From contig NZ_AP014624.1 in NCBI RefSeq assembly GCF_000829375.1, positions 1,240,001-1,304,000 on the forward strand: a stretch of DNA of 64,000 bases. Direction: 5' to 3'. The DNA comes from Chryseobacterium sp. StRB126. GTDB lineage: Bacteria; Bacteroidota; Bacteroidia; Flavobacteriales; Weeksellaceae. Positions 1 through 64,000 of the stretch are shown here, in pieces (positions within the stretch are counted from its first letter, which is position 1; the number at the start of each line of letters is the position of its first letter). Both the position numbers and the translations under genes were made by a program. Under the pieces are notes generated by a model. That model was given only the letters and a program-made list of their open reading frames with translations, searched no databases and was not told where the DNA came from.

Positions 1-2
1 CC

Positions 3-683
3 GGTGAAAGTATAAAAACAGAGTATCAGTATGCGCATCAGACCGGGAATCAGCTTTTAATCGACAAAAATATGATTGCAACGCCATTAGAGACAGAAAC
101 AAAACAGACTATCAATGGAACAACCAATATATTGTCAAAATCCAAAACAGTTTTTCCTACAGCACTTCCAACTCCTCAAACAGGAGATTTGGTACTTCCT
201 ATGTCAGTATTATCTTACGATCTCCAGAATCCTGCCACAGTGGCTAATGAAGTAAAATATGATAAGTATGACCCTAAGGGAAATATTCAGCAGTATACTA
301 CAAAAGATGGAGTTTCAACAGTAATTATCTGGGGCTATAATGGGACCCAGCCAATTGCCAAGATTGAAAATGCAAAACTGGAGGGCATTGGACAATCATT
401 CATAGACAGTATTGTAAATGCCTCTAATACAGATGCCGCAGCAGAAAGTAATAATGATGAAACCAATTTGTTAAATGCTTTTAAAATTTTTAGAGACAAT
501 CTATACGGCTATCAGATCACCACCTACAGTTATGACCCTTTAATTGGAGTAAGAAGTATTACTCCACCATCCGGAATCAGGGAAGTATATCTTTATGACG
601 ATGCTGGCAGACTTAAAGAAGTCAGAGAAAATAACCAGACTGGAAAACTATTAAAAGAATTTAACTACCATTACAAAAACTAA
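3..683 (+). CDS. C-terminal part of RHS-partner protein (partial)
   Basis: The frame is open from the first bases of the window, so the true start lies upstream and the methionine at 72 is internal. The visible 226 residues contain RHS/YD-like segments such as [13 protein letters not shown] and [14 protein letters not shown] and end in NYHYKN, the usual ending of the large protein encoded just before RHS-core proteins in flavobacteria. The stop is 4 bp before the next start, so both are probably co-transcribed. It is likely a cell-surface or secreted scaffold partner of the RHS protein. The family call rests on YD-type motifs and position, not on an enzymatic motif. Confidence 0.7.
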
Positions 684-687
684 GACG

Positions 688-3600
688 ATGAAAAAAATAC
701 TCATTCCCGTAGGCATATTGCTGATAAGTCATTCAGCCTATGCCCAGCTCACTCAGGGAGAAAACTATATTCAATCCAAAACTTATCTGGATTATAATGG
801 AACTACACCTTCCAAAACCTCAGAAACCGTTCAATATTTTGACGGTTTGGGAAGACCCAAGCAAGTAGTTAATGTAAAAGCATCTCCGCTGGGACGAGAT
901 GTAGCCACGCATATTGAATATGATAGCCTTGGAAGACAGGTTAAAGATTATCTACCTGTTCCTCAGGGAGGAACTTTAAATGGAGCCCTAATTCCCAACC
1001 CATTATCTAATGCAGCCAATACCGCTTATGGTTCAGAAAAGATCTATTCAGAGAAAGTATTAGAAAACTCTCCGTTGAACAGACTTCAACAGCAGATTCA
1101 GGTAGGTAATGACTGGAGTACTAAACCCGTAAAATTTGATTATGAAGCCAATGTTGATGGTGAAGTAAAAAAATATGTTGCCACTTTTGATTATTCAACC
1201 TTTAAATCCGAGATTAATGTATCAGGCAATTATGGAGGTGGTCAGTTATATAAAAATACCGTTACAGATGAAGATGGAAACAAAACCATTGAATTTAAAA
1301 ATGGGAAAGGCCAGGTTTTACTGGTAAGAAAAGAAATAAATGCAACAGAAAAAGCTGATACTTATTATGTTTATAATAATTACGATCAGCTGGCTTTTGT
1401 AATTCCACCTTTAGCCTCTGTCTTGCCGGCAATAGATACCACTACATTAGATACCCTTTGTTATCAGTATAAATATGATGGGAAAAATCGCCTGGTAGAA
1501 AAGAAACTCCCGGGCAAAGGCTGGGAATTAATGGTATATGATAAATCAGACAGGTTAGTTCTCTCTCAGGATGCCAATCTCAGTGTCTCCAATAAATGGC
1601 TCATTACCAAGTATGACAAGTTGGGGAGAATTGCTTATACCGGTTTTTTAACTGGCGGTGATAGAGCTGGAAGGCAGAATCAGATCAAGGATCTGGTGAT
1701 TACTGAAGATAGAAGCACCACAGGATTTACCCGAAATGGCATCACAGTGTACTATACTGATAGTGCCTTTGTTGGAGAAATCCCTACCATTTTAAGTATC
1801 AATTATTACGATACCTATCCGGGGTATAACTTTAACCCATCATTTCCATCATCTATTCAGGGTGAAGAAACTTTAAAAGAAGCGGTATCTGCTGAAGGAA
1901 AAAGCACAAAAGGGCTTCCAGTGATGAGTTTGATAAAGAACATTGAAGATGATAACTGGACAAAGAATTATACCTATTACGATACCAAAGGAAGAGTGAT
2001 AGGAACTCATTCTATCAATCACCTGGGAGGCTATACCAAAACAGAATCCAAGCTGGATTTTGCAGGAGTAGCCCAAACCGTTATCACCAAACATAAAAGG
2101 TTGGAAACAGATCCAGAAAGAGTTATTACAGAGAATTTTGAATATGACCACCAGAACAGATTATTGGTACATAAACATCAGGTAGATACCAACCCTGTAG
2201 AAATCCTTACCCAGAATACCTATAATGAACTATCCCAGCTGGAAACTAAAAAAGTAGGCGGGATTGTAATAGGGTCTCCTCTTCAGCAAATGGATTATAA
2301 ATACAACATCCGGGGCTGGCTGACCAAGATCAATGATCCTTCTACTCTGAATGGGAAATTATTTGGGTATGAAATAAAGTACAACAATCCATTAAACCCA
2401 ACCAAATCACCAGGCCGATTTAATGGTAATATTGCAGAGGTAGACTGGAGAAATTCTTCGGAAGACGTTCTGAAAAGATATAATTATGAATATGATCCTC
2501 TGAACCGCTTAAGAAATGGCTTCTACTCGGAGCCTAATGCCACTAATCCTTCTAATGGTAATTTTGATGAATATCTGACCTATGATCTGAATGGGAATAT
2601 CAATACTTTGAAAAGAAAAGCTATTCCTGTATCAGGCGGCACTTCTACTTTGGTAGATGATCTTGAATATAAATACACCGGAAACCGCTTAAATCAGGTG
2701 ATAGAATCTGCCATGAATGATACAGGGTATGAAGGGGGAAATAATATCATTGATTATGATGCCAATGGGAATATGACCAATATGAATGATAAAAACATCA
2801 ATTCTATTGGTTATAATTATCTTAATTTATCCCATCAGTTTTCCATCAGTCAGAAGCTTTTGGGATGGACTTATAATACCAATATAAGTCACTTATATCG
2901 TGCAGACGGAACCAAACTTAGAACAACTAAGTACAATGCAAGGGAGGGTGATATAGGCAAAACAACGATGATTGATTATCTTGATGGTTTTCAGTATCGC
3001 TATTATGACAATGGATTAATCGGAGGTCCTGTGTTATTAGATAAAACCAGTTTTGCTTATGAAGAACAGGCTTATAAGAGTACACAGGATGCTTTAATAC
3101 CTGGATCTATATCCTGGAAACTGGATTTTGTACCCACAGCAGAAGGTTTTTATAGTTTCACAGAAAACCGTTATATTTACCAGTATAAAGATCACTTAGG
3201 GAATACAAGGGTGAGTTTTGCTAAAAACAGCGCAGGAGTTCTTGAGGTTACAGATACAAACAACTATTACCCTTTTGGATTGAATCATATCGGAGGAATT
3301 AAAGGACAGTTAGGTAGTTATAAGAATTACAAGTACAACGGAAAGGAGCTTCAAGAGACCGGTATGTATGATTATGGAGCGAGAATGTATATGCCGGATT
3401 TGGGAAGGTGGGGTGTGGTAGATCCACTTGCCGAAAAGTCAAGAAGATTTTCACCTTATAATTATGCTTTTAATAGTCCCTTGAGATTTATTGATCCAGA
3501 CGGTAGACAAAATAAAGATGTAATTATTACAGGGAAAGCTGCTGATGCTGCATTAAAAGAATTACAAAAGTCTGTTTCGTCTGAACTTACTTTGAATAAA

Positions 3601-4179
3601 GATGCTAATGGTAATGTATCTTATACTCAAAATAACCCTAAAGTTAAATTGTCTTCTGATGCACAGCAATTAGCTAATGCTATTGATGACCATTCTGTCA
3701 GAGTTAAAATAATGGCTGAAAATACGAATACAACTGAAGCAGGACTTTTATATGTTGGAGGAACTTTTTCTGGAAATACAACACGATACTTATTAAATAG
3801 AGATGGAAGTTCAATGAGCCCTTTTACAGAAGCAAAGCAAGAAGTAAATCCAACGGTTTTAGGGGCGATGAGTGATTATTTTGGAAAATCGGGAGCTGAT
3901 ATCTTGCATGAAGTTACAGAGTCTTATCAAGGAGCTTTAATTTCAAGAAAAATAGGAAAAGATGCAGGCGTTGCAACTCAAGCTGAAAATGATGATTTTT
4001 TTAGTATTTACAATGGTGCACATAGTGCAGCAACTTCTCAAACGGGTGGTTATGGTGTTAAATATTTTGATAGGAATGGGAAGCCATCATCTGTATTATA
4101 TAAAAGTGGTAGAGCGGAGTTTTTTGTAACTGATCCAAGTGGCATTAAGAAATCAGAAACTATTCAAACATATCCTTAA
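688..4179 (+). CDS. Exported RHS repeat protein with C-terminal metallopeptidase-like toxin domain
   Basis: A 1163-residue protein with a Sec signal peptide ([20 protein letters not shown]). Residues 25-110 look like DUF6443 ([21 protein letters not shown]). YD repeats fill the centre, and an RHS-associated core spans about 832-940 ([38 protein letters not shown]). DPDGR near 936-940 marks the usual boundary; the variable tail after it (about 223 aa) is the presumed toxin. The tail has [10 protein letters not shown] at about 1074 and a later GAH, compatible with a zinc-peptidase-like fold, though HExxE is not canonical HExxH. A lipoprotein gene follows after 4 bp and is the candidate immunity gene. 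RHS family certain; toxin activity inferred. Confidence 0.85.
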
Positions 4180-4183
4180 ATTT

Positions 4184-4582
4184 ATGAAAAAAATAATGCT
4201 TATTGTAGCAATATCATTCATTTTATACTCCTGTGGTATAAAGTCAAAAGTTGCAGAAGGTAACAATTATAGAATTGTTAGAATTGATTCTATTGAAAAT
4301 GTATATTTAATATATGCAGAAAAAAAAGATGTTAATATAAAAAATACTGATATAATAAAAATAGCATCAATAAAGACTAAAACAAATTGTAAAAGTAACA
4401 AAATTGTTACTGTAGCAAATAATTATAGCTTTATTCTTACTTCTTTGTATCCTAAGAATCTAGTGTCACATCACCTTATTGGTATTACGTATAATGAAGT
4501 ATTAATTCCTTTTGACAAAGATTATAATGTTAAAAAGGATTTATTTATAACCAATAACTTAAATGGTCTTTGTTATAAATAA
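4184..4582 (+). CDS. Lipoprotein, putative immunity protein of RHS toxin 1
   Basis: 132 residues starting MKKIMLIVAISFILYSCG, a lipoprotein signal with a clear lipobox (LYSC). An upstream in-frame ATG at 4139 lies inside the RHS gene; the start at 4184 gives the complete signal and a 4-bp gap to the toxin stop. The rest is lysine- and isoleucine-rich with no recognised domain. Position directly behind the variable toxin tail, and the same arrangement in two further cassettes downstream, points to an immunity role at the envelope. No homology to a named immunity family was recognised. Confidence 0.65.
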   Translation: MKKIMLIVAISFILYSCGIKSKVAEGNNYRIVRIDSIENVYLIYAEKKDVNIKNTDIIKIASIKTKTNCKSNKIVTVANNYSFILTSLYPKNLVSHHLIGITYNEVLIPFDKDYNVKKDLFITNNLNGLCYK

Positions 4583-4633
4583 TAATATAACTATTATTTA
4601 TAACACAAAGTACCTTTGTTTCCATTTGTGTTG

Positions 4634-4674
4634 CCCCCTTGCTGGGGTGAGCTTCTAGCTCGTGTTCCATAAAA
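4634..4674 (+). repeat. Cassette-end repeat, copy 1 (GAGCT-n-AGCTC core)
   Basis: A roughly 40-bp sequence beginning with a C-run and containing GAGCTTCTAGCTCGTG, ending CCATAAA. A diverged copy occurs at 6831-6870. Each copy follows a lipoprotein gene of a toxin/immunity cassette. The inner part forms a short hairpin (GAGCT/AGCTC). Confidence 0.6.
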
Positions 4675-4680
4675 CGAATA

Positions 4681-4904
4681 AAGAGGCTGTCTCAAAAGTG
4701 AGGCAGTCTTTTTTTTTGCAAGCATAAAAAAAGGAAAGCTTTTGCTTTCCTAATATTTGCAAATTGATTAATTTGCTGTGTGTTAAGTAATTCAAAGGTA
4801 GTCTTTAAAGATTATAATCCCAAGCAAAATTTTCTTTTTCCTCCGAATTTATCGGAGTTAATAGAAGCTAATCATCCTGTACGAATTGTTTCAGAAGTAA
4901 TGGA
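4681..4904 (+). mobile_element. Remnant of IS1182-family element (left end and transposase N-terminus)
   Basis: The segment opens with GAGGCTGTCTCAAAAG, the type of terminal sequence often seen in this IS group, followed by a strong hairpin. From about 4792 the reading frame gives S-K-V-V-F-K-D-Y-N-P-K-Q then FLFPPNLSELIEANHPVR, matching the start of IS1182-type transposases as I know them. Coding similarity stops abruptly at about 4904, where a different frame encoding a toxin tail begins. The rest of the IS is missing, so this is a deletion or recombination scar. Confidence 0.6.
4682..4717 (+). terminator. Hairpin with T-run in IS1182 remnant
   Basis: GAGGCTGTCTCA and TGAGGCAGTCT pair around a short AAAAG loop, followed by nine T residues. 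It may serve as the terminator for the RHS/immunity operon as well as being an IS end. Confidence 0.6.
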
Positions 4905-5336
4905 TTAACTGTAAAAATTATTGAAGACCCCAAAGCATTATTTACTATTGAATTAACCAAGCCAGTATCAAAATTTACTGAGGATGGTATTGTTACAACC
5001 AATGGATATACCGTAAACGATGGTAATATATATGATGGCACAGCTGTATCAAAAGATAGCCCAAGAACATTAGCTCACGAATTAGGACATAAAGCAAGCC
5101 TGCCACATATTTTTGGAGAAACAAGTAAAGTTGAAAATACAAAAGAGAATCAAAAAAACCTGATGAACTCTGATGATAATAACAAAATAGAATTACGAGA
5201 TACCGCAGGAACAAATTTAACTACTTCTCAAACAAATGATATAAAAAATCATATCAAAATTACTAATGAGAATAGGGAAAGAAAAGAAAAAGAACAACAA
5301 AAATTAAATCAAACCCCTAATCAAAATGGAAATTAA
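4905..5336 (+). pseudogene. Orphan RHS C-terminal toxin fragment with HELGH motif
   Basis: An open stretch of 143 codons with no start of its own, beginning at the IS1182 junction and ending at a TAA at 5334-5336. It contains L-A-HELGHKASLPH near 5073-5108, a zincin active-site pattern in which two histidines and the later histidine could bind zinc. The C-terminal part is polar and lysine/glutamine-rich. It overlaps by 11 bp the start of a lipoprotein gene, as cassette 3 does downstream. It is best explained as the tail of an RHS toxin that lost its RHS core and N-terminus, now a silent cassette. Peptidase activity is inferred from the motif only. Confidence 0.65.
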
Positions 5337-5420
5337 TAAAAAGGCATTTTTAATACTAACTCTTTTAGCGTTAAGTTTTGTTTCGTGTCAGACTAAGAAA
5401 ATAATTACTTATGCTAAATA

Positions 5421-6451
5421 ACCTGAGTTCGGGATAATAATTGAGATAAACTTTGTAAAAAATAGCAATAATTCGTATATTTAAGTTTCTGACATTCAAA
5501 TATTTAAACGATTTATTGCTATGAATTTGAAAGACCAAATTACAAATATTTTTGTACAAATTGATGATTTTTGTAAAGAGTTTGATGCGCAAATTAAAAA
5601 ATTAAAGCTAGAAGCATTAGGAGACAGCAAGAAAAGAAGAAACAGAACTTCAAAAATGTTTGATTCTGAAATTATCACAATCATGATAGGCTTTCATTTG
5701 GGAGCTCACAAAACATTTAAACATTACTATCAGGAAGTAGTTTGTGGATATTGGAAAGATTTATTTCCAAATAGGCTTTCCTACAACAGGTTTATCGAGC
5801 TCCAACAAAGATGTTTTGTTGTTTTTGTCTTGTTTTTGAAAGAAAAATGTCTTGGAAAATGCACAGGAATCAGCTTTATGGACAGTACAACTTTGAAAGT
5901 CTGTAGAAACCAAAGGATACATAATCATAAAGTTTTCAAAGGTTTCGCAGAACGCGGAAAGTCCTCAATGGGCTGGTTTTACGGCTTCAAACTACATTTG
6001 GTATGCAATGAAAAAGGAGAACTTTTATCCTTTTATTTGACAAAAGGAAATGTGGATGACCGAAATCCGAAACATATTAAGAAAATGACCAAGCAATTGT
6101 TTGGGAAGTTGTTTGCCGATAAAGGGTATCTCTCAAAAGCCTTGTGGGAGATGCTTTTTGCAGATGGTATTCAACTCTTTACCAAACTTAGAAAGAATAT
6201 GAAAAATCACATAATGACAATGGAAGACAAGATTTTGCTTAGAAAAAGAGCTATCATTGAAACCATAAATGACGAACTAAAGAATCACTGTCAGGTTGAA
6301 CACACCAGACACCGAAGTGTGAACAATTTTATAATGAATATCTTGGGAGGGCTAACAGCATATTGTTTCTTTCCAAAAAAACCGTCACTTAACTTAAAAA
6401 AAGTAAATAACGGTCAACTATTTTTAAATTTTGCTTAAACCGAACTCAGGT
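5421..6451 (+). mobile_element. IS982-family insertion sequence, complete
   Basis: The element is 1031 bp. The ends are inverted repeats, ACCTGAGTTCGG at 5421-5432 and CCGAACTCAGGT at 6440-6451. They are flanked by a 6-bp direct repeat TAAATA (5415-5420 and 6452-6457), a target-site duplication. It carries one transposase gene in the same orientation as the host gene. Intact ends and an exact duplication indicate a recent insertion. Confidence 0.9.
5521..6438 (+). CDS. IS982 family transposase
   Basis: 305 residues, the normal length for IS982 transposases. The core has IDDFCKEF at the N-terminus, FMDSTTLKVCRNQRI (first catalytic Asp), GFKLHLVCNEKGELLSF, FADKGYLSKALWE (second Asp) and KRAIIETINDELKNHCQVEHTRHRS (Glu and the conserved HTRHRS end), i.e. 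a DDE transposase. The gene fills the element between its inverted repeats and looks intact and potentially active. Its product cuts and joins the IS ends. Confidence 0.92.
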   Translation: MNLKDQITNIFVQIDDFCKEFDAQIKKLKLEALGDSKKRRNRTSKMFDSEIITIMIGFHLGAHKTFKHYYQEVVCGYWKDLFPNRLSYNRFIELQQRCFVVFVLFLKEKCLGKCTGISFMDSTTLKVCRNQRIHNHKVFKGFAERGKSSMGWFYGFKLHLVCNEKGELLSFYLTKGNVDDRNPKHIKKMTKQLFGKLFADKGYLSKALWEMLFADGIQLFTKLRKNMKNHIMTMEDKILLRKRAIIETINDELKNHCQVEHTRHRSVNNFIMNILGGLTAYCFFPKKPSLNLKKVNNGQLFLNFA

Positions 6452-6830
6452 TAAATATGAAAATTTAGACACAAAAAAAAAGAAAGAAGTAGATGAAAGT
6501 CTCAAAGAAGTATTAAAGCATTTAGCAAAAAAAGAAAATGAAATTGCTTTATTATTCCAATATAATTGCTTCTATAATAAAAAGTTGGAAATCAATAATA
6601 AGTATAATCTAGACTTTCCTAAGGATCCAAATAATGATCATTATGGTCAAAAATTTAAATTAGTTAAAAAAGAAGAAGGATCTATTAAGATAAAAATATC
6701 TGATGGCAGAGAATTTTTAATTAAACAAAAAAAAGGATTTGATTATATAGGTATTTGTTATTATGAAAAAGAAGACAAACTATATATAGAATATTTTGAC
6801 TATCCTCGAATTTTAGCTATTGAATAAGAT

Positions 6831-6870
6831 CCCCCTCGTTGGCGCGAGCTTATAGCTCGTGTCCCATAAA
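6831..6870 (+). repeat. Cassette-end repeat, copy 2
   Basis: CCCCCTCGTTGG, then GCGAGCTTATAGCTCGTG and CCCATAAA, a diverged second copy of the repeat at 4634-4674. It follows the stop of the second lipoprotein gene by about 4 bp and precedes a terminator-like hairpin and the third cassette. Confidence 0.6.
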
Positions 6871-6873
6871 TAA

Positions 6874-6907
6874 AATAAAGATCATTGTACTTACAGTGGT
6901 CTTTATT
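6874..6907 (+). terminator. Terminator-like hairpin after cassette 2
   Basis: AATAAAGATCA pairs with TGGTCTTTATT across a 12-nt loop; one G-T wobble. The lower half is T-rich on both strands. Confidence 0.45.
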
Positions 6908-6968
6908 ATTTTAAGCGTAAGAAAACCGTTATATTTATCAGTATAAAGATCACTTAGGAAATACAAGG

Positions 6969-7913
6969 GTGAGTTTTGCTAAAAACAGCGCAGGTGCTCT
7001 TGAAGTTATAGATACCAATAATTATTATCCTTTTGGGCTAAACCATATTGGAGGGACTAAAGGACAGTTAGGTAGTTATAAGAACTATAAGTATAATGGT
7101 AAGGAGCTTCAGGAGACGGGTATGTATGATTTTGGGGCGAGGATGTATATGCCTGATCTAGGAAGATGGAGTGTAGTAGATCCGCTGGCAGAAACTTCCA
7201 GACGTTGGTCAACATATACCTATGCTTATAATAATCCGATTAGGTTTATAGATCCAGATGGAAGACAAGGGAAAGATATTATTCTATCATTAGGACATGA
7301 TAAATGGGAGGCAGAAATAAAGGCACGATATGATGGTGGGAAACTATATGCATACTCCAATGGAAAGAGAACAGGTGTTGAATATACTGGAGACACTTCA
7401 AAAGTAAGTGGGATTATTTCGGATTTGAATAAGTTAAGTGCAAATTCAGCGGGAAAATCAGAACTTATTGACTACTTTTCAAAAGAAGGTAATGATGTCA
7501 CAATCAGATTGAATCCAGATAGCGAAAACCATTATGGTTATGGAACAGGAAGTATAACTGTAACAGGTGAAACTGTTCCTTTACCTACAACTGAAGGCAT
7601 GCAAGATGCAGACTCTTACATCGTTTTAGGGCATGAGATGGGTCATGCAAAATCAGATTTGAAAAAGGAGGAAGGTACAGTAAAAGAATGGTATAAAAAA
7701 GATGATGGAACATCAGTAACTTTAGATGAAATAAACGCAACCCACATAGAAAATAAAATTAGAAAAGCAGCAAATCTTCCTCTTAGGACACGTTATAACC
7801 CTTATAGAACTGATACATCGTTGTTAACAGATGACAACAAAAAAAGTTTGTACATCAATAAAAAAGAAAGCTATCCTACTAAAGAAAAAGTTAAAGATAA
7901 TTATGAATACTAA
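6969..7913 (+). CDS. Orphan RHS core plus HEMGH metallopeptidase-like toxin tail
   Basis: The frame is open from 6921, just after a TAA, and reads [21 protein letters not shown], matching the RHS core of the gene at 688-4179; the only start in that stretch is a GTG at 6969. The core runs to [11 protein letters not shown] at about 7251. The tail then has VLGHEMGHAKSDL at about 7626-7655, followed by a downstream ENKIRKAANLPLRTRY, a pattern I associate with NleD-like (M91-type) zinc peptidase effectors. There is no signal peptide or N-terminal RHS shell, so it is an unexpressed or recombination-dependent cassette. A lipoprotein gene overlaps its end. Confidence 0.7.
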   Translation: MSFAKNSAGALEVIDTNNYYPFGLNHIGGTKGQLGSYKNYKYNGKELQETGMYDFGARMYMPDLGRWSVVDPLAETSRRWSTYTYAYNNPIRFIDPDGRQGKDIILSLGHDKWEAEIKARYDGGKLYAYSNGKRTGVEYTGDTSKVSGIISDLNKLSANSAGKSELIDYFSKEGNDVTIRLNPDSENHYGYGTGSITVTGETVPLPTTEGMQDADSYIVLGHEMGHAKSDLKKEEGTVKEWYKKDDGTSVTLDEINATHIENKIRKAANLPLRTRYNPYRTDTSLLTDDNKKSLYINKKESYPTKEKVKDNYEY

Positions 7914-8481
7914 AAATTTTTTATACATAATCTTTGTTTTGACTATATTCAATAGTTGCAAAACAAAAAATCAATGCGAGGTATATATTAATACACTCAA
8001 TAGAGTTCTTGAAAAAGAGTATAACGAAAATTTAAATAAAAATAGAGAGTTATTTGTAAAAGAAAATGTAATAATTAATCATTTAAGTGATTATACAAAA
8101 TTTAATACTTGTGAAAGGAAAGAAATTTTATTTAATTCTCCTAAAGACACAGTCATTGTTTTAGAAAGAATTAGACATGATGATTATGCCGGAACAAATA
8201 CCAATTTGACTGGAATCTATAGAAATAATGAATTACTTTCTTTTAATGCTTTTAATAAAGGATTTAAAACAATAAAGATTGATAGGGATTATATTTTGAG
8301 TAATAATCACTATAATTATGTTTTAAAGCTAAAACAAGGAAAGTTTCCAAGCAAGAAAATGTCTGATTATCCTGATTGTGCCTTAAAAGATATAACCTTT
8401 ATTACACTCATTGTTAATCAAAAGATAAAGAATATTTATCGTATATGTTCAGGAGAATTTGTAAAATTAGAAGAAGAATAA
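7903..8481 (+). CDS. Lipoprotein, putative immunity protein of RHS toxin 3
   Basis: 192 residues beginning MNTKNFLYIIFVLTIFNSC, a lipoprotein signal with lipobox IFNSC. This start overlaps the toxin stop by 11 bp; a farther upstream in-frame ATG at 7831 would put a charged stretch before the signal and is unlikely. The mature part is lysine- and asparagine-rich with four further cysteines and no recognised family. It shares only its lipoprotein nature and its position with the lipoproteins of cassettes 1 and 2, which fits toxin-specific immunity. Confidence 0.65.
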   Translation: MNTKNFLYIIFVLTIFNSCKTKNQCEVYINTLNRVLEKEYNENLNKNRELFVKENVIINHLSDYTKFNTCERKEILFNSPKDTVIVLERIRHDDYAGTNTNLTGIYRNNELLSFNAFNKGFKTIKIDRDYILSNNHYNYVLKLKQGKFPSKKMSDYPDCALKDITFITLIVNQKIKNIYRICSGEFVKLEEE

Positions 8482-8496
8482 AGTGTAATAGCCACA

Positions 8497-9674
8497 ACTT
8501 GATCTGACAGTTAGGGTTTAAAAATAATTGTCAGTTATCCAATATTATCCTTACTTCCAAAAGTAAGGATTTTTTGTTCCTCTGCAAGAGTTTCCAATAA
8601 TTTCTCTTTTGCAATAGGTTTACTATCCAAAAACGTCTGCATCGGTGTTTTACCGTAACAATGTTTTCCTGTATGCGTTCTTTCATTATTGTAATACGAC
8701 AGCCAGCTGTTTAAGTCTAATTGCAGCTCTTCAATACTTCTGTAAATTTTCTTTCTGAAAGCTATGGCATAAAACTCTTCCTGTATTGTCCTGTGAAAAC
8801 GTTCACAAATGCCGTTGGTCTGAGGGCTTTTAGCCTTGGTCTTCGTGTGATCAATATCTTCAATGGCTAAATAAAGCTGGTATTCATGCTGTTCTCTTAT
8901 TCCACAGTATTCCGTTCCTCTGTCTGTTAAAATTCTGAGTAAACGAAGTTCCTGTTGCTCAAAGAACGGAACTACCTGATCATTAAGCATGTCAGCAGCA
9001 ATAAGAGCATTTTTACGGTCATATAGCTTTGCAAATACTACTTTAGAATACGTGTCAATAAAAGTTTGCTGATAAATATGTCCAACTCCTTTGATATTGC
9101 CTACATAATAAGTGTCTTGAGCTCCTAAATATCCAGGATGATGAGTTTCAATTTCTCCATGAGCTTTTTTCTCCTCCTTGGCTCTTTCTAGTGCTGAAAG
9201 TTGAGATTCAGTAAGGACTATACCATCTTGAGCGGATTTGGCTTCCAAGGCTTTTAATCTTAGTTTAAACGTATGTAGATCGTGTCTTAACCAAATACCT
9301 CTGACCCCGCCTGGGGATACGATCAACCCTTTCTTTTTAAGTTCATTACTCACTCTAAGCTGCCCCAAAGCAGGGTTTTCAATGGCTATATCAACAACAG
9401 CCTTTTCAATAACTTCATCTACACGATTCTTTAATACTGGCTTTCTTCTGGAGATTTCCTGTAATGCTAATTCACCTCCTTGCTCATACAGTTCTTTGAA
9501 TCGATAAAAACTGTCTCGGGAATAGCCCATTACTTTACAAGCTTTGGATACATTTCCTAAATGTTGTGCTAATTCAAGTACACCTAACTTGTTTTTGATG
9601 ATTTTTTGTTGTGTTGTCATAATACTTAATCTGTTTTAAAGTTATTTAATTTGATTATAACTGTCAGATTAAGT
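8497..9674 (-). mobile_element. IS481-family insertion sequence
   Basis: A transposase gene is bounded by imperfect inverted repeats: ACTTGATCTGACAGTTA at 8497-8513 and the complement of ACTTAATCTGACAGTTA at 9658-9674. Only one base differs. I could not see a convincing target duplication, so the outer limits may be off by a few bases. It sits directly behind the third cassette, where a further cassette-end repeat would be expected. Confidence 0.8.
8535..9620 (-). CDS. IS481 family transposase
   Basis: 361 residues. The N-terminal 130 residues are helix-turn-helix (NVSKACKVMGYSRDSFYRFKELY). An rve integrase core follows: the first Asp region is LGAQDTYYVGN, the second is RILTDRGTEYCG, and the Glu lies in KSPQTNGICERFHRTIQEEF, completing DDE. 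The C-terminus has LSYYNNERTHTGKHCYGKTPMQTF, typical of IS481. The gene appears intact, so the IS may be mobile. Confidence 0.92.
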   Translation of the reverse strand: MTTQQKIIKNKLGVLELAQHLGNVSKACKVMGYSRDSFYRFKELYEQGGELALQEISRRKPVLKNRVDEVIEKAVVDIAIENPALGQLRVSNELKKKGLIVSPGGVRGIWLRHDLHTFKLRLKALEAKSAQDGIVLTESQLSALERAKEEKKAHGEIETHHPGYLGAQDTYYVGNIKGVGHIYQQTFIDTYSKVVFAKLYDRKNALIAADMLNDQVVPFFEQQELRLLRILTDRGTEYCGIREQHEYQLYLAIEDIDHTKTKAKSPQTNGICERFHRTIQEEFYAIAFRKKIYRSIEELQLDLNSWLSYYNNERTHTGKHCYGKTPMQTFLDSKPIAKEKLLETLAEEQKILTFGSKDNIG

Positions 9675-9697
9675 CTTGACTAATTCAAATAAAGCAA

Positions 9698-9726
9698 AGA
9701 GACTGTCTTTTGAGACAGCCTCTTTT
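9698..9726. terminator. Hairpin beside IS481 end
   Basis: AGAGACTGTCT and AGACAGCCTCT pair around TTTG with T-rich flanks on both strands. Read on the minus strand it resembles the hairpin in the IS1182 remnant at 4682-4717, in inverted orientation, and so may be another trace of that element. Confidence 0.5.
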
Positions 9727-9729
9727 GTG

Positions 9730-9957
9730 TTATAATGCAGCTACATTTTTATTAAAGAAGTCTTTAAATTTTTTGATGGTAAGCATTTTATCGATGATTT
9801 TAAAGACGGTGCTTTTGTCTTCTTCGTCGAGCTGCTGAATGAGTTCCATTTGTTCGAGAGTCGATTTATCTTCAATTACAATCTCTTTAGGAATTATGTT
9901 TTCATTGTAATTAATAACCTGCTCCGCAAAGTCTCCCGACTTTGAGCTGTCAAAAAC
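9730..9957 (-). pseudogene. 3' end of an XRE-family regulator gene
   Basis: On the minus strand an open frame ends at the TAA complementary to 9730-9732. It contains STLEQMELIQQLDEEDKSTV then FKIIDKMLTIKKFKDFFNKN and ends VAAL. That is the characteristic C-terminus of a family of small helix-turn-helix regulators in flavobacteria. The upstream HTH half is absent; the frame closes at a stop just above 9957. It is a truncated remnant, probably left by the IS rearrangements to its left. Confidence 0.55.
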
Positions 9958-9972
9958 CTAATACAAGAAATA

Positions 9973-10004
9973 AAAAGAATCCTTGCAACGGCAAGGGTTC
10001 TTTT
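9973..10004. terminator. Bidirectional hairpin terminator
   Basis: AAAAGAATCCTTGC pairs with GCAAGGGTTCTTTT around an AACG loop, with A- and T-runs on the two sides. It separates the disrupted region from the aminopeptidase gene. Confidence 0.75.
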
Positions 10005-10113
10005 CTTAGCCTCAATTTATATTCATAAGAAATTTTTATTCTTTAACTTTGTCTTTTTCAAAACTATGGTGGTCCTTAGTCTTGAAATTAATACCCCATC
10101 AAAAAATAAAATC

Positions 10114-10878
10114 ATGTCAATTACCAACGACGATCAGTTAATCGGAATGCAAAAAGTGAGTGAAGCAGTGGCGTATACCTTGAAAGAGATGAGGCAATAT
10201 GCTCAGCCTGGGATGACTACCAAGGAGCTTGATGAATACGGAGCCAAAATATTGGCTGATTTCGGAGCTAAGTCTGCCCCTTATCTTACCTATGGATTTC
10301 CCGGTTGGACCTGCATAAGTGTAGATAATGAATTTTGTCATGGTATTCCTACCGATCAGAGAGTTTTGAAGGAAGGCGATCTTATCAATATTGATGTCTC
10401 AGCAGAACTCAAGGGATATTGGGCTGATAATGGCGGATCCTTTGTGATTGGGAAAGATATCAATCAACACCAGAAGTTAGTAGATGCTTCCAAAGATATT
10501 CTTCAAAAAACAATTGATAACATTAGAGGTGGTGTGAAAATAGCTGATATTGGATTTTTAATGGAGACTGAAGCAAAGAAAAGAGGTTTTAAAGTCATTA
10601 AAAATCTCGGGGGACATGGAGTAGGAAGAAGTTTACATGAACAGCCCGATGAATTATTGAATTATAAAAACCGTTTCGATACCAGACGTTTTAAGAAAAA
10701 TTCTGTAGTAGCAATTGAAACATTTATTTCCACTTCCTCAAACCTTGCTGTAGAATTAAAAGATGGCTGGACGATGGTTGGTAACAAAGGCGGGTATATG
10801 GCACAACACGAACACACCATTTTAATTACGGATGGGAAACCTGTTGTTTTAACTCAAATGAATGAGATCTTGAATTAA
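10114..10878 (+). CDS. map: Type I methionyl aminopeptidase
   Basis: 254 residues, close to the 264 of the E. coli enzyme. It removes the initiator methionine from new proteins in the cytoplasm and needs two metal ions. Visible ligands: Asp in LINIDVSAELKGYWADNGGSF (two Asp), His in GGHGVGRSLHEQP, Glu in VAIETFIS and Glu in QHEHTILI; the substrate-side His is in NEFCHGIP. The ATG at 10114 gives the normal MSITNDDQLIGMQ start; a longer in-frame start at 10066 would add 16 unusual residues. It is not beside ribosomal genes here, so it may be a second, stand-alone copy. Confidence 0.93.
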   Translation: MSITNDDQLIGMQKVSEAVAYTLKEMRQYAQPGMTTKELDEYGAKILADFGAKSAPYLTYGFPGWTCISVDNEFCHGIPTDQRVLKEGDLINIDVSAELKGYWADNGGSFVIGKDINQHQKLVDASKDILQKTIDNIRGGVKIADIGFLMETEAKKRGFKVIKNLGGHGVGRSLHEQPDELLNYKNRFDTRRFKKNSVVAIETFISTSSNLAVELKDGWTMVGNKGGYMAQHEHTILITDGKPVVLTQMNEILN

Positions 10879-10937
10879 GATATCATTCATTAGATACTGC
10901 GAGTTCGAAATAAATAATCATTATCAATAAAATTAGT

Positions 10938-11022
10938 AGGAAGATAGAAGTTGGAAAAGAAAGTTATTGACATACGATCATTGATGAATAGTCCAATAGT
11001 AACTTTCAGCCTCCATCTTCCT
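10938..11022. repeat. Imperfect long inverted repeat between map and M20 peptidase
   Basis: AGGAAGATAGAAGTTGG and AAAGTTATTG on the left pair imperfectly with the complement of CCAATAGTAACTTTCAGC and CTCCATCTTCC on the right. It resembles REP-like elements; a related half-motif (CTTCATCTTCC) occurs near 19,225. Confidence 0.4.
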
Positions 11023-11097
11023 TTCCTTTAGAATTGTTAAAGACCAAATACTTTACTATCTTTATAGGACCAAACCCATTCACAAAATCATTCTGTT

Positions 11098-12630
11098 ATG
11101 AAAAAAGTCCTTTTAACCCTTCTGGGCATTCTCGCTATTCTGGCTGCCATAGTATTAATTAAAACATACACTTATCCTTTTAAGAAAAGCACTTCAGGAG
11201 ATGGAGAAGGATGGAAGCCTGTAAAAAATGATTCCGCAGTAGCAAGGTTTTCCGGAGGAATAAAGATCCCTACGGTTTCTACAGGAAGTTTAGGTGAGTT
11301 TAATTATGCTCCCTTTGAACAGTTTAAAGAATACCTGAAAACAACCTATCCGTTAGTATACCAAAATACGGAAAATGTTGAGGTTAATCAATACGGATTA
11401 GTATTCAGGCTGAAAGGAAGCAACCCCAAACTGGAACCTATCTTATTCCTTTCTCATATGGATGTGGTTCCGCCGGGAGATGCTGATGTAAAAAATACTA
11501 CTGAAAATATCTTCAGACCGGATGATAAGCCGGCAGAACCTGTTGCGAAGGTGGCTGAAGACTGGGATTTTGCGCCTTTTTCAGGAACAGTGGCCAATGG
11601 CCGAATTTACGGCAGAGGAGCAATAGATATGAAAGGGATGCTTTTCTCTTTAATGGAAGCTATGAATAATCAGATTAAAAGCAAACAGATTTCTCAGCGT
11701 GACATCTATCTGGCTTTTGGTTTTGATGAAGAAGTGGGCGGACAAAAAGGAGCCATTCAGATTGCTGATTATTTTAAGAAAAAAGGATTGAAGTTCGATG
11801 CTGTTTATGATGAAGGCGGACTCATTATGCGAAAAGGAAATGTAGCCGGAGTAGATGCTGATGTAGCTGTAGTAGGATGCGCTGAAAAAGGCTTTCTTTC
11901 TGCAAAAATAAAGGTAAAAGGGTTAGGCGGACACTCCTCAATGCCACCTATGGAAAGCGCGATAGGAAAAGCTGCGGTCATTATGCAAAGACTCGAAGAC
12001 GAACAGATGAAGCCCGTGATAACTCCATTAATTAAAGAGTTTTTTGATAATATCGGTGGAGCAATGCCCTTTACAACCAGAATGGCATTGGCCAACCAAT
12101 GGCTTTTAAAACCTATATTAATTTCTCAACTTACCAAAAATAATACAACCAATGCATTGGTAAGAACCACAACTGCTTTAACCATGATGAAAGGAAGTGA
12201 CGGAACGAATGTGCTTTCTCCGGAAGTTGAATTTGTAGTCAATTTCAGACTTCTGCCCGGAAATACAGTAAAAGACGTACGAGACCATATTGCAAAAGCT
12301 ACAAAAGGTTTTGATGTGGAGGTAGAAGAAATTGACAATACAAGAGAAGCTTCTGCCATATCGCCATCCAATACCAAAGCTTTTAAATTGATTGAAGCAG
12401 GAGTAAAAGAAATCTATCCCGAAGCCATTGTTTCCCCCTATCTTACCATGGCCGGAACCGATGCCGGTAAATATGAAATTGTAAGCAAAAATGTTTACAG
12501 ATTCATGCCTGTTAGAATCAATAGCTCAGAACAACAGAGTATTCACAGTACCAATGAGTATCTCAGTATAGAAAACTATCTGAAAATGATCCATTATTTT
12601 GAGTTCATGATGAAAAATTATGATAAGTAG
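11098..12630 (+). CDS. M20 family zinc peptidase, membrane-anchored or exported
   Basis: 510 residues. An N-terminal hydrophobic helix (LLTLLGILAILAAIVLI) is either an uncleaved anchor or a signal. Metal-site motifs of the M20/ArgE/DapE class are present in order: LSHMDVVPPG, YGRGAIDMKG, FGFDEEVGGQKG, VYDEGG and, near the C-terminus, HSTNEYLS. A dimerisation-type segment starts at AEKGFLSAKIKVKGLGGHSSMPP. The length and the N-terminal helix resemble the PM20D1/CPS1-like carboxypeptidase branch. It probably hydrolyses peptides or N-acyl amino acids in the periplasm. It stands alone with 219 bp upstream. Confidence 0.85.
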   Translation: MKKVLLTLLGILAILAAIVLIKTYTYPFKKSTSGDGEGWKPVKNDSAVARFSGGIKIPTVSTGSLGEFNYAPFEQFKEYLKTTYPLVYQNTENVEVNQYGLVFRLKGSNPKLEPILFLSHMDVVPPGDADVKNTTENIFRPDDKPAEPVAKVAEDWDFAPFSGTVANGRIYGRGAIDMKGMLFSLMEAMNNQIKSKQISQRDIYLAFGFDEEVGGQKGAIQIADYFKKKGLKFDAVYDEGGLIMRKGNVAGVDADVAVVGCAEKGFLSAKIKVKGLGGHSSMPPMESAIGKAAVIMQRLEDEQMKPVITPLIKEFFDNIGGAMPFTTRMALANQWLLKPILISQLTKNNTTNALVRTTTALTMMKGSDGTNVLSPEVEFVVNFRLLPGNTVKDVRDHIAKATKGFDVEVEEIDNTREASAISPSNTKAFKLIEAGVKEIYPEAIVSPYLTMAGTDAGKYEIVSKNVYRFMPVRINSSEQQSIHSTNEYLSIENYLKMIHYFEFMMKNYDK

Positions 12631-12871
12631 TGATGAGTTCCATGGTTTGTGGCTCGTGATTCGTGGTTTTGAAGTTTAAACGGACAGGGCAATTCATTAT
12701 TCATTGGCAAAGCAAATTCACCATTAACATTTAACCGTTCGTGAATACAGGTTTGCTGGTTATGGTCTAAGATCTCTTGTCCCTTTTTTCATGTCTGTTG
12801 TAAAAAAAATATAATACGTCAAGTTTTGTCGCATTACAGCAATAGCTTTGTCATATCAAAATTACAGAGTT

Positions 12872-13567
12872 ATGGAATTGCCACTTTACTTAAACTTTAA
12901 AGACTTCGAAAACCATTATTACGATCATCTTGAAAAATGGTTTGAAGAATATCATAATGCTAGTGAGGCAGATTATCTGAAAATGTTAGCAAGTATGTAT
13001 AGCCCTTACCTCTATTACAATTTTGCTGATGATAGCCTGCAGGCAGATGCCACTATTGAAATCAAAGACTGTTTCTTTCCTTATCATGAAAAAATAGGTC
13101 TTTCCTTCTGTACAGGTTGTGAGAACGGAACATCACCTCAAAAAGGAATGAATCACGTTTTTGAATGGAAAACCATTTCCATGATGGAATATGCGCAACA
13201 TATTCTGGATAAGATCAACCGCTATTGCTCAAAGAATAAAGAAGCTTTGAGTGGCAGTAAAAATATCCTGGATTACATCAATGATTATGATATTGTGACC
13301 TCCAGAGAAGGAGCTGGATATTGTGTGAGCTATAACAGGCATCAGATGACCATTCCTTTCCTTAAAGCTTATCTTCCGTATTATGGGCAGACAGTGGATA
13401 TGGCGTTGTACAGGGATTTTATCTTTTCCATTGTACAGATTGCAGAATGTATCGATCAGAAGTTAAAAACAATTCAGGCTTTTGAACATACCATTTATGC
13501 TCAGTCCAGAGCCGAAGCCAAATTTAAAGTGCAGATGAGCCGTCAGTTTCTGACCTTATGCAATTAA
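12872..13567 (+). CDS. Hypothetical protein, flavobacterial
   Basis: 231 residues from the ATG at 12872 (MELPLYLNFKDFENHYYDH); an in-frame TTG at 12848 is less likely. There is no signal peptide or membrane segment. It is rich in aromatic residues and has three spaced cysteines (LSFCTGCENG and NRYCSKN). I recognise no domain. It is a stand-alone gene, closed by a strong bidirectional terminator shared with the convergent gene. Confidence 0.6.
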   Translation: MELPLYLNFKDFENHYYDHLEKWFEEYHNASEADYLKMLASMYSPYLYYNFADDSLQADATIEIKDCFFPYHEKIGLSFCTGCENGTSPQKGMNHVFEWKTISMMEYAQHILDKINRYCSKNKEALSGSKNILDYINDYDIVTSREGAGYCVSYNRHQMTIPFLKAYLPYYGQTVDMALYRDFIFSIVQIAECIDQKLKTIQAFEHTIYAQSRAEAKFKVQMSRQFLTLCN

Positions 13568-13623
13568 CATTTCACACCACATTCATACTTAATTATATTG
13601 CGGAGAATTCTATATTTTCCAAC

Positions 13624-13655
13624 AAAAATCCCAACCAGAAATGGTTGGGATTTTT
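13624..13655. terminator. Strong bidirectional terminator
   Basis: AAAAATCCCAACC and GGTTGGGATTTTT form a perfect 13-bp stem with a 6-nt loop between two convergent genes. Confidence 0.9.
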
Positions 13656-13669
13656 TAAGGTATAGAAGG

Positions 13670-14500
13670 TTAATCAAGATGATCCTGATCTGTTGTTTCT
13701 TTCTTTTTATAAGGAATATTCCAGATGAGGTCTGCAGCAATGTAGTGAACTCCTCCGTGATGAATACTTTTGCTGTCTCTGATCAGATCATTCATATAGC
13801 CAATATCTACTGTAAAAGGAGAATTGGGGATATTGAACATATAGTAGGCTGCAAGACGTAGCTCCCGATATCCAAAAGAGTTCCAGTGCTGTTCATGTTC
13901 GTTCAGATGGCTGATGGAAAATAACGCTTCAGCACTTAAGGCTAGTTTCTGATTGTTCCTCGGAGATAAATTATAAGTCAACTGGCTTTTGATACGAGTT
14001 CTTAACTGAAAATCTTCCTCCACTTTATGAAAATCCGCATCAAAGAATTTCCTGAATTCCTGACGAAGTGTATTTTTAAGCTTCATCTTTTTTCCAAGAT
14101 CAAAAGTATAGGCGTATCTTCCATAAACTCTGAATTCCTGTTCTATACCTTCTTTATCATAAGGAGCTTCTTTCTCATACTCAGGCTGTCGGCGGTAGCT
14201 TAGCGCATAACTGTATTGCTGATGAGGGGTAAAAGAATAATAAAATTCGTGATTCAACACAAAAATAGCCTGCTTAGCAAACAGATTATCGTTGGCTGGA
14301 GTGCTTTTACGCCCAATAGCAATATAGCTCATGGTTTGCTTCTTTCCCAAAGAATCCAGATTACGTTTCACTCCAAAAGCCGACCAGAATGCAGTGTTTG
14401 CATCTCCAAGACCAGGCGGACTGATCTGTGCTTTTACAAGGCTTCCCAAACAACCTGTTGTACCTAATATGATAAGGGTTTTTCTTATACCAAACATCAT
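13670..14500 (-). CDS. DUF2490-like outer-membrane protein
   Basis: 276 residues with a signal peptide (IRKTLIILGTTGCLGSLVKAQ). The mature part alternates aromatic and polar residues as in beta-barrel strands (FVLNHEFYYSFTPHQQYSYALSY; FRVYGRYAYTFDLGKKMKLKNTLRQEFR) and ends in a short charged tail. The pattern of RQEFRKF and RTRIKSQLTYNL matches DUF2490 proteins as I know them. It is likely an outer-membrane barrel of unknown role. The start could be either of two adjacent ATGs. Confidence 0.7.
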   Translation of the reverse strand: MMFGIRKTLIILGTTGCLGSLVKAQISPPGLGDANTAFWSAFGVKRNLDSLGKKQTMSYIAIGRKSTPANDNLFAKQAIFVLNHEFYYSFTPHQQYSYALSYRRQPEYEKEAPYDKEGIEQEFRVYGRYAYTFDLGKKMKLKNTLRQEFRKFFDADFHKVEEDFQLRTRIKSQLTYNLSPRNNQKLALSAEALFSISHLNEHEQHWNSFGYRELRLAAYYMFNIPNSPFTVDIGYMNDLIRDSKSIHHGGVHYIAADLIWNIPYKKKETTDQDHLD

Positions 14501-14723
14501 GAAAACTATTTTACTATTAATGTTAATCTCTGAGAAATCATAAGGTTAGATAAAAATATCAGTAATACGCAGAGAGTATATTTTGTCATAACAAATGTAT
14601 AGGGCTTTACAAATAGATTGTTTATTCAAAAACCTTATATACTGTTTAAAAACGAGACAAAATAAGAGCTTGATTTAGGAAAGATTTGGGAATAACAAAA
14701 AATCATAAGAATGCATTTAAATT

Positions 14724-15638
14724 TTATTCAATTCCCATTTTTTCCTTTGAACAGTCAATGTAGATTTTGTGGTTTAAAAAGATCCTATTTCCCAGCATCC
14801 CCGACATTCCTGAAAATTTCATGAGCATATATTGAGTTTGGGAAAATCCTTCTACATAGGTTACTTCATTCAGTGGAAGTTTTTTATTTTTAAAACGGAT
14901 CGTATGATTTGTCTTTGTGGTATAAGTGGTTAAAATATTGGGTCTCGACTGGGCTTTTTCTGTCATAACTTTTGACTGAGATAATCTTAAACTTTCCCAG
15001 TTTTCTTTATTGGTCAGTAATTCATAAGCACTGGTACCGGAATCATACAAGAATTTCTCAGCTTTTCCCTTTAAATTACCCTGAATAATGATTTTTCTCT
15101 TTTTAAATTGAAAATCAATCAGATTGTTATGGAATTCATCCGGTTCTTTAGATAGATTGAAAACGATAGAATTATCTCTGAAATTAATCAGTGTTTTTCT
15201 ATCTTCAAGTATATCAGCGCCAAGAGTACCGATAATTTTTACCAGGTCATTTTTATCGGAGGGTTTTCCAGTATTTGATATTTTAATTTGCTTGGAAGTG
15301 ATTTTCATTTTTCCGATATAAAATGAGGTTATGGCTCGCTCATTCCTGACAGACATCCCTATTAAAGATGGTATGGCTCTGCTGTAAAACTCAGTATAAG
15401 CAGCTCCTGTATCAAATTGAAGATAATAAGTAGTAGTATCTTTAGAAAAATGAATAGGCACAAGCAATGCATTTTTATCTCTTCCAATCCATTTGACGGG
15501 AATAGGTCCACTCTCATTGTGCACTGTTAAATAATTTTTTTCAGGAGTAAATTTCCGGTCAAAATAAATGTATCCTCCCAGAGCTGTAATGATGATTAGA
15601 GTTAAGGCCATAAAGCCAATTCTCTTTATTACTTTCAT
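14724..15638 (-). CDS. Retropepsin-like aspartyl protease family protein
   Basis: 304 residues from the ATG at 15638 (MKVIKRIGFMALTLIII), which gives an N-terminal membrane helix; an upstream in-frame ATG at 15695 would add 19 polar residues. Two D-[TS]-G motifs are visible: QFDTGAAYTEFY at about residue 75 and YDSGTSAYELL at about 200. These are the hallmark of duplicated aspartyl-protease-like folds. The C-terminal part has MSGMLGNRIFLNHKIYIDCS, like the flap region in this class. It is probably anchored in the inner membrane facing the periplasm. Catalysis is not proven; many such proteins are uncharacterised. Confidence 0.6.
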   Translation of the reverse strand: MKVIKRIGFMALTLIIITALGGYIYFDRKFTPEKNYLTVHNESGPIPVKWIGRDKNALLVPIHFSKDTTTYYLQFDTGAAYTEFYSRAIPSLIGMSVRNERAITSFYIGKMKITSKQIKISNTGKPSDKNDLVKIIGTLGADILEDRKTLINFRDNSIVFNLSKEPDEFHNNLIDFQFKKRKIIIQGNLKGKAEKFLYDSGTSAYELLTNKENWESLRLSQSKVMTEKAQSRPNILTTYTTKTNHTIRFKNKKLPLNEVTYVEGFSQTQYMLMKFSGMSGMLGNRIFLNHKIYIDCSKEKMGIE

Positions 15639-15727
15639 GCTGTTTTTTTTTGTACAAGATTCGGAAATCCTGTACTGGTTTTGCATAAAAACCATGTGAC
15701 AATTTTACGACAGTTCTATGTCTTTGT

Positions 15728-16270
15728 TTATATGAAGTTGGTTTTCAGTTTAATACTTAGATTCTGTGTTGTGTTCAGGCTGATTCCATTTTTAATGATA
15801 ATGAATAGCTTCAAGCATAAAAACAGGAGTAAAGGAATAATGAAAAGTGGTAATTTGAATGAAAATAGCTTCTGAATAAACGGACAGATAATCATTAAAA
15901 CTGAAAAAATTACTGAGATAATGATCTGGGTGCAGATCATACTTTTTCCCAGTTCTCTATTTTTCAGATCTTTTGTTTGATAAGTTAAAATGGCAGGGAA
16001 AATAATCCCTCCGTATGGAATAATCAAACCGGCCAATGCAGATAAATTAATCTTTTTAGCTCGTTGGATATTAGCTTCTTCTTTTGGGAGAATAATCAGA
16101 TCTTCCGGTTGAATGTTCAAAGCTTTTGCAAGTACTTTTAATGTAAAACCTTTTAGAATACTTCCAGCTTCAACCCTTTGAACTGTCCGAAGAGAAAGTC
16201 CGGATCTCTCAGCAAGCTCATTTTGAGTCATATTCATTTTCTCTCTTAAAATTTTAACCTGATTTTCCAT
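15728..16270 (-). CDS. XRE-type HTH regulator fused to DUF4870-like membrane domain
   Basis: 180 residues. Residues 1-60 are a classic XRE helix-turn-helix (MTQNELAERSGLSLRTVQRVEAG). Residues 75-170 hold three hydrophobic helices in DUF4870-like order (LSALAGLIIPYGGIIFPAILTYQTKD; TQIIISVIFSVLMIICPFI; LPLFIIPLLLFLCLKLFII). The fusion implies a membrane-tethered DNA-binding protein. It is followed on the same strand, after an 89-bp gap, by the retropepsin-like gene. Confidence 0.75.
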   Translation of the reverse strand: MENQVKILREKMNMTQNELAERSGLSLRTVQRVEAGSILKGFTLKVLAKALNIQPEDLIILPKEEANIQRAKKINLSALAGLIIPYGGIIFPAILTYQTKDLKNRELGKSMICTQIIISVIFSVLMIICPFIQKLFSFKLPLFIIPLLLFLCLKLFIIIKNGISLNTTQNLSIKLKTNFI

Positions 16271-16616
16271 GATTTGATTATTATACTGTGCCGCTAATTT
16301 AAAAAAGATAGATCCCTAAATAAAAATATATTGTGAAAATAATGTGCAATTTTATCACAACATCAAATTGTGGATAACTTGTTAATAAAATGTGGAAAAA
16401 CCCATATTCATATTTTAAAATATATTAAATCCTTTTTCTATAAAGGGTTTTGGGTGATAAATAGTAAATAGGGAAAAGGAGAATTGGTAATGATTTTAAT
16501 CTCAATTGCTATGATTTTTATTCTTTATTTAGAATAATTCAAATTAATATTGCGTGAGAGTTTGTTTATCCTTTATTTTGCACTTTATTTATAATTGTTT
16601 TAAATAAGGCTGAAAA
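16271..16616. other. Intergenic region before TonB receptor
   Basis: 346 bp, very AT-rich, between divergent genes. I see no ORF or clear operator. A possible weak promoter is TTTG near 16562 with TTATTTTG about 10-12 bp later, too close for the standard spacing, so I do not assign one. Confidence 0.4.
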
Positions 16617-19088
16617 ATGATACGATCAAGTGAATGTGAACTTCCGATGAAGTTGATGAGTTATGTCCATAAAACAGAGCAGAAGGATTTTATAACAGAT
16701 AAAATAATACAATGGCTTAAGCCATTTTTCATTTTCTTCTTTTCCCTGATAAGCACAACCCAACTATCTGCACAGGATCTTCAAGGCGAAATAACAGGTA
16801 AGGTTAATATGGTGGATGGACAGCCTTTAAGAGCAATATCTGTTTCATTATTGGAAGCAGATCGCCAAACTTTAACGGATGATGATGGGAGCTATCGTTT
16901 TACAAATATAAATGCAGGTTCCTATACCGTAAAACTACAAATCTTAGGATCTAAAGAAATACGTATTCCTGTTGAAGTAAAGGCAGGAGAAAATATAACA
17001 TTGGATTATCGGTTGACTAAAGAAAATATTCAGGCAATACAAGAAGTGGTCATCATGAAAAATGTCAACAGATTTTCTAAAAAAGAAAGTGGATTTGTTG
17101 CAAGACTTCCTTTAAAAAACCTTGAAAATCCTCAGGTATACAATACCGTAACCAAAGAACTTTTTCAGGAGCAGGTGGCTGTAGATCTTGGAAGTATTTC
17201 TAAAAATGTACCGGGAGCAGGGGTTCCTATGATTGCTAATCAGGGAAGAGTAACATTCCGTTCAAGAGGATTTGAAACGGAACCTAATGCAAGAAATGGA
17301 GTGGCAGGAGCTGCTTTTTCAGTGATTGACCCTGTAAACCTAGAACGTATTGAAGCCATAAAAGGTCCTTCTGCAACTTTATTTGGGAAAAGTGTAGCGA
17401 GCAGTTATGGTGGAGTATATAATCGTGTAACGAAAAAACCGTATAATAAATTTGGCGGTGAAGTAGGATACGTGGGCGGAAGCTGGGATTATAACAGATT
17501 GACTGTAGATGTAAATACACCGGTTAATAAAGACAGGACAGCGCTTTTCCGTCTTAATGCTGCAGGAACATTTGAAAAGAGTTTTCAGGATTTAGGATTT
17601 ACCAATTCATTAGCCATTGCACCAAGTTTCTCCTATCAGATTAATGACCGTATGTCGCTTCTTTTGGATATAGAGTTTAATCAAGCCAAAGGAACTTCAG
17701 TGGTACGTTTTAATCCTTATACAGGAAGTAATAAAACGAAATCTATTGCAGATATGAAATTCCCTTACTATAAAAATTTCCTTGGCGACGATCTTGCGTA
17801 TGAGACCCAAATGATGAATATCTTTGCTCAACTGAATTATAAGGTATCCGAGAACTGGACTTCTCAGACAATTATATCCCGCGCAAGATCAACAATCAAC
17901 GGTTATATTTCAGCGATTAACGGGAAAACAGATTCTACAGCAAGTGCTCAAGTGATGGTTGGGACTACTTCATTTATTGCTACAAATATTCAACAGAACT
18001 TTATCGGAGATTTTCATATTGGACGTTTCAGAAACAGAATGGTAGTAGGATTGGATTACTATAATAATTCAAATCATTTTGACCGTTATCATACCAATAC
18101 AAAGGTGTTTAATTTTGTTCATCCTTCTTCGGATTTTAGAGTGAACCGCAATACCATTGATGCACTTACTGCAACTTCTGCTATGAGAAAAGAAAATAAC
18201 AGTGATAATACTTATGCTGCTTATGTTTCGAATGTTTTCAATGTAACAGATCAGTTAATGGTAATGGCCAGTCTGAGGGTAGACAGATTCCAGTTTAAAG
18301 GAGTGTATGACATTACCACAGGTCAGATAAAAGGAGGTTTGAGTAACAGTGGAACGCAGTCCGGGCCCTATGCACAAACAGCACTTTCACCTAAATTAGG
18401 TCTTGTTTATGAAATAGTAAAGAATAAAGTTTCTCTGTTCGGAAACTATATGAACGGTTTCAATAACGTGAGTGGAGTAGATATTAATGGAAATTCATTC
18501 AAGCCAGAATATGCCAATCAATTGGAGTTGGGAGTGAAAGGAGATATTTTCAATCATAAACTTGTCGGAACATTGAGTTATTATAATATCCGTGTTGATC
18601 ATATTTTAAGAACCAATCCGGATGATATCAACTATTCCATTCAGGATGGAGCTCAATTAAGCAAAGGGTTTGAAGCAGAGTTAACAGCCAATCCTTTTGA
18701 TGGATTAAATATTGTAGCCGGGTATGCTTATAATGACAGTAAGTTCACCAATGCCAATCCTTCCGTTAACGGATTAAGACCTGCATTATCAGGTCCTGCG
18801 AATATGTTCAATTTCTGGATCAGCTACAGAGTTGCACAAGGTAAATTAAAAGGCCTTGGAATAGGTGGTGGTGGAAATATGGGATCTTCATCTTATCAAA
18901 CCAACACACAGACTGCTAAAGTGATTATTCCTTCCTATACAATGTTTGACCTTGGAATTTTCTACGACCAGCCAAAATATAGAGTAGGATTGAAGTTTGA
19001 CAATATTACCAACGAGAAAGCTTGGTCTGTACGTTTAACACCACAGGCACCAGCCCGTTTCTTAGGAAGTGTTTCTCTGAAATTCTAA
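16617..19088 (+). CDS. TonB-dependent siderophore-type receptor
   Basis: 823 residues. A long N-terminus precedes a signal peptide ending at QLSAQD (about residue 52); starts at 16647 or 16656 are possible. Residues 55-135 are a carboxypeptidase-regulatory-like domain (ITGKVNMVDGQPLRAISVSL). The plug has RGFETEPNARNGVAG and RIEAIKGPSATLFGKSVASS, then YGGVYNRVTKKP. The rest is a 22-strand-type barrel ending in ARFLGSVSLKF with the terminal Phe. It imports an iron-siderophore or similar ligand across the outer membrane using TonB energy. The ligand cannot be read from sequence. A terminator follows at 19114. Confidence 0.88.
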   Translation: MIRSSECELPMKLMSYVHKTEQKDFITDKIIQWLKPFFIFFFSLISTTQLSAQDLQGEITGKVNMVDGQPLRAISVSLLEADRQTLTDDDGSYRFTNINAGSYTVKLQILGSKEIRIPVEVKAGENITLDYRLTKENIQAIQEVVIMKNVNRFSKKESGFVARLPLKNLENPQVYNTVTKELFQEQVAVDLGSISKNVPGAGVPMIANQGRVTFRSRGFETEPNARNGVAGAAFSVIDPVNLERIEAIKGPSATLFGKSVASSYGGVYNRVTKKPYNKFGGEVGYVGGSWDYNRLTVDVNTPVNKDRTALFRLNAAGTFEKSFQDLGFTNSLAIAPSFSYQINDRMSLLLDIEFNQAKGTSVVRFNPYTGSNKTKSIADMKFPYYKNFLGDDLAYETQMMNIFAQLNYKVSENWTSQTIISRARSTINGYISAINGKTDSTASAQVMVGTTSFIATNIQQNFIGDFHIGRFRNRMVVGLDYYNNSNHFDRYHTNTKVFNFVHPSSDFRVNRNTIDALTATSAMRKENNSDNTYAAYVSNVFNVTDQLMVMASLRVDRFQFKGVYDITTGQIKGGLSNSGTQSGPYAQTALSPKLGLVYEIVKNKVSLFGNYMNGFNNVSGVDINGNSFKPEYANQLELGVKGDIFNHKLVGTLSYYNIRVDHILRTNPDDINYSIQDGAQLSKGFEAELTANPFDGLNIVAGYAYNDSKFTNANPSVNGLRPALSGPANMFNFWISYRVAQGKLKGLGIGGGGNMGSSSYQTNTQTAKVIIPSYTMFDLGIFYDQPKYRVGLKFDNITNEKAWSVRLTPQAPARFLGSVSLKF

Positions 19089-19113
19089 ACTAAGATTTTA
19101 ATAATTGATAATA

Positions 19114-19147
19114 AAAATTCCCGGATATAGATAGATCCGGGAATTTT
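19114..19147. terminator. Bidirectional terminator
   Basis: AAAATTCCCGGAT and ATCCGGGAATTTT form a perfect 13-bp stem with an 8-nt loop, directly after the receptor gene. Confidence 0.9.
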
Positions 19148-19235
19148 ATTTTATAAAGACTTTCTGAACTTTTTATTTCATTAATAAAGGTCTGTTTAAT
19201 TTGCTATCTAAGATGACTTCTATCCTTCATCTTCC

Positions 19236-19970
19236 CTAATTAATCCAAAGGCAATAGTTATTACGGTATCTTATCTTTGCATAGGTTGTTCCCTGAAATG
19301 TACCAGAAGTATTATCTTGCCAATCCTGTCTGATTACATAAAGTCCAGGCATGGTAGGTTTAAAGAATGCTTTATTGTTTTCATTTACCGGTATGTTCTT
19401 TTCCCAGTTTTCAGGATTAAAAACCCGAAGCATTGTTCCTTTCTCTACAGGTTTCATATTACGGTAAGGGAAAATGGTATAGATTCCGTCTTTTTCAAAA
19501 AGTCGTATATCCATCAATGGAAGAGGTGGATTATTACTGGATGGGACTCCCACTTGATAAGCTCCACACATAAAATCAATAGGTCTTACGTTTTCCTGTT
19601 GATTTTTAGAGCGTACCAAAACGGGTTGTTGGTCATTCATTCCTAAAATCCGATAAGTTCCTTCCTGATCAGGAATAAAAGTTCCTTCCCAATGATCTCC
19701 TTTAGGTTGCAATTCAATTTTTAATTTTTCCCCCTTAGCATTGTAAAGAAAAAAATTAAAATCTTTAATCCTCTGAAATTCGGGACCAGTAGTACGATGG
19801 CGTTCACTAAGGTCATCAATAAAGCCATAGCATACCTGAATGACAACCTGTTCTTTTATTTTTCCTGATCCATGAATTTCCATCCAATAGGCGCTGGCCT
19901 TTGTCATAGAAGGAAAGAGAAAAATAGCAAAAAATAACAGCAAAGAAAACGCTGTTCGTATTGTATGCAT
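19236..19970 (-). CDS. DUF4198-like periplasmic protein
   Basis: 244 residues from MHTIRTAFSLLLFFAIFLF (ATG at 19970); an upstream in-frame ATG at 19994 adds eight residues. It has a signal peptide ending near TKASA. AYWMEIHGSGKIKEQVVIQV then CYGFIDDLSER is the typical opening of DUF4198 proteins, which often accompany TonB receptors for metals. The fold is expected to be beta-rich. It is transcribed convergently with the receptor and shortly downstream of the 137-aa gene at 20100. A role in metal handling is inferred from the family only. Confidence 0.65.
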   Translation of the reverse strand: MHTIRTAFSLLLFFAIFLFPSMTKASAYWMEIHGSGKIKEQVVIQVCYGFIDDLSERHRTTGPEFQRIKDFNFFLYNAKGEKLKIELQPKGDHWEGTFIPDQEGTYRILGMNDQQPVLVRSKNQQENVRPIDFMCGAYQVGVPSSNNPPLPLMDIRLFEKDGIYTIFPYRNMKPVEKGTMLRVFNPENWEKNIPVNENNKAFFKPTMPGLYVIRQDWQDNTSGTFQGTTYAKIRYRNNYCLWIN

Positions 19971-20099
19971 TTTTAATTGAATTATATTGATCATGCAAAT
20001 TTAAGGAAAAAGGATCCATTGGCTGAAATAGATGAAAAATGAAAACCGCGGTATTAAAAAATACCACGGCAGACTTGATTGTAATGATTGATTTTGTTC

Positions 20100-20513
20100 T
20101 TATGCTCCTGTTCTGCACATAGCATCCCAGGTAGTCCAGAAATGGGCGTTAATAGCACCAATAGGTGGGTTCGTGCTATCAGCCACAATTCCTACCATTG
20201 AAGCACAATTAGAGTTACAGCCTATTTCATTATGGCTTCCAGCCTGAGGAGGAATCTGTCTCCATGTACCCGTTGAACCACTTAATAATTCCACTTTAAT
20301 TTCAAAGATCCCTGAAAGGTTAGGAGTCTGAATTTGCTGTGTAGGATTGTCGCTTGAAATAGAACCGCTCCAATTTCCCTGTGAAAATGTTACCCGCCAT
20401 TTGGTAATCATTTTAGCAGTATCATGTTGAGGGGATAGATACACCCAGAACTGTGCTCCGCCACCCAGTTGTAACTGGCCAGATGAATTTGCATTTACGC
20501 TTGTTGATGTCAT
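20100..20513 (-). CDS. Hypothetical protein
   Basis: 137 residues from the ATG at 20513 (MTSTSVNANSSGQLQLGGGAQF). A longer frame upstream to 20651 would add a hydrophobic leader but reads like non-coding sequence. No signal peptide is seen with the chosen start. The protein is Ser/Gly/Trp-rich with three cysteines in GCNSNCASM and one near the C-terminus. It may be a small beta-sandwich protein. It is in the same direction as the DUF4198-like gene with a 129-bp gap. Confidence 0.55.
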   Translation of the reverse strand: MTSTSVNANSSGQLQLGGGAQFWVYLSPQHDTAKMITKWRVTFSQGNWSGSISSDNPTQQIQTPNLSGIFEIKVELLSGSTGTWRQIPPQAGSHNEIGCNSNCASMVGIVADSTNPPIGAINAHFWTTWDAMCRTGA

Positions 20514-21138
20514 AATAAAATTGGTTTTTGTGGTTATTGTATAAACCAAAGTAACGAAGAACAATAGAGATGTTGTAGAGTATAAATGACCAATTAAACA
20601 TTTGAGTAGAAATACTTGGTTGAATGGAAAATGGAAAAATAATTTCACCACTTTTCAGGAAGTATAAGAGTCTGTCATCAGTTTTGGCATATACAGGCAG
20701 TAAATTTTTTATTAACGCAATGCTCGCAAAGCTTTATCATGAGGCTATGTGATTTTTTAAGGTCGCAAAGGCGTTTCACTCAGCAATGAGTGTCTTTTTT
20801 AGCGAGTATTATCTTCCTTTGCTGAATGCAATGCCCTTGCGAACAAAAAATATAAAGATTAATGTTATTTTTTTGCGAACCTGGCGTTTAAATTATAATA
20901 GAGAAAAGTTTCTGCTTTTAAGGTAGCATTTCATTATTCTGTTCTGTAGATTTTAGGAAGCAAAGGCGTAATCAACAAAGTTGATTCTTTTTAAGCGAAC
21001 GCATAACCCAAACTGCTTCATCAGCGACGAAGTTGTCCCTCTTAGCTTCCTTAAAAATATAAGGCTTTTATCATAAAACTTTGCGTCAAATTAATCCACA
21101 GATTATTGACAATCAGATTGCTAGAAGTATATAAAAAC
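20514..21138. other. Non-coding region with degenerate intergenic repeats
   Basis: No credible gene. Two related segments begin GCAAAGGCG (20764 and 20960): the first continues TTTCACTCAGCAATGAGTG and a T-run, the second TAATCAACAAAGTTGATT and a T-run. Flanks are shared but the hairpin stems differ (CACT/AGTG versus AATCAA/TTGATT). GCGAACGC and GCGACGAAGTTGTCC lie close by. Confidence 0.5.
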
Positions 21139-21166
21139 AAAAAAATCTTAAGCATAAAACTTAAGA
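21139..21166 (-). terminator. Terminator of the tRNA-Ser gene
   Basis: On the minus strand TCTTAAG and CTTAAGA pair around a 7-nt loop and are followed by a T-run. It lies 10 bp past the tRNA 3' end, so it is the native terminator and places the host chromosome to the left. Confidence 0.8.
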
Positions 21167-21176
21167 CTTTTCTTTG

Positions 21177-21237
21177 CAGAAAGGAAGGGATTCGAACCCT
21201 CGATACAGTTACCCGTATACTACCTTTCCAGGGTAGT
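21177..21237 (-). other. Prophage attachment site: 3' half of tRNA-Ser(GGA)
   Basis: Read on the minus strand this is CTACC-CTGGAAA-GGTAG, an anticodon stem-loop with anticodon GGA. A long variable arm (ATAC/GTAT stem), a T arm with loop TTCGAAT, an acceptor 3' strand CCTTTCT and discriminator G follow. No D arm or 5' acceptor strand is present; sequence beyond 21237 is unrelated. A 3' fragment beside the native terminator is the standard product of phage integration into a tRNA gene, the intact copy being rebuilt at the other end. Confidence 0.85.
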
Positions 21238-21340
21238 AAAATAATTGTATATGTATTTTGTTTTCAGATTGTTATGATTATTATTTTAAAATATTGTGTA
21301 AATAATTTGTAAAAATGCAAAATTATGCAAATCCCCAAAA

Positions 21341-21896
21341 TTACCAGTTGTCATCTGTTTTTGAATATTTAGATACATCAAAAAGTTGTGCGAAAGAATA
21401 ATTTATGATTCTTGATGCTCTTCCTTCGAATATTCCTTTGAAATACTCTCTATCATTTGTTAGAGCAAATTCTTCAAGAGTATTTTCTCCATTATCTCCA
21501 ATTGAAATTCCGCCATAATACAGCGTTGTTCTATTCCCTTTAGAGTTTATATTTGTAACAGTGGCTCTGTATTTTCCTTCTTTAAATTCAATTTTAAAAT
21601 TGCCTGAAAATTTAGAACTATTTGCCAGATACGTAGGAGTGCCCATTTTAGTGTATCCCGCGCCTTTAAAATCCATAATGAAATCAGAAATATCACCAGT
21701 TAAAGTATTTGTGTCTTCTCCGGTAAATTTAATTTTACCAGTCGATAAAAGTATATTCTTTACTTCTGTTAGAGTTTTTGTTGATTCATATATTCTTTGC
21801 CAGGCTACTTGTTTATTCGAAATAACAAAAGCAGATTCTTGAGCTATTGCTAAAAAAAGATATATTGACTATAAAAAGTAATAATATTTTTTTCAT
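21341..21896 (-). pseudogene. Secreted DUF4468-like protein with homopolymer frameshift
   Basis: The frame ending at 21341 is open from above 21840 and reads QESAFVISNKQVAWQRIYE, then LLSTGKIKFTGEDTNTL and a long beta-rich tail ending SKTDDNW. An ATG at 21896 starts MKKILLLFIVNISF, a signal peptide, in a different frame. The two frames would join if the T7 run (A7 at 21852-21858 on the plus strand) were T6, giving signal FLAIAQ-ESAF. It is either a real one-base insertion, a phase-variable tract or a read error. The DUF4468-like call is tentative. The CAAATATA at 21909-21916 is a minus-strand TATATTTG box. Confidence 0.6.
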
Positions 21897-22116
21897 GATT
21901 ATTTTTTACAAATATAAAAATATAAATTATTTTCGATTTTACGGTAACCCGTAATGCTTATTTAGAAATGGTTTAAAGTGAAAAATATTTAAAAATAATT
22001 CATTGTGATTTGATATAAAATACTATATTCGCAATTCATGGAAATGTGATTTAGTCTATTATATTGATTGAAATTATTAGTAATTTTAAGTCGAATTATA
22101 AAAACTAATTTTTATT

Positions 22117-22392
22117 ATGAAGACAAAGCTAATTATTTTGACAGCCGTAGTAGCCGTAGTAGCTGCATTACTTTATTCATGTTCCGGAGATAGGGATGAA
22201 AATATCACCCCAGCTCCAGAAAAAACTATCAAGCAAGAAAATTTAAAGTTAAACCCCATCATTCAGAATTCTGAATCTAATGAGTTCGATATAAAGTCAG
22301 ATACAATTAGAGTTTTAGATTCTGCAGGTGGAAATGAATTACCAACAACAGATGGAGGAGACCCCACAACAATTACACCGCCGCACAGATAA
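22117..22392 (+). CDS. Small lipoprotein at prophage left end
   Basis: 91 residues. The signal is MKTKLIILTAVVAVVAALLYSCSG with lipobox LYSC. The mature part is short, polar and ends in GGDPTTITPPHR, apparently unstructured. Its last 65 bases overlap the next gene in another frame. It might be a lysogenic-conversion lipoprotein or the outer-membrane part of a lysis system; nothing in it decides between these. Confidence 0.55.
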   Translation: MKTKLIILTAVVAVVAALLYSCSGDRDENITPAPEKTIKQENLKLNPIIQNSESNEFDIKSDTIRVLDSAGGNELPTTDGGDPTTITPPHR

Positions 22393-22858
22393 AAGCAAAT
22401 TGACTTTTTGGAAAATTGTAGGCTCGATATTAGTTATAATATCGGGTTTTTTGCCTTTTCTTGATAATATTATAGTTATATTCAATCCTGCCTTTGCTGG
22501 ATACCAAAATACTATTGGAGGTTATCTTAGAAACGACTATTGGCTCTTGTCTCTTTATTACACTACAATAATAGTTATCATAGGAAAGTTTATGAAGGCT
22601 TACGAATTACTTTTCTATTTTCCATTATTTGCATCGATTTACTGCTCTTCATTATATGTATGTCAATTTGTTTTAGGGATTAAATTCGAACCAGAATGGC
22701 CCCATAGATTAGGAATGATACTTATGATGATACCTGGGGCTTATGTTTTATATAGATTTGTGAATCATTTACAGGATTTAAAACTTGAAGATGAAATTCA
22801 GTTTAGAACAATTGAAAGAATTTATAAACAAAATAATAAAACCAATGGAAAAGATTAG
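22328..22858 (+). CDS. Predicted four-helix membrane protein
   Basis: 176 residues from a GTG at 22328; ATGs at 22334 and 22352 are alternatives, the last leaving a shorter overlap with the lipoprotein gene. After a polar N-terminus there are four hydrophobic segments: VGSILVIISGFLPFL, LLSLYYTTIIVIIG, FYFPLFASIYCSSLYVCQFVLG and LGMILMMIPGAYVLYRF. The C-terminus is charged. The pair with the lipoprotein could act in exclusion of other phages or lysis. No family recognised. Confidence 0.55.
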   Translation: MEMNYQQQMEETPQQLHRRTDKSKLTFWKIVGSILVIISGFLPFLDNIIVIFNPAFAGYQNTIGGYLRNDYWLLSLYYTTIIVIIGKFMKAYELLFYFPLFASIYCSSLYVCQFVLGIKFEPEWPHRLGMILMMIPGAYVLYRFVNHLQDLKLEDEIQFRTIERIYKQNNKTNGKD

Positions 22859-23093
22859 TAGAGAACAAAGAGGTTTTATTAGACAACTACATTATAGGAA
22901 CGAAGAATTTTTTGATAAAGGTTTAATTGAATATGGAGAATATATCGAAAATAACTTCTTGCTACTTAGACAAGTACGATATTCCAATTTAAACTATGAA
23001 CAAAAATTAATTCTAGCGGAATCAATTTCTATAAATTTAAATCTTGACAAATTTAGATTAGGAATAAAAATAGCTCAATTAGGTTTTAATTAA
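22845..23093 (+). CDS. Small hypothetical phage protein
   Basis: 82 residues from the ATG at 22845 (MEKISREQRGFIRQLHYRN), overlapping the previous stop by 14 bp. An in-frame ATG at 22785 exists but lies deep in the previous gene. Mainly helical and charged, no signal. The C-terminus converges on the repressor gene with an 8-bp overlap. Confidence 0.45.
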   Translation: MEKISREQRGFIRQLHYRNEEFFDKGLIEYGEYIENNFLLLRQVRYSNLNYEQKLILAESISINLNLDKFRLGIKIAQLGFN

Positions 23094-23496
23094 TTGAGCT
23101 TTTATTGTTATTTTTTTCTTTACTATCAGCATTAAGTTTAAAATGTCTTAAAATTGGAGCTAAAGAGATCTCTATTTTCAGAGTTAAGTCATCAACCATA
23201 TCCTTAAGTTCTTCATTTTCTTTTATTATTTGTTCGTTCTGCTTAAACAAATAATTCAATTTGTCGTCTACTGACAAGTTTTTGAAATCTGTATTGCTAT
23301 TATTAGATACGAAATTCGGTGTGTGTCTTTGATGTATTTCATTTTTTAAAAATTCATCAACATAATCAGGAATAGCATTTTTATCCGATTCCCAATTTTG
23401 GACCGTACGCATTGTGGTCCTGCCTATTAATTTAGCAAGTTCCGTCTGCGTTAATCCTAATTCTTTTCTTATTTCTTTTAATTTTTTTCCGTTCAT
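23086..23496 (-). CDS. XRE-family phage repressor
   Basis: 136 residues. Helix-turn-helix at residues 5-45 (LKEIRKELGLTQTELAKLIG then TTMRTVQNWESDKNAIP). A linker and a coiled-coil-like segment follow (YLFKQNEQIIKENEELKDMVDDL), suited to dimer formation. There is no LexA-type peptidase domain, so induction would need an antirepressor; one is encoded at 56188. It faces the rightward early genes across 175 bp holding a promoter and paired half-sites. It is the likely lysogeny repressor. Confidence 0.75.
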   Translation of the reverse strand: MNGKKLKEIRKELGLTQTELAKLIGRTTMRTVQNWESDKNAIPDYVDEFLKNEIHQRHTPNFVSNNSNTDFKNLSVDDKLNYLFKQNEQIIKENEELKDMVDDLTLKIEISLAPILRHFKLNADSKEKNNNKSSIN

Positions 23497-23551
23497 AATC
23501 AGCTTGTTACGTAATATTTCGTGTGAAAAGAGAAAAATTGCGCATTATTAA

Positions 23552-23582
23552 TTTGTTTAATACGAAATATGGTGTATATTTG
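23552..23582 (+). promoter_or_regulatory. Rightward early promoter with operator half-site
   Basis: TTTG at 23552-23555, 19 bp, then TATATTTG at 23575-23582: an exact Bacteroidota consensus. Between the boxes lies ACGAAATAT (23562-23570); its inverse AATATTTCGT lies at 23513-23522 near the repressor start. Inside the repressor gene, 23308-23323 reads TACGAAATTCGGTGTG, close to TACGAAATATGGTGTA at 23561-23576. These are candidate repressor sites. Confidence 0.65.
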
Positions 23583-23671
23583 TCTCAACAAAACAACAAC
23601 GCAAAGTTAAACTTTTTGTTGGATGTGAAAAAACAGTGATAAAACTAATTTTTATTTAAACAAAATAATGT

Positions 23672-23944
23672 ATGGGAAAATTTAAATATGGCCAGCCGAT
23701 TAGTTTAAGACTTTCCAATTATTTGAGAGACTTTACAACTAAGGAGGATGTAGCAAATGTAAGCACTAAAACAGGCGTAAGTATTTCTACTTTGAACTAT
23801 GTAAAAAGAAGAGCTAATAATGTTTCTGAAGGTAATGAAGTTGGTATTTTGAATCTTATTGATGCGGCTATAAATAATGCTGAAGCTAAGAGGAAAGAAG
23901 CTCTTAAGTGCAAGAAAGAATTAACCTTAATTCTACAATCATGA
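23672..23944 (+). CDS. Small early protein, possible Cro-like DNA-binding protein
   Basis: 90 residues, first gene right of the early promoter. It is basic, and KEDVANVSTKTGVSISTLNYVKRRANNVS could form a helix-turn-helix. A C-terminal helix follows (DAAINNAEAKRKEALKCKKEL). Its place opposite the repressor suggests a Cro role. It overlaps the next ATG by 4 bp. Confidence 0.5.
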   Translation: MGKFKYGQPISLRLSNYLRDFTTKEDVANVSTKTGVSISTLNYVKRRANNVSEGNEVGILNLIDAAINNAEAKRKEALKCKKELTLILQS

Positions 23945-24219
23945 CAGGAGAGTTTATAATTCCAGCGGGATATGTTCTAGTCCCTGAGAGTTGGGCCGAA
24001 AAATACTTTAACAAATCATTTTGGTCAGAAATAGAAGAACCTAAGATTAATGAAGTTGCTGAGTATCTAGGAATAGGTGTTGAAAAAATAAAAAAAGACC
24101 TACGAAATATAGATTGTCCTCTTCGTAAATCAGAAAAAAGCAGATCCGGACGAGGTAACCAAACGAAATTTCATAAATGGTCTGTAGAAGAATATAAGAA
24201 TTGGCTTAGAAATAAATGA
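23941..24219 (+). CDS. Small HTH-like early protein
   Basis: 92 residues from MTGEFIIPAGYVLVPESWAEK (ATG at 23941, overlapping the previous stop). The middle KINEVAEYLGIGVEKIKKDL resembles the DNA-binding helix pair of excisionase or MerR-like domains, and the C-terminus RGNQTKFHKWSVEEYKNWL continues that pattern. Possible early regulator or excisionase. No integrase gene lies near it. Confidence 0.5.
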   Translation: MTGEFIIPAGYVLVPESWAEKYFNKSFWSEIEEPKINEVAEYLGIGVEKIKKDLRNIDCPLRKSEKSRSGRGNQTKFHKWSVEEYKNWLRNK

Positions 24220-24245
24220 GTCGCACTGCGGTAACAGAGCGACTC
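24218..24245 (+). promoter_or_regulatory. Seven-bp hairpin between early genes
   Basis: GAGTCGC and GCGACTC pair exactly around a 14-nt loop, starting at the stop codon of the previous gene. No T-run follows, so it is more likely an RNA processing or stability element than a terminator. Confidence 0.4.
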
Positions 24246-24277
24246 GGTCAAATCGTGTAACAGTTAAAAATTACAAC

Positions 24278-24667
24278 ATGGCAAATTTACAAAAAACAAT
24301 CTTTGGTTATCAAATTAAATCATTTGAATTTTTGAGGACCTACAATCACAGATTAAGAAAGCATGTTATTTCAGGTATTATATGGCTGGAAAGCTCTAAG
24401 AGAGTAAGAATAGAGAATGGTAGTTACTACCTCATCAATTTAGAAGGGGATAAAGAGGCAATTATTTTAAAAACTAATCCGGCTTACAAATGGGTAAAGC
24501 GAATGATTGCAAGATGGTTTCAGACTTACAGAAAAGGCTGTAAATCATTTTTCAGAGAAAGAATATCAACGCTGAGAGAAGCGTGCCAGCAGGCTGAATA
24601 TAGTTTGAGAATAAAAATGATTCAGAGAGGTAGAATATCCTTTAACCATTATTTTACAGCATCATGA
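24278..24667 (+). CDS. Hypothetical phage protein
   Basis: 129 residues, strongly basic (many Arg and Lys: KWVKRMIARWFQTYRKGCKSFFRERISTLREACQQ). No signal peptide or recognised domain. The charge suggests nucleic-acid contact. The next small ORF starts inside its stop codon region (24664). Confidence 0.45.
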   Translation: MANLQKTIFGYQIKSFEFLRTYNHRLRKHVISGIIWLESSKRVRIENGSYYLINLEGDKEAIILKTNPAYKWVKRMIARWFQTYRKGCKSFFRERISTLREACQQAEYSLRIKMIQRGRISFNHYFTAS

Positions 24668-24747
24668 AAACCTTATTATTTCTTATCAAATGCTGGTTTG
24701 TACAGCAAACAATTTACATAATAGAATACTTACTTAAAAAACAATAA
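24664..24747 (+). CDS. 27-residue hydrophobic peptide
   Basis: MKTLLFLIKCWFVQQTIYII then EYLLKKQ. One hydrophobic stretch with a basic end, overlapping the previous stop by 4 bp and ending 2 bp before the next start. The coupling supports translation but the length is too small to be sure. Confidence 0.3.
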   Translation: MKTLLFLIKCWFVQQTIYIIEYLLKKQ

Positions 24748-24749
24748 TC

Positions 24750-25454
24750 ATGGAAAAACATTTTGAATTAACACAAGAATATAAAATCAACTTTTTAGGG
24801 GTTAAGCTTTTCAGAATTAAAGCCACTAAAAACTCAAAATACGTAAACGAAGGTGAATTAGGCGGGTGGATAGAAAAAGAAGATTGTCTGTCCGGTAATG
24901 CTTGGGTGTCCGGTAATGCTTTGGTGTCCGGTGATGCTAGGGTGTACGGTGATGCTTTGGTGTACGGTGATGCTTTGGTGTCCGGTGATGCTAGGGTGTC
25001 CGGTGATGCTAGGGTGTACGGTGATGCTTTGGTGTCCGGTGATGCTAGGGTGTACGGTGATGCTAGGGTGTACGGTAATGCTAGGGTGTACGGTAATGCT
25101 TTGGTGTACGGTAATGCTAGGGTGTACGGTAATGCTAGGGTGTACGGTAATGCTTTGGTGTACGGTAATGCTAGGGTGTACGGTAATGCTTTGGTGTACG
25201 GTGATGCTAGGGTGTACGGTGATGCTGAGACAAAATCAAACAATGATTATTGCTGTTTCCAAAACTTCGGGTCTGCAAATAGAACTACAACATTCTTCAA
25301 AGAGAAAGACAATATGATAAAAGTTAGTTGTGGTTGCTTTTCCGGTTCTATTGAAGAATTTGAGAATGAGGTCAGAAAAACACATGGTGAAGGTAAAAAT
25401 GCTAAGGAATACATTTCAATCATTGAGGTAGTTAAAATAAAATTTGGATTATGA
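24750..25454 (+). CDS. Hexapeptide-repeat (GNARVY/GDARVY) phage protein
   Basis: 234 residues. The N-terminal cap (about 1-45) ends ELGGWIEKEDCLSGNAWV, the usual opening of these phage proteins. Eighteen complete hexapeptides [S/Y]-G-[N/D]-A-[R/L/W]-V and a partial one follow (residues 48-159), expected to form a left-handed beta-helix or similar solenoid. The C-terminal cap has CGCFSGSIEEFENEVRKTHGEGKNAKEY. The type is widespread in phages of gut and flavobacterial hosts and has no established function. The repeat is open in several other frames, giving false ORFs on both strands. Confidence 0.75.
   Translation: MEKHFELTQEYKINFLGVKLFRIKATKNSKYVNEGELGGWIEKEDCLSGNAWVSGNALVSGDARVYGDALVYGDALVSGDARVSGDARVYGDALVSGDARVYGDARVYGNARVYGNALVYGNARVYGNARVYGNALVYGNARVYGNALVYGDARVYGDAETKSNNDYCCFQNFGSANRTTTFFKEKDNMIKVSCGCFSGSIEEFENEVRKTHGEGKNAKEYISIIEVVKIKFGL
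24891..25226 (+). repeat. Tandem 18-bp coding repeat, about 18.7 copies
   Basis: The unit is T[A/C]C-GGT-[A/G]AT-GCT-[AGG/TTG]-GTG. Third positions are almost constant and variation is confined to three codons (Tyr/Ser, Asn/Asp, Arg/Leu, with one TGG). Such near-identity suggests recent expansion by slippage or unequal recombination. Confidence 0.9.
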
Positions 25455-25636
25455 ACCTAACCGACTACCTACAACTTCCAATATCGGAAAGAAAACAAAT
25501 AGTAACTGAACCGGTAGGGATTAAAGATCCTCTTTGGATGGAAAGACTTAAAACAGCAATAAAAGAAAAAAATCCTTGGATAATAATTTTTAATTGTGAT
25601 TTAATGGATGAGTATCATACCCTTAAAAAAGTATAA
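25451..25636 (+). CDS. Small hypothetical phage protein
   Basis: 61 residues, starting in the ATGA overlap with the repeat-protein stop. MNLTDYLQLPISERKQIVTEP is followed by GIKDPLWMERLKTAIKEK. LPISERKQ resembles the LPISERNE of the small protein at 39003. No known domain. Confidence 0.45.
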   Translation: MNLTDYLQLPISERKQIVTEPVGIKDPLWMERLKTAIKEKNPWIIIFNCDLMDEYHTLKKV

Positions 25637-25638
25637 CC

Positions 25639-25785
25639 ATGACACATTCAGTAACCATAAGAATTGAAAACCATAATGGTATATGGTATGTCAATTACAA
25701 GCGCCTTGGGCATGACAAGCTTTCTGAAATGGAGCAAAGTGCCTTAAACGAGTTCATCAAAGAGTTTAAACAATCAAATCAATAA
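25639..25785 (+). CDS. 48-residue hypothetical protein
   Basis: MTHSVTIRIENHNGIWYVNY then KRLGHDKLSEMEQSALNEFI, ending SNQ. It starts 2 bp after the preceding stop and ends 2 bp before the next ATG, which supports expression as part of the operon. No domain recognised. Confidence 0.45.
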   Translation: MTHSVTIRIENHNGIWYVNYKRLGHDKLSEMEQSALNEFIKEFKQSNQ

Positions 25786-25787
25786 TC

Positions 25788-26315
25788 ATGGAAAATATAA
25801 ATTGGAAAAATCAACATTGCGGAGTAATCCAAGGAGAATATACTGATGTCTTAGAACTAATGCCTGATCTGGCGGATTTATTAAAATCTTTTCCTGAAAA
25901 TCCTAATGATTTTATATGGGATGTTAAAGTTCACATGTTAATGCCTAACCAGTACCCATGTATTCCAAATTGGCACAGAGACATGATACCAAGAGATTCA
26001 GAATTAAAGGAAGATGAAAGTAAAATTGATGAATCGAAACCAATGTACTTATGGTTGTCAAATGCTCCACTAACGATTTTTAAAGATGAATACGGCGAAG
26101 AATATGAAGTTGAAGCCGGAAAGTGGCACCGATTTACCCAAAGAGATTGGCATTGCGGTCAGCCAGCAAAAGAATTTACATGGCGTGGATTAATCAGGGC
26201 ATGCCATAAAGATTTGGGAATTAATTCCAAGACAGTAAACAATCCATTTGAAAATAAATCAGTTTTAAGGCGTCACTGTCAGGTTTACTTAGATGCCGGA
26301 AATTTTAAATGGTAA
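25788..26315 (+). CDS. 2OG-Fe(II) dioxygenase-like phage protein
   Basis: 175 residues. A candidate iron-binding pattern is visible: His63-Arg-Asp65 in IPNWHRDMIPR, distal His122 in RDWHCGQPA and Arg133 in TWRGLIRA, 11 residues after that His, the spacing expected for the Arg that holds the 2-oxoglutarate carboxylate. WKVH-like and WLSNAPLTIF strands fit a jelly-roll. No similar named family came to mind, so the substrate is unknown; DNA, tRNA or protein are all possible. It lies in the early operon before recombination genes. The motif match is by eye. Confidence 0.5.
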   Translation: MENINWKNQHCGVIQGEYTDVLELMPDLADLLKSFPENPNDFIWDVKVHMLMPNQYPCIPNWHRDMIPRDSELKEDESKIDESKPMYLWLSNAPLTIFKDEYGEEYEVEAGKWHRFTQRDWHCGQPAKEFTWRGLIRACHKDLGINSKTVNNPFENKSVLRRHCQVYLDAGNFKW

Positions 26316-26339
26316 AATAACCAAAGCAAAAATGAAGAT

Positions 26340-26615
26340 ATGGATATTCAAGACTACAGCCGGGGGCGGAATAACGCTAATTCCAAACTCGCATTCAAAA
26401 AAGTAAAGGAGACTATTCCAGCAATGTGGGAGAAAGTTTTAAATGAAGTAGACGGAAAAAGATCCACAATAGATATCGCAAATATACTGGGAGTTCCAAT
26501 ACACACTATTTCAGGACGGTTCAGTGAGCTAAAAGCTAAAAACAAAACCTATCAAACCTCATCAACAAAGATTGGCAGTAAGCACTACGCGGTCTATTCA
26601 AAAACAATCAATTAA
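26340..26615 (+). CDS. Winged-helix DNA-binding-like small protein
   Basis: 91 residues. MWEKVLNEVDGKRSTIDIAN then ILGVPIHTISGRFSELKAKN looks like a winged helix with its recognition helix, and the C-terminal TKIGSKHYAVYSK is like the wing strands. The gene ends 2 bp before the next ATG. Possible early regulator. Confidence 0.55.
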   Translation: MDIQDYSRGRNNANSKLAFKKVKETIPAMWEKVLNEVDGKRSTIDIANILGVPIHTISGRFSELKAKNKTYQTSSTKIGSKHYAVYSKTIN

Positions 26616-26617
26616 TT

Positions 26618-27130
26618 ATGGAAAAACAATCTAAAACACACTTCAGAAAAGTTTACAAGTCTGACCACTTAGGAGTGGCGGATCTTGAGGACTACATGGA
26701 AGATGGAAAAAGGCTTGTTTTCAAAATACGGGAAGTTAAACAGGAGTTAGGAGCTACAGTAGCAGGGAAGAAGGGCAATTTCAATATCGCATATTTTGAA
26801 GAAAATATAAAGCCTCTAGTATTAAATGCAACAAATGCTACAGTATTAAAGGGATTCTCCGGATCGTCATTCGTAGAGGATTGGAAAGGATTATTAATTG
26901 AGCTATTTATTGACTCTACAGTAAAAATGAAAGGTGATGTAGTTGGAGGGGTCAGAATCGTAAAAAAGCAACCAATTATTGATACAGACTTAACAAATGA
27001 AATTAATTCATGTAAAGAAGTTTCAGAGCTTGGCAAACTATTCGGCAAAATGTCAAAGGATCAACAGCAGAGATATAAAATATTAGTAATTGAACGTAAA
27101 AAAGAATTAGAAAATGTTAAGAGTGCGTGA
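26618..27130 (+). CDS. Phage recombination-associated protein of unknown function
   Basis: 170 residues beginning MEKQSKTHFRKVYKSDHLGV then ADLEDYMEDG. I have seen this opening in Bacteroidota phages next to exonuclease and SSB genes, without a name. A beta-rich N-terminal part (LVFKIREVKQELGATVAGKKG) is followed by a helical C-terminus (ELGKLFGKMSKDQQQRYKIL). Stop overlaps the exonuclease start by 17 bp, so the two are translationally linked and probably act together, perhaps in single-strand annealing or end processing. Confidence 0.5.
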   Translation: MEKQSKTHFRKVYKSDHLGVADLEDYMEDGKRLVFKIREVKQELGATVAGKKGNFNIAYFEENIKPLVLNATNATVLKGFSGSSFVEDWKGLLIELFIDSTVKMKGDVVGGVRIVKKQPIIDTDLTNEINSCKEVSELGKLFGKMSKDQQQRYKILVIERKKELENVKSA

Positions 27131-27950
27131 TTTTTCAAATTATAAGTTTCGTCCTCATGCAGTTGGAAAATTAATGAAGGGATTGCCAAAACCTTTAACT
27201 CAAAATCAGACGGAAACATTAATAGCTCTTGAGGAAAAATATTCAAATCAAAAGATCACTGAAAAGCAACTTGAAACACTAGTTGATCTAAGAAAAAAAC
27301 AAAAAGCAAAACCTGTATTATCTGAAGGAGCTAAGACATATTTAAAATCAATATTTAAAGAAGAGGTTTTTGGAAGAAAAAAAGAAGTTCAGAATAAATA
27401 CCTAACTAAAGGTATCGCAGTTGAGGATGAAAATATCAACTTGTATAATGAAGTTAACGGAACTTTTCTTATTAAAAACGAAGTTAGATATGAAAATGAA
27501 TTCTTTACTGGTGAAATGGATATTGAAGAGGATGATGAGATTATTGATTTTAAAAGCTCATGGGATTATTCAACATTTCCGCTGTTTGAAGACGATGTGC
27601 CTAACGAAGATTATGAAGATCAACTATTAGCATACATGGACCTTCGTCCAAATGTTAAATCTGCAAAGTTAGTATACGGACTTGTAGACACCCCGGTTGA
27701 TTTGATATTAGATGAGAAAAGGAGGATAGGATGGAAACTAGGTTTAATAGATGGGCTTCCGGAAGATTTAGATGAAGAAATAACCAGAAATATGACTTAC
27801 GCTGATATTCCTAAAGAAGCCCGAATTAAAAAATTTATCATATACAGAGATGAAAAAAGGATAGACCAGATTAAAGCTATGATCTTGCTAGCAAGAGAAT
27901 ATCTCAACTCGCTAAACACAACTTTAGCAAAACACTTACAATTAATTTAA
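27114..27950 (+). CDS. Phage PD-(D/E)XK exonuclease
   Basis: 278 residues. The nuclease core has GEMDIEED with Asp136 and IIDFKSSW with Asp145 and Lys147, the PD-(D/E)XK pattern of lambda-exonuclease and YqaJ-like enzymes; NEDYEDQLLAYMDL matches the helix after the core (QLxxYM). The N-terminal third is helical. It probably resects double-stranded phage DNA for recombination, working with the preceding gene and the SSB-like protein that follows 12 bp downstream. Confidence 0.8.
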   Translation: MLRVRDFSNYKFRPHAVGKLMKGLPKPLTQNQTETLIALEEKYSNQKITEKQLETLVDLRKKQKAKPVLSEGAKTYLKSIFKEEVFGRKKEVQNKYLTKGIAVEDENINLYNEVNGTFLIKNEVRYENEFFTGEMDIEEDDEIIDFKSSWDYSTFPLFEDDVPNEDYEDQLLAYMDLRPNVKSAKLVYGLVDTPVDLILDEKRRIGWKLGLIDGLPEDLDEEITRNMTYADIPKEARIKKFIIYRDEKRIDQIKAMILLAREYLNSLNTTLAKHLQLI

Positions 27951-27962
27951 AAACAAATAAAA

Positions 27963-28238
27963 ATGAGCAAAATAATCAATGTACGACTTGAATTAGACAA
28001 AATTGATAAATCAAAAATTGTCGTAGGTGAAAAAGGTAAATATTTAAACATTATCGTAGCTGAAAGAAAAGAAACAGATCAATACGGAAATACGCATACT
28101 GTATACATTCAGCAGACTAAAGAAGAAAGGGAGGCTAAGGAAGATAAGGTTTACATGGGATCAGGAAAAGAGTTTGAGTTTGAAAACGATGTTAAAAACT
28201 TGGTCCCAGGTTCTGATGATGACGATTTACCATTCTAA
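27963..28238 (+). CDS. SSB-like protein with acidic DDDDLPF tail
   Basis: 91 residues. The C-terminal GSDDDDLPF is the acidic-aromatic tip by which SSB proteins bind partners. The rest (LELDKIDKSKIVVGEKGKYL then NIIVAERKETDQYGNTHTVY) could form a small OB fold. The position after the exonuclease fits a single-stranded-DNA-binding role during phage recombination. The fold is not certain. Confidence 0.65.
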   Translation: MSKIINVRLELDKIDKSKIVVGEKGKYLNIIVAERKETDQYGNTHTVYIQQTKEEREAKEDKVYMGSGKEFEFENDVKNLVPGSDDDDLPF

Positions 28239-28240
28239 CT

Positions 28241-28381
28241 ATGAAAGACAAAGACGGATACTGGACTGGCCGTGATGCAAACGGCCTATTCAAATGGAAC
28301 GAAAAAAGACTAATCAGAATCGAAAACGACAAAAAGAAAAATGAAGATAACCGAAAAAATAACAATCACAAACGAGGATAA
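28241..28381 (+). CDS. 46-residue hypothetical protein
   Basis: MKDKDGYWTGRDANGLFKWN then EKRLIRIENDKKK. Starts 2 bp after the SSB-like gene and overlaps the methyltransferase start by 41 bp. Very polar. Position makes it plausible, but there is no other support. Confidence 0.35.
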   Translation: MKDKDGYWTGRDANGLFKWNEKRLIRIENDKKKNEDNRKNNNHKRG

Positions 28382-28976
28382 CATGGAACTTATGGCAAGA
28401 TATCCAGATAACTACTTTGATCTAGCTATTGTTGACCCACCATATGGATTAGGTGCAAAACTTGTTGAAGGAGGAAAGTCCAAAAAAAGAAGGTTTAATA
28501 AAAATTTAGAAGCGGTTAAATGGGATGAAGTTCCATCGACAGATTATTTTAATGAGTTGTTCAGAGTATCTAAAAATCAAATTATTTGGGGGAGTAACTA
28601 TTTTGATTTACCACCAACCCGATGCAACATAATTTGGGATAAAAAACAAACAAATTTTACTGGAGCAGATTTTGAACTAGCATGGACATCCTTTGATAAA
28701 GCAAGTAAAGCCTTTAGACTTAGCAGAGTAGAAGCATATACTAATGGTAAAATTCATCCAACTCAGAAACCAGTGGCTTTGTATACTTGGCTATTAGATA
28801 AATATGCAAAACACGGAGATAAAATACTTGATACGCATTTAGGATCTGGTAGTATAGCAATAGCCTGTTACGATTATGGATTTGAGTTAACAGCCTGTGA
28901 GCTTGACGAAGACTACTACAATGATTCAATTAACCGAATTAAAAACCATGTATCACAACTAAAAATATTCCAATGA
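28341..28976 (+). CDS. Solitary DNA adenine/cytosine-N4 methyltransferase (beta class)
   Basis: 211 residues. Motif IV DPPYGLG lies near residue 32. KIHPTQKP and the SAM-binding THLGSGSIAIAC (motif I) come near the C-terminus, so IV precedes I, the beta order of N6/N4 enzymes. It methylates DNA using S-adenosylmethionine. No restriction enzyme gene is next to it, so its role is likely protection of phage DNA or regulation. Its stop overlaps the next start by 4 bp. A second, related methyltransferase is at 34507. Confidence 0.85.
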   Translation: MKITEKITITNEDNMELMARYPDNYFDLAIVDPPYGLGAKLVEGGKSKKRRFNKNLEAVKWDEVPSTDYFNELFRVSKNQIIWGSNYFDLPPTRCNIIWDKKQTNFTGADFELAWTSFDKASKAFRLSRVEAYTNGKIHPTQKPVALYTWLLDKYAKHGDKILDTHLGSGSIAIACYDYGFELTACELDEDYYNDSINRIKNHVSQLKIFQ

Positions 28977-29380
28977 GAAACCCAAAAACAAACCCAGAAA
29001 TTGAGTCAATTAAAAATAGACTTAGACAGGAAATTCTTCCTGAAGGATATATTCCAAATTCAAGAGTTGCAAAACAAATAGATCTACTTGATGCAACAGC
29101 AACCCTAGAGTATGCAAAAAAACAAAACCGCCCAGTTCGTAGAGCATTACCGGGAGAGTGTGAGGCTAAAAGAAAAGATATATACAAGCAATATCAGAAA
29201 AAACAACAAGACTACATGTATAATTCTAAAGAAGCTGCTGAAGAGCTTGGAATATCTAGAAACAATCTTTGGTATCATAAAAATGTGAACAATATTACTC
29301 CGATTAAAGTTGGCAAAAGAAATTACTTCACAGAAGCCGAAATAATCAGATTTAGAGCTTGCGTTTTACAAGCTTCATGA
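28973..29380 (+). CDS. MerR-like HTH protein
   Basis: 135 residues. The C-terminal YNSKEAAEELGISRNNLWYH then KNVNNITPIKVGKRNYFTEA is a helix-turn-helix with wing, like DNA-binding domain 17/excisionase folds. The N-terminal 75 residues are basic and helical. Possible transcriptional regulator of middle genes; the 140-bp region after it has no ORF above 25 codons. Confidence 0.6.
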   Translation: MRNPKTNPEIESIKNRLRQEILPEGYIPNSRVAKQIDLLDATATLEYAKKQNRPVRRALPGECEAKRKDIYKQYQKKQQDYMYNSKEAAEELGISRNNLWYHKNVNNITPIKVGKRNYFTEAEIIRFRACVLQAS

Positions 29381-29522
29381 AAAATACCATGTAAGAAGTG
29401 ATGTTTAAACATGGTGGAAATTTAATCCGGCAAAAATTGAATGAATGTATTAAAGTCCGGATCTGAAGTACAGGCTTACCGTGCCTGGTAAAAAATTAAG
29501 TAACAAAAGTTATATAGAAGAT

Positions 29523-29828
29523 ATGAACGCACAAACATTAAACAGTAAACTAGAGGCTTATATTAATCTTTCAGAAGAAGAGAAGAAAAAAAAGCCAATG
29601 TATAAATCAGATTATTTCAGACTATTTGATTATCCGGACGAAACAAGTAGTATAGATTTGATGAGCAAAAAAGAAATTAAAGTTGGTGATGATTTTAGAG
29701 ATCACAAAGGGAGGTTACATGTTATTACTGAGATAGTATCATACCGTCCGCACAAAGGAGTTTTTAGCAACGAAGAAAATAGGCATACAGTAGCTATCGT
29801 TAATTCTGAAATCATCCCAGGAGTTTAA
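29523..29828 (+). CDS. Hypothetical phage protein
   Basis: 101 residues from MNAQTLNSKLEAYINLSEEE; an in-frame GTG at 29481 would add 14 residues. IKVGDDFRDHKGRLHVITEI could be a small beta-barrel (SH3-like). C-terminus is VAIVNSEIIPGV. No family recognised. Confidence 0.45.
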   Translation: MNAQTLNSKLEAYINLSEEEKKKKPMYKSDYFRLFDYPDETSSIDLMSKKEIKVGDDFRDHKGRLHVITEIVSYRPHKGVFSNEENRHTVAIVNSEIIPGV

Positions 29829-29846
29829 TTTATTCAGGATGAAGAT

Positions 29847-30488
29847 ATGCCACAAAGAATTTTACGAGACTGGACAGACAGCGAGCCAGTAGATAATCTT
29901 TCTTTCCAGGCAGAAGTTCTTTTAACACGTTTGATTATGAAAGCCGATGACTTCGGATCATATCACGCAAATCCCAAATTATTAAATGCGTTTTGTTTCC
30001 CGCTGAAGAATATTAGAGAAACCGACATTACCCGATGGTTACAAGAGTTAGCTTCATCCGGTTTGATCGTCCTCTACGATGCCGAAAACAAACCATTTCT
30101 AAATATTTTGAATTTTAATCAAAGATTGCGAAGTATGAAAAGATGTTTTCCGCAAATACCTGAAAACGTGATAATTGAAAATTGTCAGCAAGTCGCGGGC
30201 AAGTCGCGGGCGAGTTGTCAGCCTGAAGTAGAAGTAGAAGTAGAAGTAGAAGAGGAAGGGAAAAGAACCATTCCTCCCCTAAATTTCAAAAAAATAACAA
30301 AAGAGGAATTTCATTTAGAATTAAAGAACTACGTAGAAGAATTTGGAAAAGATATTGTAACAAAGTTCTTCAACTATTGGTCTGAAAAAGACACGAAAGG
30401 TAAAATGAAATTTCAAAAACAAGACACTTGGGAAACTAAGCTAAGATTAATAACATGGAAAAACAACGAAGGAAAATGGAACAAGTAA
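29847..30488 (+). CDS. Phage replisome organiser / helicase-loader protein
   Basis: 213 residues. The first 100 (RDWTDSEPVDNLSFQAEVLL then TRLIMKADDFGSYHANPKLL) match the winged-helix N-terminus of phage replication initiators. A linker of Glu-Val repeats (EVEVEVEVEEE, from tandem GAAGTA) leads to a C-terminal domain ending TWETKLRLITWKNNEGKW, typical of helicase-loader partners. It would bind the phage origin and recruit the DnaB helicase encoded next, which overlaps it by 34 bp. Confidence 0.75.
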   Translation: MPQRILRDWTDSEPVDNLSFQAEVLLTRLIMKADDFGSYHANPKLLNAFCFPLKNIRETDITRWLQELASSGLIVLYDAENKPFLNILNFNQRLRSMKRCFPQIPENVIIENCQQVAGKSRASCQPEVEVEVEVEEEGKRTIPPLNFKKITKEEFHLELKNYVEEFGKDIVTKFFNYWSEKDTKGKMKFQKQDTWETKLRLITWKNNEGKWNK

Positions 30489-31933
30489 ATGGAAGACTTC
30501 CGCCAAGTGAAATTGACTTTGAAAGATTGATCATAGGTACATTGCTAATAGACAAAAAAGCAATAGATGTGTGTATCAAAAGACTGGGGCGAAACTCAGA
30601 TGTTTTTTACGATCCTAGACATGTAGAAATTTACTCTGTAGTTCAAAAACTAAAAGAGTCTGATGTGCCAATTGATATGATGACTGTTATACAGGAGCTT
30701 AAGAGAACAGATAAATTAACAATTGCCGGAGGTGATCATTACATTATCAATCTTACAATGGGAGTAAGCTCATCTGCTCACCTGGAATACCATGTTATGT
30801 CGGTTTGGCAATCGTATCTACGTAGAAAGCTGATTAATATTTGTGGAAACTTAATTGATGAATCTTACAACAATACAGAATCTACACTTGATATTTTCAC
30901 TAAACTACAAACAAAGGTATTTGAAATTGAAGAAGAAATCGCTGCACAGCAGGAAACGCCAAACGCTCAGGACTTATTCCAGCAGGTAATAGAACAGCAA
31001 AAGCAGAATGTTATTCCGGGTGTTCCATGTAAAAACAGGGATATTCAGTTCAGAATGAACGGATGGAGAAATGGATCTTTAGTTGTAATAGGTGCAAGGC
31101 CGGCTATGGGAAAAACGGCTTTTGTTCTTGACGAAGCATTGGGAATTGCTAAACAGGGGAATCCGGTAGCTTTTGTAAGCTTTGAAATGTCAGCGATAGA
31201 GCTCCAAGAAAGGCAGATGGCGAATGAACTTGAAATCAATGGAACTAAGTTCCGCGATCGTCAACTTTCAGATCAAGACTGGCAGAGGATTTATCAGTGC
31301 TCAATATTTGAAAATTTACCACTTTACATAATAGAGGGAAAAACCGTCAATTTTGAACTCAATAGGACAATTGCTAAGCTGAGGCTTTTAAAGAAGGAGA
31401 AGGGGCTTAAAATGGTCATTTGGGACTATATTCAGCTCACTGAGGTAGCCGGATTAGAAAAGGGAAAGAATAGAGAGCAAATTATCTCTACAATTTCCAG
31501 AAAAATGAAACAACTTGCCCAAGAATTAGATTTGCCGATTGTTGCTCTTTCTCAATTATCAAGATCTGTAGAACAAAGACCTGGAAAAAGACCTCAATTA
31601 GCAGACTTAAGAGAGTCAGGAGCGATTGAACAAGATGCTGATGTTGTGGGTTTTCTTTTCCGTCCAGAATATTACAAAATAGATAAATGGGATAATGATC
31701 CTGAAGGCGCAGAAACGGACACAAAAGGGCAAGTTGAATTGATGGTTGAGAAGTTCAGAGGCGGTTCGGTTTTCACTGAAAGAATGAAATTTAGAGGGGA
31801 TTATCAAAGATTTTACCCTATCGAAGAAGAGTTTGAATATAAGAATCCGGTCCCATTAGGAAATCTCTCAGATGCTTTTGACGCTCCGGCTAACGAAAAA
31901 AGAATAATCCAAGATGAAGAATACCCATTCTAA
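30455..31933 (+). CDS. dnaB: DnaB-type replicative helicase
   Basis: 492 residues (start at 30455; 30476 possible). The N-terminal domain (PSEIDFERLIIGTLLIDKKA) is followed by the RecA core: Walker A GARPAMGKTAF near residue 213, FVSFEMSAIELQER, Walker B VIWDYIQL, then SQLSRSVEQRPGKRPQLADL and RESGAIEQDADVV, all conserved in DnaB. C-terminal arginine-finger region is VEKFRGG. It unwinds the phage DNA at the fork. Full length and intact. Confidence 0.93.
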   Translation: MEKQRRKMEQVNGRLPPSEIDFERLIIGTLLIDKKAIDVCIKRLGRNSDVFYDPRHVEIYSVVQKLKESDVPIDMMTVIQELKRTDKLTIAGGDHYIINLTMGVSSSAHLEYHVMSVWQSYLRRKLINICGNLIDESYNNTESTLDIFTKLQTKVFEIEEEIAAQQETPNAQDLFQQVIEQQKQNVIPGVPCKNRDIQFRMNGWRNGSLVVIGARPAMGKTAFVLDEALGIAKQGNPVAFVSFEMSAIELQERQMANELEINGTKFRDRQLSDQDWQRIYQCSIFENLPLYIIEGKTVNFELNRTIAKLRLLKKEKGLKMVIWDYIQLTEVAGLEKGKNREQIISTISRKMKQLAQELDLPIVALSQLSRSVEQRPGKRPQLADLRESGAIEQDADVVGFLFRPEYYKIDKWDNDPEGAETDTKGQVELMVEKFRGGSVFTERMKFRGDYQRFYPIEEEFEYKNPVPLGNLSDAFDAPANEKRIIQDEEYPF

Positions 31934-32102
31934 CGAGTTGGAAGAGTTCAAGAAAAATTACCAACAGCGAATAGAAAACTTAGCAAAGTCAAAAGCAGAA
32001 TGGATTAAGGACTTTGTTGAATCTCAGAAACCTAAAAATCCTATTAAAACAGTAGGGGAGATGTATAAAGAACTTAAACGAAAAGACTTTAAAGCTTCTT
32101 AA
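31914..32102 (+). CDS. Small helical protein after dnaB
   Basis: 62 residues, overlapping the dnaB stop by 20 bp: MKNTHSNELEEFKKNYQQRI and ENLAKSKAEWIKDFVE, very charged and helical. Its 3' end overlaps the convergent regulator gene by 14 bp. Unknown role. Confidence 0.4.
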   Translation: MKNTHSNELEEFKKNYQQRIENLAKSKAEWIKDFVESQKPKNPIKTVGEMYKELKRKDFKAS

Positions 32103-32304
32103 TATCATCAGCAAGTTTATTGAGAACGCGTTTAGCTTCTTTAATGTCATCTTCTGTAATTCTTTGTATCCCAGATCCGGCTTTTTTCTCATTTAACTTA
32201 TTATAAAGCTTAATTCTAGGGTTGTTATTTTCCGGCCACATCTCTTTTGCAAGTTGTGACATGTTAATAATAGAATGCTTTTCTAAAAAATCCTTCAAAT
32301 TCAT
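32089..32304 (-). CDS. Small minus-strand DNA-binding regulator
   Basis: 71 residues: NLKDFLEKHSIINMSQLAKE then MWPENNNPRIKLYNKLNEKK, with a SQLAKEMW helix like an HTH and a dimer-like C-terminus. It is transcribed against the surrounding genes and faces a promoter region with two palindromes (32328-32386). It is probably a local repressor of the genes from 32427 and of itself. Confidence 0.55.
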   Translation of the reverse strand: MNLKDFLEKHSIINMSQLAKEMWPENNNPRIKLYNKLNEKKAGSGIQRITEDDIKEAKRVLNKLADDIKKL

Positions 32305-32327
32305 TTAACAAAGGTAGTAAATAAAAA

Positions 32328-32386
32328 TATATTACAAAAAGTATATATTTTATTTGGATCATATATTACAAAAGTAATATATTTAC
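32328..32386 (+). promoter_or_regulatory. Paired palindromic operators overlapping a promoter
   Basis: Perfect palindrome ATATATTAC-AAAA-GTAATATAT at 32361-32382 and an imperfect copy TATATTAC-AAAAA-GTATATA at 32328-32347. A promoter-like TTTG (32353-32356), 21 bp, TATATTTA (32378-32385) overlaps the perfect palindrome, so binding would block transcription of the downstream gene. Confidence 0.6.
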
Positions 32387-32426
32387 AAAGTCAAATCAAA
32401 TTAACAACAATTAAAAATTCAACAAC

Positions 32427-32744
32427 ATGAACACATTTAAAGAAAGCTTATTAAATCTATTAGGATTAAAAACAAAAGAAGAATTTGCAGAAGAGTTGCA
32501 TAATGTGCTTGAAAGTTTTAAATCTTCAATAGTTGTAAAATTAGAGTCTGAATTCATTTTCAGAGATTCAGATTTAGAAGAAACTATCGGTAGTGGATGC
32601 TATGTGGCACCTCCAGCAAAAGGTGAATACTATATCACAGATAAAGCTATCTACGAGGTGATGCAAGTAACGCACTCTTATAGATCTTCAATCGAGGCTG
32701 GGACTATTCAAGTAAGAAAAGTGAGAGATCTTAGATCAAAATAA
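32427..32744 (+). CDS. Hypothetical phage protein
   Basis: 105 residues. First gene behind the paired operators. MNTFKESLLNLLGLKTKEEF (helical) is followed by TIGSGCYVAPPAKGEYYITD and a beta-like segment. No recognised domain. Confidence 0.45.
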   Translation: MNTFKESLLNLLGLKTKEEFAEELHNVLESFKSSIVVKLESEFIFRDSDLEETIGSGCYVAPPAKGEYYITDKAIYEVMQVTHSYRSSIEAGTIQVRKVRDLRSK

Positions 32745-32786
32745 ACATTGTTAAAGCAGGCCTATAATGGTCTCATGGTTAAGTTT

Positions 32787-32810
32787 CCCCGGCTCTCGGG
32801 TCGGGGTTTT
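32787..32810 (+). terminator. GC-rich hairpin terminator
   Basis: CCCCG and CGGGG pair around GCTCTCGGGT and are followed by TTTTA, 40 bp after the previous gene. Confidence 0.6.
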
Positions 32811-32834
32811 ATTTAAAACGCAAAATTTTTAAAA

Positions 32835-33146
32835 ATGAAAACTAAGTATAAAAAAGTAAAGGTAAGCGAAAGGCTTCCGGAGAAAGAAGGCAAATACGTT
32901 TGTTCAATGCAAACAACCCTTAAAATGGACGCCTGTATGCCTTTTGATCCGAATTATGAGGATGCAGTCATATTTTGGAAAGACGAAGTAGACTGGTGGC
33001 TATAAGAGGTTCCAGACTATGAAGAGGAAATGAGGGAGATGCTGGAGCAGATTTACCTAGAAACTCCAAATTATCTTCAAATAAGTACTGATACAAGAAA
33101 GGAAATAGAAGAATTACTAACCAAACTAAAAACAAAAGAATCATGA
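32835..33146 (+). pseudogene. Phage protein with internal in-frame TAA
   Basis: The frame reads MKTKYKKVKVSERLPEKEGK and on to FWKDEVDWWL, meets TAA at 33003-33005, and continues EVPDYEEEMREMLEQIYLET to a TGA at 33144-33146 overlapping the next ATG. WWLEEVPD without the stop is what related phage proteins show in my experience, so one G-to-T change (GAA to TAA) explains it. Total length would be 103 residues. It is either a recent nonsense mutation or leaves a functional 56-residue product. Confidence 0.6.
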
Positions 33147-33616
33147 GAGAAATAAAATTTCGCGGAAAAAATGTTGATAATGATGAGTGGATGTATGGGT
33201 TTTTAACAAAATGCCAGAATAGAATATGGGAAAACGGGCAGTCGTCTCAAGATGGATATAAGATGCAAATTATATCACATGAAATGCCTATTGGTGTTTG
33301 GGATGTGATTTCTGAAACAGTTGGCCAGTACACCGGACTAAAGGACAAAAACGGAGTAGAGATATACGAGGGAGATATTGTTAGAATACTATATACGGAT
33401 TGGGGTAGTAAACCAGAATCAGACCCAAGAACGTTGCATCAATATCTTAATGACATATCATATATCGCGAAGGTAGTATTTGAACGCAATTCGTGGATGG
33501 TATCTATTTTTGGTGAAAAATATAAGGAATGGTACTTTGATGGAATTACACCTGGTAAGCATGGTTTTATCGAAGTCATCGGCAACATTCACTCCAATCC
33601 AGAGCTGCTAAAATAA
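33143..33616 (+). CDS. YopX family phage protein
   Basis: 157 residues. REIKFRGKNVDNDEWMYGFL is the conserved opening, VWDVISETVGQYTGLKDKNG then VEIYEGDIV is the family signature, and IEVIGNIHSNPELL is its end. YopX proteins are common in temperate phages and have no settled function. Overlaps the preceding stop by 4 bp. Confidence 0.9.
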   Translation: MREIKFRGKNVDNDEWMYGFLTKCQNRIWENGQSSQDGYKMQIISHEMPIGVWDVISETVGQYTGLKDKNGVEIYEGDIVRILYTDWGSKPESDPRTLHQYLNDISYIAKVVFERNSWMVSIFGEKYKEWYFDGITPGKHGFIEVIGNIHSNPELLK

Positions 33617-33621
33617 TTATT

Positions 33622-33861
33622 ATGAAAACACATTACGATCCTTTTGCAAATCCAAATGATGATTATAGTTTCAGTGACTATGGTTATTGTGGTACTTACA
33701 TAATAGATGAAAATTCCTCAGCAGATAAAGATTCGGTTACCTGCAAAAAATGTAAGAAAAAATTCAATCAAGCTGACAATGAAGTCAAAATAGCAAGAGA
33801 ACAAGAGCTTAATGACATGCAAGGATTTGTTGATTTTATGAACGAATCCAAGAAAAAATAA
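33622..33861 (+). CDS. Small protein with one Cys pair
   Basis: 79 residues. SVTCKKCKKKFNQADNE is half of a zinc-ribbon-like motif; a single Cys is also in YGYCGTY. Might bind zinc. Basic, then a helical end MQGFVDFMNES. Confidence 0.45.
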   Translation: MKTHYDPFANPNDDYSFSDYGYCGTYIIDENSSADKDSVTCKKCKKKFNQADNEVKIAREQELNDMQGFVDFMNESKKK

Positions 33862-33974
33862 ACGGAAACCGGACCGTATTCTATCCGGTAAATAAAAAAC
33901 TTTTAAAGACAAAAAACAGTTCGTAAAAAACAGCGAACGCACACACTTTACGTCTAATTTTAAAAAATATAACA

Positions 33975-34220
33975 ATGAATTTACTACAAATCATGGCCTT
34001 TATGGCAGAAAACAATTTAGATATTTCACGTGCTGATTCTTTCGTTGAAGGAAAAAGTGTAAAGCAAGGCGCAAATATAACTATGGGCGCATCAATGAAA
34101 GATTTGATTAACATTCAAACAGAGAAAACTATCCCTGTTTTATTCTTCCTGAATATCGAACAATATAAACTTCTTTCATCAGGTAATACCGATCTGGAAA
34201 CATTAAAATCAAAATCATGA
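33975..34220 (+). CDS. Hypothetical phage protein
   Basis: 81 residues: MNLLQIMAFMAENNLDISRA then VEGKSVKQGANITMGASMKD. A small soluble protein. Overlaps the next start by 4 bp. Upstream 113 bp contains a weak CCGG-rich hairpin near 33870. Confidence 0.4.
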   Translation: MNLLQIMAFMAENNLDISRADSFVEGKSVKQGANITMGASMKDLINIQTEKTIPVLFFLNIEQYKLLSSGNTDLETLKSKS

Positions 34221-34510
34221 GTCACCAAGAGAAGCAACGCATATTTGATGAGTATGCAAAGAGTCAAGGATTCAAAGACTGGGATGATTTGCAATTTCAA
34301 TATTGCACATTATTGATGACGGATGATGAGTTCAACCTTTATATGTTCGCTGCCTGCGATCTCATCCAGGAGGAACAGCAGAAGAGAATAGCGGAGAAGA
34401 TTTCTGATTATGTTGAAAGGTTCAAAAATCCCGACAACCACCCACCGGATCTTACAGATTACTGTATTATGGAAAATATCATCACAAACCCTGAAAACAA
34501 AATACAATGA
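34217..34510 (+). CDS. Hypothetical phage protein
   Basis: 97 residues, coupled on both sides by 4-bp overlaps. MSHQEKQRIFDEYAKSQGFK and DWDDLQFQYCTLL, then a helical charged end. No domain recognised. Confidence 0.4.
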   Translation: MSHQEKQRIFDEYAKSQGFKDWDDLQFQYCTLLMTDDEFNLYMFAACDLIQEEQQKRIAEKISDYVERFKNPDNHPPDLTDYCIMENIITNPENKIQ

Positions 34511-35253
34511 AAGCACTAGAAGAACTAACCCAGGATATTAGGGAGAAGCTACCAATTTCAACAGTTTTAAATATTGACTGTTTAGAATATATGAGTACAG
34601 TTCCGGATTTGTTCTTTGACTGGGCGGTTTGTGATATTGAATATGGAATAGGCGCAAGTAAACCATCTGATAAATCCGGATATGTGATTCAGAAAAATGG
34701 CGATAGAAAATATGTAAAAGGCGTTGACTACGCTCATTCAGATTGGGATATGAAAAAATCTTCATCAGAATATTTTGAACAACTAAAAAGGATAAGTAAA
34801 AATCAAATCATTTTTGGAGGTAATTATTACGGGCTTGAAGGTGGTTATTTGATCTGGGATAAACTTAATGGGCTTTCAGATCAATATGGATGCGAACTTG
34901 CTTGGCTATCTTTTTCTAACAGAACTGATATTGTGTACTATATGTGGGCTGGTATGATGCAAGGAATTTATTGTGGGAAGGACGTTAGAAAGGCTTTAGT
35001 TCAGCAAGGAAATAAAAAGTTGAACGAGAAGCGAATTCATGAGACACAGAAACCTGTAATTCTTTACGATTGGCTTATTCAAGAATATAATATCCGCGGT
35101 AAAGTGTTTGATTCTCATTTAGGATCTGGAAGCAACCGGATAGCGCAATATCGTAATGGAAATGAATTCTATGCTTGTGAAATTGACTTGAAAAAATTTG
35201 AAGATCAAGAGTTTCGATTTAAAATAGAATTGTCAACACCAACATTATTTTAA
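34507..35253 (+). CDS. Second solitary beta-class DNA methyltransferase with variant motif IV
   Basis: 248 residues, same architecture as the enzyme at 28341: motif IV reads DIEYGIG instead of DPPY, KRISKNQIIFGGNYYGLE parallels RVSKNQIIWGSNYFDLP, then HETQKPVILYDWLI and SHLGSGSNRIA (motif I). The replacement of the two prolines is unusual, but the Asp and Tyr are kept. The two genes look like diverged paralogues within one prophage. Activity is uncertain because of the motif IV change. Confidence 0.75.
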   Translation: MKALEELTQDIREKLPISTVLNIDCLEYMSTVPDLFFDWAVCDIEYGIGASKPSDKSGYVIQKNGDRKYVKGVDYAHSDWDMKKSSSEYFEQLKRISKNQIIFGGNYYGLEGGYLIWDKLNGLSDQYGCELAWLSFSNRTDIVYYMWAGMMQGIYCGKDVRKALVQQGNKKLNEKRIHETQKPVILYDWLIQEYNIRGKVFDSHLGSGSNRIAQYRNGNEFYACEIDLKKFEDQEFRFKIELSTPTLF

Positions 35254-35272
35254 CCACTAAAATAACAAAACA

Positions 35273-35392
35273 ATGACAAAAGAGGAAGAATTAAAAGCAA
35301 CAATTAGAAGCCTCATTGATGCAATGTTAGCATCTGGAGAATTCACAGGAAAAGAATGGGTAATTGTGAAAGCTAGAAAACTATTATCATGA
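35273..35392 (+). CDS. 39-residue hypothetical protein
   Basis: MTKEEELKATIRSLIDAMLA then SGEFTGKEWVIVKARKLLS, a helical protein. Stop overlaps the next ATG by 4 bp. Confidence 0.4.
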   Translation: MTKEEELKATIRSLIDAMLASGEFTGKEWVIVKARKLLS

Positions 35393-35925
35393 AAACAAAC
35401 GAAGAAAAACTAAGAGTATACGCAGCGTATCTGCCTTATAAACTAGAAGTTTGGTATGCTTCATTAAGTTCAGCCCATTTATTAAAACGAATAGAGGTTA
35501 GGAATGATGGCGACCATTTGATAGAAATAAGCAATAATATTACCATAAAGGAATCAATATCATCAGAAGATATTAAGCCAATATTTTGGGATCTATCCTA
35601 TTTAACCAAGGAAATAGAACACGAGGGGAAGAGGTTTGTGCCGATTCAAAAATTATGCGAAATGATTTTAATGTATCAAAAAGCAATCGGAAGTCCTATC
35701 AATGGAGATCATGGATATGCCCAGAATTTTGGAATAGATGGAGTCATAACTGGGACATTAGAGATTTATAAGGATATGACAATTTGTTGCTATTCCAATA
35801 AAAAAGGCAAGCCATATCGAGCTATAAATCAATTTAAGGCTTATCAAAAATTAACTTCATGGAAATTAAACGTCTTCCAATTACCGGAAGACCAATTTAT
35901 CAACAAAGCAACTTTAAAACTATAA
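35389..35925 (+). CDS. Conserved phage protein, unknown function
   Basis: 178 residues. PIFWDLSYLTKEIEHEGKRF then VPIQKLCEM is a pattern I have seen in flavobacterial phage accessory genes. The rest shows LPYKLEVWYASLSSAHLLKR and a Lys-rich end. No enzymatic motif. Coupled to the preceding small ORF. Confidence 0.5.
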   Translation: MKTNEEKLRVYAAYLPYKLEVWYASLSSAHLLKRIEVRNDGDHLIEISNNITIKESISSEDIKPIFWDLSYLTKEIEHEGKRFVPIQKLCEMILMYQKAIGSPINGDHGYAQNFGIDGVITGTLEIYKDMTICCYSNKKGKPYRAINQFKAYQKLTSWKLNVFQLPEDQFINKATLKL

Positions 35926-35929
35926 AGCA

Positions 35930-36121
35930 ATGACAGTAGAATTATTAATAACAGAAGAGAGATTTGGAATCAAGGAAGGACAAATATTTTCCGCTGAAAA
36001 ATATTCTTTAGATCCTGGCAAAGTCACTTTAAAGCAAAGATTAAACAAGGATGGTAAGCCAATAGGCAAACCAGTAATGTGCAATGAATACTTGCATAAT
36101 GTTAGGATTATAGAAGATTAA
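35930..36121 (+). CDS. Small hypothetical protein
   Basis: 63 residues, MTVELLITEERFGIKEGQIF then SAEKYSLDPGKVTLKQRL. Beta-rich, perhaps an SH3-like fold. A GTGCCA/TGGCAC hairpin with a T-rich tail follows at 36126-36145. Confidence 0.4.
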   Translation: MTVELLITEERFGIKEGQIFSAEKYSLDPGKVTLKQRLNKDGKPIGKPVMCNEYLHNVRIIED

Positions 36122-36160
36122 CCCCGTGCCATCTTAGGGTGGCACTTTAAAACAAGAATT

Positions 36161-36541
36161 ATGGAAAAATCAAAAATTGATAATCATAGAGATAAATATC
36201 CGATTGGTATTGATGAAATACGCTACTATTCATCATTTGAACAGATATTAGGAAAAAAAGAGTCTCAGTATTCGAAAGATGATAGAAAATTAAGATGGAA
36301 TAAGTGTATTAAAGAATTTAAGGATAATGATAAAGCCGATGTAATTGAAGTTTGGACTTCTCCAGGTGGAGATGGTGAATGCGTACAATGTATTCATTTT
36401 AATTATGATGACGGATGGTGTGTATTGATGGGATTGCCTTCTTCAGTTAATCCAGTATTATCATTTAAACACGGAATGCCAGGAATGGCTTGTATGGGAG
36501 CGGGTAGAGAAATTAACGGACAAACAACGTTAGATTTATGA
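36161..36541 (+). CDS. Cysteine-containing hypothetical phage protein
   Basis: 126 residues. GECVQCIHFNYDDGWCVLMG and GMACMGAGREINGQ give four or five cysteines in the C-terminal half that could bind a metal. The N-terminal half is Lys-rich. Stop overlaps the next start by 4 bp. Confidence 0.45.
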   Translation: MEKSKIDNHRDKYPIGIDEIRYYSSFEQILGKKESQYSKDDRKLRWNKCIKEFKDNDKADVIEVWTSPGGDGECVQCIHFNYDDGWCVLMGLPSSVNPVLSFKHGMPGMACMGAGREINGQTTLDL

Positions 36542-36924
36542 TAGCACCACAAGAACTAAGAATAGGAAACATTTTGAATGCCATTGCCACTAATGGAATA
36601 GAAACTATTAATTTTTACGAGATAAAAGTAAACGAGATTCTTACAGATGGAATACGAGAAGAAAAAGGGTTAAAATTCCCGTATCATACACTTGTTGGAA
36701 CTCTGTTAACTGAGGAATGGCTGCTGAAGTTTGGATTTGAGAAAAGAGATGATGATAAATACTACCATCATAAATATGATAGAACCTGGGTGAAAATTGA
36801 ATCATGTATAGTTAAGTGGTATGGCAATGCAGTAGGAGGCTTAGTAATGATTGATTATGTTCATCAATTGCAGAATTGTTTCAATATTTTTACTAGTGAA
36901 GAACTAACAATAAAAGAACAATAA
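36538..36924 (+). CDS. Conserved Bacteroidota phage protein
   Basis: 128 residues. MIAPQELRIGNILNAIATNG starts like a common phage protein, and DYVHQLQNCFNIFTSEELTI matches its conserved end (HQLQN...T.EEL). No function is known to me. Shares one base with the next start (TAATG). Confidence 0.55.
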   Translation: MIAPQELRIGNILNAIATNGIETINFYEIKVNEILTDGIREEKGLKFPYHTLVGTLLTEEWLLKFGFEKRDDDKYYHHKYDRTWVKIESCIVKWYGNAVGGLVMIDYVHQLQNCFNIFTSEELTIKEQ

Positions 36925-37181
36925 TGGCCTTAAGAATTAGAAAAACAGGTGAGATTTATTGTGCGGCCAAATCAGAACCAGAAGAAGGAGACACGTACAT
37001 TGATGATGGAATCCATTATTACCTATCACAGCTTACCGGAGCTATTATTGCAAGCGAAAACCACGAAGAAGATGGCTTATGGTTTTGGAATATTCTACCA
37101 GATAAAATTGAACACTTTAAAGAAATAACAGAAAATGAAAAGCTTAAATCTACAGTTGCCTTTAAAAAAGAAATGGTTTGA
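36924..37181 (+). CDS. Small hypothetical phage protein
   Basis: 85 residues. RIRKTGEIYCAAKSEPEEGD then TYIDDGIHYYLSQLTGAIIA, resembling the C-terminal half of phage accessory proteins. The next gene begins 47 bp before its stop in another frame. Confidence 0.4.
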   Translation: MALRIRKTGEIYCAAKSEPEEGDTYIDDGIHYYLSQLTGAIIASENHEEDGLWFWNILPDKIEHFKEITENEKLKSTVAFKKEMV

Positions 37182-37524
37182 AATGACGAAAGCCGGAATT
37201 AAAACCGAAGATTATAGAGAGATAAATGAGTATTGGATAAAGCGATTGACTGATAATGATATTGATTTGACTGTTGATGAAATTAACGCTGGATTATGTG
37301 CTTTGCGAGATGGATATACAGAGGATCATGTTTATAATTGTTATGGTTTTTGGTTTAAACCTTTCTCAATTAATACAATGACTTTAGGTTATCCAAAATC
37401 TACAGATACCGAAAGAATATTAAAACTTGAACACAAAGGAATTGAGATCCGGGAAGGCAATCCAGAATGGGGCGCTGAACCAGGTAAAATTTATTTCGTA
37501 ATTAAACACGGAAAAGTAATATGA
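37135..37524 (+). CDS. ASCH/PUA-like small protein
   Basis: 129 residues. LNLQLPLKKKWFEMTKAGIK then TEDYREINEYWIKRL resembles the ASCH signature (W...G.K..E.R), and RILKLEHKGIEIREG then EWGAEPGKIYFVIKHG matches the following strands. ASCH domains bind RNA or regulate translation. Stop overlaps the next ATG by 4 bp. Confidence 0.55.
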   Translation: MKSLNLQLPLKKKWFEMTKAGIKTEDYREINEYWIKRLTDNDIDLTVDEINAGLCALRDGYTEDHVYNCYGFWFKPFSINTMTLGYPKSTDTERILKLEHKGIEIREGNPEWGAEPGKIYFVIKHGKVI

Positions 37525-37952
37525 AAAGCGTAGAACTTAATTTAAATAAAAGACTCCTTATTGTGGAGTATGAATCAGAAGAAGAATTAAAAATAGAATG
37601 GGCTTTAATGACAATGTTCAAAAACCCAAATATTACTAATCATGGATATAAAGTGAAACCGATTTGCAAAGGCTCCGTTCTTACTGAGGATATTGCGAAG
37701 GGATTGGTTGAGCTCCATGAAAATGGATATTACAAGGATTATAAAAACGACAGTCACTTCTTCACATTACCTAGTAAATCCTTCATTTCTGCAATCGAAT
37801 TTAAAAATTACCATTGGGGAGAGAATCCGGTGAAATTAATTGAAAGAGGTGAAGCTTCAGAACATGAAAGAGTGAAAAATCAAAATGATTGGCAGGAGGC
37901 TGAATCCAGGACCTTCAACCCATCTAAATGTATAATCTGTGAAATAGTGTAA
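37521..37952 (+). CDS. Hypothetical phage protein
   Basis: 143 residues, coupled to the ASCH-like gene. MKSVELNLNKRLLIVEYESE is a beta-strand-rich start, and the C-terminus is RTFNPSKCIICEIV with a Cys pair. Unknown. Confidence 0.4.
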   Translation: MKSVELNLNKRLLIVEYESEEELKIEWALMTMFKNPNITNHGYKVKPICKGSVLTEDIAKGLVELHENGYYKDYKNDSHFFTLPSKSFISAIEFKNYHWGENPVKLIERGEASEHERVKNQNDWQEAESRTFNPSKCIICEIV

Positions 37953-37954
37953 AG

Positions 37955-38254
37955 ATGAAAACTGTATTAAAAGAATTCTTAGACTTGTTGAAAGCTGAAA
38001 CTATTGAATATTACAATATTATCAATAATGAAAGCAGTTATCATTATGAAGATGTTCAATCAGCTAGAACATCTGTTACAGATCTAGAAAAGTTATTGGA
38101 AAAAGGTAATGAATTTTTAGAAAGAGAAAAGAAGCAAATCATAAATGCTGGCAATAAATGCGTTTCTAATTGGATAATGCATGATCCCGAAAGACATGGA
38201 AATAGAGTTCCTGAAGGAATAGATTATTATTTAAAAACATTCGATAATAGTTAA
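37955..38254 (+). CDS. Hypothetical helical protein
   Basis: 99 residues. VLKEFLDLLKAETIEYYNII and TSVTDLEKLLEKGNEFLERE give long helices. 2 bp after the previous stop. Unknown. Confidence 0.4.
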   Translation: MKTVLKEFLDLLKAETIEYYNIINNESSYHYEDVQSARTSVTDLEKLLEKGNEFLEREKKQIINAGNKCVSNWIMHDPERHGNRVPEGIDYYLKTFDNS

Positions 38255-38303
38255 TTACGGAAACCCACAACCTAAAACCAAACAACAAAACTAAATTAGT
38301 AAA

Positions 38304-38633
38304 ATGGAATTATTAGAAAATTACAACAAGGCGTTAGACGCAATCTATGAACATGTAGGCTTTACGGAATACTGGGTAGTGTACCCAATTAACGACAATA
38401 CACAGTATTATTGGAATATATATGGAGATGAAGTAAGCTATGCTGAATCAATTGAAGAATTAGAGTCAGGAGATGGGAATTGCTATTCTGGAAGCATTTA
38501 CAGACAACGTTTTTACAAAAAACACGTTTATGAGGGTAAAGAACTTACTCTCGTATTTCTCGACACACATACTGATGGAATGAAGTACTTTGCAATTTTT
38601 GACAATTCCAAACGACAAAATGAAAGCGATTAA
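38304..38633 (+). CDS. Hypothetical acidic protein
   Basis: 109 residues. MELLENYNKALDAIYEHVGF then TEYWVVYPINDNTQYYWNIY, with many aromatic and acidic residues. Next ORF overlaps it by 14 bp. Confidence 0.4.
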   Translation: MELLENYNKALDAIYEHVGFTEYWVVYPINDNTQYYWNIYGDEVSYAESIEELESGDGNCYSGSIYRQRFYKKHVYEGKELTLVFLDTHTDGMKYFAIFDNSKRQNESD

Positions 38634-38757
38634 ACAGTTTATCAACGATTGTATGCTATTTAGGCATCCGGATACGCAGATTAGATTAATTGGTGTGGTT
38701 GCATGGTTGGATGTTCTAGGATGGATATATTTGTTTTACTGGATGCTTTACGGATAA
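38620..38757 (+). CDS. 45-residue membrane protein
   Basis: A single hydrophobic segment (RLIGVVAWLDVLGWIYLFYW) after a basic N-terminus. Overlaps the previous gene by 14 bp. Could be a small membrane modulator; no homology seen. Confidence 0.4.
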   Translation: MKAIKQFINDCMLFRHPDTQIRLIGVVAWLDVLGWIYLFYWMLYG

Positions 38758-38799
38758 CTTAGGATTTGCTTTTCTCATATATTTTCACTATCTTGTAAC

Positions 38800-38964
38800 A
38801 TGAAGAAAATTGAAAATCAAGGTAGTATCACACATGCAGGTAGAATGAATGAGCGTACAAGAGCTATGGAAGTTCTTGAAAAAGCAAAGCAAACACAAGG
38901 TAAAATTACCTTTCTAAGACAAGGTGCAGGAAAGAATTTTAAACCTAAAAATGTGGACGCTTAA
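38800..38964 (+). CDS. 54-residue basic protein
   Basis: MKKIENQGSITHAGRMNERT and RAMEVLEKAKQTQGKITFLR. Preceded by TATCTTGT, a promoter-like -7 box with mismatches. No domain recognised. Confidence 0.35.
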   Translation: MKKIENQGSITHAGRMNERTRAMEVLEKAKQTQGKITFLRQGAGKNFKPKNVDA

Positions 38965-39002
38965 AGTTTAATTTTATGTACAAAGTGTAGTATCTTTACT
39001 CC

Positions 39003-39221
39003 ATGGAAAACATGGAAGAAATAGAAGCAAAAATTCTGATAAAATTAAGAGAAGATTATAAAAATTGCGGAGGAGCAAATGGCTCTGACATTAATGAGAT
39101 TGACGAAATTATTAAGCTTCCAATTTCAGAGAGAAATGAGCTGCTTGCTAAAATGGTAAAAGAAAAGAAAATCACTTTCATAAATACCTTGAACGCCCGA
39201 AGAATTACTATTCCAAAATAA
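39003..39221 (+). CDS. Small helical protein
   Basis: 72 residues; an alternative ATG is at 39012. EIDEIIKLPISERNELLAKM resembles the LPISERKQ element of the gene at 25451. Preceded by TATCTTTA 14 bp before the start. A bidirectional terminator follows. Confidence 0.4.
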   Translation: MENMEEIEAKILIKLREDYKNCGGANGSDINEIDEIIKLPISERNELLAKMVKEKKITFINTLNARRITIPK

Positions 39222-39223
39222 AA

Positions 39224-39241
39224 CCCCTGAATTAACAGGGG
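39224..39241. terminator. Bidirectional terminator between convergent genes
   Basis: CCCCTG-AATTAA-CAGGGG, a perfect 6-bp stem flanked by A- and T-rich runs. It isolates the minus-strand pair on the right. Confidence 0.8.
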
Positions 39242-39250
39242 TATTTTATA

Positions 39251-39973
39251 TTAATTTTTTGATAAGTTGTCAGGTCTTCGCCCTAATTCAGTCATAGCTT
39301 TTTCAAATGCTAAATTCAAATCTGACTTATTCTCTTTATCTTCAAAAAAGAAATTAACTTTAATTGCTTTTGCTACCTTTATAAATGTTTCTAAAGTCGG
39401 CTTATATTTTAAAAGAAATAACCTACTAATAGCACTCTGTTGCATTCCAGTTAATTCAGAAATTTCGTTTTGTGTTAGTTTCTTTTGATCGGCAATTTCT
39501 TTTAAAAGTAAGACTAACAACTGCCATTGACTATCATTATTTTGTGGTTCAGGAGTGTAATATCTTTCTGAATGTTTTTTCTGTATTTTAAAGTCAGTTT
39601 CAAAAAGGATTTCTTCTGAAAACAAATCAGACCATTTAAGATCATAAACTCTTAAATATTCTTTTTTTAAAGTAATAACCTTTCTATTGCTACCACCTTT
39701 GTTTTGGAATCTTAATTCTGAACCATCTTTACGAACTATCAAAAATACTTCAGAGTCCCAATCAGTATGATAGTCTTTCGCGTATTTATAATTAATCATT
39801 AGGTCATTAAAATCGCGTAAATCAATTTGTATATCATTATCAAATAGAATACTGTACAAGCAATCATGAGTAACTGGCCTATGATACTCGGTATTGTAAA
39901 ATTGAGTACCCCTTTTAGATTCTATTCTTGTCGCAATAAAAGCGTTGTCTAAAATTCTTTCTAAGTTTTTCAT
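39251..39973 (-). CDS. HTH protein, second gene of a minus-strand pair
   Basis: 240 residues. The first 145 show no family I recognise (NAFIATRIESKRGTQFYNTE; WSDLFSEEILFETDFKIQKK). A C-terminal XRE-like helix-turn-helix lies at about 155-205 (KKLTQNEISELTGMQQSAIS then RLFLLKYKPTLETFIKVAKA). The arrangement, a long unknown domain plus HTH, is that of some antitoxins and abortive-infection regulators. It starts 4 bp after the preceding gene on its strand. Probably an autoregulator binding the palindrome at 40560. Confidence 0.6.
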   Translation of the reverse strand: MKNLERILDNAFIATRIESKRGTQFYNTEYHRPVTHDCLYSILFDNDIQIDLRDFNDLMINYKYAKDYHTDWDSEVFLIVRKDGSELRFQNKGGSNRKVITLKKEYLRVYDLKWSDLFSEEILFETDFKIQKKHSERYYTPEPQNNDSQWQLLVLLLKEIADQKKLTQNEISELTGMQQSAISRLFLLKYKPTLETFIKVAKAIKVNFFFEDKENKSDLNLAFEKAMTELGRRPDNLSKN

Positions 39974-39977
39974 GATA

Positions 39978-40475
39978 TTAAAGTGCTATAAATTGAGAAA
40001 CAGATTCTTTTGAATATTTTTTATTAAAAAACTCTTTTTTAAAAGATGATTTTTTCAACCATGCATAATAATCGCCTAGCTTTTTTCCAGCTAATTTAAT
40101 TCTGTCTAATTCGCTTTGTGAACCTGCTTTATTAGTCGCTAGTTTGTCTTTTGATTCTTGAGCTTTTTGCTTTGATTTTAAAGCTTGTTTTTCATAGTAG
40201 CTATTAACATTTTGTGCATACTCTTGAATTTTTTCTAATTCAAAAGCAATTACCCAAAGTTGTTTTTCAGAGAAAGTCGTGTTTGTTGAAGCTATTTTAA
40301 AAGCTAAAGTTTCTTTTTTATCAGCATTTACTAATACCTGAATGACTTCTGAAATTTGAGAATCTGCTACTTGTTGGCTGAAAGCTGTTACAAAAGTTCC
40401 AATTGATGATACTGTTTGAGAATTAGGGTTCATCCCTTGAATGTAGTTGAAGATGTTTTTTACAGTTGTTGACAT
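39978..40475 (-). CDS. Unknown 165-aa protein, first gene of a minus-strand pair
   Basis: MSTTVKNIFNYIQGMNPNSQ opens a polar, helical protein; residues 80-130 (EKIQEYAQNVNSYYEKQALK then SKQKAQESKDKLATNKAGSQ) look like a coiled coil. No signal peptide, no catalytic motif visible. It is the promoter-proximal gene of the pair. In toxin-first operons (higBA-like) it would be the toxin, but nothing in it proves toxicity. It could also be an exclusion or defence protein. Confidence 0.55.
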   Translation of the reverse strand: MSTTVKNIFNYIQGMNPNSQTVSSIGTFVTAFSQQVADSQISEVIQVLVNADKKETLAFKIASTNTTFSEKQLWVIAFELEKIQEYAQNVNSYYEKQALKSKQKAQESKDKLATNKAGSQSELDRIKLAGKKLGDYYAWLKKSSFKKEFFNKKYSKESVSQFIAL

Positions 40476-40552
40476 GGTAGTTATTGCCGTATTTTACTGT
40501 TGCCGCCAGGGTATTAATTTAATGAGTTAGTTATTCTCTCATTTTCTTATTA

Positions 40553-40585
40553 CAAATATAGTACAAATTTGTACTATTATCCAAA
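40553..40585 (-). promoter_or_regulatory. Promoter and 16-bp palindromic operator for the minus-strand pair
   Basis: On the minus strand TTTG (complement of 40582-40585), 21 bp, then TATATTTG (complement of 40553-40560): an exact consensus. AGTACAAATTTGTACT, a perfect palindrome, is at 40560-40575, between the boxes. It is a strong candidate site for the HTH protein of this operon. Confidence 0.75.
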
Positions 40586-40741
40586 TTTAAATGAAAAAAA
40601 GTTTTATAAAAATCGCAATTTATTTCAATTCTAAATAATTAGGCTAATCAATAAAAAATGTTAGTAAATACTTTAAAAAAAGTTATATGAGGTTTAAAAC
40701 TAAACATTCGTTTTTGTAACTTTACTATAAAGAAGCTGGGA

Positions 40742-41296
40742 ATGAAGGAGATAAAGTCTAAGAAGTGCGCAGTATGTGGGGATGAATTTATACCATTTAG
40801 GTCAACTCAGAAAGTATGTGGAATGAGCTGCGCAATTTCTTTAGGCAAATCAAATATTCAAAAGCAAAACGCTAAAGCTTGGCAGAAAGAGAAGAAGATC
40901 AGGAAGGAGAAGTTAAAGACTCACAGGGATTATTTAAACGATTTACAGAAAATATTTAACGAGTTTATCAGAGTTAGAGATAAGGGTAAGCCGTGTGTGA
41001 GTTGTGGGTGTATAGTTAATGGAAATGGACACGCCAGCCACTTTTTTGCAGTGGGTTCACATCCTAATGTGAGGTTTAATGAAGACAATGTTCATGTTAG
41101 TTGTGTTGAGTGTAATTTACATAGACATGGGAATCTAGCTGAGTATTCTTTAAGGCTTCCAAAGCGAATAGGACAAGAAAGATTTGATATGCTTGTTATA
41201 AAGGCTAAACAGTCGTTGTTAAAGCTGTCAATTCCAGAGATAAAAGAAAAGATTGAGTATTACCGTAAAAGGATTAAAGAACTAAAAACAAAATAA
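40742..41296 (+). CDS. ninG: NinG-like recombination protein
   Basis: 184 residues. The N-terminal zinc knuckle KKCAVCGDEFIPFRSTQKVC then MSCAISLG, and the C-terminal CVSCGCIVNGNGHASHFFAV then SHPNVRFNEDNVHVSCVECN and HRHGN, match NinG/Rap of lambda-like phages, which acts in recombination at branched DNA. It starts the block that leads into the packaging genes. Upstream TAACTTTA is a possible -7 box. Confidence 0.85.
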   Translation: MKEIKSKKCAVCGDEFIPFRSTQKVCGMSCAISLGKSNIQKQNAKAWQKEKKIRKEKLKTHRDYLNDLQKIFNEFIRVRDKGKPCVSCGCIVNGNGHASHFFAVGSHPNVRFNEDNVHVSCVECNLHRHGNLAEYSLRLPKRIGQERFDMLVIKAKQSLLKLSIPEIKEKIEYYRKRIKELKTK

Positions 41297-41297
41297 T

Positions 41298-41612
41298 ATG
41301 GGAGTAGATTATTACGCACATTCAGGTATAGGGTTCATGGTTAGAACACCAAAGGAATTTGAAGGTGAAGGAGAATTTGATTTTTTTGGGTATCTAGACG
41401 AAGTTCTCCAAGATTCAGGATATGTGTTTTTTGAAACAGGAGAGGGGGCTTACACAGGAGAGGGTAATGACTATTACGTAGCACTGTCTGAATTTCGTCC
41501 TGTTAATAATTTGGCCGAAAGAGCTAATGATTTGAAAAACTATTTAATTGAACATGACTTGATCGATCCTACAGATGATTATGATCTTGTAGGAGGTTTG
41601 GAAGTGTGCTAG
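41298..41612 (+). CDS. Hypothetical phage protein
   Basis: 104 residues. MGVDYYAHSGIGFMVRTPKE then FFETGEGAYTGEGNDYYVAL, aromatic- and Gly-rich. The opening MGVDYYAHSGIG is known to me from other phages without a function. One base after the ninG stop. Confidence 0.5.
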   Translation: MGVDYYAHSGIGFMVRTPKEFEGEGEFDFFGYLDEVLQDSGYVFFETGEGAYTGEGNDYYVALSEFRPVNNLAERANDLKNYLIEHDLIDPTDDYDLVGGLEVC

Positions 41613-41772
41613 ATATTATTAATTGTTGTTGAATTACCAAGCACAGATGATGAGTGCAGAAGGGGTGGATAGTTGGTTGATGAAGGAGGGTGCTTGGTGT
41701 TTTTTTAGACTAAGAGTTCTATTTAAATATTGGTTAGCGTTCCATGGGTTAAATGCCTTCAAAAACGCAAAC

Positions 41773-41859
41773 GTGATGCTAGCATAATGGCAATGCTTGT
41801 GAGAAACTCAAAACTCTGATAAAGCAAGGGTGATTCAGGTTCAAGTCCTGGCTTTTCCA
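41773..41859 (+). tRNA. Degenerate tRNA-like sequence
   Basis: 87 nt. It has a plausible D arm (GCAT-AATGGCA-ATGC) and a good T arm (TCAGG-TTCAAGT-CCTGG) followed by CTTTTCC-A. An anticodon-like CTCAAAA (Leu CAA) lies between, but its stem does not pair well, and the 5' acceptor GTGATGC pairs poorly with CTTTTCC. It is either a decayed phage tRNA or a tRNA mimic. Confidence 0.4.
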
Positions 41860-41874
41860 CTAAAATTTTTAAAT

Positions 41875-42021
41875 ATGGTGTTGAACGAAAAAGAAGTTGA
41901 AGATTTAATTGGCAAACTCAAAGAGAATCCAAAGTTGTATCTGTACGACTATCAGCTGACAGATTTAGTTAGGTATCTTTTAATTAAAATTGAGAAATTG
42001 GAGAAAGAAAAAGAAGGGTGA
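41875..42021 (+). CDS. 48-residue helical protein
   Basis: MVLNEKEVEDLIGKLKENPK then LYLYDYQLTDLVRYLLIKIE, very helical. A longer in-frame ORF from 41830 would run into the tRNA-like sequence, so the ATG at 41875 is preferred. Confidence 0.4.
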   Translation: MVLNEKEVEDLIGKLKENPKLYLYDYQLTDLVRYLLIKIEKLEKEKEG

Positions 42022-42120
42022 AAACCCCATCGTTCTTTTTTAAATGCCTCGAATTCGAGGGAGATTGATTTAATGCAGTAGGAACTATTTTTTTCATATT
42101 AATATTTTGTGATTTGGTGT

Positions 42121-42150
42121 CCCGCTGCTGTAATAGGTAGCGGGGTTTTT
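42121..42150 (+). terminator. Hairpin terminator before packaging genes
   Basis: CCCGCT and AGCGGG pair around 12 nt and are followed by GTTTTTAA. Confidence 0.7.
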
Positions 42151-42162
42151 AATTTAGGGAGT

Positions 42163-42366
42163 ATGGAGAAAGAAATTAAAATATTTGCGATAAAATGCAG
42201 TGGAAAAACATTCAATAATACTCATATTGGCTTTGTTTATGGTTGTGAGGGTGCTATTAAGAGATACTATAGTAAAATAAACACGAGAAATAAAGATGTA
42301 CAATTCCATGTATACAAATATGAAGCAAGGTTAATAACTAACGAAGATGTTAATAAATTAAACTAA
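42163..42366 (+). CDS. Small hypothetical protein
   Basis: 67 residues from MEKEIKIFAIKCSGKTFNNT; the frame upstream of 42163 overlaps the terminator. Beta-rich with one Gly-rich loop (VYGCEGAIKRYY). No family recognised. Confidence 0.45.
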   Translation: MEKEIKIFAIKCSGKTFNNTHIGFVYGCEGAIKRYYSKINTRNKDVQFHVYKYEARLITNEDVNKLN

Positions 42367-42372
42367 TATTCT

Positions 42373-42708
42373 ATGGCATGTAAATGTAAAGACATATACT
42401 TTGGATCTATAGAGAATTTCCTCCAGCAAATAATGGTTGACATTCCTCCACACATGGAAGGTTATAAACAATCAAGGTTAAAGGAGGGATTATCTGACAA
42501 AATAAGTATTGATCCATGCATCATAGATGAAATTAAAGAACTATGGAGGCTAGGTATTACAACATACGGTAGCTGTTGTGGGCATAACAAAGCAGAGTCA
42601 TTCGTAAATGTAGATGAAAAGGATATTGTAAAAATGTTGAGTATTGGATATGTTCAAAACCATCCGGATAAAAGTAGGAAAGACACATTTAGATTAAAAT
42701 CAGCATAA
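42373..42708 (+). CDS. Conserved cysteine-rich phage protein
   Basis: 111 residues. IDPCIIDEIKELWRLGITTY then GSCCGHNKAESFVNVDEKDI is a conserved pattern of phage proteins (P-C-I...LW..GI.T..CCGH), and SIGYVQNHPD fits the usual M..lGY ending. The Cys/His set suggests zinc binding. Often found near the terminase genes. Confidence 0.6.
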   Translation: MACKCKDIYFGSIENFLQQIMVDIPPHMEGYKQSRLKEGLSDKISIDPCIIDEIKELWRLGITTYGSCCGHNKAESFVNVDEKDIVKMLSIGYVQNHPDKSRKDTFRLKSA

Positions 42709-42742
42709 AGAATGGCAGAGGGAGTTACAGGGAGTGCGGTGA

Positions 42743-43273
42743 ATGAATAAACAAAAAGAAATGGCAAAGAAGAAGATTGAAGATAATGAAGGGAGAATGC
42801 CGGACGGAAAGTTTGCGGAGGGAAATGCTATTTCTATAGGCAACGAAGGGGGACGACCATTAAAGTTTGCTAATCCTGCTGAATTAGAGCCTTTATTACA
42901 TGGATATTTCGAATGGGCAGATCAAAACCCATGGATAAAGAATGATGTAGTAAAAGGAGGGGAGTTTGCAGGAACACCTTTACAAATTCCTACTCAGCGT
43001 CCATATACTTTAATTGCGTTATGTCATTACCTTGGAATATCTCTTAATGCTTGGAAAGACTATGAAGCAAGGGCGGAGTTTATTACAGTCACAACATGGG
43101 CGAGGGAAAAAATAAACAATCAACAGGTAGAGGGAGCTATGGTTGGTGCATTCAATGCCAATTTAACAGCTAGACTTCAAGGTATATCCGATAAGCAAGA
43201 ACAAACAGTCAAAAGTGAAATTAAAATCACCGATCCACCTAAATGGGTTGTTGTTGATGCTAGCAAGAAATGA
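42743..43273 (+). CDS. terS: Terminase small subunit (gp3-like)
   Basis: 176 residues (the ATG at 42761 is an alternative). NEGGRPLKFANPAELEPLLH and GYFEWADQNPW, then RPYTLIALCHYLGISLNAWK match the small terminase GP3-type family. It recognises the phage DNA for packaging and hands it to the large subunit, whose gene overlaps it by 4 bp. Confidence 0.85.
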   Translation: MNKQKEMAKKKIEDNEGRMPDGKFAEGNAISIGNEGGRPLKFANPAELEPLLHGYFEWADQNPWIKNDVVKGGEFAGTPLQIPTQRPYTLIALCHYLGISLNAWKDYEARAEFITVTTWAREKINNQQVEGAMVGAFNANLTARLQGISDKQEQTVKSEIKITDPPKWVVVDASKK

Positions 43274-44640
43274 ATGTCTTAAAAGAATATTACCCTTTAT
43301 ACACTGAAGATTATTTCATTGCAGATTTATGGGGAGGAAGAGCCGGGGCTAGATCATATGCAATGTCGCAAAGAGCCTTATATAATCTTCTTCATAAAGA
43401 GAATTCAAGGGCTTTTTTTTTAAGACAAACACACGCTACTATTTACACCTCATGTTGGCAGGATCTTAAAGATAGAATTGATGAGTATGAAAAGCAACAT
43501 GGAATTAGTCTCAATGGAATAATTAGTTACTCAGACAATAAGTCAGGTGAGAATTACGCAGAAAACCTTTTAAATGGAAATACATTAGGAACAAAAGGAT
43601 TTAAGGTTTCATCAGGCAATCAAACAGCTAGTTTAAAGTCGCTAGCAGGAGCAACAGATCTTTATATTGAAGAATATGATGAAGTAGAAAAAGAGGATTT
43701 TAATAAGCTTTTATTATCACTAAGAAAAAAAGGAGCAGTTCTTCAAATTTTGAGAGCGTTTAATCCTCCAGAAAAAGATCATCACGTATGGGGAGATTAT
43801 AAACTTACTAAGGTTTCAAATGATGTTCTTGTTGAAATAGTATTAAAACATACTAACAAAAGTAGAGAAGAAGTTGAACAGATAGTCAAACTGAATAATA
43901 AGCCCTACTATCTGGCTGTTCCAAAAAGGAAGAATCATCTTTCACTCCAGAATACTTTCATCAATAATTATGAGAACTTAAATGAGACTGCGATTGAGCA
44001 GTATGAAAAGTTTTTAGAAGATGATTTTCATTATTTCTGTACAACTATTTTAGGGTTAATCCCAGACAAAGGAGGCCATTCAGTTTATAATGACTATGAT
44101 GATATTGAAAACCATTCAGATAGAGTAGTTCAGCCAAACGATGTTTTACATATAGGTATGGACTTTAACGTGACAAACATGAGTGCTATTATTCATGTGC
44201 ATGAAGGTGATTCTGATTATGCAGTTGCCGAACTAACGGGAATATTTGACACATTCAGTATGTGTGAAAAGATAAAAGAACTTTATGGTGGGCATAGTAT
44301 TGTAATTTATCCGGATGCCTCAGGCCAAAACCGTAAGACTAGTGGAAAGTCAGACTTTGATATAATAAGACAGTACAAGTATTTGATTAGAACAGGAGTA
44401 TCAAATCCGGCTGTTAGAGATAGGGTAAATGAAGTTAATACAGCATTTAGAGAACGGAAATACTATGTAAATAGATTTACATGCCCTGTATATTCTGAGT
44501 CACTTAAAAAACAAAAGTATAAAAACGGTGAGCCTGACAAGAAAGAGGGATATGACCATACAAACGATGCAGGAGGGTATTACATAACTAAAAAAGGCAA
44601 AACAATAAAAATAAATTCAGGTGGGGCAAGAACACGATAG
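43270..44640 (+). CDS. terL: Terminase large subunit
   Basis: 456 residues. The ATPase has a P-loop-like LWGGRAGARSYAMSQRALY (slightly atypical), FLRQTHATIYTSCWQDL and TDLYIEEYDEVEKEDF (Walker B, Glu pair). The nuclease part has HIGMDFNVTNMSA, VIYPDASGQNRKTSGKSDFD and DHTNDAGGYY, the three acidic residues of RNase-H-like terminase nucleases. It powers DNA entry into the capsid and cuts it. Intact. Confidence 0.92.
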   Translation: MNVLKEYYPLYTEDYFIADLWGGRAGARSYAMSQRALYNLLHKENSRAFFLRQTHATIYTSCWQDLKDRIDEYEKQHGISLNGIISYSDNKSGENYAENLLNGNTLGTKGFKVSSGNQTASLKSLAGATDLYIEEYDEVEKEDFNKLLLSLRKKGAVLQILRAFNPPEKDHHVWGDYKLTKVSNDVLVEIVLKHTNKSREEVEQIVKLNNKPYYLAVPKRKNHLSLQNTFINNYENLNETAIEQYEKFLEDDFHYFCTTILGLIPDKGGHSVYNDYDDIENHSDRVVQPNDVLHIGMDFNVTNMSAIIHVHEGDSDYAVAELTGIFDTFSMCEKIKELYGGHSIVIYPDASGQNRKTSGKSDFDIIRQYKYLIRTGVSNPAVRDRVNEVNTAFRERKYYVNRFTCPVYSESLKKQKYKNGEPDKKEGYDHTNDAGGYYITKKGKTIKINSGGARTR

Positions 44641-45136
44641 TTTAGAAGTGGTAATTCAAAACGAGGCTTTATTTAAGGCTGTGTATGAATTGATACAGCC
44701 TGAAGATACAATGAATGTAGGGAATATATTTAAAGTTTCATTCACTAAAATATATCAATGTTTTGAACTATATAAAGAAGGAAATGTTTTAGAAGCTGTA
44801 TCATTAGTAACCGGTAATAGTGTAGAAGAATATATAAAATCACCCGCAAATGAGGCGATAAAGTTCATGAAATGGCTGGAGCAAGAAATTGATAAATGTA
44901 TCCAGGTTATGAATTCAATTCCTTCAGTTCCTAACAACGAAATGTCAGCAGCAGGAATATCAGACCTTGATGAATTTGGTGAATTTAATATTTACTATTC
45001 TATTACAAAAAATCCGGTAGAATGGGAACTGATAGGGAATTTGCCATTTGAATTAGTTTTTACAAAAATGAAGATGGATGGTGTTAATTCGGTGATACAG
45101 CATAATTATAACGAAATAATAAAAAACAAGAGGTAA
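44621..45136 (+). CDS. Phage protein after terL, unknown
   Basis: 171 residues from a GTG at 44621, overlapping terL by 20 bp. Acidic and helical (LFKAVYELIQPEDTMNVGNI; PANEAIKFMKWLEQEIDKCI). Sharing one base with the next start. Probable virion or packaging-associated protein by position only. Confidence 0.45.
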   Translation: MGQEHDSLEVVIQNEALFKAVYELIQPEDTMNVGNIFKVSFTKIYQCFELYKEGNVLEAVSLVTGNSVEEYIKSPANEAIKFMKWLEQEIDKCIQVMNSIPSVPNNEMSAAGISDLDEFGEFNIYYSITKNPVEWELIGNLPFELVFTKMKMDGVNSVIQHNYNEIIKNKR

Positions 45137-45624
45137 TGAATATAATCAAACAGTTTGAAGGCCTGGTTAATGGCTGGAATGATGAAGGTAAATGCGGCTA
45201 CTGTTGGAAATTAATTGGAGCGGGTAGACCAGATCTATTCAATATGTTTACTGATATTGACGAAAACCAATGCTGTATTTATGTAGCACTTTTCAATATA
45301 AAGTTTGGAACTCGATATAAAATGGACGATGAAGGCTTTACTCGTAAAACATACTGTTTTAAAAGCTTTGAAGGCTTTATTGGAATTCCAAGTAGACTAG
45401 ATATTCAATTTTATAATGAATTAGGAAATAACGAGCAAGAAAAGCAAGAATCTAAATGGGATATACTGCATACTATAGAAGAATGTTTAGGATGTGATTT
45501 CTTAGAAGTGTTATGTGATTATAATGGGCTGTACCAGCCTGCTGAATTCACCGCTACTCAAAAGATAAACTTTCAGGATACCAATTATGATGGATGGTTA
45601 GTAAAAGGACAATATAATTATTGA
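45136..45624 (+). CDS. Phage protein, unknown, possible head/tail joining
   Basis: 162 residues. MNIIKQFEGLVNGWNDEGKC then GYCWKLIGAGRPDLFNMFTD, with three Cys in CGYC and in LGCDFLEVLCDY. Gene order suggests a structural or assembly role; the sequence does not say which. Confidence 0.45.
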   Translation: MNIIKQFEGLVNGWNDEGKCGYCWKLIGAGRPDLFNMFTDIDENQCCIYVALFNIKFGTRYKMDDEGFTRKTYCFKSFEGFIGIPSRLDIQFYNELGNNEQEKQESKWDILHTIEECLGCDFLEVLCDYNGLYQPAEFTATQKINFQDTNYDGWLVKGQYNY

Positions 45625-45626
45625 TT

Positions 45627-46088
45627 ATGACAACACTTGAAGTAATAACGGTTGAAGAAATTAAATCGGTGATGAATGAGGTTGTGGAAAAATTCCTAAT
45701 ACCACGATTTAACAAGCTCAATATGAACGCAACAGGTGATTGGCTAGCGGCTGTTGGTGGTGAAGCGGAGCCTAATAGAGGGATTATAATGGGGCTTGAT
45801 TATACAGAAAAACTTGTTCATGGTCAAGAGCCTACGACTGTTCCAATACCGGATCTTAAGCGTTGGGCTAAAGCTAAGTTTAAACTAAGTGATGCAGCTG
45901 CAGCTGTTGCAGCAGTAAGGGTTCAAAAGAAAATTGAGGCAGTTGGGACAACATGGTATGAGCAAGGAGGAAGTAATTTACTTGAGGTCCTTGAAGAGCA
46001 AGACACGATAAACTTCGTTAATATGAAATTAGGGCAAATAGCTACACCAAGGATAAAAGAACATTTAATAAGACAAATGATAGAATGA
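45627..46088 (+). CDS. Probable head-completion or neck protein
   Basis: 153 residues from the ATG at 45627; a TTG at 45621 is a less likely start. GGEAEPNRGIIMGLDYTEKL then VHGQEPTTVPIPDLKRWAKA resembles small neck/HK97-gp10-like proteins, but the match is weak. Stop overlaps the next start by 4 bp. Confidence 0.4.
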   Translation: MTTLEVITVEEIKSVMNEVVEKFLIPRFNKLNMNATGDWLAAVGGEAEPNRGIIMGLDYTEKLVHGQEPTTVPIPDLKRWAKAKFKLSDAAAAVAAVRVQKKIEAVGTTWYEQGGSNLLEVLEEQDTINFVNMKLGQIATPRIKEHLIRQMIE

Positions 46089-46987
46089 CAATAAACGGAC
46101 TTGAAAATAATTATTATTTAACTCAAAATGATATTTGGGTTTTAATTAATGGGTTTACCGATGTAGTATCAAGGGTTCTTATTGATTTTAAAAACCTATC
46201 TACTAACGAGGAGTTAAACGGATTTGATTGTTCATCAAGTCCTAACAACGATTGTACATTTAATGTTTGTTTCCCAATTAGAGCATTAATGCCTGAACTG
46301 GATCATATTAATGTTAATACATTACAATCATTTCAGATTAAAATAACAGCAAAATTCAAAAATACAACAGTGCCTGACGAGGTTACGACAATTAATAAAT
46401 ACTTTATTAGAGGTGGCCGTGATAAAGCTGGATCTAATGAGTGGTTTATTAATGACGGAGGGTCTTTGGTGGTTAATAAATGGATTTCTGGAGGAAAAAG
46501 TTGGAGTGCTCCAACACCTCCTTTAAAGATAAGTGGGGGAGTATTAACTGAGGATACTGGGATTCAAAGTGTAGTTCAAGAAGAGAAGAAGACTTGTAAT
46601 GGAATATTGATAAAATATCTTAATTCATTAGGATGTTATCAATATTTTTATTTTGATCGTTATGAACTTAAAAATAAAACTAAGGCATCTAAAACCATAA
46701 ATCAAATAACGAATAGACTACGAAAGGATAACTTTCAAAATATTGGTTACACCGAAACTAAAATATTAATTCTTTATTCATTTACAGAAAAAGAGTTACA
46801 ATCAAATTTTGAAGACCTTATTAAAAGTTTGCATATTTTGTATTTTGATCCTAATGGTGTAGATATGGATTCGGCATGGCATTTAATTAAACTTGATGAT
46901 AATTCGTCAACGTGGAATAATTACGAAAACGCCTTTGAAAATAAAGCAGAATTTACACTTCCTAACTATAGAACAATACAGATATGA
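46085..46987 (+). CDS. Phage structural protein, unknown
   Basis: 300 residues, Asn-rich. MTINGLENNYYLTQNDIWVL and IDFKNLSTNEELNGFDCSSS at the N-terminus, and a helical C-terminal part (SKTINQITNRLRKDNFQNIG). Overlaps both neighbours by 4 bp. Its place between neck and tail genes suggests a tail component. Confidence 0.45.
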   Translation: MTINGLENNYYLTQNDIWVLINGFTDVVSRVLIDFKNLSTNEELNGFDCSSSPNNDCTFNVCFPIRALMPELDHINVNTLQSFQIKITAKFKNTTVPDEVTTINKYFIRGGRDKAGSNEWFINDGGSLVVNKWISGGKSWSAPTPPLKISGGVLTEDTGIQSVVQEEKKTCNGILIKYLNSLGCYQYFYFDRYELKNKTKASKTINQITNRLRKDNFQNIGYTETKILILYSFTEKELQSNFEDLIKSLHILYFDPNGVDMDSAWHLIKLDDNSSTWNNYENAFENKAEFTLPNYRTIQI

Positions 46988-48798
46988 TAGTTGAATTATG
47001 GTATGAAGGTAGACAAATTGATCTATATGAAGGTACGGATATTAATCATACACTTCAGATTAATGATATTGCAGAGGTAAAGGATCGTCAAGCAACATAT
47101 ACTAACACATTTAAAGCGCCAAAAACACCAAATAATGTTATAACACTCGGAGGACTTGGGATTCATTCAAGTAGTTCAAATGTGCCATATATAAAACCGA
47201 ATGCATTATTAAAAATAGAAGGATTTGATTTTCTTACACAAGCATGGATTCAAGTAAGGTCAACAGATGACGAATACGACATTGCTATTTACTCTGGAAT
47301 TATAGAGTTCTTTAAAAAGTTTGATAATAAAACGATAGGTGATGAGTTGGCTACAGATCTAGCCGAAATAAATCACAATAAAAATTTAGAAGCAGTTATT
47401 AATACACAGAATGATGATACTTTAAAATATTCATATCTATTTGCTGATTTTAATGGTAGAACGCATAGAAAATCTGATCCAAATGTTATTAATATAGATT
47501 TTGTCGTTCCAAGTGTTTTAGTGTCTTACTTATTTGATAAAATCCATAGTAAAGAAGGTTATTCATATAGTGGAAGCTTCTTATCCGAAGAAGATTATAT
47601 CAATTGGTATATATCATATCCTAAGGCTCCAGAAGACGATGGATCAGTTGTTTATTTTGAAGAAATTAAAAATGTGACATTTTCTGAACCAGGCGCAGAA
47701 GAATCATTTGGATTTACATTTAATAACGGAGGCGTTCCGGGTATAAAAATATTAGAATCGGGCATCTATAATATTCAAAATATTGGCACAGCAGGACTTA
47801 ATGAGCCTATTCCTTCGGGGCTAGGTAAATTATCATATAGCTTTTACATTACCGTTAATGGGAATCCGACAAATGGAAAACCTCAGTTGGCTTTAAATGA
47901 AAATGATATAATCGAATTTTATTATAAAGTTGATACCGATTGGAATGGAAATGTTGGAATGGGAGTAGTAATAAAAAAATTGGAAGACGTATCATTTACA
48001 GGGGAATTTGAAGATTTAAAAATTACTGAATTCCTTAAAGATGTATATAATATTTTAGGATTAACCCCAATTGTAGATAATGAAAATAAACATATAAATT
48101 ACTTAACTAATCATGAGAGATTCAAAACAGCAGACAACGAAGATTGGTCAAAGTATTTGATAAGTATCGACAAGGAGACATACGTTTTAGGCAATTCTTA
48201 TGGGCAAAAAAACATTTTCAAATACAAATATAATGACCCAGAAGATAATCAATCTGACGGTTCATTTAGTATAGAAAATAAACATTTAGATGAAGAAAAG
48301 ACATTGTTTACATCTTTAACATATTCAGTAGAAAAAGAGCTATTATCAAACTTCTATGTAAATGCGACATTAAATTATAAGGCTTCTTATTACAAACTTT
48401 ACGAAAAAGAGCCACAAGATGGAACAACAGAACTAAAATATAAACCTCTTTCAAAAAGATATTTTTATTTAAGAATGAGAAAGGTAGTTACTCCTGTAGT
48501 AATTGGGTCAGATATACAAAACCTTCAGGCTAGCAATAATATCATAAAATTTGGTGAATTTGTAAACTTAGATATGCCTTACATTGTTGGAAAATATTAC
48601 TTAGACTTTAAAAATATTGTTAATGATATGAAAGTGTGGAATGCCTCATTAAATGTTCCATATCCTAAATTGTTGAACCTTGACTTAACTAAAGTATTTT
48701 ACTTCAAACAATTACAGTCATATTGTTTTATTAATAAGATTTCCTTTGATGTAAATAAAACAACGGCAGAAATAATTAAAATAAAAAACTTTAAGTAA
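46984..48798 (+). CDS. Large phage tail-associated protein
   Basis: 604 residues. MIVELWYEGRQIDLYEGTDI then KDRQATYTNTFKAPKTPNNV is characteristic of a flavobacterial phage tail protein as I know it. It is beta-rich, with no visible coiled coil. It ends sharing one base with the next start. Likely distal tail or baseplate-hub; the exact part is not determinable. Confidence 0.5.
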   Translation: MIVELWYEGRQIDLYEGTDINHTLQINDIAEVKDRQATYTNTFKAPKTPNNVITLGGLGIHSSSSNVPYIKPNALLKIEGFDFLTQAWIQVRSTDDEYDIAIYSGIIEFFKKFDNKTIGDELATDLAEINHNKNLEAVINTQNDDTLKYSYLFADFNGRTHRKSDPNVINIDFVVPSVLVSYLFDKIHSKEGYSYSGSFLSEEDYINWYISYPKAPEDDGSVVYFEEIKNVTFSEPGAEESFGFTFNNGGVPGIKILESGIYNIQNIGTAGLNEPIPSGLGKLSYSFYITVNGNPTNGKPQLALNENDIIEFYYKVDTDWNGNVGMGVVIKKLEDVSFTGEFEDLKITEFLKDVYNILGLTPIVDNENKHINYLTNHERFKTADNEDWSKYLISIDKETYVLGNSYGQKNIFKYKYNDPEDNQSDGSFSIENKHLDEEKTLFTSLTYSVEKELLSNFYVNATLNYKASYYKLYEKEPQDGTTELKYKPLSKRYFYLRMRKVVTPVVIGSDIQNLQASNNIIKFGEFVNLDMPYIVGKYYLDFKNIVNDMKVWNASLNVPYPKLLNLDLTKVFYFKQLQSYCFINKISFDVNKTTAEIIKIKNFK

Positions 48799-49214
48799 TG
48801 GCTGGCATAAGAGATATATTATTAGTAATACAAAACCTTTCTACTGTTACAGATCTAAAATTTGTTGGAGGAACATCGCTTTTTATTCAAGAAAAAACAA
48901 CAGATATTAATGATGTAGATGTTCTTGTACAAGATATACAAGAGATAAGTAAAGTTTATAATATCATTTTAATTGATGAACCTGTTTACAAGTTTGAAAA
49001 TAGAAGAAGGGGATATTGTGTACATAACGACGTTATGATTGATGTGTTTATTCAGGAAAATAATGAAGAGACAATACTAGTAGGTACTCGCGCTAAATGC
49101 AGTACAATTGATGCTCAGATAGTATTTTTAGAAAAAACATTATCATTAAATCTATTGAGTGAAAAAAGACAAAGCACTATAGCGGAGATACATTATTTAA
49201 AATCGATTAGATAA
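48798..49214 (+). CDS. Nucleotidyltransferase-like protein in the tail module
   Basis: 138 residues. It has the minimal nucleotidyltransferase signature: FVGGTSLF (Gly24-Gly25-Thr26-Ser27), 11 residues, Asp39-Val-Asp41 in NDVDVLVQ, and Asp82 in MIDVFIQE, i.e. G-G-[TS]...DxD...hDh of the MNT/AbiEii/pol-beta superfamily. The C-terminus (STIDAQIVFLEKTLSLNLLS then EKRQSTIAEIHYL) is helical. Such a gene is unexpected between tail genes. It may be a moron; alternatively it replaces a tail-assembly chaperone by position only. Substrate unknown. Confidence 0.6.
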   Translation: MAGIRDILLVIQNLSTVTDLKFVGGTSLFIQEKTTDINDVDVLVQDIQEISKVYNIILIDEPVYKFENRRRGYCVHNDVMIDVFIQENNEETILVGTRAKCSTIDAQIVFLEKTLSLNLLSEKRQSTIAEIHYLKSIR

Positions 49215-49240
49215 TAAAAATTACAAAATGAAGAAGGGAT

Positions 49241-51676
49241 ATGGCAGAGAGAATAAATTTAGGACAATTTGATATTGACACTAGACAGATTGACGAAAAA
49301 ATAGCAAGCAACAGGCAAAAGATAGACGTACTAAAAGATACAATTAAAGATACTCAGTCTAGTATAAAGGATTATCAGAAGCAAATTGCAGATGTATCAA
49401 AAGAAATTCAACGGCAAAATACTATCCAGGATAAGGCAAATCAAGATCTGGCAAATGGTGTAATATCACAAGAAGAATACAATCAAATAACTCAGGAGGC
49501 ATCAAGAGTTATAAGAGATCAAGAGGTCAACCTTGGTAATTTAATTCAAGCTGAAAGAAGACAACAGATCGAGTTGAACTCAATGCAAAATGATGTTAGG
49601 TCTTTAACCACAGAAAACAGGCAGCTTAATAGGGCTTTAGAGGCTGGTGCCACTCAAATAAGTTCAAGTCATGGAGAATATGAGCAACTTAAAAAAGATT
49701 TAGCAGATGCCAGACAGGTTGCTTACGACTTAGGAGCTGAAATGATGAGGTTGGAAAGATCTGGAGAAACCAACACGGAAAGATATAGGCAACTAAGGCA
49801 AGAATGGAGAAGGGCTTCAGATGACGCAAGAGAACTTCATGACCAAATACTTGAGTTAGAAACTCAAACAAATGATTTCAGAAGAAATGTTGGTAATTAT
49901 ACTAATGGTATTAAAGATGCATTCTCGGAAATAGGAGCGGGATTCACAATGCTCTTAACCGGAGGTTTTGCCGCCGGAATGGCAAAGATAAAAGACGGTT
50001 TAAAATCTGTAAAAGATGGTTTAATAGCCATTAAACTTGAAATGATGTCCAATCCTTTATTGGCTATTGGTATTGTTTTAGCGGCATTGACTACGGGGTT
50101 TATACAAGGGATGCGGGCTGTATTTGAATACAATGCAGAGGTTTCTAAACTTAACAAAGAAATTGAACAACTTACAAATCTTTCAGGTCCTGTTGTTGAT
50201 AAATTAAGAGAATTCGCTACAGCTACGGAAAAAGTATTTGGTAAAGATTTTAAAGATGGAATTCAGGAAATGAATTCTTTAATGAAAGATTTTAATCTGA
50301 CTTCGGATGAGGCTTTTAAAATATATCAGGAGGGTCTAGTTAAAGGTGGCGCTGCTAACTCAGAATTTGGAGACAGTATTAGAGAGTATGGAGTTCTTTT
50401 TGCTCAAAATGGATATTCTGCACAGGAATTTCTTGATCTATTGAATGCGGGTATTGATCTAGACGTTTACACAGATAAGCTTCCTGATGCAATAAAAGAG
50501 GCTGGGCTATCTTTAAATGAACAAACAAAAGCCACACGAGATGCATTAATAAACGCATTTGGGGATACATTTTCAGATGATTTATTAAAAAGGATTAGAA
50601 CAGGGAAAACAACCATTAAACAAGCTGTTGATGAAATATCAATACAAGCGCAAAAGGTAGGATTAAACACTCAGCAAATTGCACAATTAAATGCTGATGT
50701 ATTTAAAGGAGCTGGAGAAGATGCGGGCGGTTTAGTTAAAATAATTGATGCTGTAAACTTAGCTAATAGTAAAGAGACTAAAACATTAACAGATAGCCAG
50801 AAGGCTACAATTGAACTTTCTAATGCTACGGTAGAACTTGAAAAAGCCAAAACGGAAGCTTTCAAATCTGATGTCATTACTGGATTTACAAAAGGGATAG
50901 AGCTCTCATGGATTAAAATTAAAACAGTATTCGTCCAATTAGCCGGAGGGCTTGTGGACATTGTTCTTTGGTTTGATAAACTAACAGGGACTTCTGCTTT
51001 AGCTAAAGCTGTATTTGAAGAACTAGTTAAATATGGAAATGTACTAATTGATGCGTTAGAACCATTGAAAGGTTTATTTAATGATTTATTGGATGCGATA
51101 GGTATTAACACTGATAAAACTGGGGGATGGATAAAAGCTATTATGCAAACCTTGAACCCTTTAAACCTAATAAAGGGAGCTATAGTTTTATTATCAGCTG
51201 CTGTAAAAGGATTTGGAACAATTATTGAAAACAGCCGAGTTCTTATAACAACATTTGCATTAACCGCTAAGAGTCTATTTAACCAAGTAATTAGTGTAGC
51301 TCAAGACCTTAAGAATCTTGATTTCTCTTCTGCTTTGAATAAATTAAAATCCTTTTCTATTTCTAATGAACTTTCAAAAGCGAGAAAAGAAGCGGAAAAA
51401 ATAGTCGCTTTAAATAAACAAAAACCTGCTAAGGAAGAAGAAGACACGACAAGATTTGATACCAAAATTAAAAAAATAACAAAGAAACAGGAGCTTCAGC
51501 AGATGCTGCGGCAAAAGCAGCCGCAGATAGGCAAAAACTTCTCGACAAGCAACAAAAAGAAGCTGAAGCAGCTAGATCAAAAGCCGAAAAGGCAGCTGAA
51601 GCAGCGGCCAAGCAAGACCTTGCTAACGCAAAAGAAAGAGCAAATATCGCAATTCAAGCCACGCAGGCAGAATTAG
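49241..51676 (+). CDS. Tape measure protein, first part (ends in frameshifted tail)
   Basis: 811 residues in this frame. Residues 1-210 are a coiled coil (IDEKIASNRQKIDVLKDTIK; QVAYDLGAEMMRLERSGETN). Hydrophobic segments follow (FTMLLTGGFAAGMAKIKDGL; NPLLAIGIVLAALTTGFIQG), as in tape measure proteins that span the tail lumen and enter the cell. The last 68 residues read KKKLKQLDQKPKRQLKQRPS, Lys/Gln/Arg-rich and unlike the rest, because the coding frame shifts by -1 around an A7 run at 51470-51476. The true protein continues in the other frame to 52968. Confidence 0.8.
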   Translation: MAERINLGQFDIDTRQIDEKIASNRQKIDVLKDTIKDTQSSIKDYQKQIADVSKEIQRQNTIQDKANQDLANGVISQEEYNQITQEASRVIRDQEVNLGNLIQAERRQQIELNSMQNDVRSLTTENRQLNRALEAGATQISSSHGEYEQLKKDLADARQVAYDLGAEMMRLERSGETNTERYRQLRQEWRRASDDARELHDQILELETQTNDFRRNVGNYTNGIKDAFSEIGAGFTMLLTGGFAAGMAKIKDGLKSVKDGLIAIKLEMMSNPLLAIGIVLAALTTGFIQGMRAVFEYNAEVSKLNKEIEQLTNLSGPVVDKLREFATATEKVFGKDFKDGIQEMNSLMKDFNLTSDEAFKIYQEGLVKGGAANSEFGDSIREYGVLFAQNGYSAQEFLDLLNAGIDLDVYTDKLPDAIKEAGLSLNEQTKATRDALINAFGDTFSDDLLKRIRTGKTTIKQAVDEISIQAQKVGLNTQQIAQLNADVFKGAGEDAGGLVKIIDAVNLANSKETKTLTDSQKATIELSNATVELEKAKTEAFKSDVITGFTKGIELSWIKIKTVFVQLAGGLVDIVLWFDKLTGTSALAKAVFEELVKYGNVLIDALEPLKGLFNDLLDAIGINTDKTGGWIKAIMQTLNPLNLIKGAIVLLSAAVKGFGTIIENSRVLITTFALTAKSLFNQVISVAQDLKNLDFSSALNKLKSFSISNELSKARKEAEKIVALNKQKPAKEEEDTTRFDTKIKKITKKQELQQMLRQKQPQIGKNFSTSNKKKLKQLDQKPKRQLKQRPSKTLLTQKKEQISQFKPRRQN

Positions 51677-51690
51677 CTGAGTATATTGCA

Positions 51691-52968
51691 ATGAATGCTG
51701 AAAAACTTAAATCTGATAAAAGGCTTACTCAGGCAAGAGTTAATGAAATTCAAAAATACCTTGATGATGTTCGTGAAAAAATGCTTAAAGCTAATGAACA
51801 GGAGCGTGAGCAAAAGCTAAAATCTCTTGATGAACAATTAGCCGCTGTAAAGGGTAATAGCGAACAAGAGCTAGGTCAGAAAAAAAATCTTGAAGCACAA
51901 AAAGAGGTTGTTCGTAAAGAATACGATACGAAGGAAATTCAAATCGTTAATGATGTTTATGAGAAAAGGAAGGAATTAGACAAGAATTACGAAAAGCAAA
52001 AAGAGGAAACAAGAAACTTAGCTAGAGCTTTAGAATATGAAAGACAGATTTCTGATTTAGAAAAAAATGGGTATACAGAGTTTGAAATTCAAAAGCTTCA
52101 ACTAGATCAACAAGTAGAGCAAAGGCTAACAAGTTTCTTAGAAGAAAATGAGCTAAAAAGACAATTAGATCAAGAAAATTATGATATAAACTCTGAAATA
52201 GAAGCTCAAAGAAGAGAATTAGAAAATCAGATTGCTTTAGAACAAGATGAAGTGAAAAAGCAGAATTTACAAAATCAGCTTAATTCACTAGTAAATATTG
52301 AACAAGACGCGGCAAACAAAAGAAAAGCTATTGAAAAGGCTACGCAAGTTGCAAAACTAGACGCTTTCGCAAGTGCTTTTGGCTCTATCAAAACATTAGT
52401 AGGCGAAGGAACAGCAGACGGTAAAGCAGCAGCTATTGCAGAAACTACTATAAACACTTACAAAGCCGCCCAGGCAGCGTACGCGGCTGGAGCATCTTTA
52501 GGAGGGCCGCTAGGTGCAGTAATGGGACCGATATTAGCAGGTCTTGCTGTTGCATCTGGTTTAAAAAATGTCGCTAAAATTGCAGGTATAGATGCTAGTC
52601 CAAAAGCTGCAGACGGAATGTTAATTGGTCCTTCACATTCTCAAGGAGGTATTTCAATTAAAACACCAGGAGGAATGATTGAAGCTGAAGGAGGCGAGGT
52701 AATAATAAATAAAAAAAGTTCAGCAATGTACCGAGGTGTTTTGTCACATATTAATCAATTAGGCGGAGGTGTTAAGTTTGCTGCAGGCGGAGTATTGGGA
52801 AATATAAGCAGCTTGCCAACTGTTCAAAATACTATAAAACAAAATACAGTAATAACATTAGACGAAGCAGCAGTTATGGACATTGCTCAAGCGGTTTATG
52901 CTGGTAGTCAATCCGGAATAGTTGATTTATCAAATAATAGAGAAATTCAAAACGGAGCAAATTTTTAA
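51691..52968 (+). CDS. Tape measure protein, second part (-1 frame)
   Basis: The -1 frame is open from 51472 and first reads K-N-N-K-E-T-G-A-S-A-D-A-A-A-K-A-A-A-D then KQQKEAEAARSKAEKAAEAA, an Ala/Lys coiled coil typical of tape measure proteins; the first ATG in this frame is at 51691, so the visible 425-residue ORF is only the downstream part. It ends with Gly-rich LGGPLGAVMGPILAGLAVAS and GMLIGPSHSQGGISIKTPGG, the normal C-terminus. One extra A at the run, or a -1 ribosomal slip, gives a protein of about 1240 residues. Confidence 0.8.
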   Translation: MNAEKLKSDKRLTQARVNEIQKYLDDVREKMLKANEQEREQKLKSLDEQLAAVKGNSEQELGQKKNLEAQKEVVRKEYDTKEIQIVNDVYEKRKELDKNYEKQKEETRNLARALEYERQISDLEKNGYTEFEIQKLQLDQQVEQRLTSFLEENELKRQLDQENYDINSEIEAQRRELENQIALEQDEVKKQNLQNQLNSLVNIEQDAANKRKAIEKATQVAKLDAFASAFGSIKTLVGEGTADGKAAAIAETTINTYKAAQAAYAAGASLGGPLGAVMGPILAGLAVASGLKNVAKIAGIDASPKAADGMLIGPSHSQGGISIKTPGGMIEAEGGEVIINKKSSAMYRGVLSHINQLGGGVKFAAGGVLGNISSLPTVQNTIKQNTVITLDEAAVMDIAQAVYAGSQSGIVDLSNNREIQNGANF

Positions 52969-52971
52969 GAT

Positions 52972-53289
52972 ATGAAGGAGGCATTTAAAAGGTTTTGTGA
53001 AAGCCTTAAAAAACAAGAAGATGTAAATATTATAAGAGATACTAAAGCAATTGCTGCTGGAATTGCAAATTTTAAAACAAATAATGAAACAGCTAAAAGA
53101 TATGCAATAGAAAGATTTGAAAAACATTGTAAAAGTTGTAAATTTAGTATCGAAGAGCCTATAGCAGAATTACGTGTTGAAGATAAACATATTCCGGAAT
53201 TATCCGGTAAAACATGTGGAGAATGTGGGTGTATTTTATCGTATAAATTAAGACAATCAGTAAAGAAATGCAGCAGATGGGAACAGTAA
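52972..53289 (+). CDS. Small zinc-binding-like protein
   Basis: 105 residues. KHCKSCKFSIEEP and GKTCGECGCILSYK form two CxxC pairs, and a final CSRWEQ. It likely binds zinc. Starts 3 bp after the tape measure stop and overlaps the next gene by 22 bp. Confidence 0.5.
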   Translation: MKEAFKRFCESLKKQEDVNIIRDTKAIAAGIANFKTNNETAKRYAIERFEKHCKSCKFSIEEPIAELRVEDKHIPELSGKTCGECGCILSYKLRQSVKKCSRWEQ

Positions 53290-53510
53290 AGGAAGCAGTA
53301 CTGAATAACAGAAACTTATTCTATAAATTAAATAAGTGCGGAATCAAGAATATTGAGACCGCACTAGATTATCTTTCTATTTATGAGCAATATGAGAATC
53401 AAAAACATATTGATTCAAGCATGGAACGGAAAAAAGTAGTTGCTACATTTTGTAAAGTGACTGTTAGGACTGTAGAAATAGCTTTGCATACTATGAAAAG
53501 AGCTATTTAG
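53268..53510 (+). CDS. Small helical DNA-binding-like protein
   Basis: 80 residues. MQQMGTVKEAVLNNRNLFYK then RKKVVATFCKVTVRTVEIAL resembles a helix-turn-helix. Ends 4 bp inside the stop of the convergent lipoprotein gene. It closes the rightward block. Confidence 0.45.
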   Translation: MQQMGTVKEAVLNNRNLFYKLNKCGIKNIETALDYLSIYEQYENQKHIDSSMERKKVVATFCKVTVRTVEIALHTMKRAI

Positions 53511-54229
53511 TTATTTTTGTATCTTAAATAGTAATAAGAATTAGACGTTTTATTAATATCAATGTATACATTTTTATTATCTTTAGGATTTAGGAAGTAC
53601 CATCTTGCCCAAGAAGCATCATTCGGGTCTGATGACTGAACTAATTTAAATCTTTCTAAATTATAAGACATAAATTTGTCACTATTATTAAATTGACTTT
53701 CACTACTGGAAAGGAGAACTTGCCATAATCCAGTATTTCCAAAAAAATATTTTAAACTCCAATTGCCATTTCTAAATTCTAATACGCTATTTGTTGTTGA
53801 AACAAGATTCCAACCAGGTACATTACTAATTATTTCATTTGCAGAACTATCCCATCTAATATAAGGAACATCAGGAATATCAGTCACCATAGGATTAACT
53901 ATGATATTTGCATTTATTGAATTGTTCTTATTATCTTTTACTGTAATTAAGGCATTTCCAATCATTGTTGAATAAAATTTACCTTGATTATCTAGATGCC
54001 CAATGTCCGAATTTGATATTGTCCAACTAAAATCACTATTTTTCAAAACAACACCATTAGTTTTTAGTTCAAAATTTATTGTTTTTTTTACACCTGTTAC
54101 ATTAACAGACGCAGGACTTAATTGGGAATTTTCCAAAGTAGGATCAATATATGGAGTTGTACTTATATTGTCACTATTATCAGAACATGAAACAATGATC
54201 GACAAGACAATTATTAGTAATTTCTTCAT
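53507..54229 (-). CDS. Minus-strand lipoprotein with Ig-like domain
   Basis: 240 residues. A short lipoprotein signal, LLIIVLSIIVSCSDNSD, then LSPASVNVTGVKKTINFELK and DFSWTISNSDIGHLDNQGKF, a bacterial Ig-like (BIG2-type) domain at about 40-120. C-terminal part has repeated Trp/Tyr (SWARWYFLNPKDNKNVYIDI). It would sit on the outer membrane. It is the last gene of a minus-strand set inside the prophage, a typical moron position; a surface role, such as exclusion of other phages, is possible. Confidence 0.6.
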   Translation of the reverse strand: MKKLLIIVLSIIVSCSDNSDNISTTPYIDPTLENSQLSPASVNVTGVKKTINFELKTNGVVLKNSDFSWTISNSDIGHLDNQGKFYSTMIGNALITVKDNKNNSINANIIVNPMVTDIPDVPYIRWDSSANEIISNVPGWNLVSTTNSVLEFRNGNWSLKYFFGNTGLWQVLLSSSESQFNNSDKFMSYNLERFKLVQSSDPNDASWARWYFLNPKDNKNVYIDINKTSNSYYYLRYKNN

Positions 54230-54261
54230 GGTGCAATATTTATTATTAATACATGTAGATT

Positions 54262-54867
54262 TTATTTAAACAATTCTTCCGTTTTATTTTTGTTATTAAA
54301 CAAGTTATTTACTGCATTTATATCTAAGCTCTTAATGATATTGTCAAATTCTTGCTCATCGTTTAGAACAAGAAAGAATCCCTTTGTAGTCATAAATTGA
54401 TTACTACTTGAAGTTAATGAATACTCATTACTTAAGATAAACAGATATTTACCATTCAATATTTTAAATCTTGGCTTAATAGATTTTGAAAAGTCTAAAT
54501 TCCATTTTGACCCATAAAGAAAAGCAATGTCGTATTTATCAAATTTAACATCCATTTCTTTATCAAGCTCGGCAACTTTATTTTCGATGGCTGTTTTCTT
54601 CCAATTACTGAAAATTTCTTTGCATTTTAAAATATCTGATTTAAATTTTTCAATATCATTTATCGGGATTAGAATGTCTATTTTTTTTACAATATTATCT
54701 TGAGGGGCAACTCCTAAATATATTTTAGCCCTTTTTTCATTGGGATTATCTGATTGTATATCATATTTTCTGTCTTGAAAATACCCCATTGTATAAGATG
54801 ATAATGTTTCTTGTGTAAAGAAATAAGATGAAAATAAAATAGAAGAAAGTAATAATAGTTTTTTCAT
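54262..54867 (-). CDS. Minus-strand secreted protein
   Basis: 201 residues from the ATG at 54867 (MKKLLLLSSILFSSYFFTQE), a signal peptide; an upstream in-frame ATG at 54882 adds five residues. The mature part is Lys/Asp-rich with NKVAELDKEMDVKFDKYDIA and a beta-like segment (KPRFKILNGKYLFILSNEYS). No family recognised. Same strand as the lipoprotein, 32 bp upstream of it. Confidence 0.5.
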   Translation of the reverse strand: MKKLLLLSSILFSSYFFTQETLSSYTMGYFQDRKYDIQSDNPNEKRAKIYLGVAPQDNIVKKIDILIPINDIEKFKSDILKCKEIFSNWKKTAIENKVAELDKEMDVKFDKYDIAFLYGSKWNLDFSKSIKPRFKILNGKYLFILSNEYSLTSSSNQFMTTKGFFLVLNDEQEFDNIIKSLDINAVNNLFNNKNKTEELFK

Positions 54868-54931
54868 GATTAAAATTTCCACAAAGAAAGGAAATATTTT
54901 TGAAATGTAAATTGAGGGAAACCGTAACTAT

Positions 54932-55141
54932 TTAATTATTTGTATCATTAAGCAATTCACATACACTTACTTTTAAATATTCAGCAATTCGATAAAAGGT
55001 ATCAATGTTTGGCTGTGCGTCATTATTACACCAGCGAGAAACAGATACTTGGCCTACATTAAGGTGTTCAGCAAGTGATTTTTGAGAAACATCTTTTTCA
55101 GCTAAAACTATTTTTATTCTGTTATATTTTTTCTTTTCCAT
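54932..55141 (-). CDS. Small XRE-family repressor
   Basis: 69 residues, almost only a helix-turn-helix: KIVLAEKDVSQKSLAEHLNV then GQVSVSRWCNNDAQPNIDTF and YRIAEYLKVSVCELL. It faces the gene at 55291 across a 149-bp AT-rich region. It could control the minus-strand set and the antirepressor block to its right. A TATCTTTG box lies only 4 bp before its ATG, which would give a leaderless transcript. Confidence 0.75.
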   Translation of the reverse strand: MEKKKYNRIKIVLAEKDVSQKSLAEHLNVGQVSVSRWCNNDAQPNIDTFYRIAEYLKVSVCELLNDTNN

Positions 55142-55145
55142 ATAG

Positions 55146-55153
55146 CAAAGATA
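55146..55153 (-). promoter_or_regulatory. -7 box of a possible leaderless promoter for the small repressor
   Basis: Complement reads TATCTTTG, an exact TAnnTTTG, ending 4 bp before the ATG at 55141, so the start site would fall at or next to the start codon. No TTTG at the usual 19-21 bp is visible. Confidence 0.4.
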
Positions 55154-55248
55154 ATAAATAATATATGTAAGATAATAAAATATATTTCAAATATAAAATT
55201 TAACAAAATTTTAACATTGTGAATAATTATATTTAAAATATAACTATA

Positions 55249-55256
55249 TATATTTG
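55249..55256 (+). promoter_or_regulatory. -7 box for the rightward antirepressor block
   Basis: TATATTTG, exact consensus, 35 bp before the ATG at 55291. The region between 55142 and 55290 is highly AT-rich with several ATATTT repeats; no clean -33 box. Confidence 0.45.
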
Positions 55257-55290
55257 TACTGTAAATAATGAACAAATAAATATAAATAAA

Positions 55291-55602
55291 ATGAAAACTA
55301 TCTTATCAACCATCATGAAAAACGCTTGGAAATTTTTTAGAACAACGGGTATTGAATTTGCCGAGTGCTTGAAAAAAGCCTGGAAGCTTTATCATTTAAC
55401 TGAAAGAATGAAAAAAGGGATTGTAAAATTTTATTTTCAAAAGGTAGACGGAACTATCAGAGAAGCATGGGGAACTTTAAAGGCTGACTTAATTCCGGAA
55501 TCTGGATCTGATTCTAATAAAAAACAAAATGAAACGGTGCAAACTTATTATGATACTGAAGTTGGAGCTTTCAGATGTTTTAAAAAATTGAATTTAGTAT
55601 AA
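55291..55602 (+). CDS. DUF2693-like phage protein
   Basis: 103 residues. KGIVKFYFQKVDGTIREAWG then TLKADLIPESG and YYDTEVGAFRCFKKLNLV match the DUF2693 (SH3-like) pattern common in Bacteroidota phages. The N-terminal 45 residues are an extra amphipathic helix (NAWKFFRTTGIEFAECLKKA). Function unknown. Confidence 0.7.
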   Translation: MKTILSTIMKNAWKFFRTTGIEFAECLKKAWKLYHLTERMKKGIVKFYFQKVDGTIREAWGTLKADLIPESGSDSNKKQNETVQTYYDTEVGAFRCFKKLNLV

Positions 55603-55669
55603 TATATAAAAAATAAAGGCTTTCTGCTCGCAACAGAAAGCCAAGTAAAAACAAATAAATGTCTTTATA

Positions 55670-56170
55670 ATGAATACAAAAGTACAAAAAATAAGCTATT
55701 TAGAAAACGTAAATGTGGAAACTTTAGATTTTTCACTTCATCTAAATGATATTACTGCTTTAGATCCAACTAACGATAATATATTATATCATTTCTGTCT
55801 TTTCAATAAGGACTTAATGTTTTGGCCTTATATGTTCAATAAACTGATTTCGCGTGATGAGTTTTTAGAATTTAAAAATGTTGAAGAATATGCATATAAT
55901 GCCTTGAAAGAAGAACAACTTTCCAGGTTTCAAATTAAATCTATTTGTGATCTTTCTGAGATACTATCAGAAGCAAAGCTATTAAGAGAAATAGGAGTAA
56001 TAAAAAACTATGAATTTGTCGAAATATTCATGCAGGTTAGAGGTAAGCTATTTCAAAAATATTCAGCTATTAAAAAAGCTTATTTGAAAAAGCAGATTAA
56101 AGACAAAGGCATTACTAAGAACAGCGCGCAAAGACTTAGAGCAAAACTTGCTTGTTTAAATGAAAATTAA
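55670..56170 (+). CDS. Hypothetical phage protein
   Basis: 166 residues. KVQKISYLENVNVETLDFSL then LNDITALDPTNDNILYHFCL, with a C-terminal Lys-rich helix (KKAYLKKQIKDKGITKNSAQ). In the same direction and short distance from the antirepressor. Unknown. Confidence 0.4.
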   Translation: MNTKVQKISYLENVNVETLDFSLHLNDITALDPTNDNILYHFCLFNKDLMFWPYMFNKLISRDEFLEFKNVEEYAYNALKEEQLSRFQIKSICDLSEILSEAKLLREIGVIKNYEFVEIFMQVRGKLFQKYSAIKKAYLKKQIKDKGITKNSAQRLRAKLACLNEN

Positions 56171-56187
56171 TATAAAATACAGATAAA

Positions 56188-56931
56188 ATGAAACAATTAA
56201 TTACAATTCAGGAGCATAACGGTAATAATGCCGTTTCTGCTCGTGAGCTTCACAAGTTTTTAGAAAGTAAGCAAGATTTTTCAAACTGGATTAAAAACCG
56301 AATTAACAAATATGGGTTTATTGAAAATCAAGATTATGAGGTTTTCGATAAATTTATTGAAAACCCAAATGGAGGCCGTCCATTGACTGAATATGCCTTA
56401 ACCATTGACTGCGCAAAAGAATTATCAATGGTTGAGGGCAATGAAAAAGGGAAGGAGGCTAGAAAGTATTTCATAGAATGCGAGAAAATTGCAAAGCAGA
56501 ATACATTATCAGCTCCACGCTCTCATAAAGAAGTTATTTTATCCGAACTTAGGTTACTGGAGGAAAATGAAAAGCTTATTAATGAAAATGGAAGGCTTCA
56601 GGAGCGGACGCAATTTGTAGACGTGGTTTTTAAATCTGATGATTTACTTACTATCTCACAGGCTTCTAAAGCGCTGAATTTAGAATATGGCAGAAATACT
56701 CTATGTAAGAGACTTCGTGAGCTTGGAATATTCTTTAAAAATAGCAATGAACCTAAGCAGGAGTATTTAAAAAGAGGGTATTTCCGGGTAAAGGAAAAGA
56801 TTGTAGGTGAGAGAAGTTCTGGAGAAGCAATAATTACAATGCAAACATTCATCACTCAAAAAGGACTCGGATTTATTGCAAAAACTATAGGAGTAGTTGT
56901 TCCGCAAATAAAAAGAATAAAAACAGCATAA
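56188..56931 (+). CDS. AntA/AntB-KilAC phage antirepressor
   Basis: 247 residues. The N-terminal domain (NAVSARELHKFLESKQDFSN then GGRPLTEYALTIDCAKELSM) is AntA/AntB; the C-terminal KilAC-type domain has KSDDLLTISQASKALNLEYG and TFITQKGLGFIAKT. Such proteins bind and inactivate repressors that lack a self-cleaving peptidase. The main repressor at 23086 lacks one, so this could be the trigger for induction; the target is inferred. Confidence 0.9.
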   Translation: MKQLITIQEHNGNNAVSARELHKFLESKQDFSNWIKNRINKYGFIENQDYEVFDKFIENPNGGRPLTEYALTIDCAKELSMVEGNEKGKEARKYFIECEKIAKQNTLSAPRSHKEVILSELRLLEENEKLINENGRLQERTQFVDVVFKSDDLLTISQASKALNLEYGRNTLCKRLRELGIFFKNSNEPKQEYLKRGYFRVKEKIVGERSSGEAIITMQTFITQKGLGFIAKTIGVVVPQIKRIKTA

Positions 56932-56935
56932 AAAT

Positions 56936-56957
56936 AGCCCCTAAATGGGGCTTTATT
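56936..56957 (+). terminator. Terminator after the antirepressor
   Basis: AGCCCC-TAAAT-GGGGCT, perfect 6-bp stem, followed by TTATT, between convergent genes. Confidence 0.7.
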
Positions 56958-57207
56958 ATTTTAATATATCGTTAATTTTTTTATTCATCGATTCTTCTTT
57001 CATTCTCAATTCCCTGAATCCAGATTTTTCCATTGGAAGCTCTCCATTTTTCTTACAAAATTCTAAATATTCATCATACATTTTGTCATCATTCATCTTC
57101 TTTTGATGAGTGTTTATATATGGGTTTGCATGGGCTTTCTTTTTTCCAAACATGGCATTTAGAAACCAATAAAAGCAAAAACATAGAATAAGGAACATTA
57201 TTATCAT
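56956..57207 (-). CDS. Small single-pass membrane protein
   Basis: 83 residues. MIIMFLILCFCFYWFLNAMF is a membrane helix, followed by a basic, polar cytoplasmic tail (KKKAHANPYINTHQKKMNDD). Minus strand among plus-strand genes. Unknown; might be a moron. Confidence 0.4.
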   Translation of the reverse strand: MIIMFLILCFCFYWFLNAMFGKKKAHANPYINTHQKKMNDDKMYDEYLEFCKKNGELPMEKSGFRELRMKEESMNKKINDILK

Positions 57208-57346
57208 GATACGTGCGAATTATTTAATTCGTTAAACAGCATAATTGCTTTATTAATAAGCATGTTATGAGCGGTTTTGACGAACTGTGTTTTAGCAAAA
57301 TTAGTAAAAAAAACATTGAAATTTGTATTAGGTAGAATGGATTTTA

Positions 57347-58513
57347 ATGAAGCACGAAATAAAACTTTACGGAGAGATTCTCGACTTGGTTTGGGCGGAA
57401 GAAAGCTTTCAATATATTGATGTTAAATATGTTGATAATGAGTTGTCTAAACTAACAGTTTCTCCAGGGGACGAGGTTATTTTTAATATACATTCTTTAG
57501 GCGGAGATACAGCTGTTGCTTTCGCTATTTACAATAAAATTAGACGATTCGGAAAAGAGAGAAACGTGGCAATTACCACTAGAATAGATGGTTATTGTGC
57601 AAGTGCTGGAGTTACTCTTTTACTGGCTGGTGATAAGCGAATTGGTAATAAGTACGCGGAGCCATTCGTGCATAATGCGTGGACCTATGTTGTAGGTGAT
57701 AAAAACGAAGTAGAAAAACAGTTTGAAGAGCTTGAAAAAACAGATGTTATGATTGCTTCTCTGTATGAGGAACGAACTAAATTAACAAAAGAAAATGCAC
57801 TTCAATTAATGCTGGAAGATACGTGGATTTCAGCCGAAAAATGTCTTGAATACGGATTCTATACTGAGCTTGAAAACGATGATGAATCTAAACCTGTTTT
57901 TAATTCTGAAAAACAAATCATTTTTAACTCCCTGAAAAGACCTAGAAATAATTCAATAAATAATAAAATGACGCAAGAAGAGAAGAGCTCATTTTTTGAC
58001 AAGTTCATGAACTTGTTGAATGGGAAAGTTCCTTCTAAAAATGCTATGCTGTACACTGATAAGAATGAAGAGGTTGTATTTGCTGAGCTAAATGAAGGAG
58101 AAAAGCCGAAAGTTGGCGATGCTGCAACTATTAACGGTAAAAATGCGAGTGGTACAGTGAATATGGCTGACGGATCTGTTTACAATTTCGAAAGTGGTAA
58201 AGTAACTGAGATTAAAGAAAAAGATGGAGTGATAGACTCTGTAACTCTTAATTCTTTAAATGAAAAATTAGACAGCCTTATTTCAAAGAATACAGAGCTT
58301 GAAAGTAAGGTAACTGCACAGAACTCGATTATTGATGAGTTAAAAGGAAAGCTTAACAAGGTAGCAGAATTTGAGACAACATTCAATAGCCTAAAGAGTA
58401 TTGTGGGCGAATATGGAGCAGGAGTTGAAAATGAACCTCCAGCGCCACAAAACAATGTTACCACTCAAGCTAAAAACAGATTCGAAAATTTCAAACTAAA
58501 AAACACAAAGTAA
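57347..58513 (+). CDS. ClpP-like capsid maturation protease fused to scaffold
   Basis: 388 residues. The first 190 are ClpP-like: HSLGGDTAVAFAIYNKIRRF, catalytic Ser86 in GYCASAGVTLLLAG, His109 in EPFVHNAW, and a later Asp in LEDTWIS. Residues about 207-388 are a coiled-coil/Gln-Asn scaffold (ITEKDGVIDSVTLNSL-like and LISKNTELESKVTAQNSIID). An in-frame ATG at 57968 (NKMTQEEK) could start a free scaffold of 181 residues, as in lambda C/Nu3. It processes the capsid shell. Confidence 0.8.
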   Translation: MKHEIKLYGEILDLVWAEESFQYIDVKYVDNELSKLTVSPGDEVIFNIHSLGGDTAVAFAIYNKIRRFGKERNVAITTRIDGYCASAGVTLLLAGDKRIGNKYAEPFVHNAWTYVVGDKNEVEKQFEELEKTDVMIASLYEERTKLTKENALQLMLEDTWISAEKCLEYGFYTELENDDESKPVFNSEKQIIFNSLKRPRNNSINNKMTQEEKSSFFDKFMNLLNGKVPSKNAMLYTDKNEEVVFAELNEGEKPKVGDAATINGKNASGTVNMADGSVYNFESGKVTEIKEKDGVIDSVTLNSLNEKLDSLISKNTELESKVTAQNSIIDELKGKLNKVAEFETTFNSLKSIVGEYGAGVENEPPAPQNNVTTQAKNRFENFKLKNTK

Positions 58514-59617
58514 ATGGCATTAGCATACGATTTTAATATTCAAGATTTAATTGATGCTGGTTGTGATCTTGCTCAAGCGAGACAACTAGACATTGATAAT
58601 ATGATTTTCCAGGAAACAGTAGAAACATCAGACTTTGCATCTAAGCATTATATCCAAACTGGAATTGAACACAATACGCCTATTATCGGTTTTGAACAAC
58701 CAAAAAATTGGGATTTTTTAAAAAAGTCAAGTGATGCAGGCTGTAGTTGGAATTCTTGTACACTATCAAGTGAGCCAACAAAAAAATTATGGTCGCCTCA
58801 TAATTACGATTGTTCACTAGAGTTCTGCTGGAATGACCCACAGATTACTAAAAATTTTAGAGCTTTTTGGAAGTTAAAATGCCAATCAGATCCGGAAACA
58901 GAATTTGATAATGCTTTTTATCAGTTTGTAATTTCTCAAACAACAAAAGCTGTAAATGATTCCATGTGGAGAATTGCATATTTTGACTACAAAGACAATA
59001 CAAATACTGATTTTGCGGGTATTGATAATATATTCTTGAAGTTACAGGGGATTCTTACAGATCCAATATTAGCCGCTCAACAAAGAGTAGCCATTACTCA
59101 GAACGCAGGAGCAGATATTGCGGCACAAATGACATTGCCGGCTGATGCAGGTTATCAGTATTTGAAGAAAATGTTTGACTTGATGATTACTAACAGACCA
59201 TACATGATGTCAATGCCGGGTCTTAAGTTTAGAATAACTCAGGAATTAGCATTAAACTATTTGAATTGGCTTCAAAACACTAAAGAGGTTACTTGTTGTT
59301 TCTCTCCTACAGATGGCGTTACTTCTTCAAGATATGCTTTATCAAACCTTAATTACATGGGTATTCCAATCCAAATTGAACAAGAGTGGACGGCGTTAAT
59401 CAAGCACATTGCAGGTCCATCTGCAACTAAGTATGATAAACCACATAGAGCTTTACTTACTTATGATACTGAAATTTCAGTAGGTACATGCGATATGAAT
59501 GCATTCAAGCAAATGAAGAGAATTTATGATCCAGTAACAGAGAAGTTGCACATCAGAGTTAAGACCAACATTGACGTTCAGGCAACATTTGATAAAAACT
59601 TCATTCTAGCAATCTAA
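58514..59617 (+). CDS. Probable major capsid protein
   Basis: 367 residues starting right at the protease stop. FNIQDLIDAGCDLAQARQLD, KAVNDSMWRIAYFDYKDNTN and YLKKMFDLMITNRPYMMSMP suit an HK97-like capsid. Position behind the maturation protease is the main evidence. Many Cys (CSWNSCTLSS) are unusual. Named by gene order, not by a fold motif. Confidence 0.65.
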   Translation: MALAYDFNIQDLIDAGCDLAQARQLDIDNMIFQETVETSDFASKHYIQTGIEHNTPIIGFEQPKNWDFLKKSSDAGCSWNSCTLSSEPTKKLWSPHNYDCSLEFCWNDPQITKNFRAFWKLKCQSDPETEFDNAFYQFVISQTTKAVNDSMWRIAYFDYKDNTNTDFAGIDNIFLKLQGILTDPILAAQQRVAITQNAGADIAAQMTLPADAGYQYLKKMFDLMITNRPYMMSMPGLKFRITQELALNYLNWLQNTKEVTCCFSPTDGVTSSRYALSNLNYMGIPIQIEQEWTALIKHIAGPSATKYDKPHRALLTYDTEISVGTCDMNAFKQMKRIYDPVTEKLHIRVKTNIDVQATFDKNFILAI

Positions 59618-59627
59618 AAGACTAATT

Positions 59628-60233
59628 ATGGCAAATTGTGCAAAAATTATAAATAATTCTCTATTCAACTGTGATAATAAGTCAACAGGCGGATTAGAGC
59701 AAACTATAAAGCTGATTAACAGGGATGATATTTTAGCAAATCTTGGAGATTTTACAATCCAAAGAGCTATGGCTCCGGCGTGCCAACATTCAATTTCAGC
59801 TTATGCTGGTGATCCTACAACTTTAAAGGCCGTAACCTTTGAAGGGATTCCTTCTAAACAGCTACTATCGGCTTCTTACAACTTAACAATTGGTGATTAC
59901 GCAGATTTGTTTACACATACTGTTAATCTATTTAGTCAAGGGATGACGATCGAAACGGTTTGCAACCTTAAAGCATTAGCTGTAGGAGCGGAAGTTGTAG
60001 CAATTGTTCATCAGAGAGATAAAGGAACTGATAACAAGGATGCTTTTTGGGTGTATGGATTTGACAATGGATTAAAGATTGGAGAATTCACATGGAACTC
60101 AAATGAAAACAATGGTAATTCTATCATTCCATTAGCATCTCGTGAGCCAAATCTTGAAAAAGATCCGCCTCTAAGATTGCTTTTAACAGACTATACAACT
60201 ACTAAGGCGTTCTTTGATTCCCTGGGAAACTAA
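59628..60233 (+). CDS. Phage structural protein, unknown
   Basis: 201 residues. CAKIINNSLFNCDNKSTGGL and TIQRAMAPACQHSISAYAGD, beta-rich. Placed between capsid and portal. May be a head decoration or tail-tube-like protein. Ends directly before the next frame. Confidence 0.5.
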   Translation: MANCAKIINNSLFNCDNKSTGGLEQTIKLINRDDILANLGDFTIQRAMAPACQHSISAYAGDPTTLKAVTFEGIPSKQLLSASYNLTIGDYADLFTHTVNLFSQGMTIETVCNLKALAVGAEVVAIVHQRDKGTDNKDAFWVYGFDNGLKIGEFTWNSNENNGNSIIPLASREPNLEKDPPLRLLLTDYTTTKAFFDSLGN

Positions 60234-60290
60234 ATGGGGGCGGGGACACCCCCTTCTTCAACTACACTTTTGATTATCCCTTTAGTTAGT

Positions 60291-60791
60291 ATGGATAGAT
60301 TAGAATTAATAAATAAAGGAGCGGATGCGGTTAGAAACACACCGCTCCTTTTTAATGCTTACAAACAATTTCTCCTAGAAGACTGGGGGCAATTGCCACA
60401 AGGTTGTTTTGGTTGCCAATTTAACAATCACTTCAATCAATGGAAAAATCAAGTGTTAAATAAAAACATTATTCCAATGGAAAAGAAAACAGAAAATAGC
60501 AATAAAACATATGTTCTAAAAGATAGAGGAACATTAAAGTACTTATACGGTGACGTATGGTCTAATAACTCATCTGATGCAGATTGGCTAAGATACATGG
60601 AATTAAAACCGGAAGCAAAAGATCTTTTTTATGTATTACCACAATTAGCTGATAAAACTAATGAAGATTTGGTTATTGAAAAAGATTATAAAAAAAAAGA
60701 GCTGAACGACTTGCCAGTGACAGAAGATGTTGTGGTTAATGAAGTAGAAGAAGCCGAAAAACCAAAAAGAGGAAGAAAAAGACAAAACTAA
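60291..60791 (+). CDS. Phage protein with Lys/Arg C-terminus
   Basis: 166 residues from MDRLELINKGADAVRNTPLL (ATG at 60291); the longer frame from 60234 begins with a Pro-Ser-rich leader that does not look coding. The C-terminus EKPKRGRKRQN is basic. Shares one base with the portal start. Unknown, probably structural or connector. Confidence 0.45.
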   Translation: MDRLELINKGADAVRNTPLLFNAYKQFLLEDWGQLPQGCFGCQFNNHFNQWKNQVLNKNIIPMEKKTENSNKTYVLKDRGTLKYLYGDVWSNNSSDADWLRYMELKPEAKDLFYVLPQLADKTNEDLVIEKDYKKKELNDLPVTEDVVVNEVEEAEKPKRGRKRQN

Positions 60792-62179
60792 TGCAAAAAG
60801 CAGAAGATAATTTATCAAAGTTTACAGCAAAATTCGTTGAGATTTATAATCGAATAATTCCACAAAGAAAGGAGTGTGATTTTGATATATATCTTAACGA
60901 TGTAGACAACCTTTATCCGGATAGGCTTGAGGCAATCGAGCATAATTCTGTTACTGCATTAAGTTGCTCTAATAAACTTGGTAATTTTATTTTCGGAAAA
61001 GGTTTTTTAAACAATTTTGCAGCTGAAATAAACACAAGAAAAGGAAAAAAAATAACCCTTAACAGATGTTTATTAGATGTTGTTTCTTCGTTAAAAACAC
61101 ATAAAGGAGTATATATTCATGTTAACTACGATATAGAAGGTAAAGTAAATTACTTTGATGTTTTAGAATACAAAAAATGCCGAAAGGTTAAGGAAGATGA
61201 CTATGGAAATGAAGGAATAATCGTTTATAGAGATTGGTCTAAAATTGAAAGAAGATTTAGTTTTATTACCGAGAGGAAAAATAAAAAAAGTAAATGGTTT
61301 TACCCTTACAATCCATCGAGTATAAAGGATCAACGAGAAAAAGACAGTCCAAAAAGCGATTTAAAAACTCAAATACGCAATTACCGTGGCCAGGTTCTGT
61401 ATTATTCACTAGATGATAAAAATAAAGAATATTCTCACGGGTGGTTAAATGCCCAGGGAATGAATGATGCGGATTCTGAATTCAGAATGAGTTTATATCA
61501 CAATAACAATATTCGTTTAGGATTCATCGATAAAACACTTCTTATAACGAATGGTTTAGATCCAGACTCTGAGAAGGAATTTCAAAAAGACTTTTACGAT
61601 TGGCTAGGCGCTGAAAATGCTGGAGGCGTATATCACATCAATACCCCATTTCAGGTTGAAGATATTAAGAGCACAATTGCTATTGAAACTGTTCAATCAT
61701 CATATGATCCTAAAAAATTTAAGGAAGTTCTGGAGGATATTAAAGATAATATTCGAAGCTGTTATCTTCAAATACCGAAGATTATTATTGATGATAAAGA
61801 CGGTGGAATATTTGGAAATTCAGGTGAAGCTATCAAAGAAGCCACTAAAATTTACAACAATGAGACAGCCTTTATTAGATATGAAATTGAAGACCTTTTT
61901 AAAAAGATATTTAGTGTTGAATTTAAGATCATTCCAATTATCGAAGAAGAAGTTTCTAGTGATGTTGGAGAGGAATTAAGATTGAAATCACAAGCCGAGT
62001 TAAAAGGCTCTGTTGGTGGAGTATCGGCCCTAATTGAACTTCAGAAGAGTGTAAGTGAAGGATTTACTCAAAGAGAATCCGCGATTGAGATCATTAAAGA
62101 AATCTATGGAATTAGTGCTGATCTCGCTGAGAAAATGATTGGACAACCTAAAAATAAAGTAGATGACCCCACTTTGTAA
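60791..62179 (+). CDS. Portal protein
   Basis: 462 residues. LGNFIFGKGFLNNFAAEINT, VYIHVNYDIEGKVNYFDVLE and VYRDWSKIERRFSF, then SYDPKKFKEVLEDIKDNIRS then CYLQIPKIII and FGNSGEAIKEATKIYNNET correspond to portal-protein features (stem and wing). A dodecamer forms the DNA entry channel of the capsid. In this prophage the portal gene lies far downstream of terL. Stop overlaps the next start by 17 bp. Confidence 0.7.
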   Translation: MQKAEDNLSKFTAKFVEIYNRIIPQRKECDFDIYLNDVDNLYPDRLEAIEHNSVTALSCSNKLGNFIFGKGFLNNFAAEINTRKGKKITLNRCLLDVVSSLKTHKGVYIHVNYDIEGKVNYFDVLEYKKCRKVKEDDYGNEGIIVYRDWSKIERRFSFITERKNKKSKWFYPYNPSSIKDQREKDSPKSDLKTQIRNYRGQVLYYSLDDKNKEYSHGWLNAQGMNDADSEFRMSLYHNNNIRLGFIDKTLLITNGLDPDSEKEFQKDFYDWLGAENAGGVYHINTPFQVEDIKSTIAIETVQSSYDPKKFKEVLEDIKDNIRSCYLQIPKIIIDDKDGGIFGNSGEAIKEATKIYNNETAFIRYEIEDLFKKIFSVEFKIIPIIEEEVSSDVGEELRLKSQAELKGSVGGVSALIELQKSVSEGFTQRESAIEIIKEIYGISADLAEKMIGQPKNKVDDPTL

Positions 62180-62756
62180 CATAGAGGCAAATTTAATTTC
62201 CAAAAGTGATTTTGAATGCATTGGACAAGTTGCGAAACATTGTGATTGGGAGCAGTTATGTGTATTTATCAGAGAGCAAACTAACTTATGGCTAATCCCA
62301 AAAATAGGGTATTGTCTAATAAGCAAAATTAATTCAGATCCGGAAAACGAATTAATTAAAAAGATTTGGTGTGGATCTGAGTATCAATGTGCAGGAAAGC
62401 TAAAGGTTCATTTTGGATTAAAAAGGGTTATTATTCATGCTAGTTATGCAGCTTACATCTTTAGACATGGATATGTGGATACTGCAGTAGGGGTCGTTCA
62501 AAAGATTAATCAAGATAGTGTTGCTGCACCAATTAACGAACTTAAATCAATAATGAATGAGCACTATAAAAACGCTGAGATTTACCTGGATATGGTTAAG
62601 GATTATTTATGTACAGTAAAAGATGAAGAACAAATAAAAGATTGCATCCAATTCAATTGTAAAAATTGCGGATGCGGGGGTATAAACAATAACAACGAAA
62701 TTCAAAATAGAAATCCTATCGGAAGAAATATAACAAAGTGGAATTATGATGATTGA
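62163..62756 (+). CDS. Probable head-tail connector protein (DUF6712-like)
   Basis: 197 residues. CDWEQLCVFIREQTNLWLIP and HASYAAYIFRHGYVDTAVGV then PINELKSIMNEHYKNAEIYL resemble connector helices. The Cys-rich tail CIQFNCKNCGCGGIN may bind metal. Follows the portal. Family call is weak. Confidence 0.45.
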   Translation: MTPLCNIEANLISKSDFECIGQVAKHCDWEQLCVFIREQTNLWLIPKIGYCLISKINSDPENELIKKIWCGSEYQCAGKLKVHFGLKRVIIHASYAAYIFRHGYVDTAVGVVQKINQDSVAAPINELKSIMNEHYKNAEIYLDMVKDYLCTVKDEEQIKDCIQFNCKNCGCGGINNNNEIQNRNPIGRNITKWNYDD

Positions 62757-64000
62757 TAAAAAACCGATACAAGATATGCCTAATAAGGCATTTGGAGATA
62801 AGCATTTTGCTTCAGAATTCAATACAGTAAAACAATTTTTACTAAAAACAGCTGATGCTGTAAATGAAATTCCAGCAATGATTGCGTCAGATTCTAAGGG
62901 TGAAGCAACTCCAACAAGTTCACCAACACCTTGGGCGCCAGGCGATCCTGCACTATTTGAAAAGTGGGAAGTAAAAGTAGCGGGTACCTATACTAATTTT
63001 AAAGATGAAAATAATCAATTTATAATCATTACTGAAGATGATTTTAAAGATAGTATAGTTCAGATTTGGGTAACAAATGGAGTAGCCAAGAAAGAAATAA
63101 TTAAACTGCCTGAAGTTGATTATAATATGAGTGCTTTAGATCCTGATTCTATAGATAAGGCAGAAACGGGCAAAAGTGTTTCTACTTATTTTAAAAGTCA
63201 AATTATACCACCAAAACAAACTTCATTTCTTAAAGAAGATGAAATAAACCTTTTCGATAAAAACGCAATTTCTATTGGTTATCTAAATAACGGTGTTTTT
63301 TCGCCTAACACGAGTTATTTAACTTCTGACTATATTCCAGTTGTTTCAGGGGATGTTATAAGAACGCAAACATACATTAATTGGGCGTGTTATGATGCCA
63401 ATCAAAATTTAATAATATATGATACTGTTCCGGGGGCAGGCGAAGAGTTTACAATACCTAATGATCCTCTAATTGCGTTCGTAAGAACAGACGCTCAAAT
63501 AGGATATAAGGATAGTCTTATGATTGTTAAAAACATACCTTATCCGCCTCAATATGTACCATACGGAGATAATGTAATTGACTATAAAGATGAAAACTTT
63601 AAATCACTAATTGTAAGTACTGTAAGAGAAAATCAATTAGCATTACGTGAGAAACATCTTAACCTGCTTGATACAAGTAAACTCATTAATGGTTTTATGC
63701 GAGCAGATGGATCTATCGATCCTAATGCAGGCGCAAAATTGACTGATTATATTCCTGTAACGCCGGGAAAAAGATATATAGCACCTGGAAGTTGGGACTC
63801 TGGATATTTTGATCAGAACAAGGGAAATTTTCAGTTAGTTACTGGAGTTGGTGGGAATTTTTTAATTCCTAACGGCGTCTATTTCATGCGGGTTGCAATA
63901 CCTGCATCTGCATTAATGCCTGATTCCATGATTTACGAAACTACCCAAAATCCTGTTGACTTCATTCCTTACGAACTGGCTAATATTGTATCAGAATTAC
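62746..64000 (+). CDS. Tail-fibre-like phage protein (partial, runs past window end)
   Basis: Starts at the ATG at 62746, 11 bp inside the previous gene, and is open through base 64000 (about 418 residues). MMIDKKPIQDMPNKAFGDKH is an N-terminal piece, then a beta-rich body. Two tandem domains are visible: NLFDKNAISIGYLNNGVFSP to YVPYGDN (about 63247-63570) and NLLDTSKLINGFMRADGSID to FIPYELAN (about 63661-63985), both with DYIPV and an IP[ND].. element. Repeated receptor-binding or collar domains are likely. The true end is unseen. Confidence 0.65.
   Translation, partial: MMIDKKPIQDMPNKAFGDKHFASEFNTVKQFLLKTADAVNEIPAMIASDSKGEATPTSSPTPWAPGDPALFEKWEVKVAGTYTNFKDENNQFIIITEDDFKDSIVQIWVTNGVAKKEIIKLPEVDYNMSALDPDSIDKAETGKSVSTYFKSQIIPPKQTSFLKEDEINLFDKNAISIGYLNNGVFSPNTSYLTSDYIPVVSGDVIRTQTYINWACYDANQNLIIYDTVPGAGEEFTIPNDPLIAFVRTDAQIGYKDSLMIVKNIPYPPQYVPYGDNVIDYKDENFKSLIVSTVRENQLALREKHLNLLDTSKLINGFMRADGSIDPNAGAKLTDYIPVTPGKRYIAPGSWDSGYFDQNKGNFQLVTGVGGNFLIPNGVYFMRVAIPASALMPDSMIYETTQNPVDFIPYELANIVSEL

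Follow-up and report, generated by a model that had tools for sequence, protein, structure and literature searches.

A candidate self-repressing phage cassette with a conserved leader hairpin in a Chryseobacterium prophage and in other phages

A two-gene operon in a prophage of Chryseobacterium sp. StRB126 is, on balance, best read as an instance of a modular phage cassette that represses itself; gene 1 of the operon would be expressed early and would most likely serve in counter-defence. The window analysed here is a stretch of 64,000 nucleotides, bases 1240001-1304000 of the 5.5-Mb single-contig genome, and all coordinates refer to it.

Results

A discrete operon with a putative promoter and operator

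Gene 1 (39978-40475, minus strand), the cargo gene, is an ORF for a 165-aa, two-module helical protein. Gene 2 (39251-39973, minus strand) follows after a gap of 4 nt and encodes 240 aa, an N-terminal domain of no known family (aa ~1-145) joined to the cassette's terminal HTH. Both ORFs are present, in keeping with the minus-strand two-gene operon of 4-nt spacing described in an earlier note on this DNA. The bidirectional terminator of that note is also there: a GC-rich 7-bp hairpin (39223-39242) is readable as a terminator on both strands, although it is ordinary by count, because shuffles of the region give 1.2 terminator-type sites (sd 1.3) against 2 found (one hairpin, both strands). The operon lies inside a prophage, where genes for DnaB, methylase and terminase surround it, and the same prophage operon is also IMG/VR record 2648501837 (L002). 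In a related phage (L003), homology to the window, at 81.8% over 1327 nt, is bounded by the -7 box on one side and by the end of gene 2 on the other; the operon is therefore a discrete unit. Elsewhere in the early region there are five further short matches to L003 (49-75 nt).

Upstream of gene 1, TTTG (40582-40585, minus strand) and TATATTTG (40553-40560, minus strand; conserved in L003) together form what we take to be a Bacteroidota -33/-7 promoter. Between them sits the palindrome ATAGTACAAATTTGTACTAT (40558-40577, core AGTACA-AATT-TGTACT), the putative operator, which overlaps the -7 element by 3 nt; an inverted repeat in the core promoter is likewise found in acr-aca operons. The operator is mostly outside the stretch homologous to L003 and differs between the two phages. 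The promoter had been called perfect, which is valid only for the Bacteroidota type, because the sigma-70 consensus is at chance level (12 found, 11.8 expected). The palindrome had been described as perfect over 16 bp (40560-40575); it is perfect, but over 20 bp, and is the longest perfect palindrome of the window, ahead of a single 18-bp one and four 16-bp ones. Its 16-bp core has no second match in the window at up to 3 mismatches (0.67 expected by chance).

The terminal HTH domain and its operator

The C-terminal domain of gene 2 (aa 145-240; 39254-39541, minus strand) matches HTH_3 at aa 157-208 (E 4.6e-10), which bears out the earlier identification of an HTH partner, and is related to stand-alone terminal HTH proteins elsewhere. 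It is weakly similar to the HigA and HipB antitoxins (E 0.0014-0.0028); PADLOC returned HTH matches only, and PF08965 (Aca2/YdiL) was not among the Pfam matches up to E 1. Nothing in Pfam, PHROGs, PADLOC or NCBIfam convincingly matches the N-terminus of gene 2; against L003, the first 140 residues of gene 2 give a dN of 0.129 and a dS of 1.096. Full-length relatives number three in protein searches plus one in L003, with none in named phages. Apart from its own copy, gene 2 is matched in genomes by its HTH part only, sometimes with adjoining residues (10 further among 148 genus genomes at E <= 0.001; 14 further among 395 order genomes at E <= 1e-6). Two HTH groups occur in the cassettes, one gene-2-like and the second of a different XRE type. 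The HTH is fused behind the 145-aa domain in the window and L003 and behind ParB_N in L103, and stands alone in many others. The same HTH type is fused directly to an HNH nuclease domain in P0059, a 138-aa protein.

Operators were compared across 27 non-redundant cassettes retrieved by their HTH and carrying the leader described below at <=6 mismatches. A CA-N4-TG repeat lies upstream in 23 of the 27, as an operator of the form xxxxCA-N4-TGxxxx with no more than 1 mismatch in the symmetry tested. The residue preceding the helix serine pairs with operator base 1 (Q with A, 15/15; R with G, 7/7; T with A, once) and the residue after it with base 4 (N with T, 15/15; A with A, 5/5; S with A, 2/2; H with C, 1/1). 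Neither pairing has an exception across the 23 operators. For both, the permutation p reaches its floor (0.0002 with 5000 shuffles; 40 position pairs tried), a value that overstates independence because the pairs of operator and helix share descent; helix position 1 is likewise at the floor for base 4. The window fits the code: in its recognition helix, GMQQSAISRLF (aa 176-186; 39416-39448, minus strand), the two co-varying positions are Q179, paired with A, and A181, paired with A.

The operator is missing in four of the 27 cassettes (L160, L169, L196, L200), of which L196 and L200 (records of L106 and L109) have TTGC-N6-GCAA instead. Where cargo is shared across helix types (L161, L170, L173; L157, L158, L167), the operator tracks the helix and not the cargo. 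When cassettes were retrieved by leader, seven of 13 with a gene-2-type HTH had an exact NNNCA-N4-TGNNN operator, against 0.04 in shuffles; among the other six, one carries it with a mismatch, TTGC-N6-GCAA is present in two, and L099, L141 and L142 lack an operator, L099 carrying an SNV helix without a TATCA operator. For L100, which combines the half-sites of the window with other cargo, the window's helix was predicted in writing beforehand; the helix found was TGMQQSAISRLFLLKYKPTLETF, identical to that of the window. A second written prediction was put to an operator scan, which gave three matches, two being already known cassettes and the third (L151) a GTAC-rich site without leader or HTH, and was thus uninformative. 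The covariation of helix and operator and the confirmed L100 prediction lend good support to the earlier proposal of autonomous control by the operon's own HTH at the palindrome and, as far as sequence can indicate, make autorepression by gene 2 very likely.

A conserved leader ahead of different genes

Nine nucleotides before the start codon of gene 1 lies a conserved leader element, CTGGCGGCAACAGTAAAATACGGCA (40485-40509, minus strand), whose pattern CTGGCGGCAACAG-NNN-AATACGGCA recurs in other phages ahead of different genes. In L092, found through the HTH of gene 2, the leader of the window precedes an unrelated 115-aa gene. Nineteen viral stretches contain the exact pattern GGCGGCAACAGNNNAATACGGCA, each time with an ORF start 7-9 nt behind it, and 49 contain a relaxed version. 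Seven of the 49 (L114, L115, L119, L126, L133, L139, L143) were set aside by eye as chance matches, with a GC fraction of 0.57-0.65, no ATG 6-9 nt downstream and no HTH match. The remaining 42 stretches hold 43 leaders, or 37 after removal of six duplicates; these 37 cassettes include near-identical pairs (L121/L122, L125/L134), the window's own phage (L098) and that of L003 (L105). The distance from leader end to ATG is 6-9 nt in 36 of 37, the exception being the second leader of L125, whose first gene was hidden by the 40-aa ORF limit. By comparison, 26 of the 37 have a TANNTTTG box at 75 nt or less, and in these the -7 box lies 25-51 nt upstream of the leader. Since the leader is fixed to the start codon and not to the promoter, it may act at translation.

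Retrieval by HTH profile, independent of the leader, gave 51 loci (duplicates kept, the window's own phage included). The leader with its ATG was present in 22, 29 and 32 of these at <=2, 4 and 6 mismatches; 20 shuffled consensuses gave on average 0, 0 and 0.1. A looser search, by eye and with no control of its own, added leaders with a linker indel in seven more HTH loci (L162, L164, L165, L168, L176, L188, L193) and, in L190, a hairpin with the loop CGGCA. No leader was seen in L177, L185, L186, L187, L189, L191 or L195, and L154, L175, L198 and L201 have less than 300 nt upstream. Two leaders stand in tandem on the same strand in L125, and likewise in L162 and L164; cassettes can therefore be stacked.

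Conversely, HTH models found an HTH downstream in 27 of the 37 leader cassettes, a count that is partly circular because the models were built from these cassettes' own HTHs. In L100, L117 and L128 the HTH was found once longer record sequence was examined. Altogether, an HTH gene lies <=4.7 kb downstream in 30 of the 37 non-duplicate cassettes; none was found for L094, L107, L116, L118, L124, L132 or the second leader of L125, and the records of L116 and L124 had no match to the HTH type of gene 2. Read the other way, 32 of 34 HTH matches in leader loci have a leader at most 4.7 kb upstream. Of 32 leaders with enough room, 24 are followed by an HTH within 1.7 kb, against 3.5 (maximum 10) at random places.

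The exact leader was found in 1 of 320 family genomes, and the relaxed one in 1 of 257 phylum genomes, in both cases as its own copy; a 41-nt leader query of named phages gave only short chance matches, and Rfam had no match to the leader in the window or in 8 of the loci. A search of a limited literature, not searchable by sequence, returned no account of this leader or cassette.

The leader as an RNA hairpin

The leader can be drawn as a hairpin, CUG-GCGGCAA-CAG (40497-40509, minus strand), whose stem covaries in relatives. A second CGGCA follows the loop, just before the start codon. Around the loop GCGGCAA the stem occurs as CUG/CAG, CCG/CGG, GAG/CUC and CAG/CUG. Covariation was scored on 41 leaders, 36 retrieved by HTH and 5 chosen from the other HTH group, giving 36 distinct rows; the way rows were chosen fixes the loop and the inner pair. 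In 27 cells both sides of one of the two outer stem pairs differ (CG, GC, GU; UA, AU, CG). The covariation score is 0.699 against 0.144 in shuffles, with 0 of 500 shuffles as high and slid partners reaching at most 0.104. Two of five measures, the number of covarying pairs and that of pair types, are not above shuffles (494 and 474 of 500 reach them). The middle stem pair is complementary in all 37 leader-pattern cassettes and in none of the seven chance matches (by eye), and a fourth pair holds in 18 of the 36 distinct rows. The argument for structure comes from covariation only, because single strands of three leaders fold no better than shuffles (z -0.29, -0.60, 0.57), the stem being weak at only 3-5 bp. 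On this evidence the leader quite probably acts as RNA.

Gene 1 and its relatives

Gene 1 consists of an N module (~2-82) and a C module (~93-164), which are found separately in other phage proteins. Its AlphaFold model (pLDDT 94.6) has no clear match among solved structures, and Pfam, PHROGs, PADLOC and NCBIfam gave no convincing match, the best in any library being a weak one to E1-E2 in PADLOC (E 0.0039). The statement of the earlier note that neither N-terminal domain is recognised thus stands for both genes in these four libraries. No fold or motif was recognised in gene 1, and thus no toxin family or fold in Pfam or among structures. Judged by its divergence from L003 (dN 0.039, dS 0.445, dN/dS 0.089), gene 1 is under purifying selection.

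There are 55 relatives of gene 1, 41 of them aligned with the query, and none in named phages or plasmids. Fifteen loci with a full or partial relative were read (L002-L014, L055, L056); among the matches listed, gene 2 is present only in L002 and L003. Palindromes upstream of gene 1 relatives are mixed, with nothing special at 8 of 13 loci (p >0.05). In bacterial genomes, a protein search with gene 1 had matches in 3 of 148 genus genomes (its own, the C module in G131 and one weak match). A profile search matched 2 genomes among 320 of the family and 1 among 395 of the phylum, and genome contigs contain three loci. The C module also occurs at the end of a Phage_Mu_F head protein (L015, 5236-6234). 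A 140-aa relative of it is encoded in G131, a genome of the same genus (L072, 1489-1911, minus strand); by eye, the neighbours of this gene resemble early ORFs of the window (129 aa, 72 aa), which suggests a variable slot.

Cargo of the cassettes

The first genes of the 37 leader cassettes fall into 27 clusters, one being the misassigned L125 gene; with the HTH-retrieved set added, 59 distinct proteins form 39 clusters. The gene 1 family is first in L098, L105, L123 and L129, and L107 clusters with it, probably through a tudor domain, its tudor match being below cut-off. The L129 protein starts like gene 1 and has a PcrA/UvrD-type tudor domain (E 3.2e-10) at its end. Of 20 cassette proteins tested, 7 were named by Pfam and the other 13 have no match at E 0.01. 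Named domains include RadC in L142 (Pfam E 6.8e-41; the L162 cargo clusters with it), ArdC-N, exactly at cut-off, and SymE in L099, SNF2 with a weak DndC match in L101, and ParB_N with HTH in L103. PADLOC gave partial matches only (SNF2 and DndC parts) in 2 of 10 cassette proteins, and we know of no match to an anti-CRISPR among cassette proteins. RadC, ArdC-N, SNF2, ParB and MuF domains are discussed as components of phage and plasmid conflict proteins (PMC5512222).

Cassettes are inserted in unrelated, variable places, late-gene regions included (L092, between tail genes). The L102/L092 cassette (~2140-2975) is flanked there by near-identical terminator hairpins on both sides (GCCAGTAGTnATACTGGC). 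Helicase, PAPS-reductase-like and ParB-like genes recur downstream of leaders or of gene 1 (L101, L118, L132, L004-L006; by eye except L101). About 600 nt upstream of the L099 leader cassette lies a Flavo-1 RNA (Rfam RF01705; 3751-3829, minus strand).

Discussion

We propose that the cassette is a self-limiting early expression unit. The sequence itself gives the limits of the cassette, its leader, the covariation of the stem and the match of operator and helix; from these features we infer the timing, the translational role of the leader, the repression and the functions of gene 1 and the gene 2 N-terminus. On phage entry the repressor would be absent and the promoter would fire at once; the leader hairpin and CGGCA box would act on the mRNA when translation of the first gene is initiated. 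The product of gene 1 would be made quickly and help to establish infection, most likely by countering host defence. The product of the last gene, here the C-terminal part of gene 2, would then bind the palindrome over the -7 box and shut the operon down. For gene 1 taken by itself, counter-defence is the most likely role, held at about even confidence on the basis of architecture and association.

By its architecture the operon is most likely acr-aca-like. In acr-aca operons an inverted repeat within the core promoter is the site through which the Aca protein exerts repression, and some proteins are Acr and Aca at once (PMC9410906); AcrIF24 is reported to combine an Acr and an HTH in one protein. 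The cassettes share with acr-aca operons small variable cargo first, an HTH gene last (30 of 37 leader cassettes; gene order only) and the inverted repeat, and gene 2 resembles those cases where the HTH is fused to a cargo protein. They differ in the conserved 25-nt leader hairpin, common to cassettes with two dissimilar HTH groups, and in lying in what are presumably Bacteroidota phages with no known Acr; gene 2 also differs from Aca2/YdiL in that PF08965 does not match. The acr-aca layout and the nameable conflict-type cargo domains make counter-defence or establishment of infection, by analogy, a better guess for the operon than the anti-phage module suggested earlier. The SymE-like toxin in L099, cargo that could act in lysogens, is a counterpoint.

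Aca2-type regulation acts on DNA and mRNA, and the cassette may similarly be under double control, by operator and by a hairpin in the 5' UTR RNA. Unlike in Aca2-type regulation, however, the leader loop stays the same across HTH types and operators; the leader may therefore be read by a constant factor, from the host or elsewhere. We tentatively suggest, and with some reserve, that the GCGGCAA-loop hairpin and CGGCA box are a phylum-wide RNA tag read by a constant host factor, perhaps the ribosome, for immediate translation, with the swappable HTH as private shut-off. Bacteroidota hosts mostly lack Shine-Dalgarno signals and rarely use Shine-Dalgarno pairing; if our proposal is right, an element fixed to the start codon makes translation control in such hosts testable. 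To our knowledge, counter-defence genes of Bacteroidota are little known. The leader would be a search tag for phage genes that act early in this phylum and, if the RNA-tag reading also holds, would find whole sets of counter-defence genes, gene 1 among them. The HTH set would be a natural operator code, testable by two-residue swaps. A parallel is known from archaeal viruses, where a conserved upstream regulatory sequence tags varied early anti-defence genes (PMC11065993).

It is unlikely, in our estimate, that the cassette serves lysogenic conversion, along the lines of the earlier note, with gene 1, alone or together with the N-domain of gene 2, protecting the lysogen from other phages and gene 2 keeping expression low. 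The own promoter, the prophage setting and the variable insertion places would suit such a role. The repressor would, however, be expected to hold the operon down in a lysogen, the nameable cargo points rather to entry and to anti-restriction proteins, and PADLOC matched neither gene 1 nor the gene 2 N-domain convincingly, although absence from a library is no disproof. We are more doubtful that these are housekeeping early phage genes (replication, recombination or transcription take-over) behind a self-limiting promoter. A gene 1 relative lies upstream of a Rad52 family gene in L014 (E 9.3e-6), genes that we take, by eye, to be YqaJ-like follow relatives in L012-L014, and L129 carries the PcrA/UvrD-type tudor domain; against this, cargo is highly variable (39 clusters among 59) and insertion places are unrelated.

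The earlier note had also offered a toxin-antitoxin module, in type II form with gene 1 as toxin and gene 2 as antitoxin and autorepressor. Toxin-antitoxin operons such as MqsRA and HigBA have toxin-first order and a DNA-binding partner, and the gene order here, the palindromic operator and the weak HigA/HipB likeness are all compatible with that. Unlike them, the cassette has no fixed partner, and no toxin fold was found in Pfam or by structural comparison. The same HTH type stands behind many first genes that are unrelated to one another, and relatives of gene 1 are found with other HTHs (L123, L129) or without gene 2. HTH and cargo thus recombine and are not dedicated partners, and we consider this reading improbable. 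That gene 2 is the lysogeny repressor and the operon an immunity region, as an HTH protein with an operator in a prophage might suggest, is very improbable, given a further repressor-like HTH gene, separate from the operon, towards the left end of the prophage and the recurrence of the HTH type elsewhere, for example among tail genes in L092.

That separate gene (23086-23496, minus strand) stands beside a divergent 90-aa gene and matches Pfam Aca2_YdiL at 36.5 bits (cut-off 23.8). Elsewhere in the window, a 234-aa ORF (24750-25454, plus strand) contains short YGDARVYGNA-type repeats in succession.
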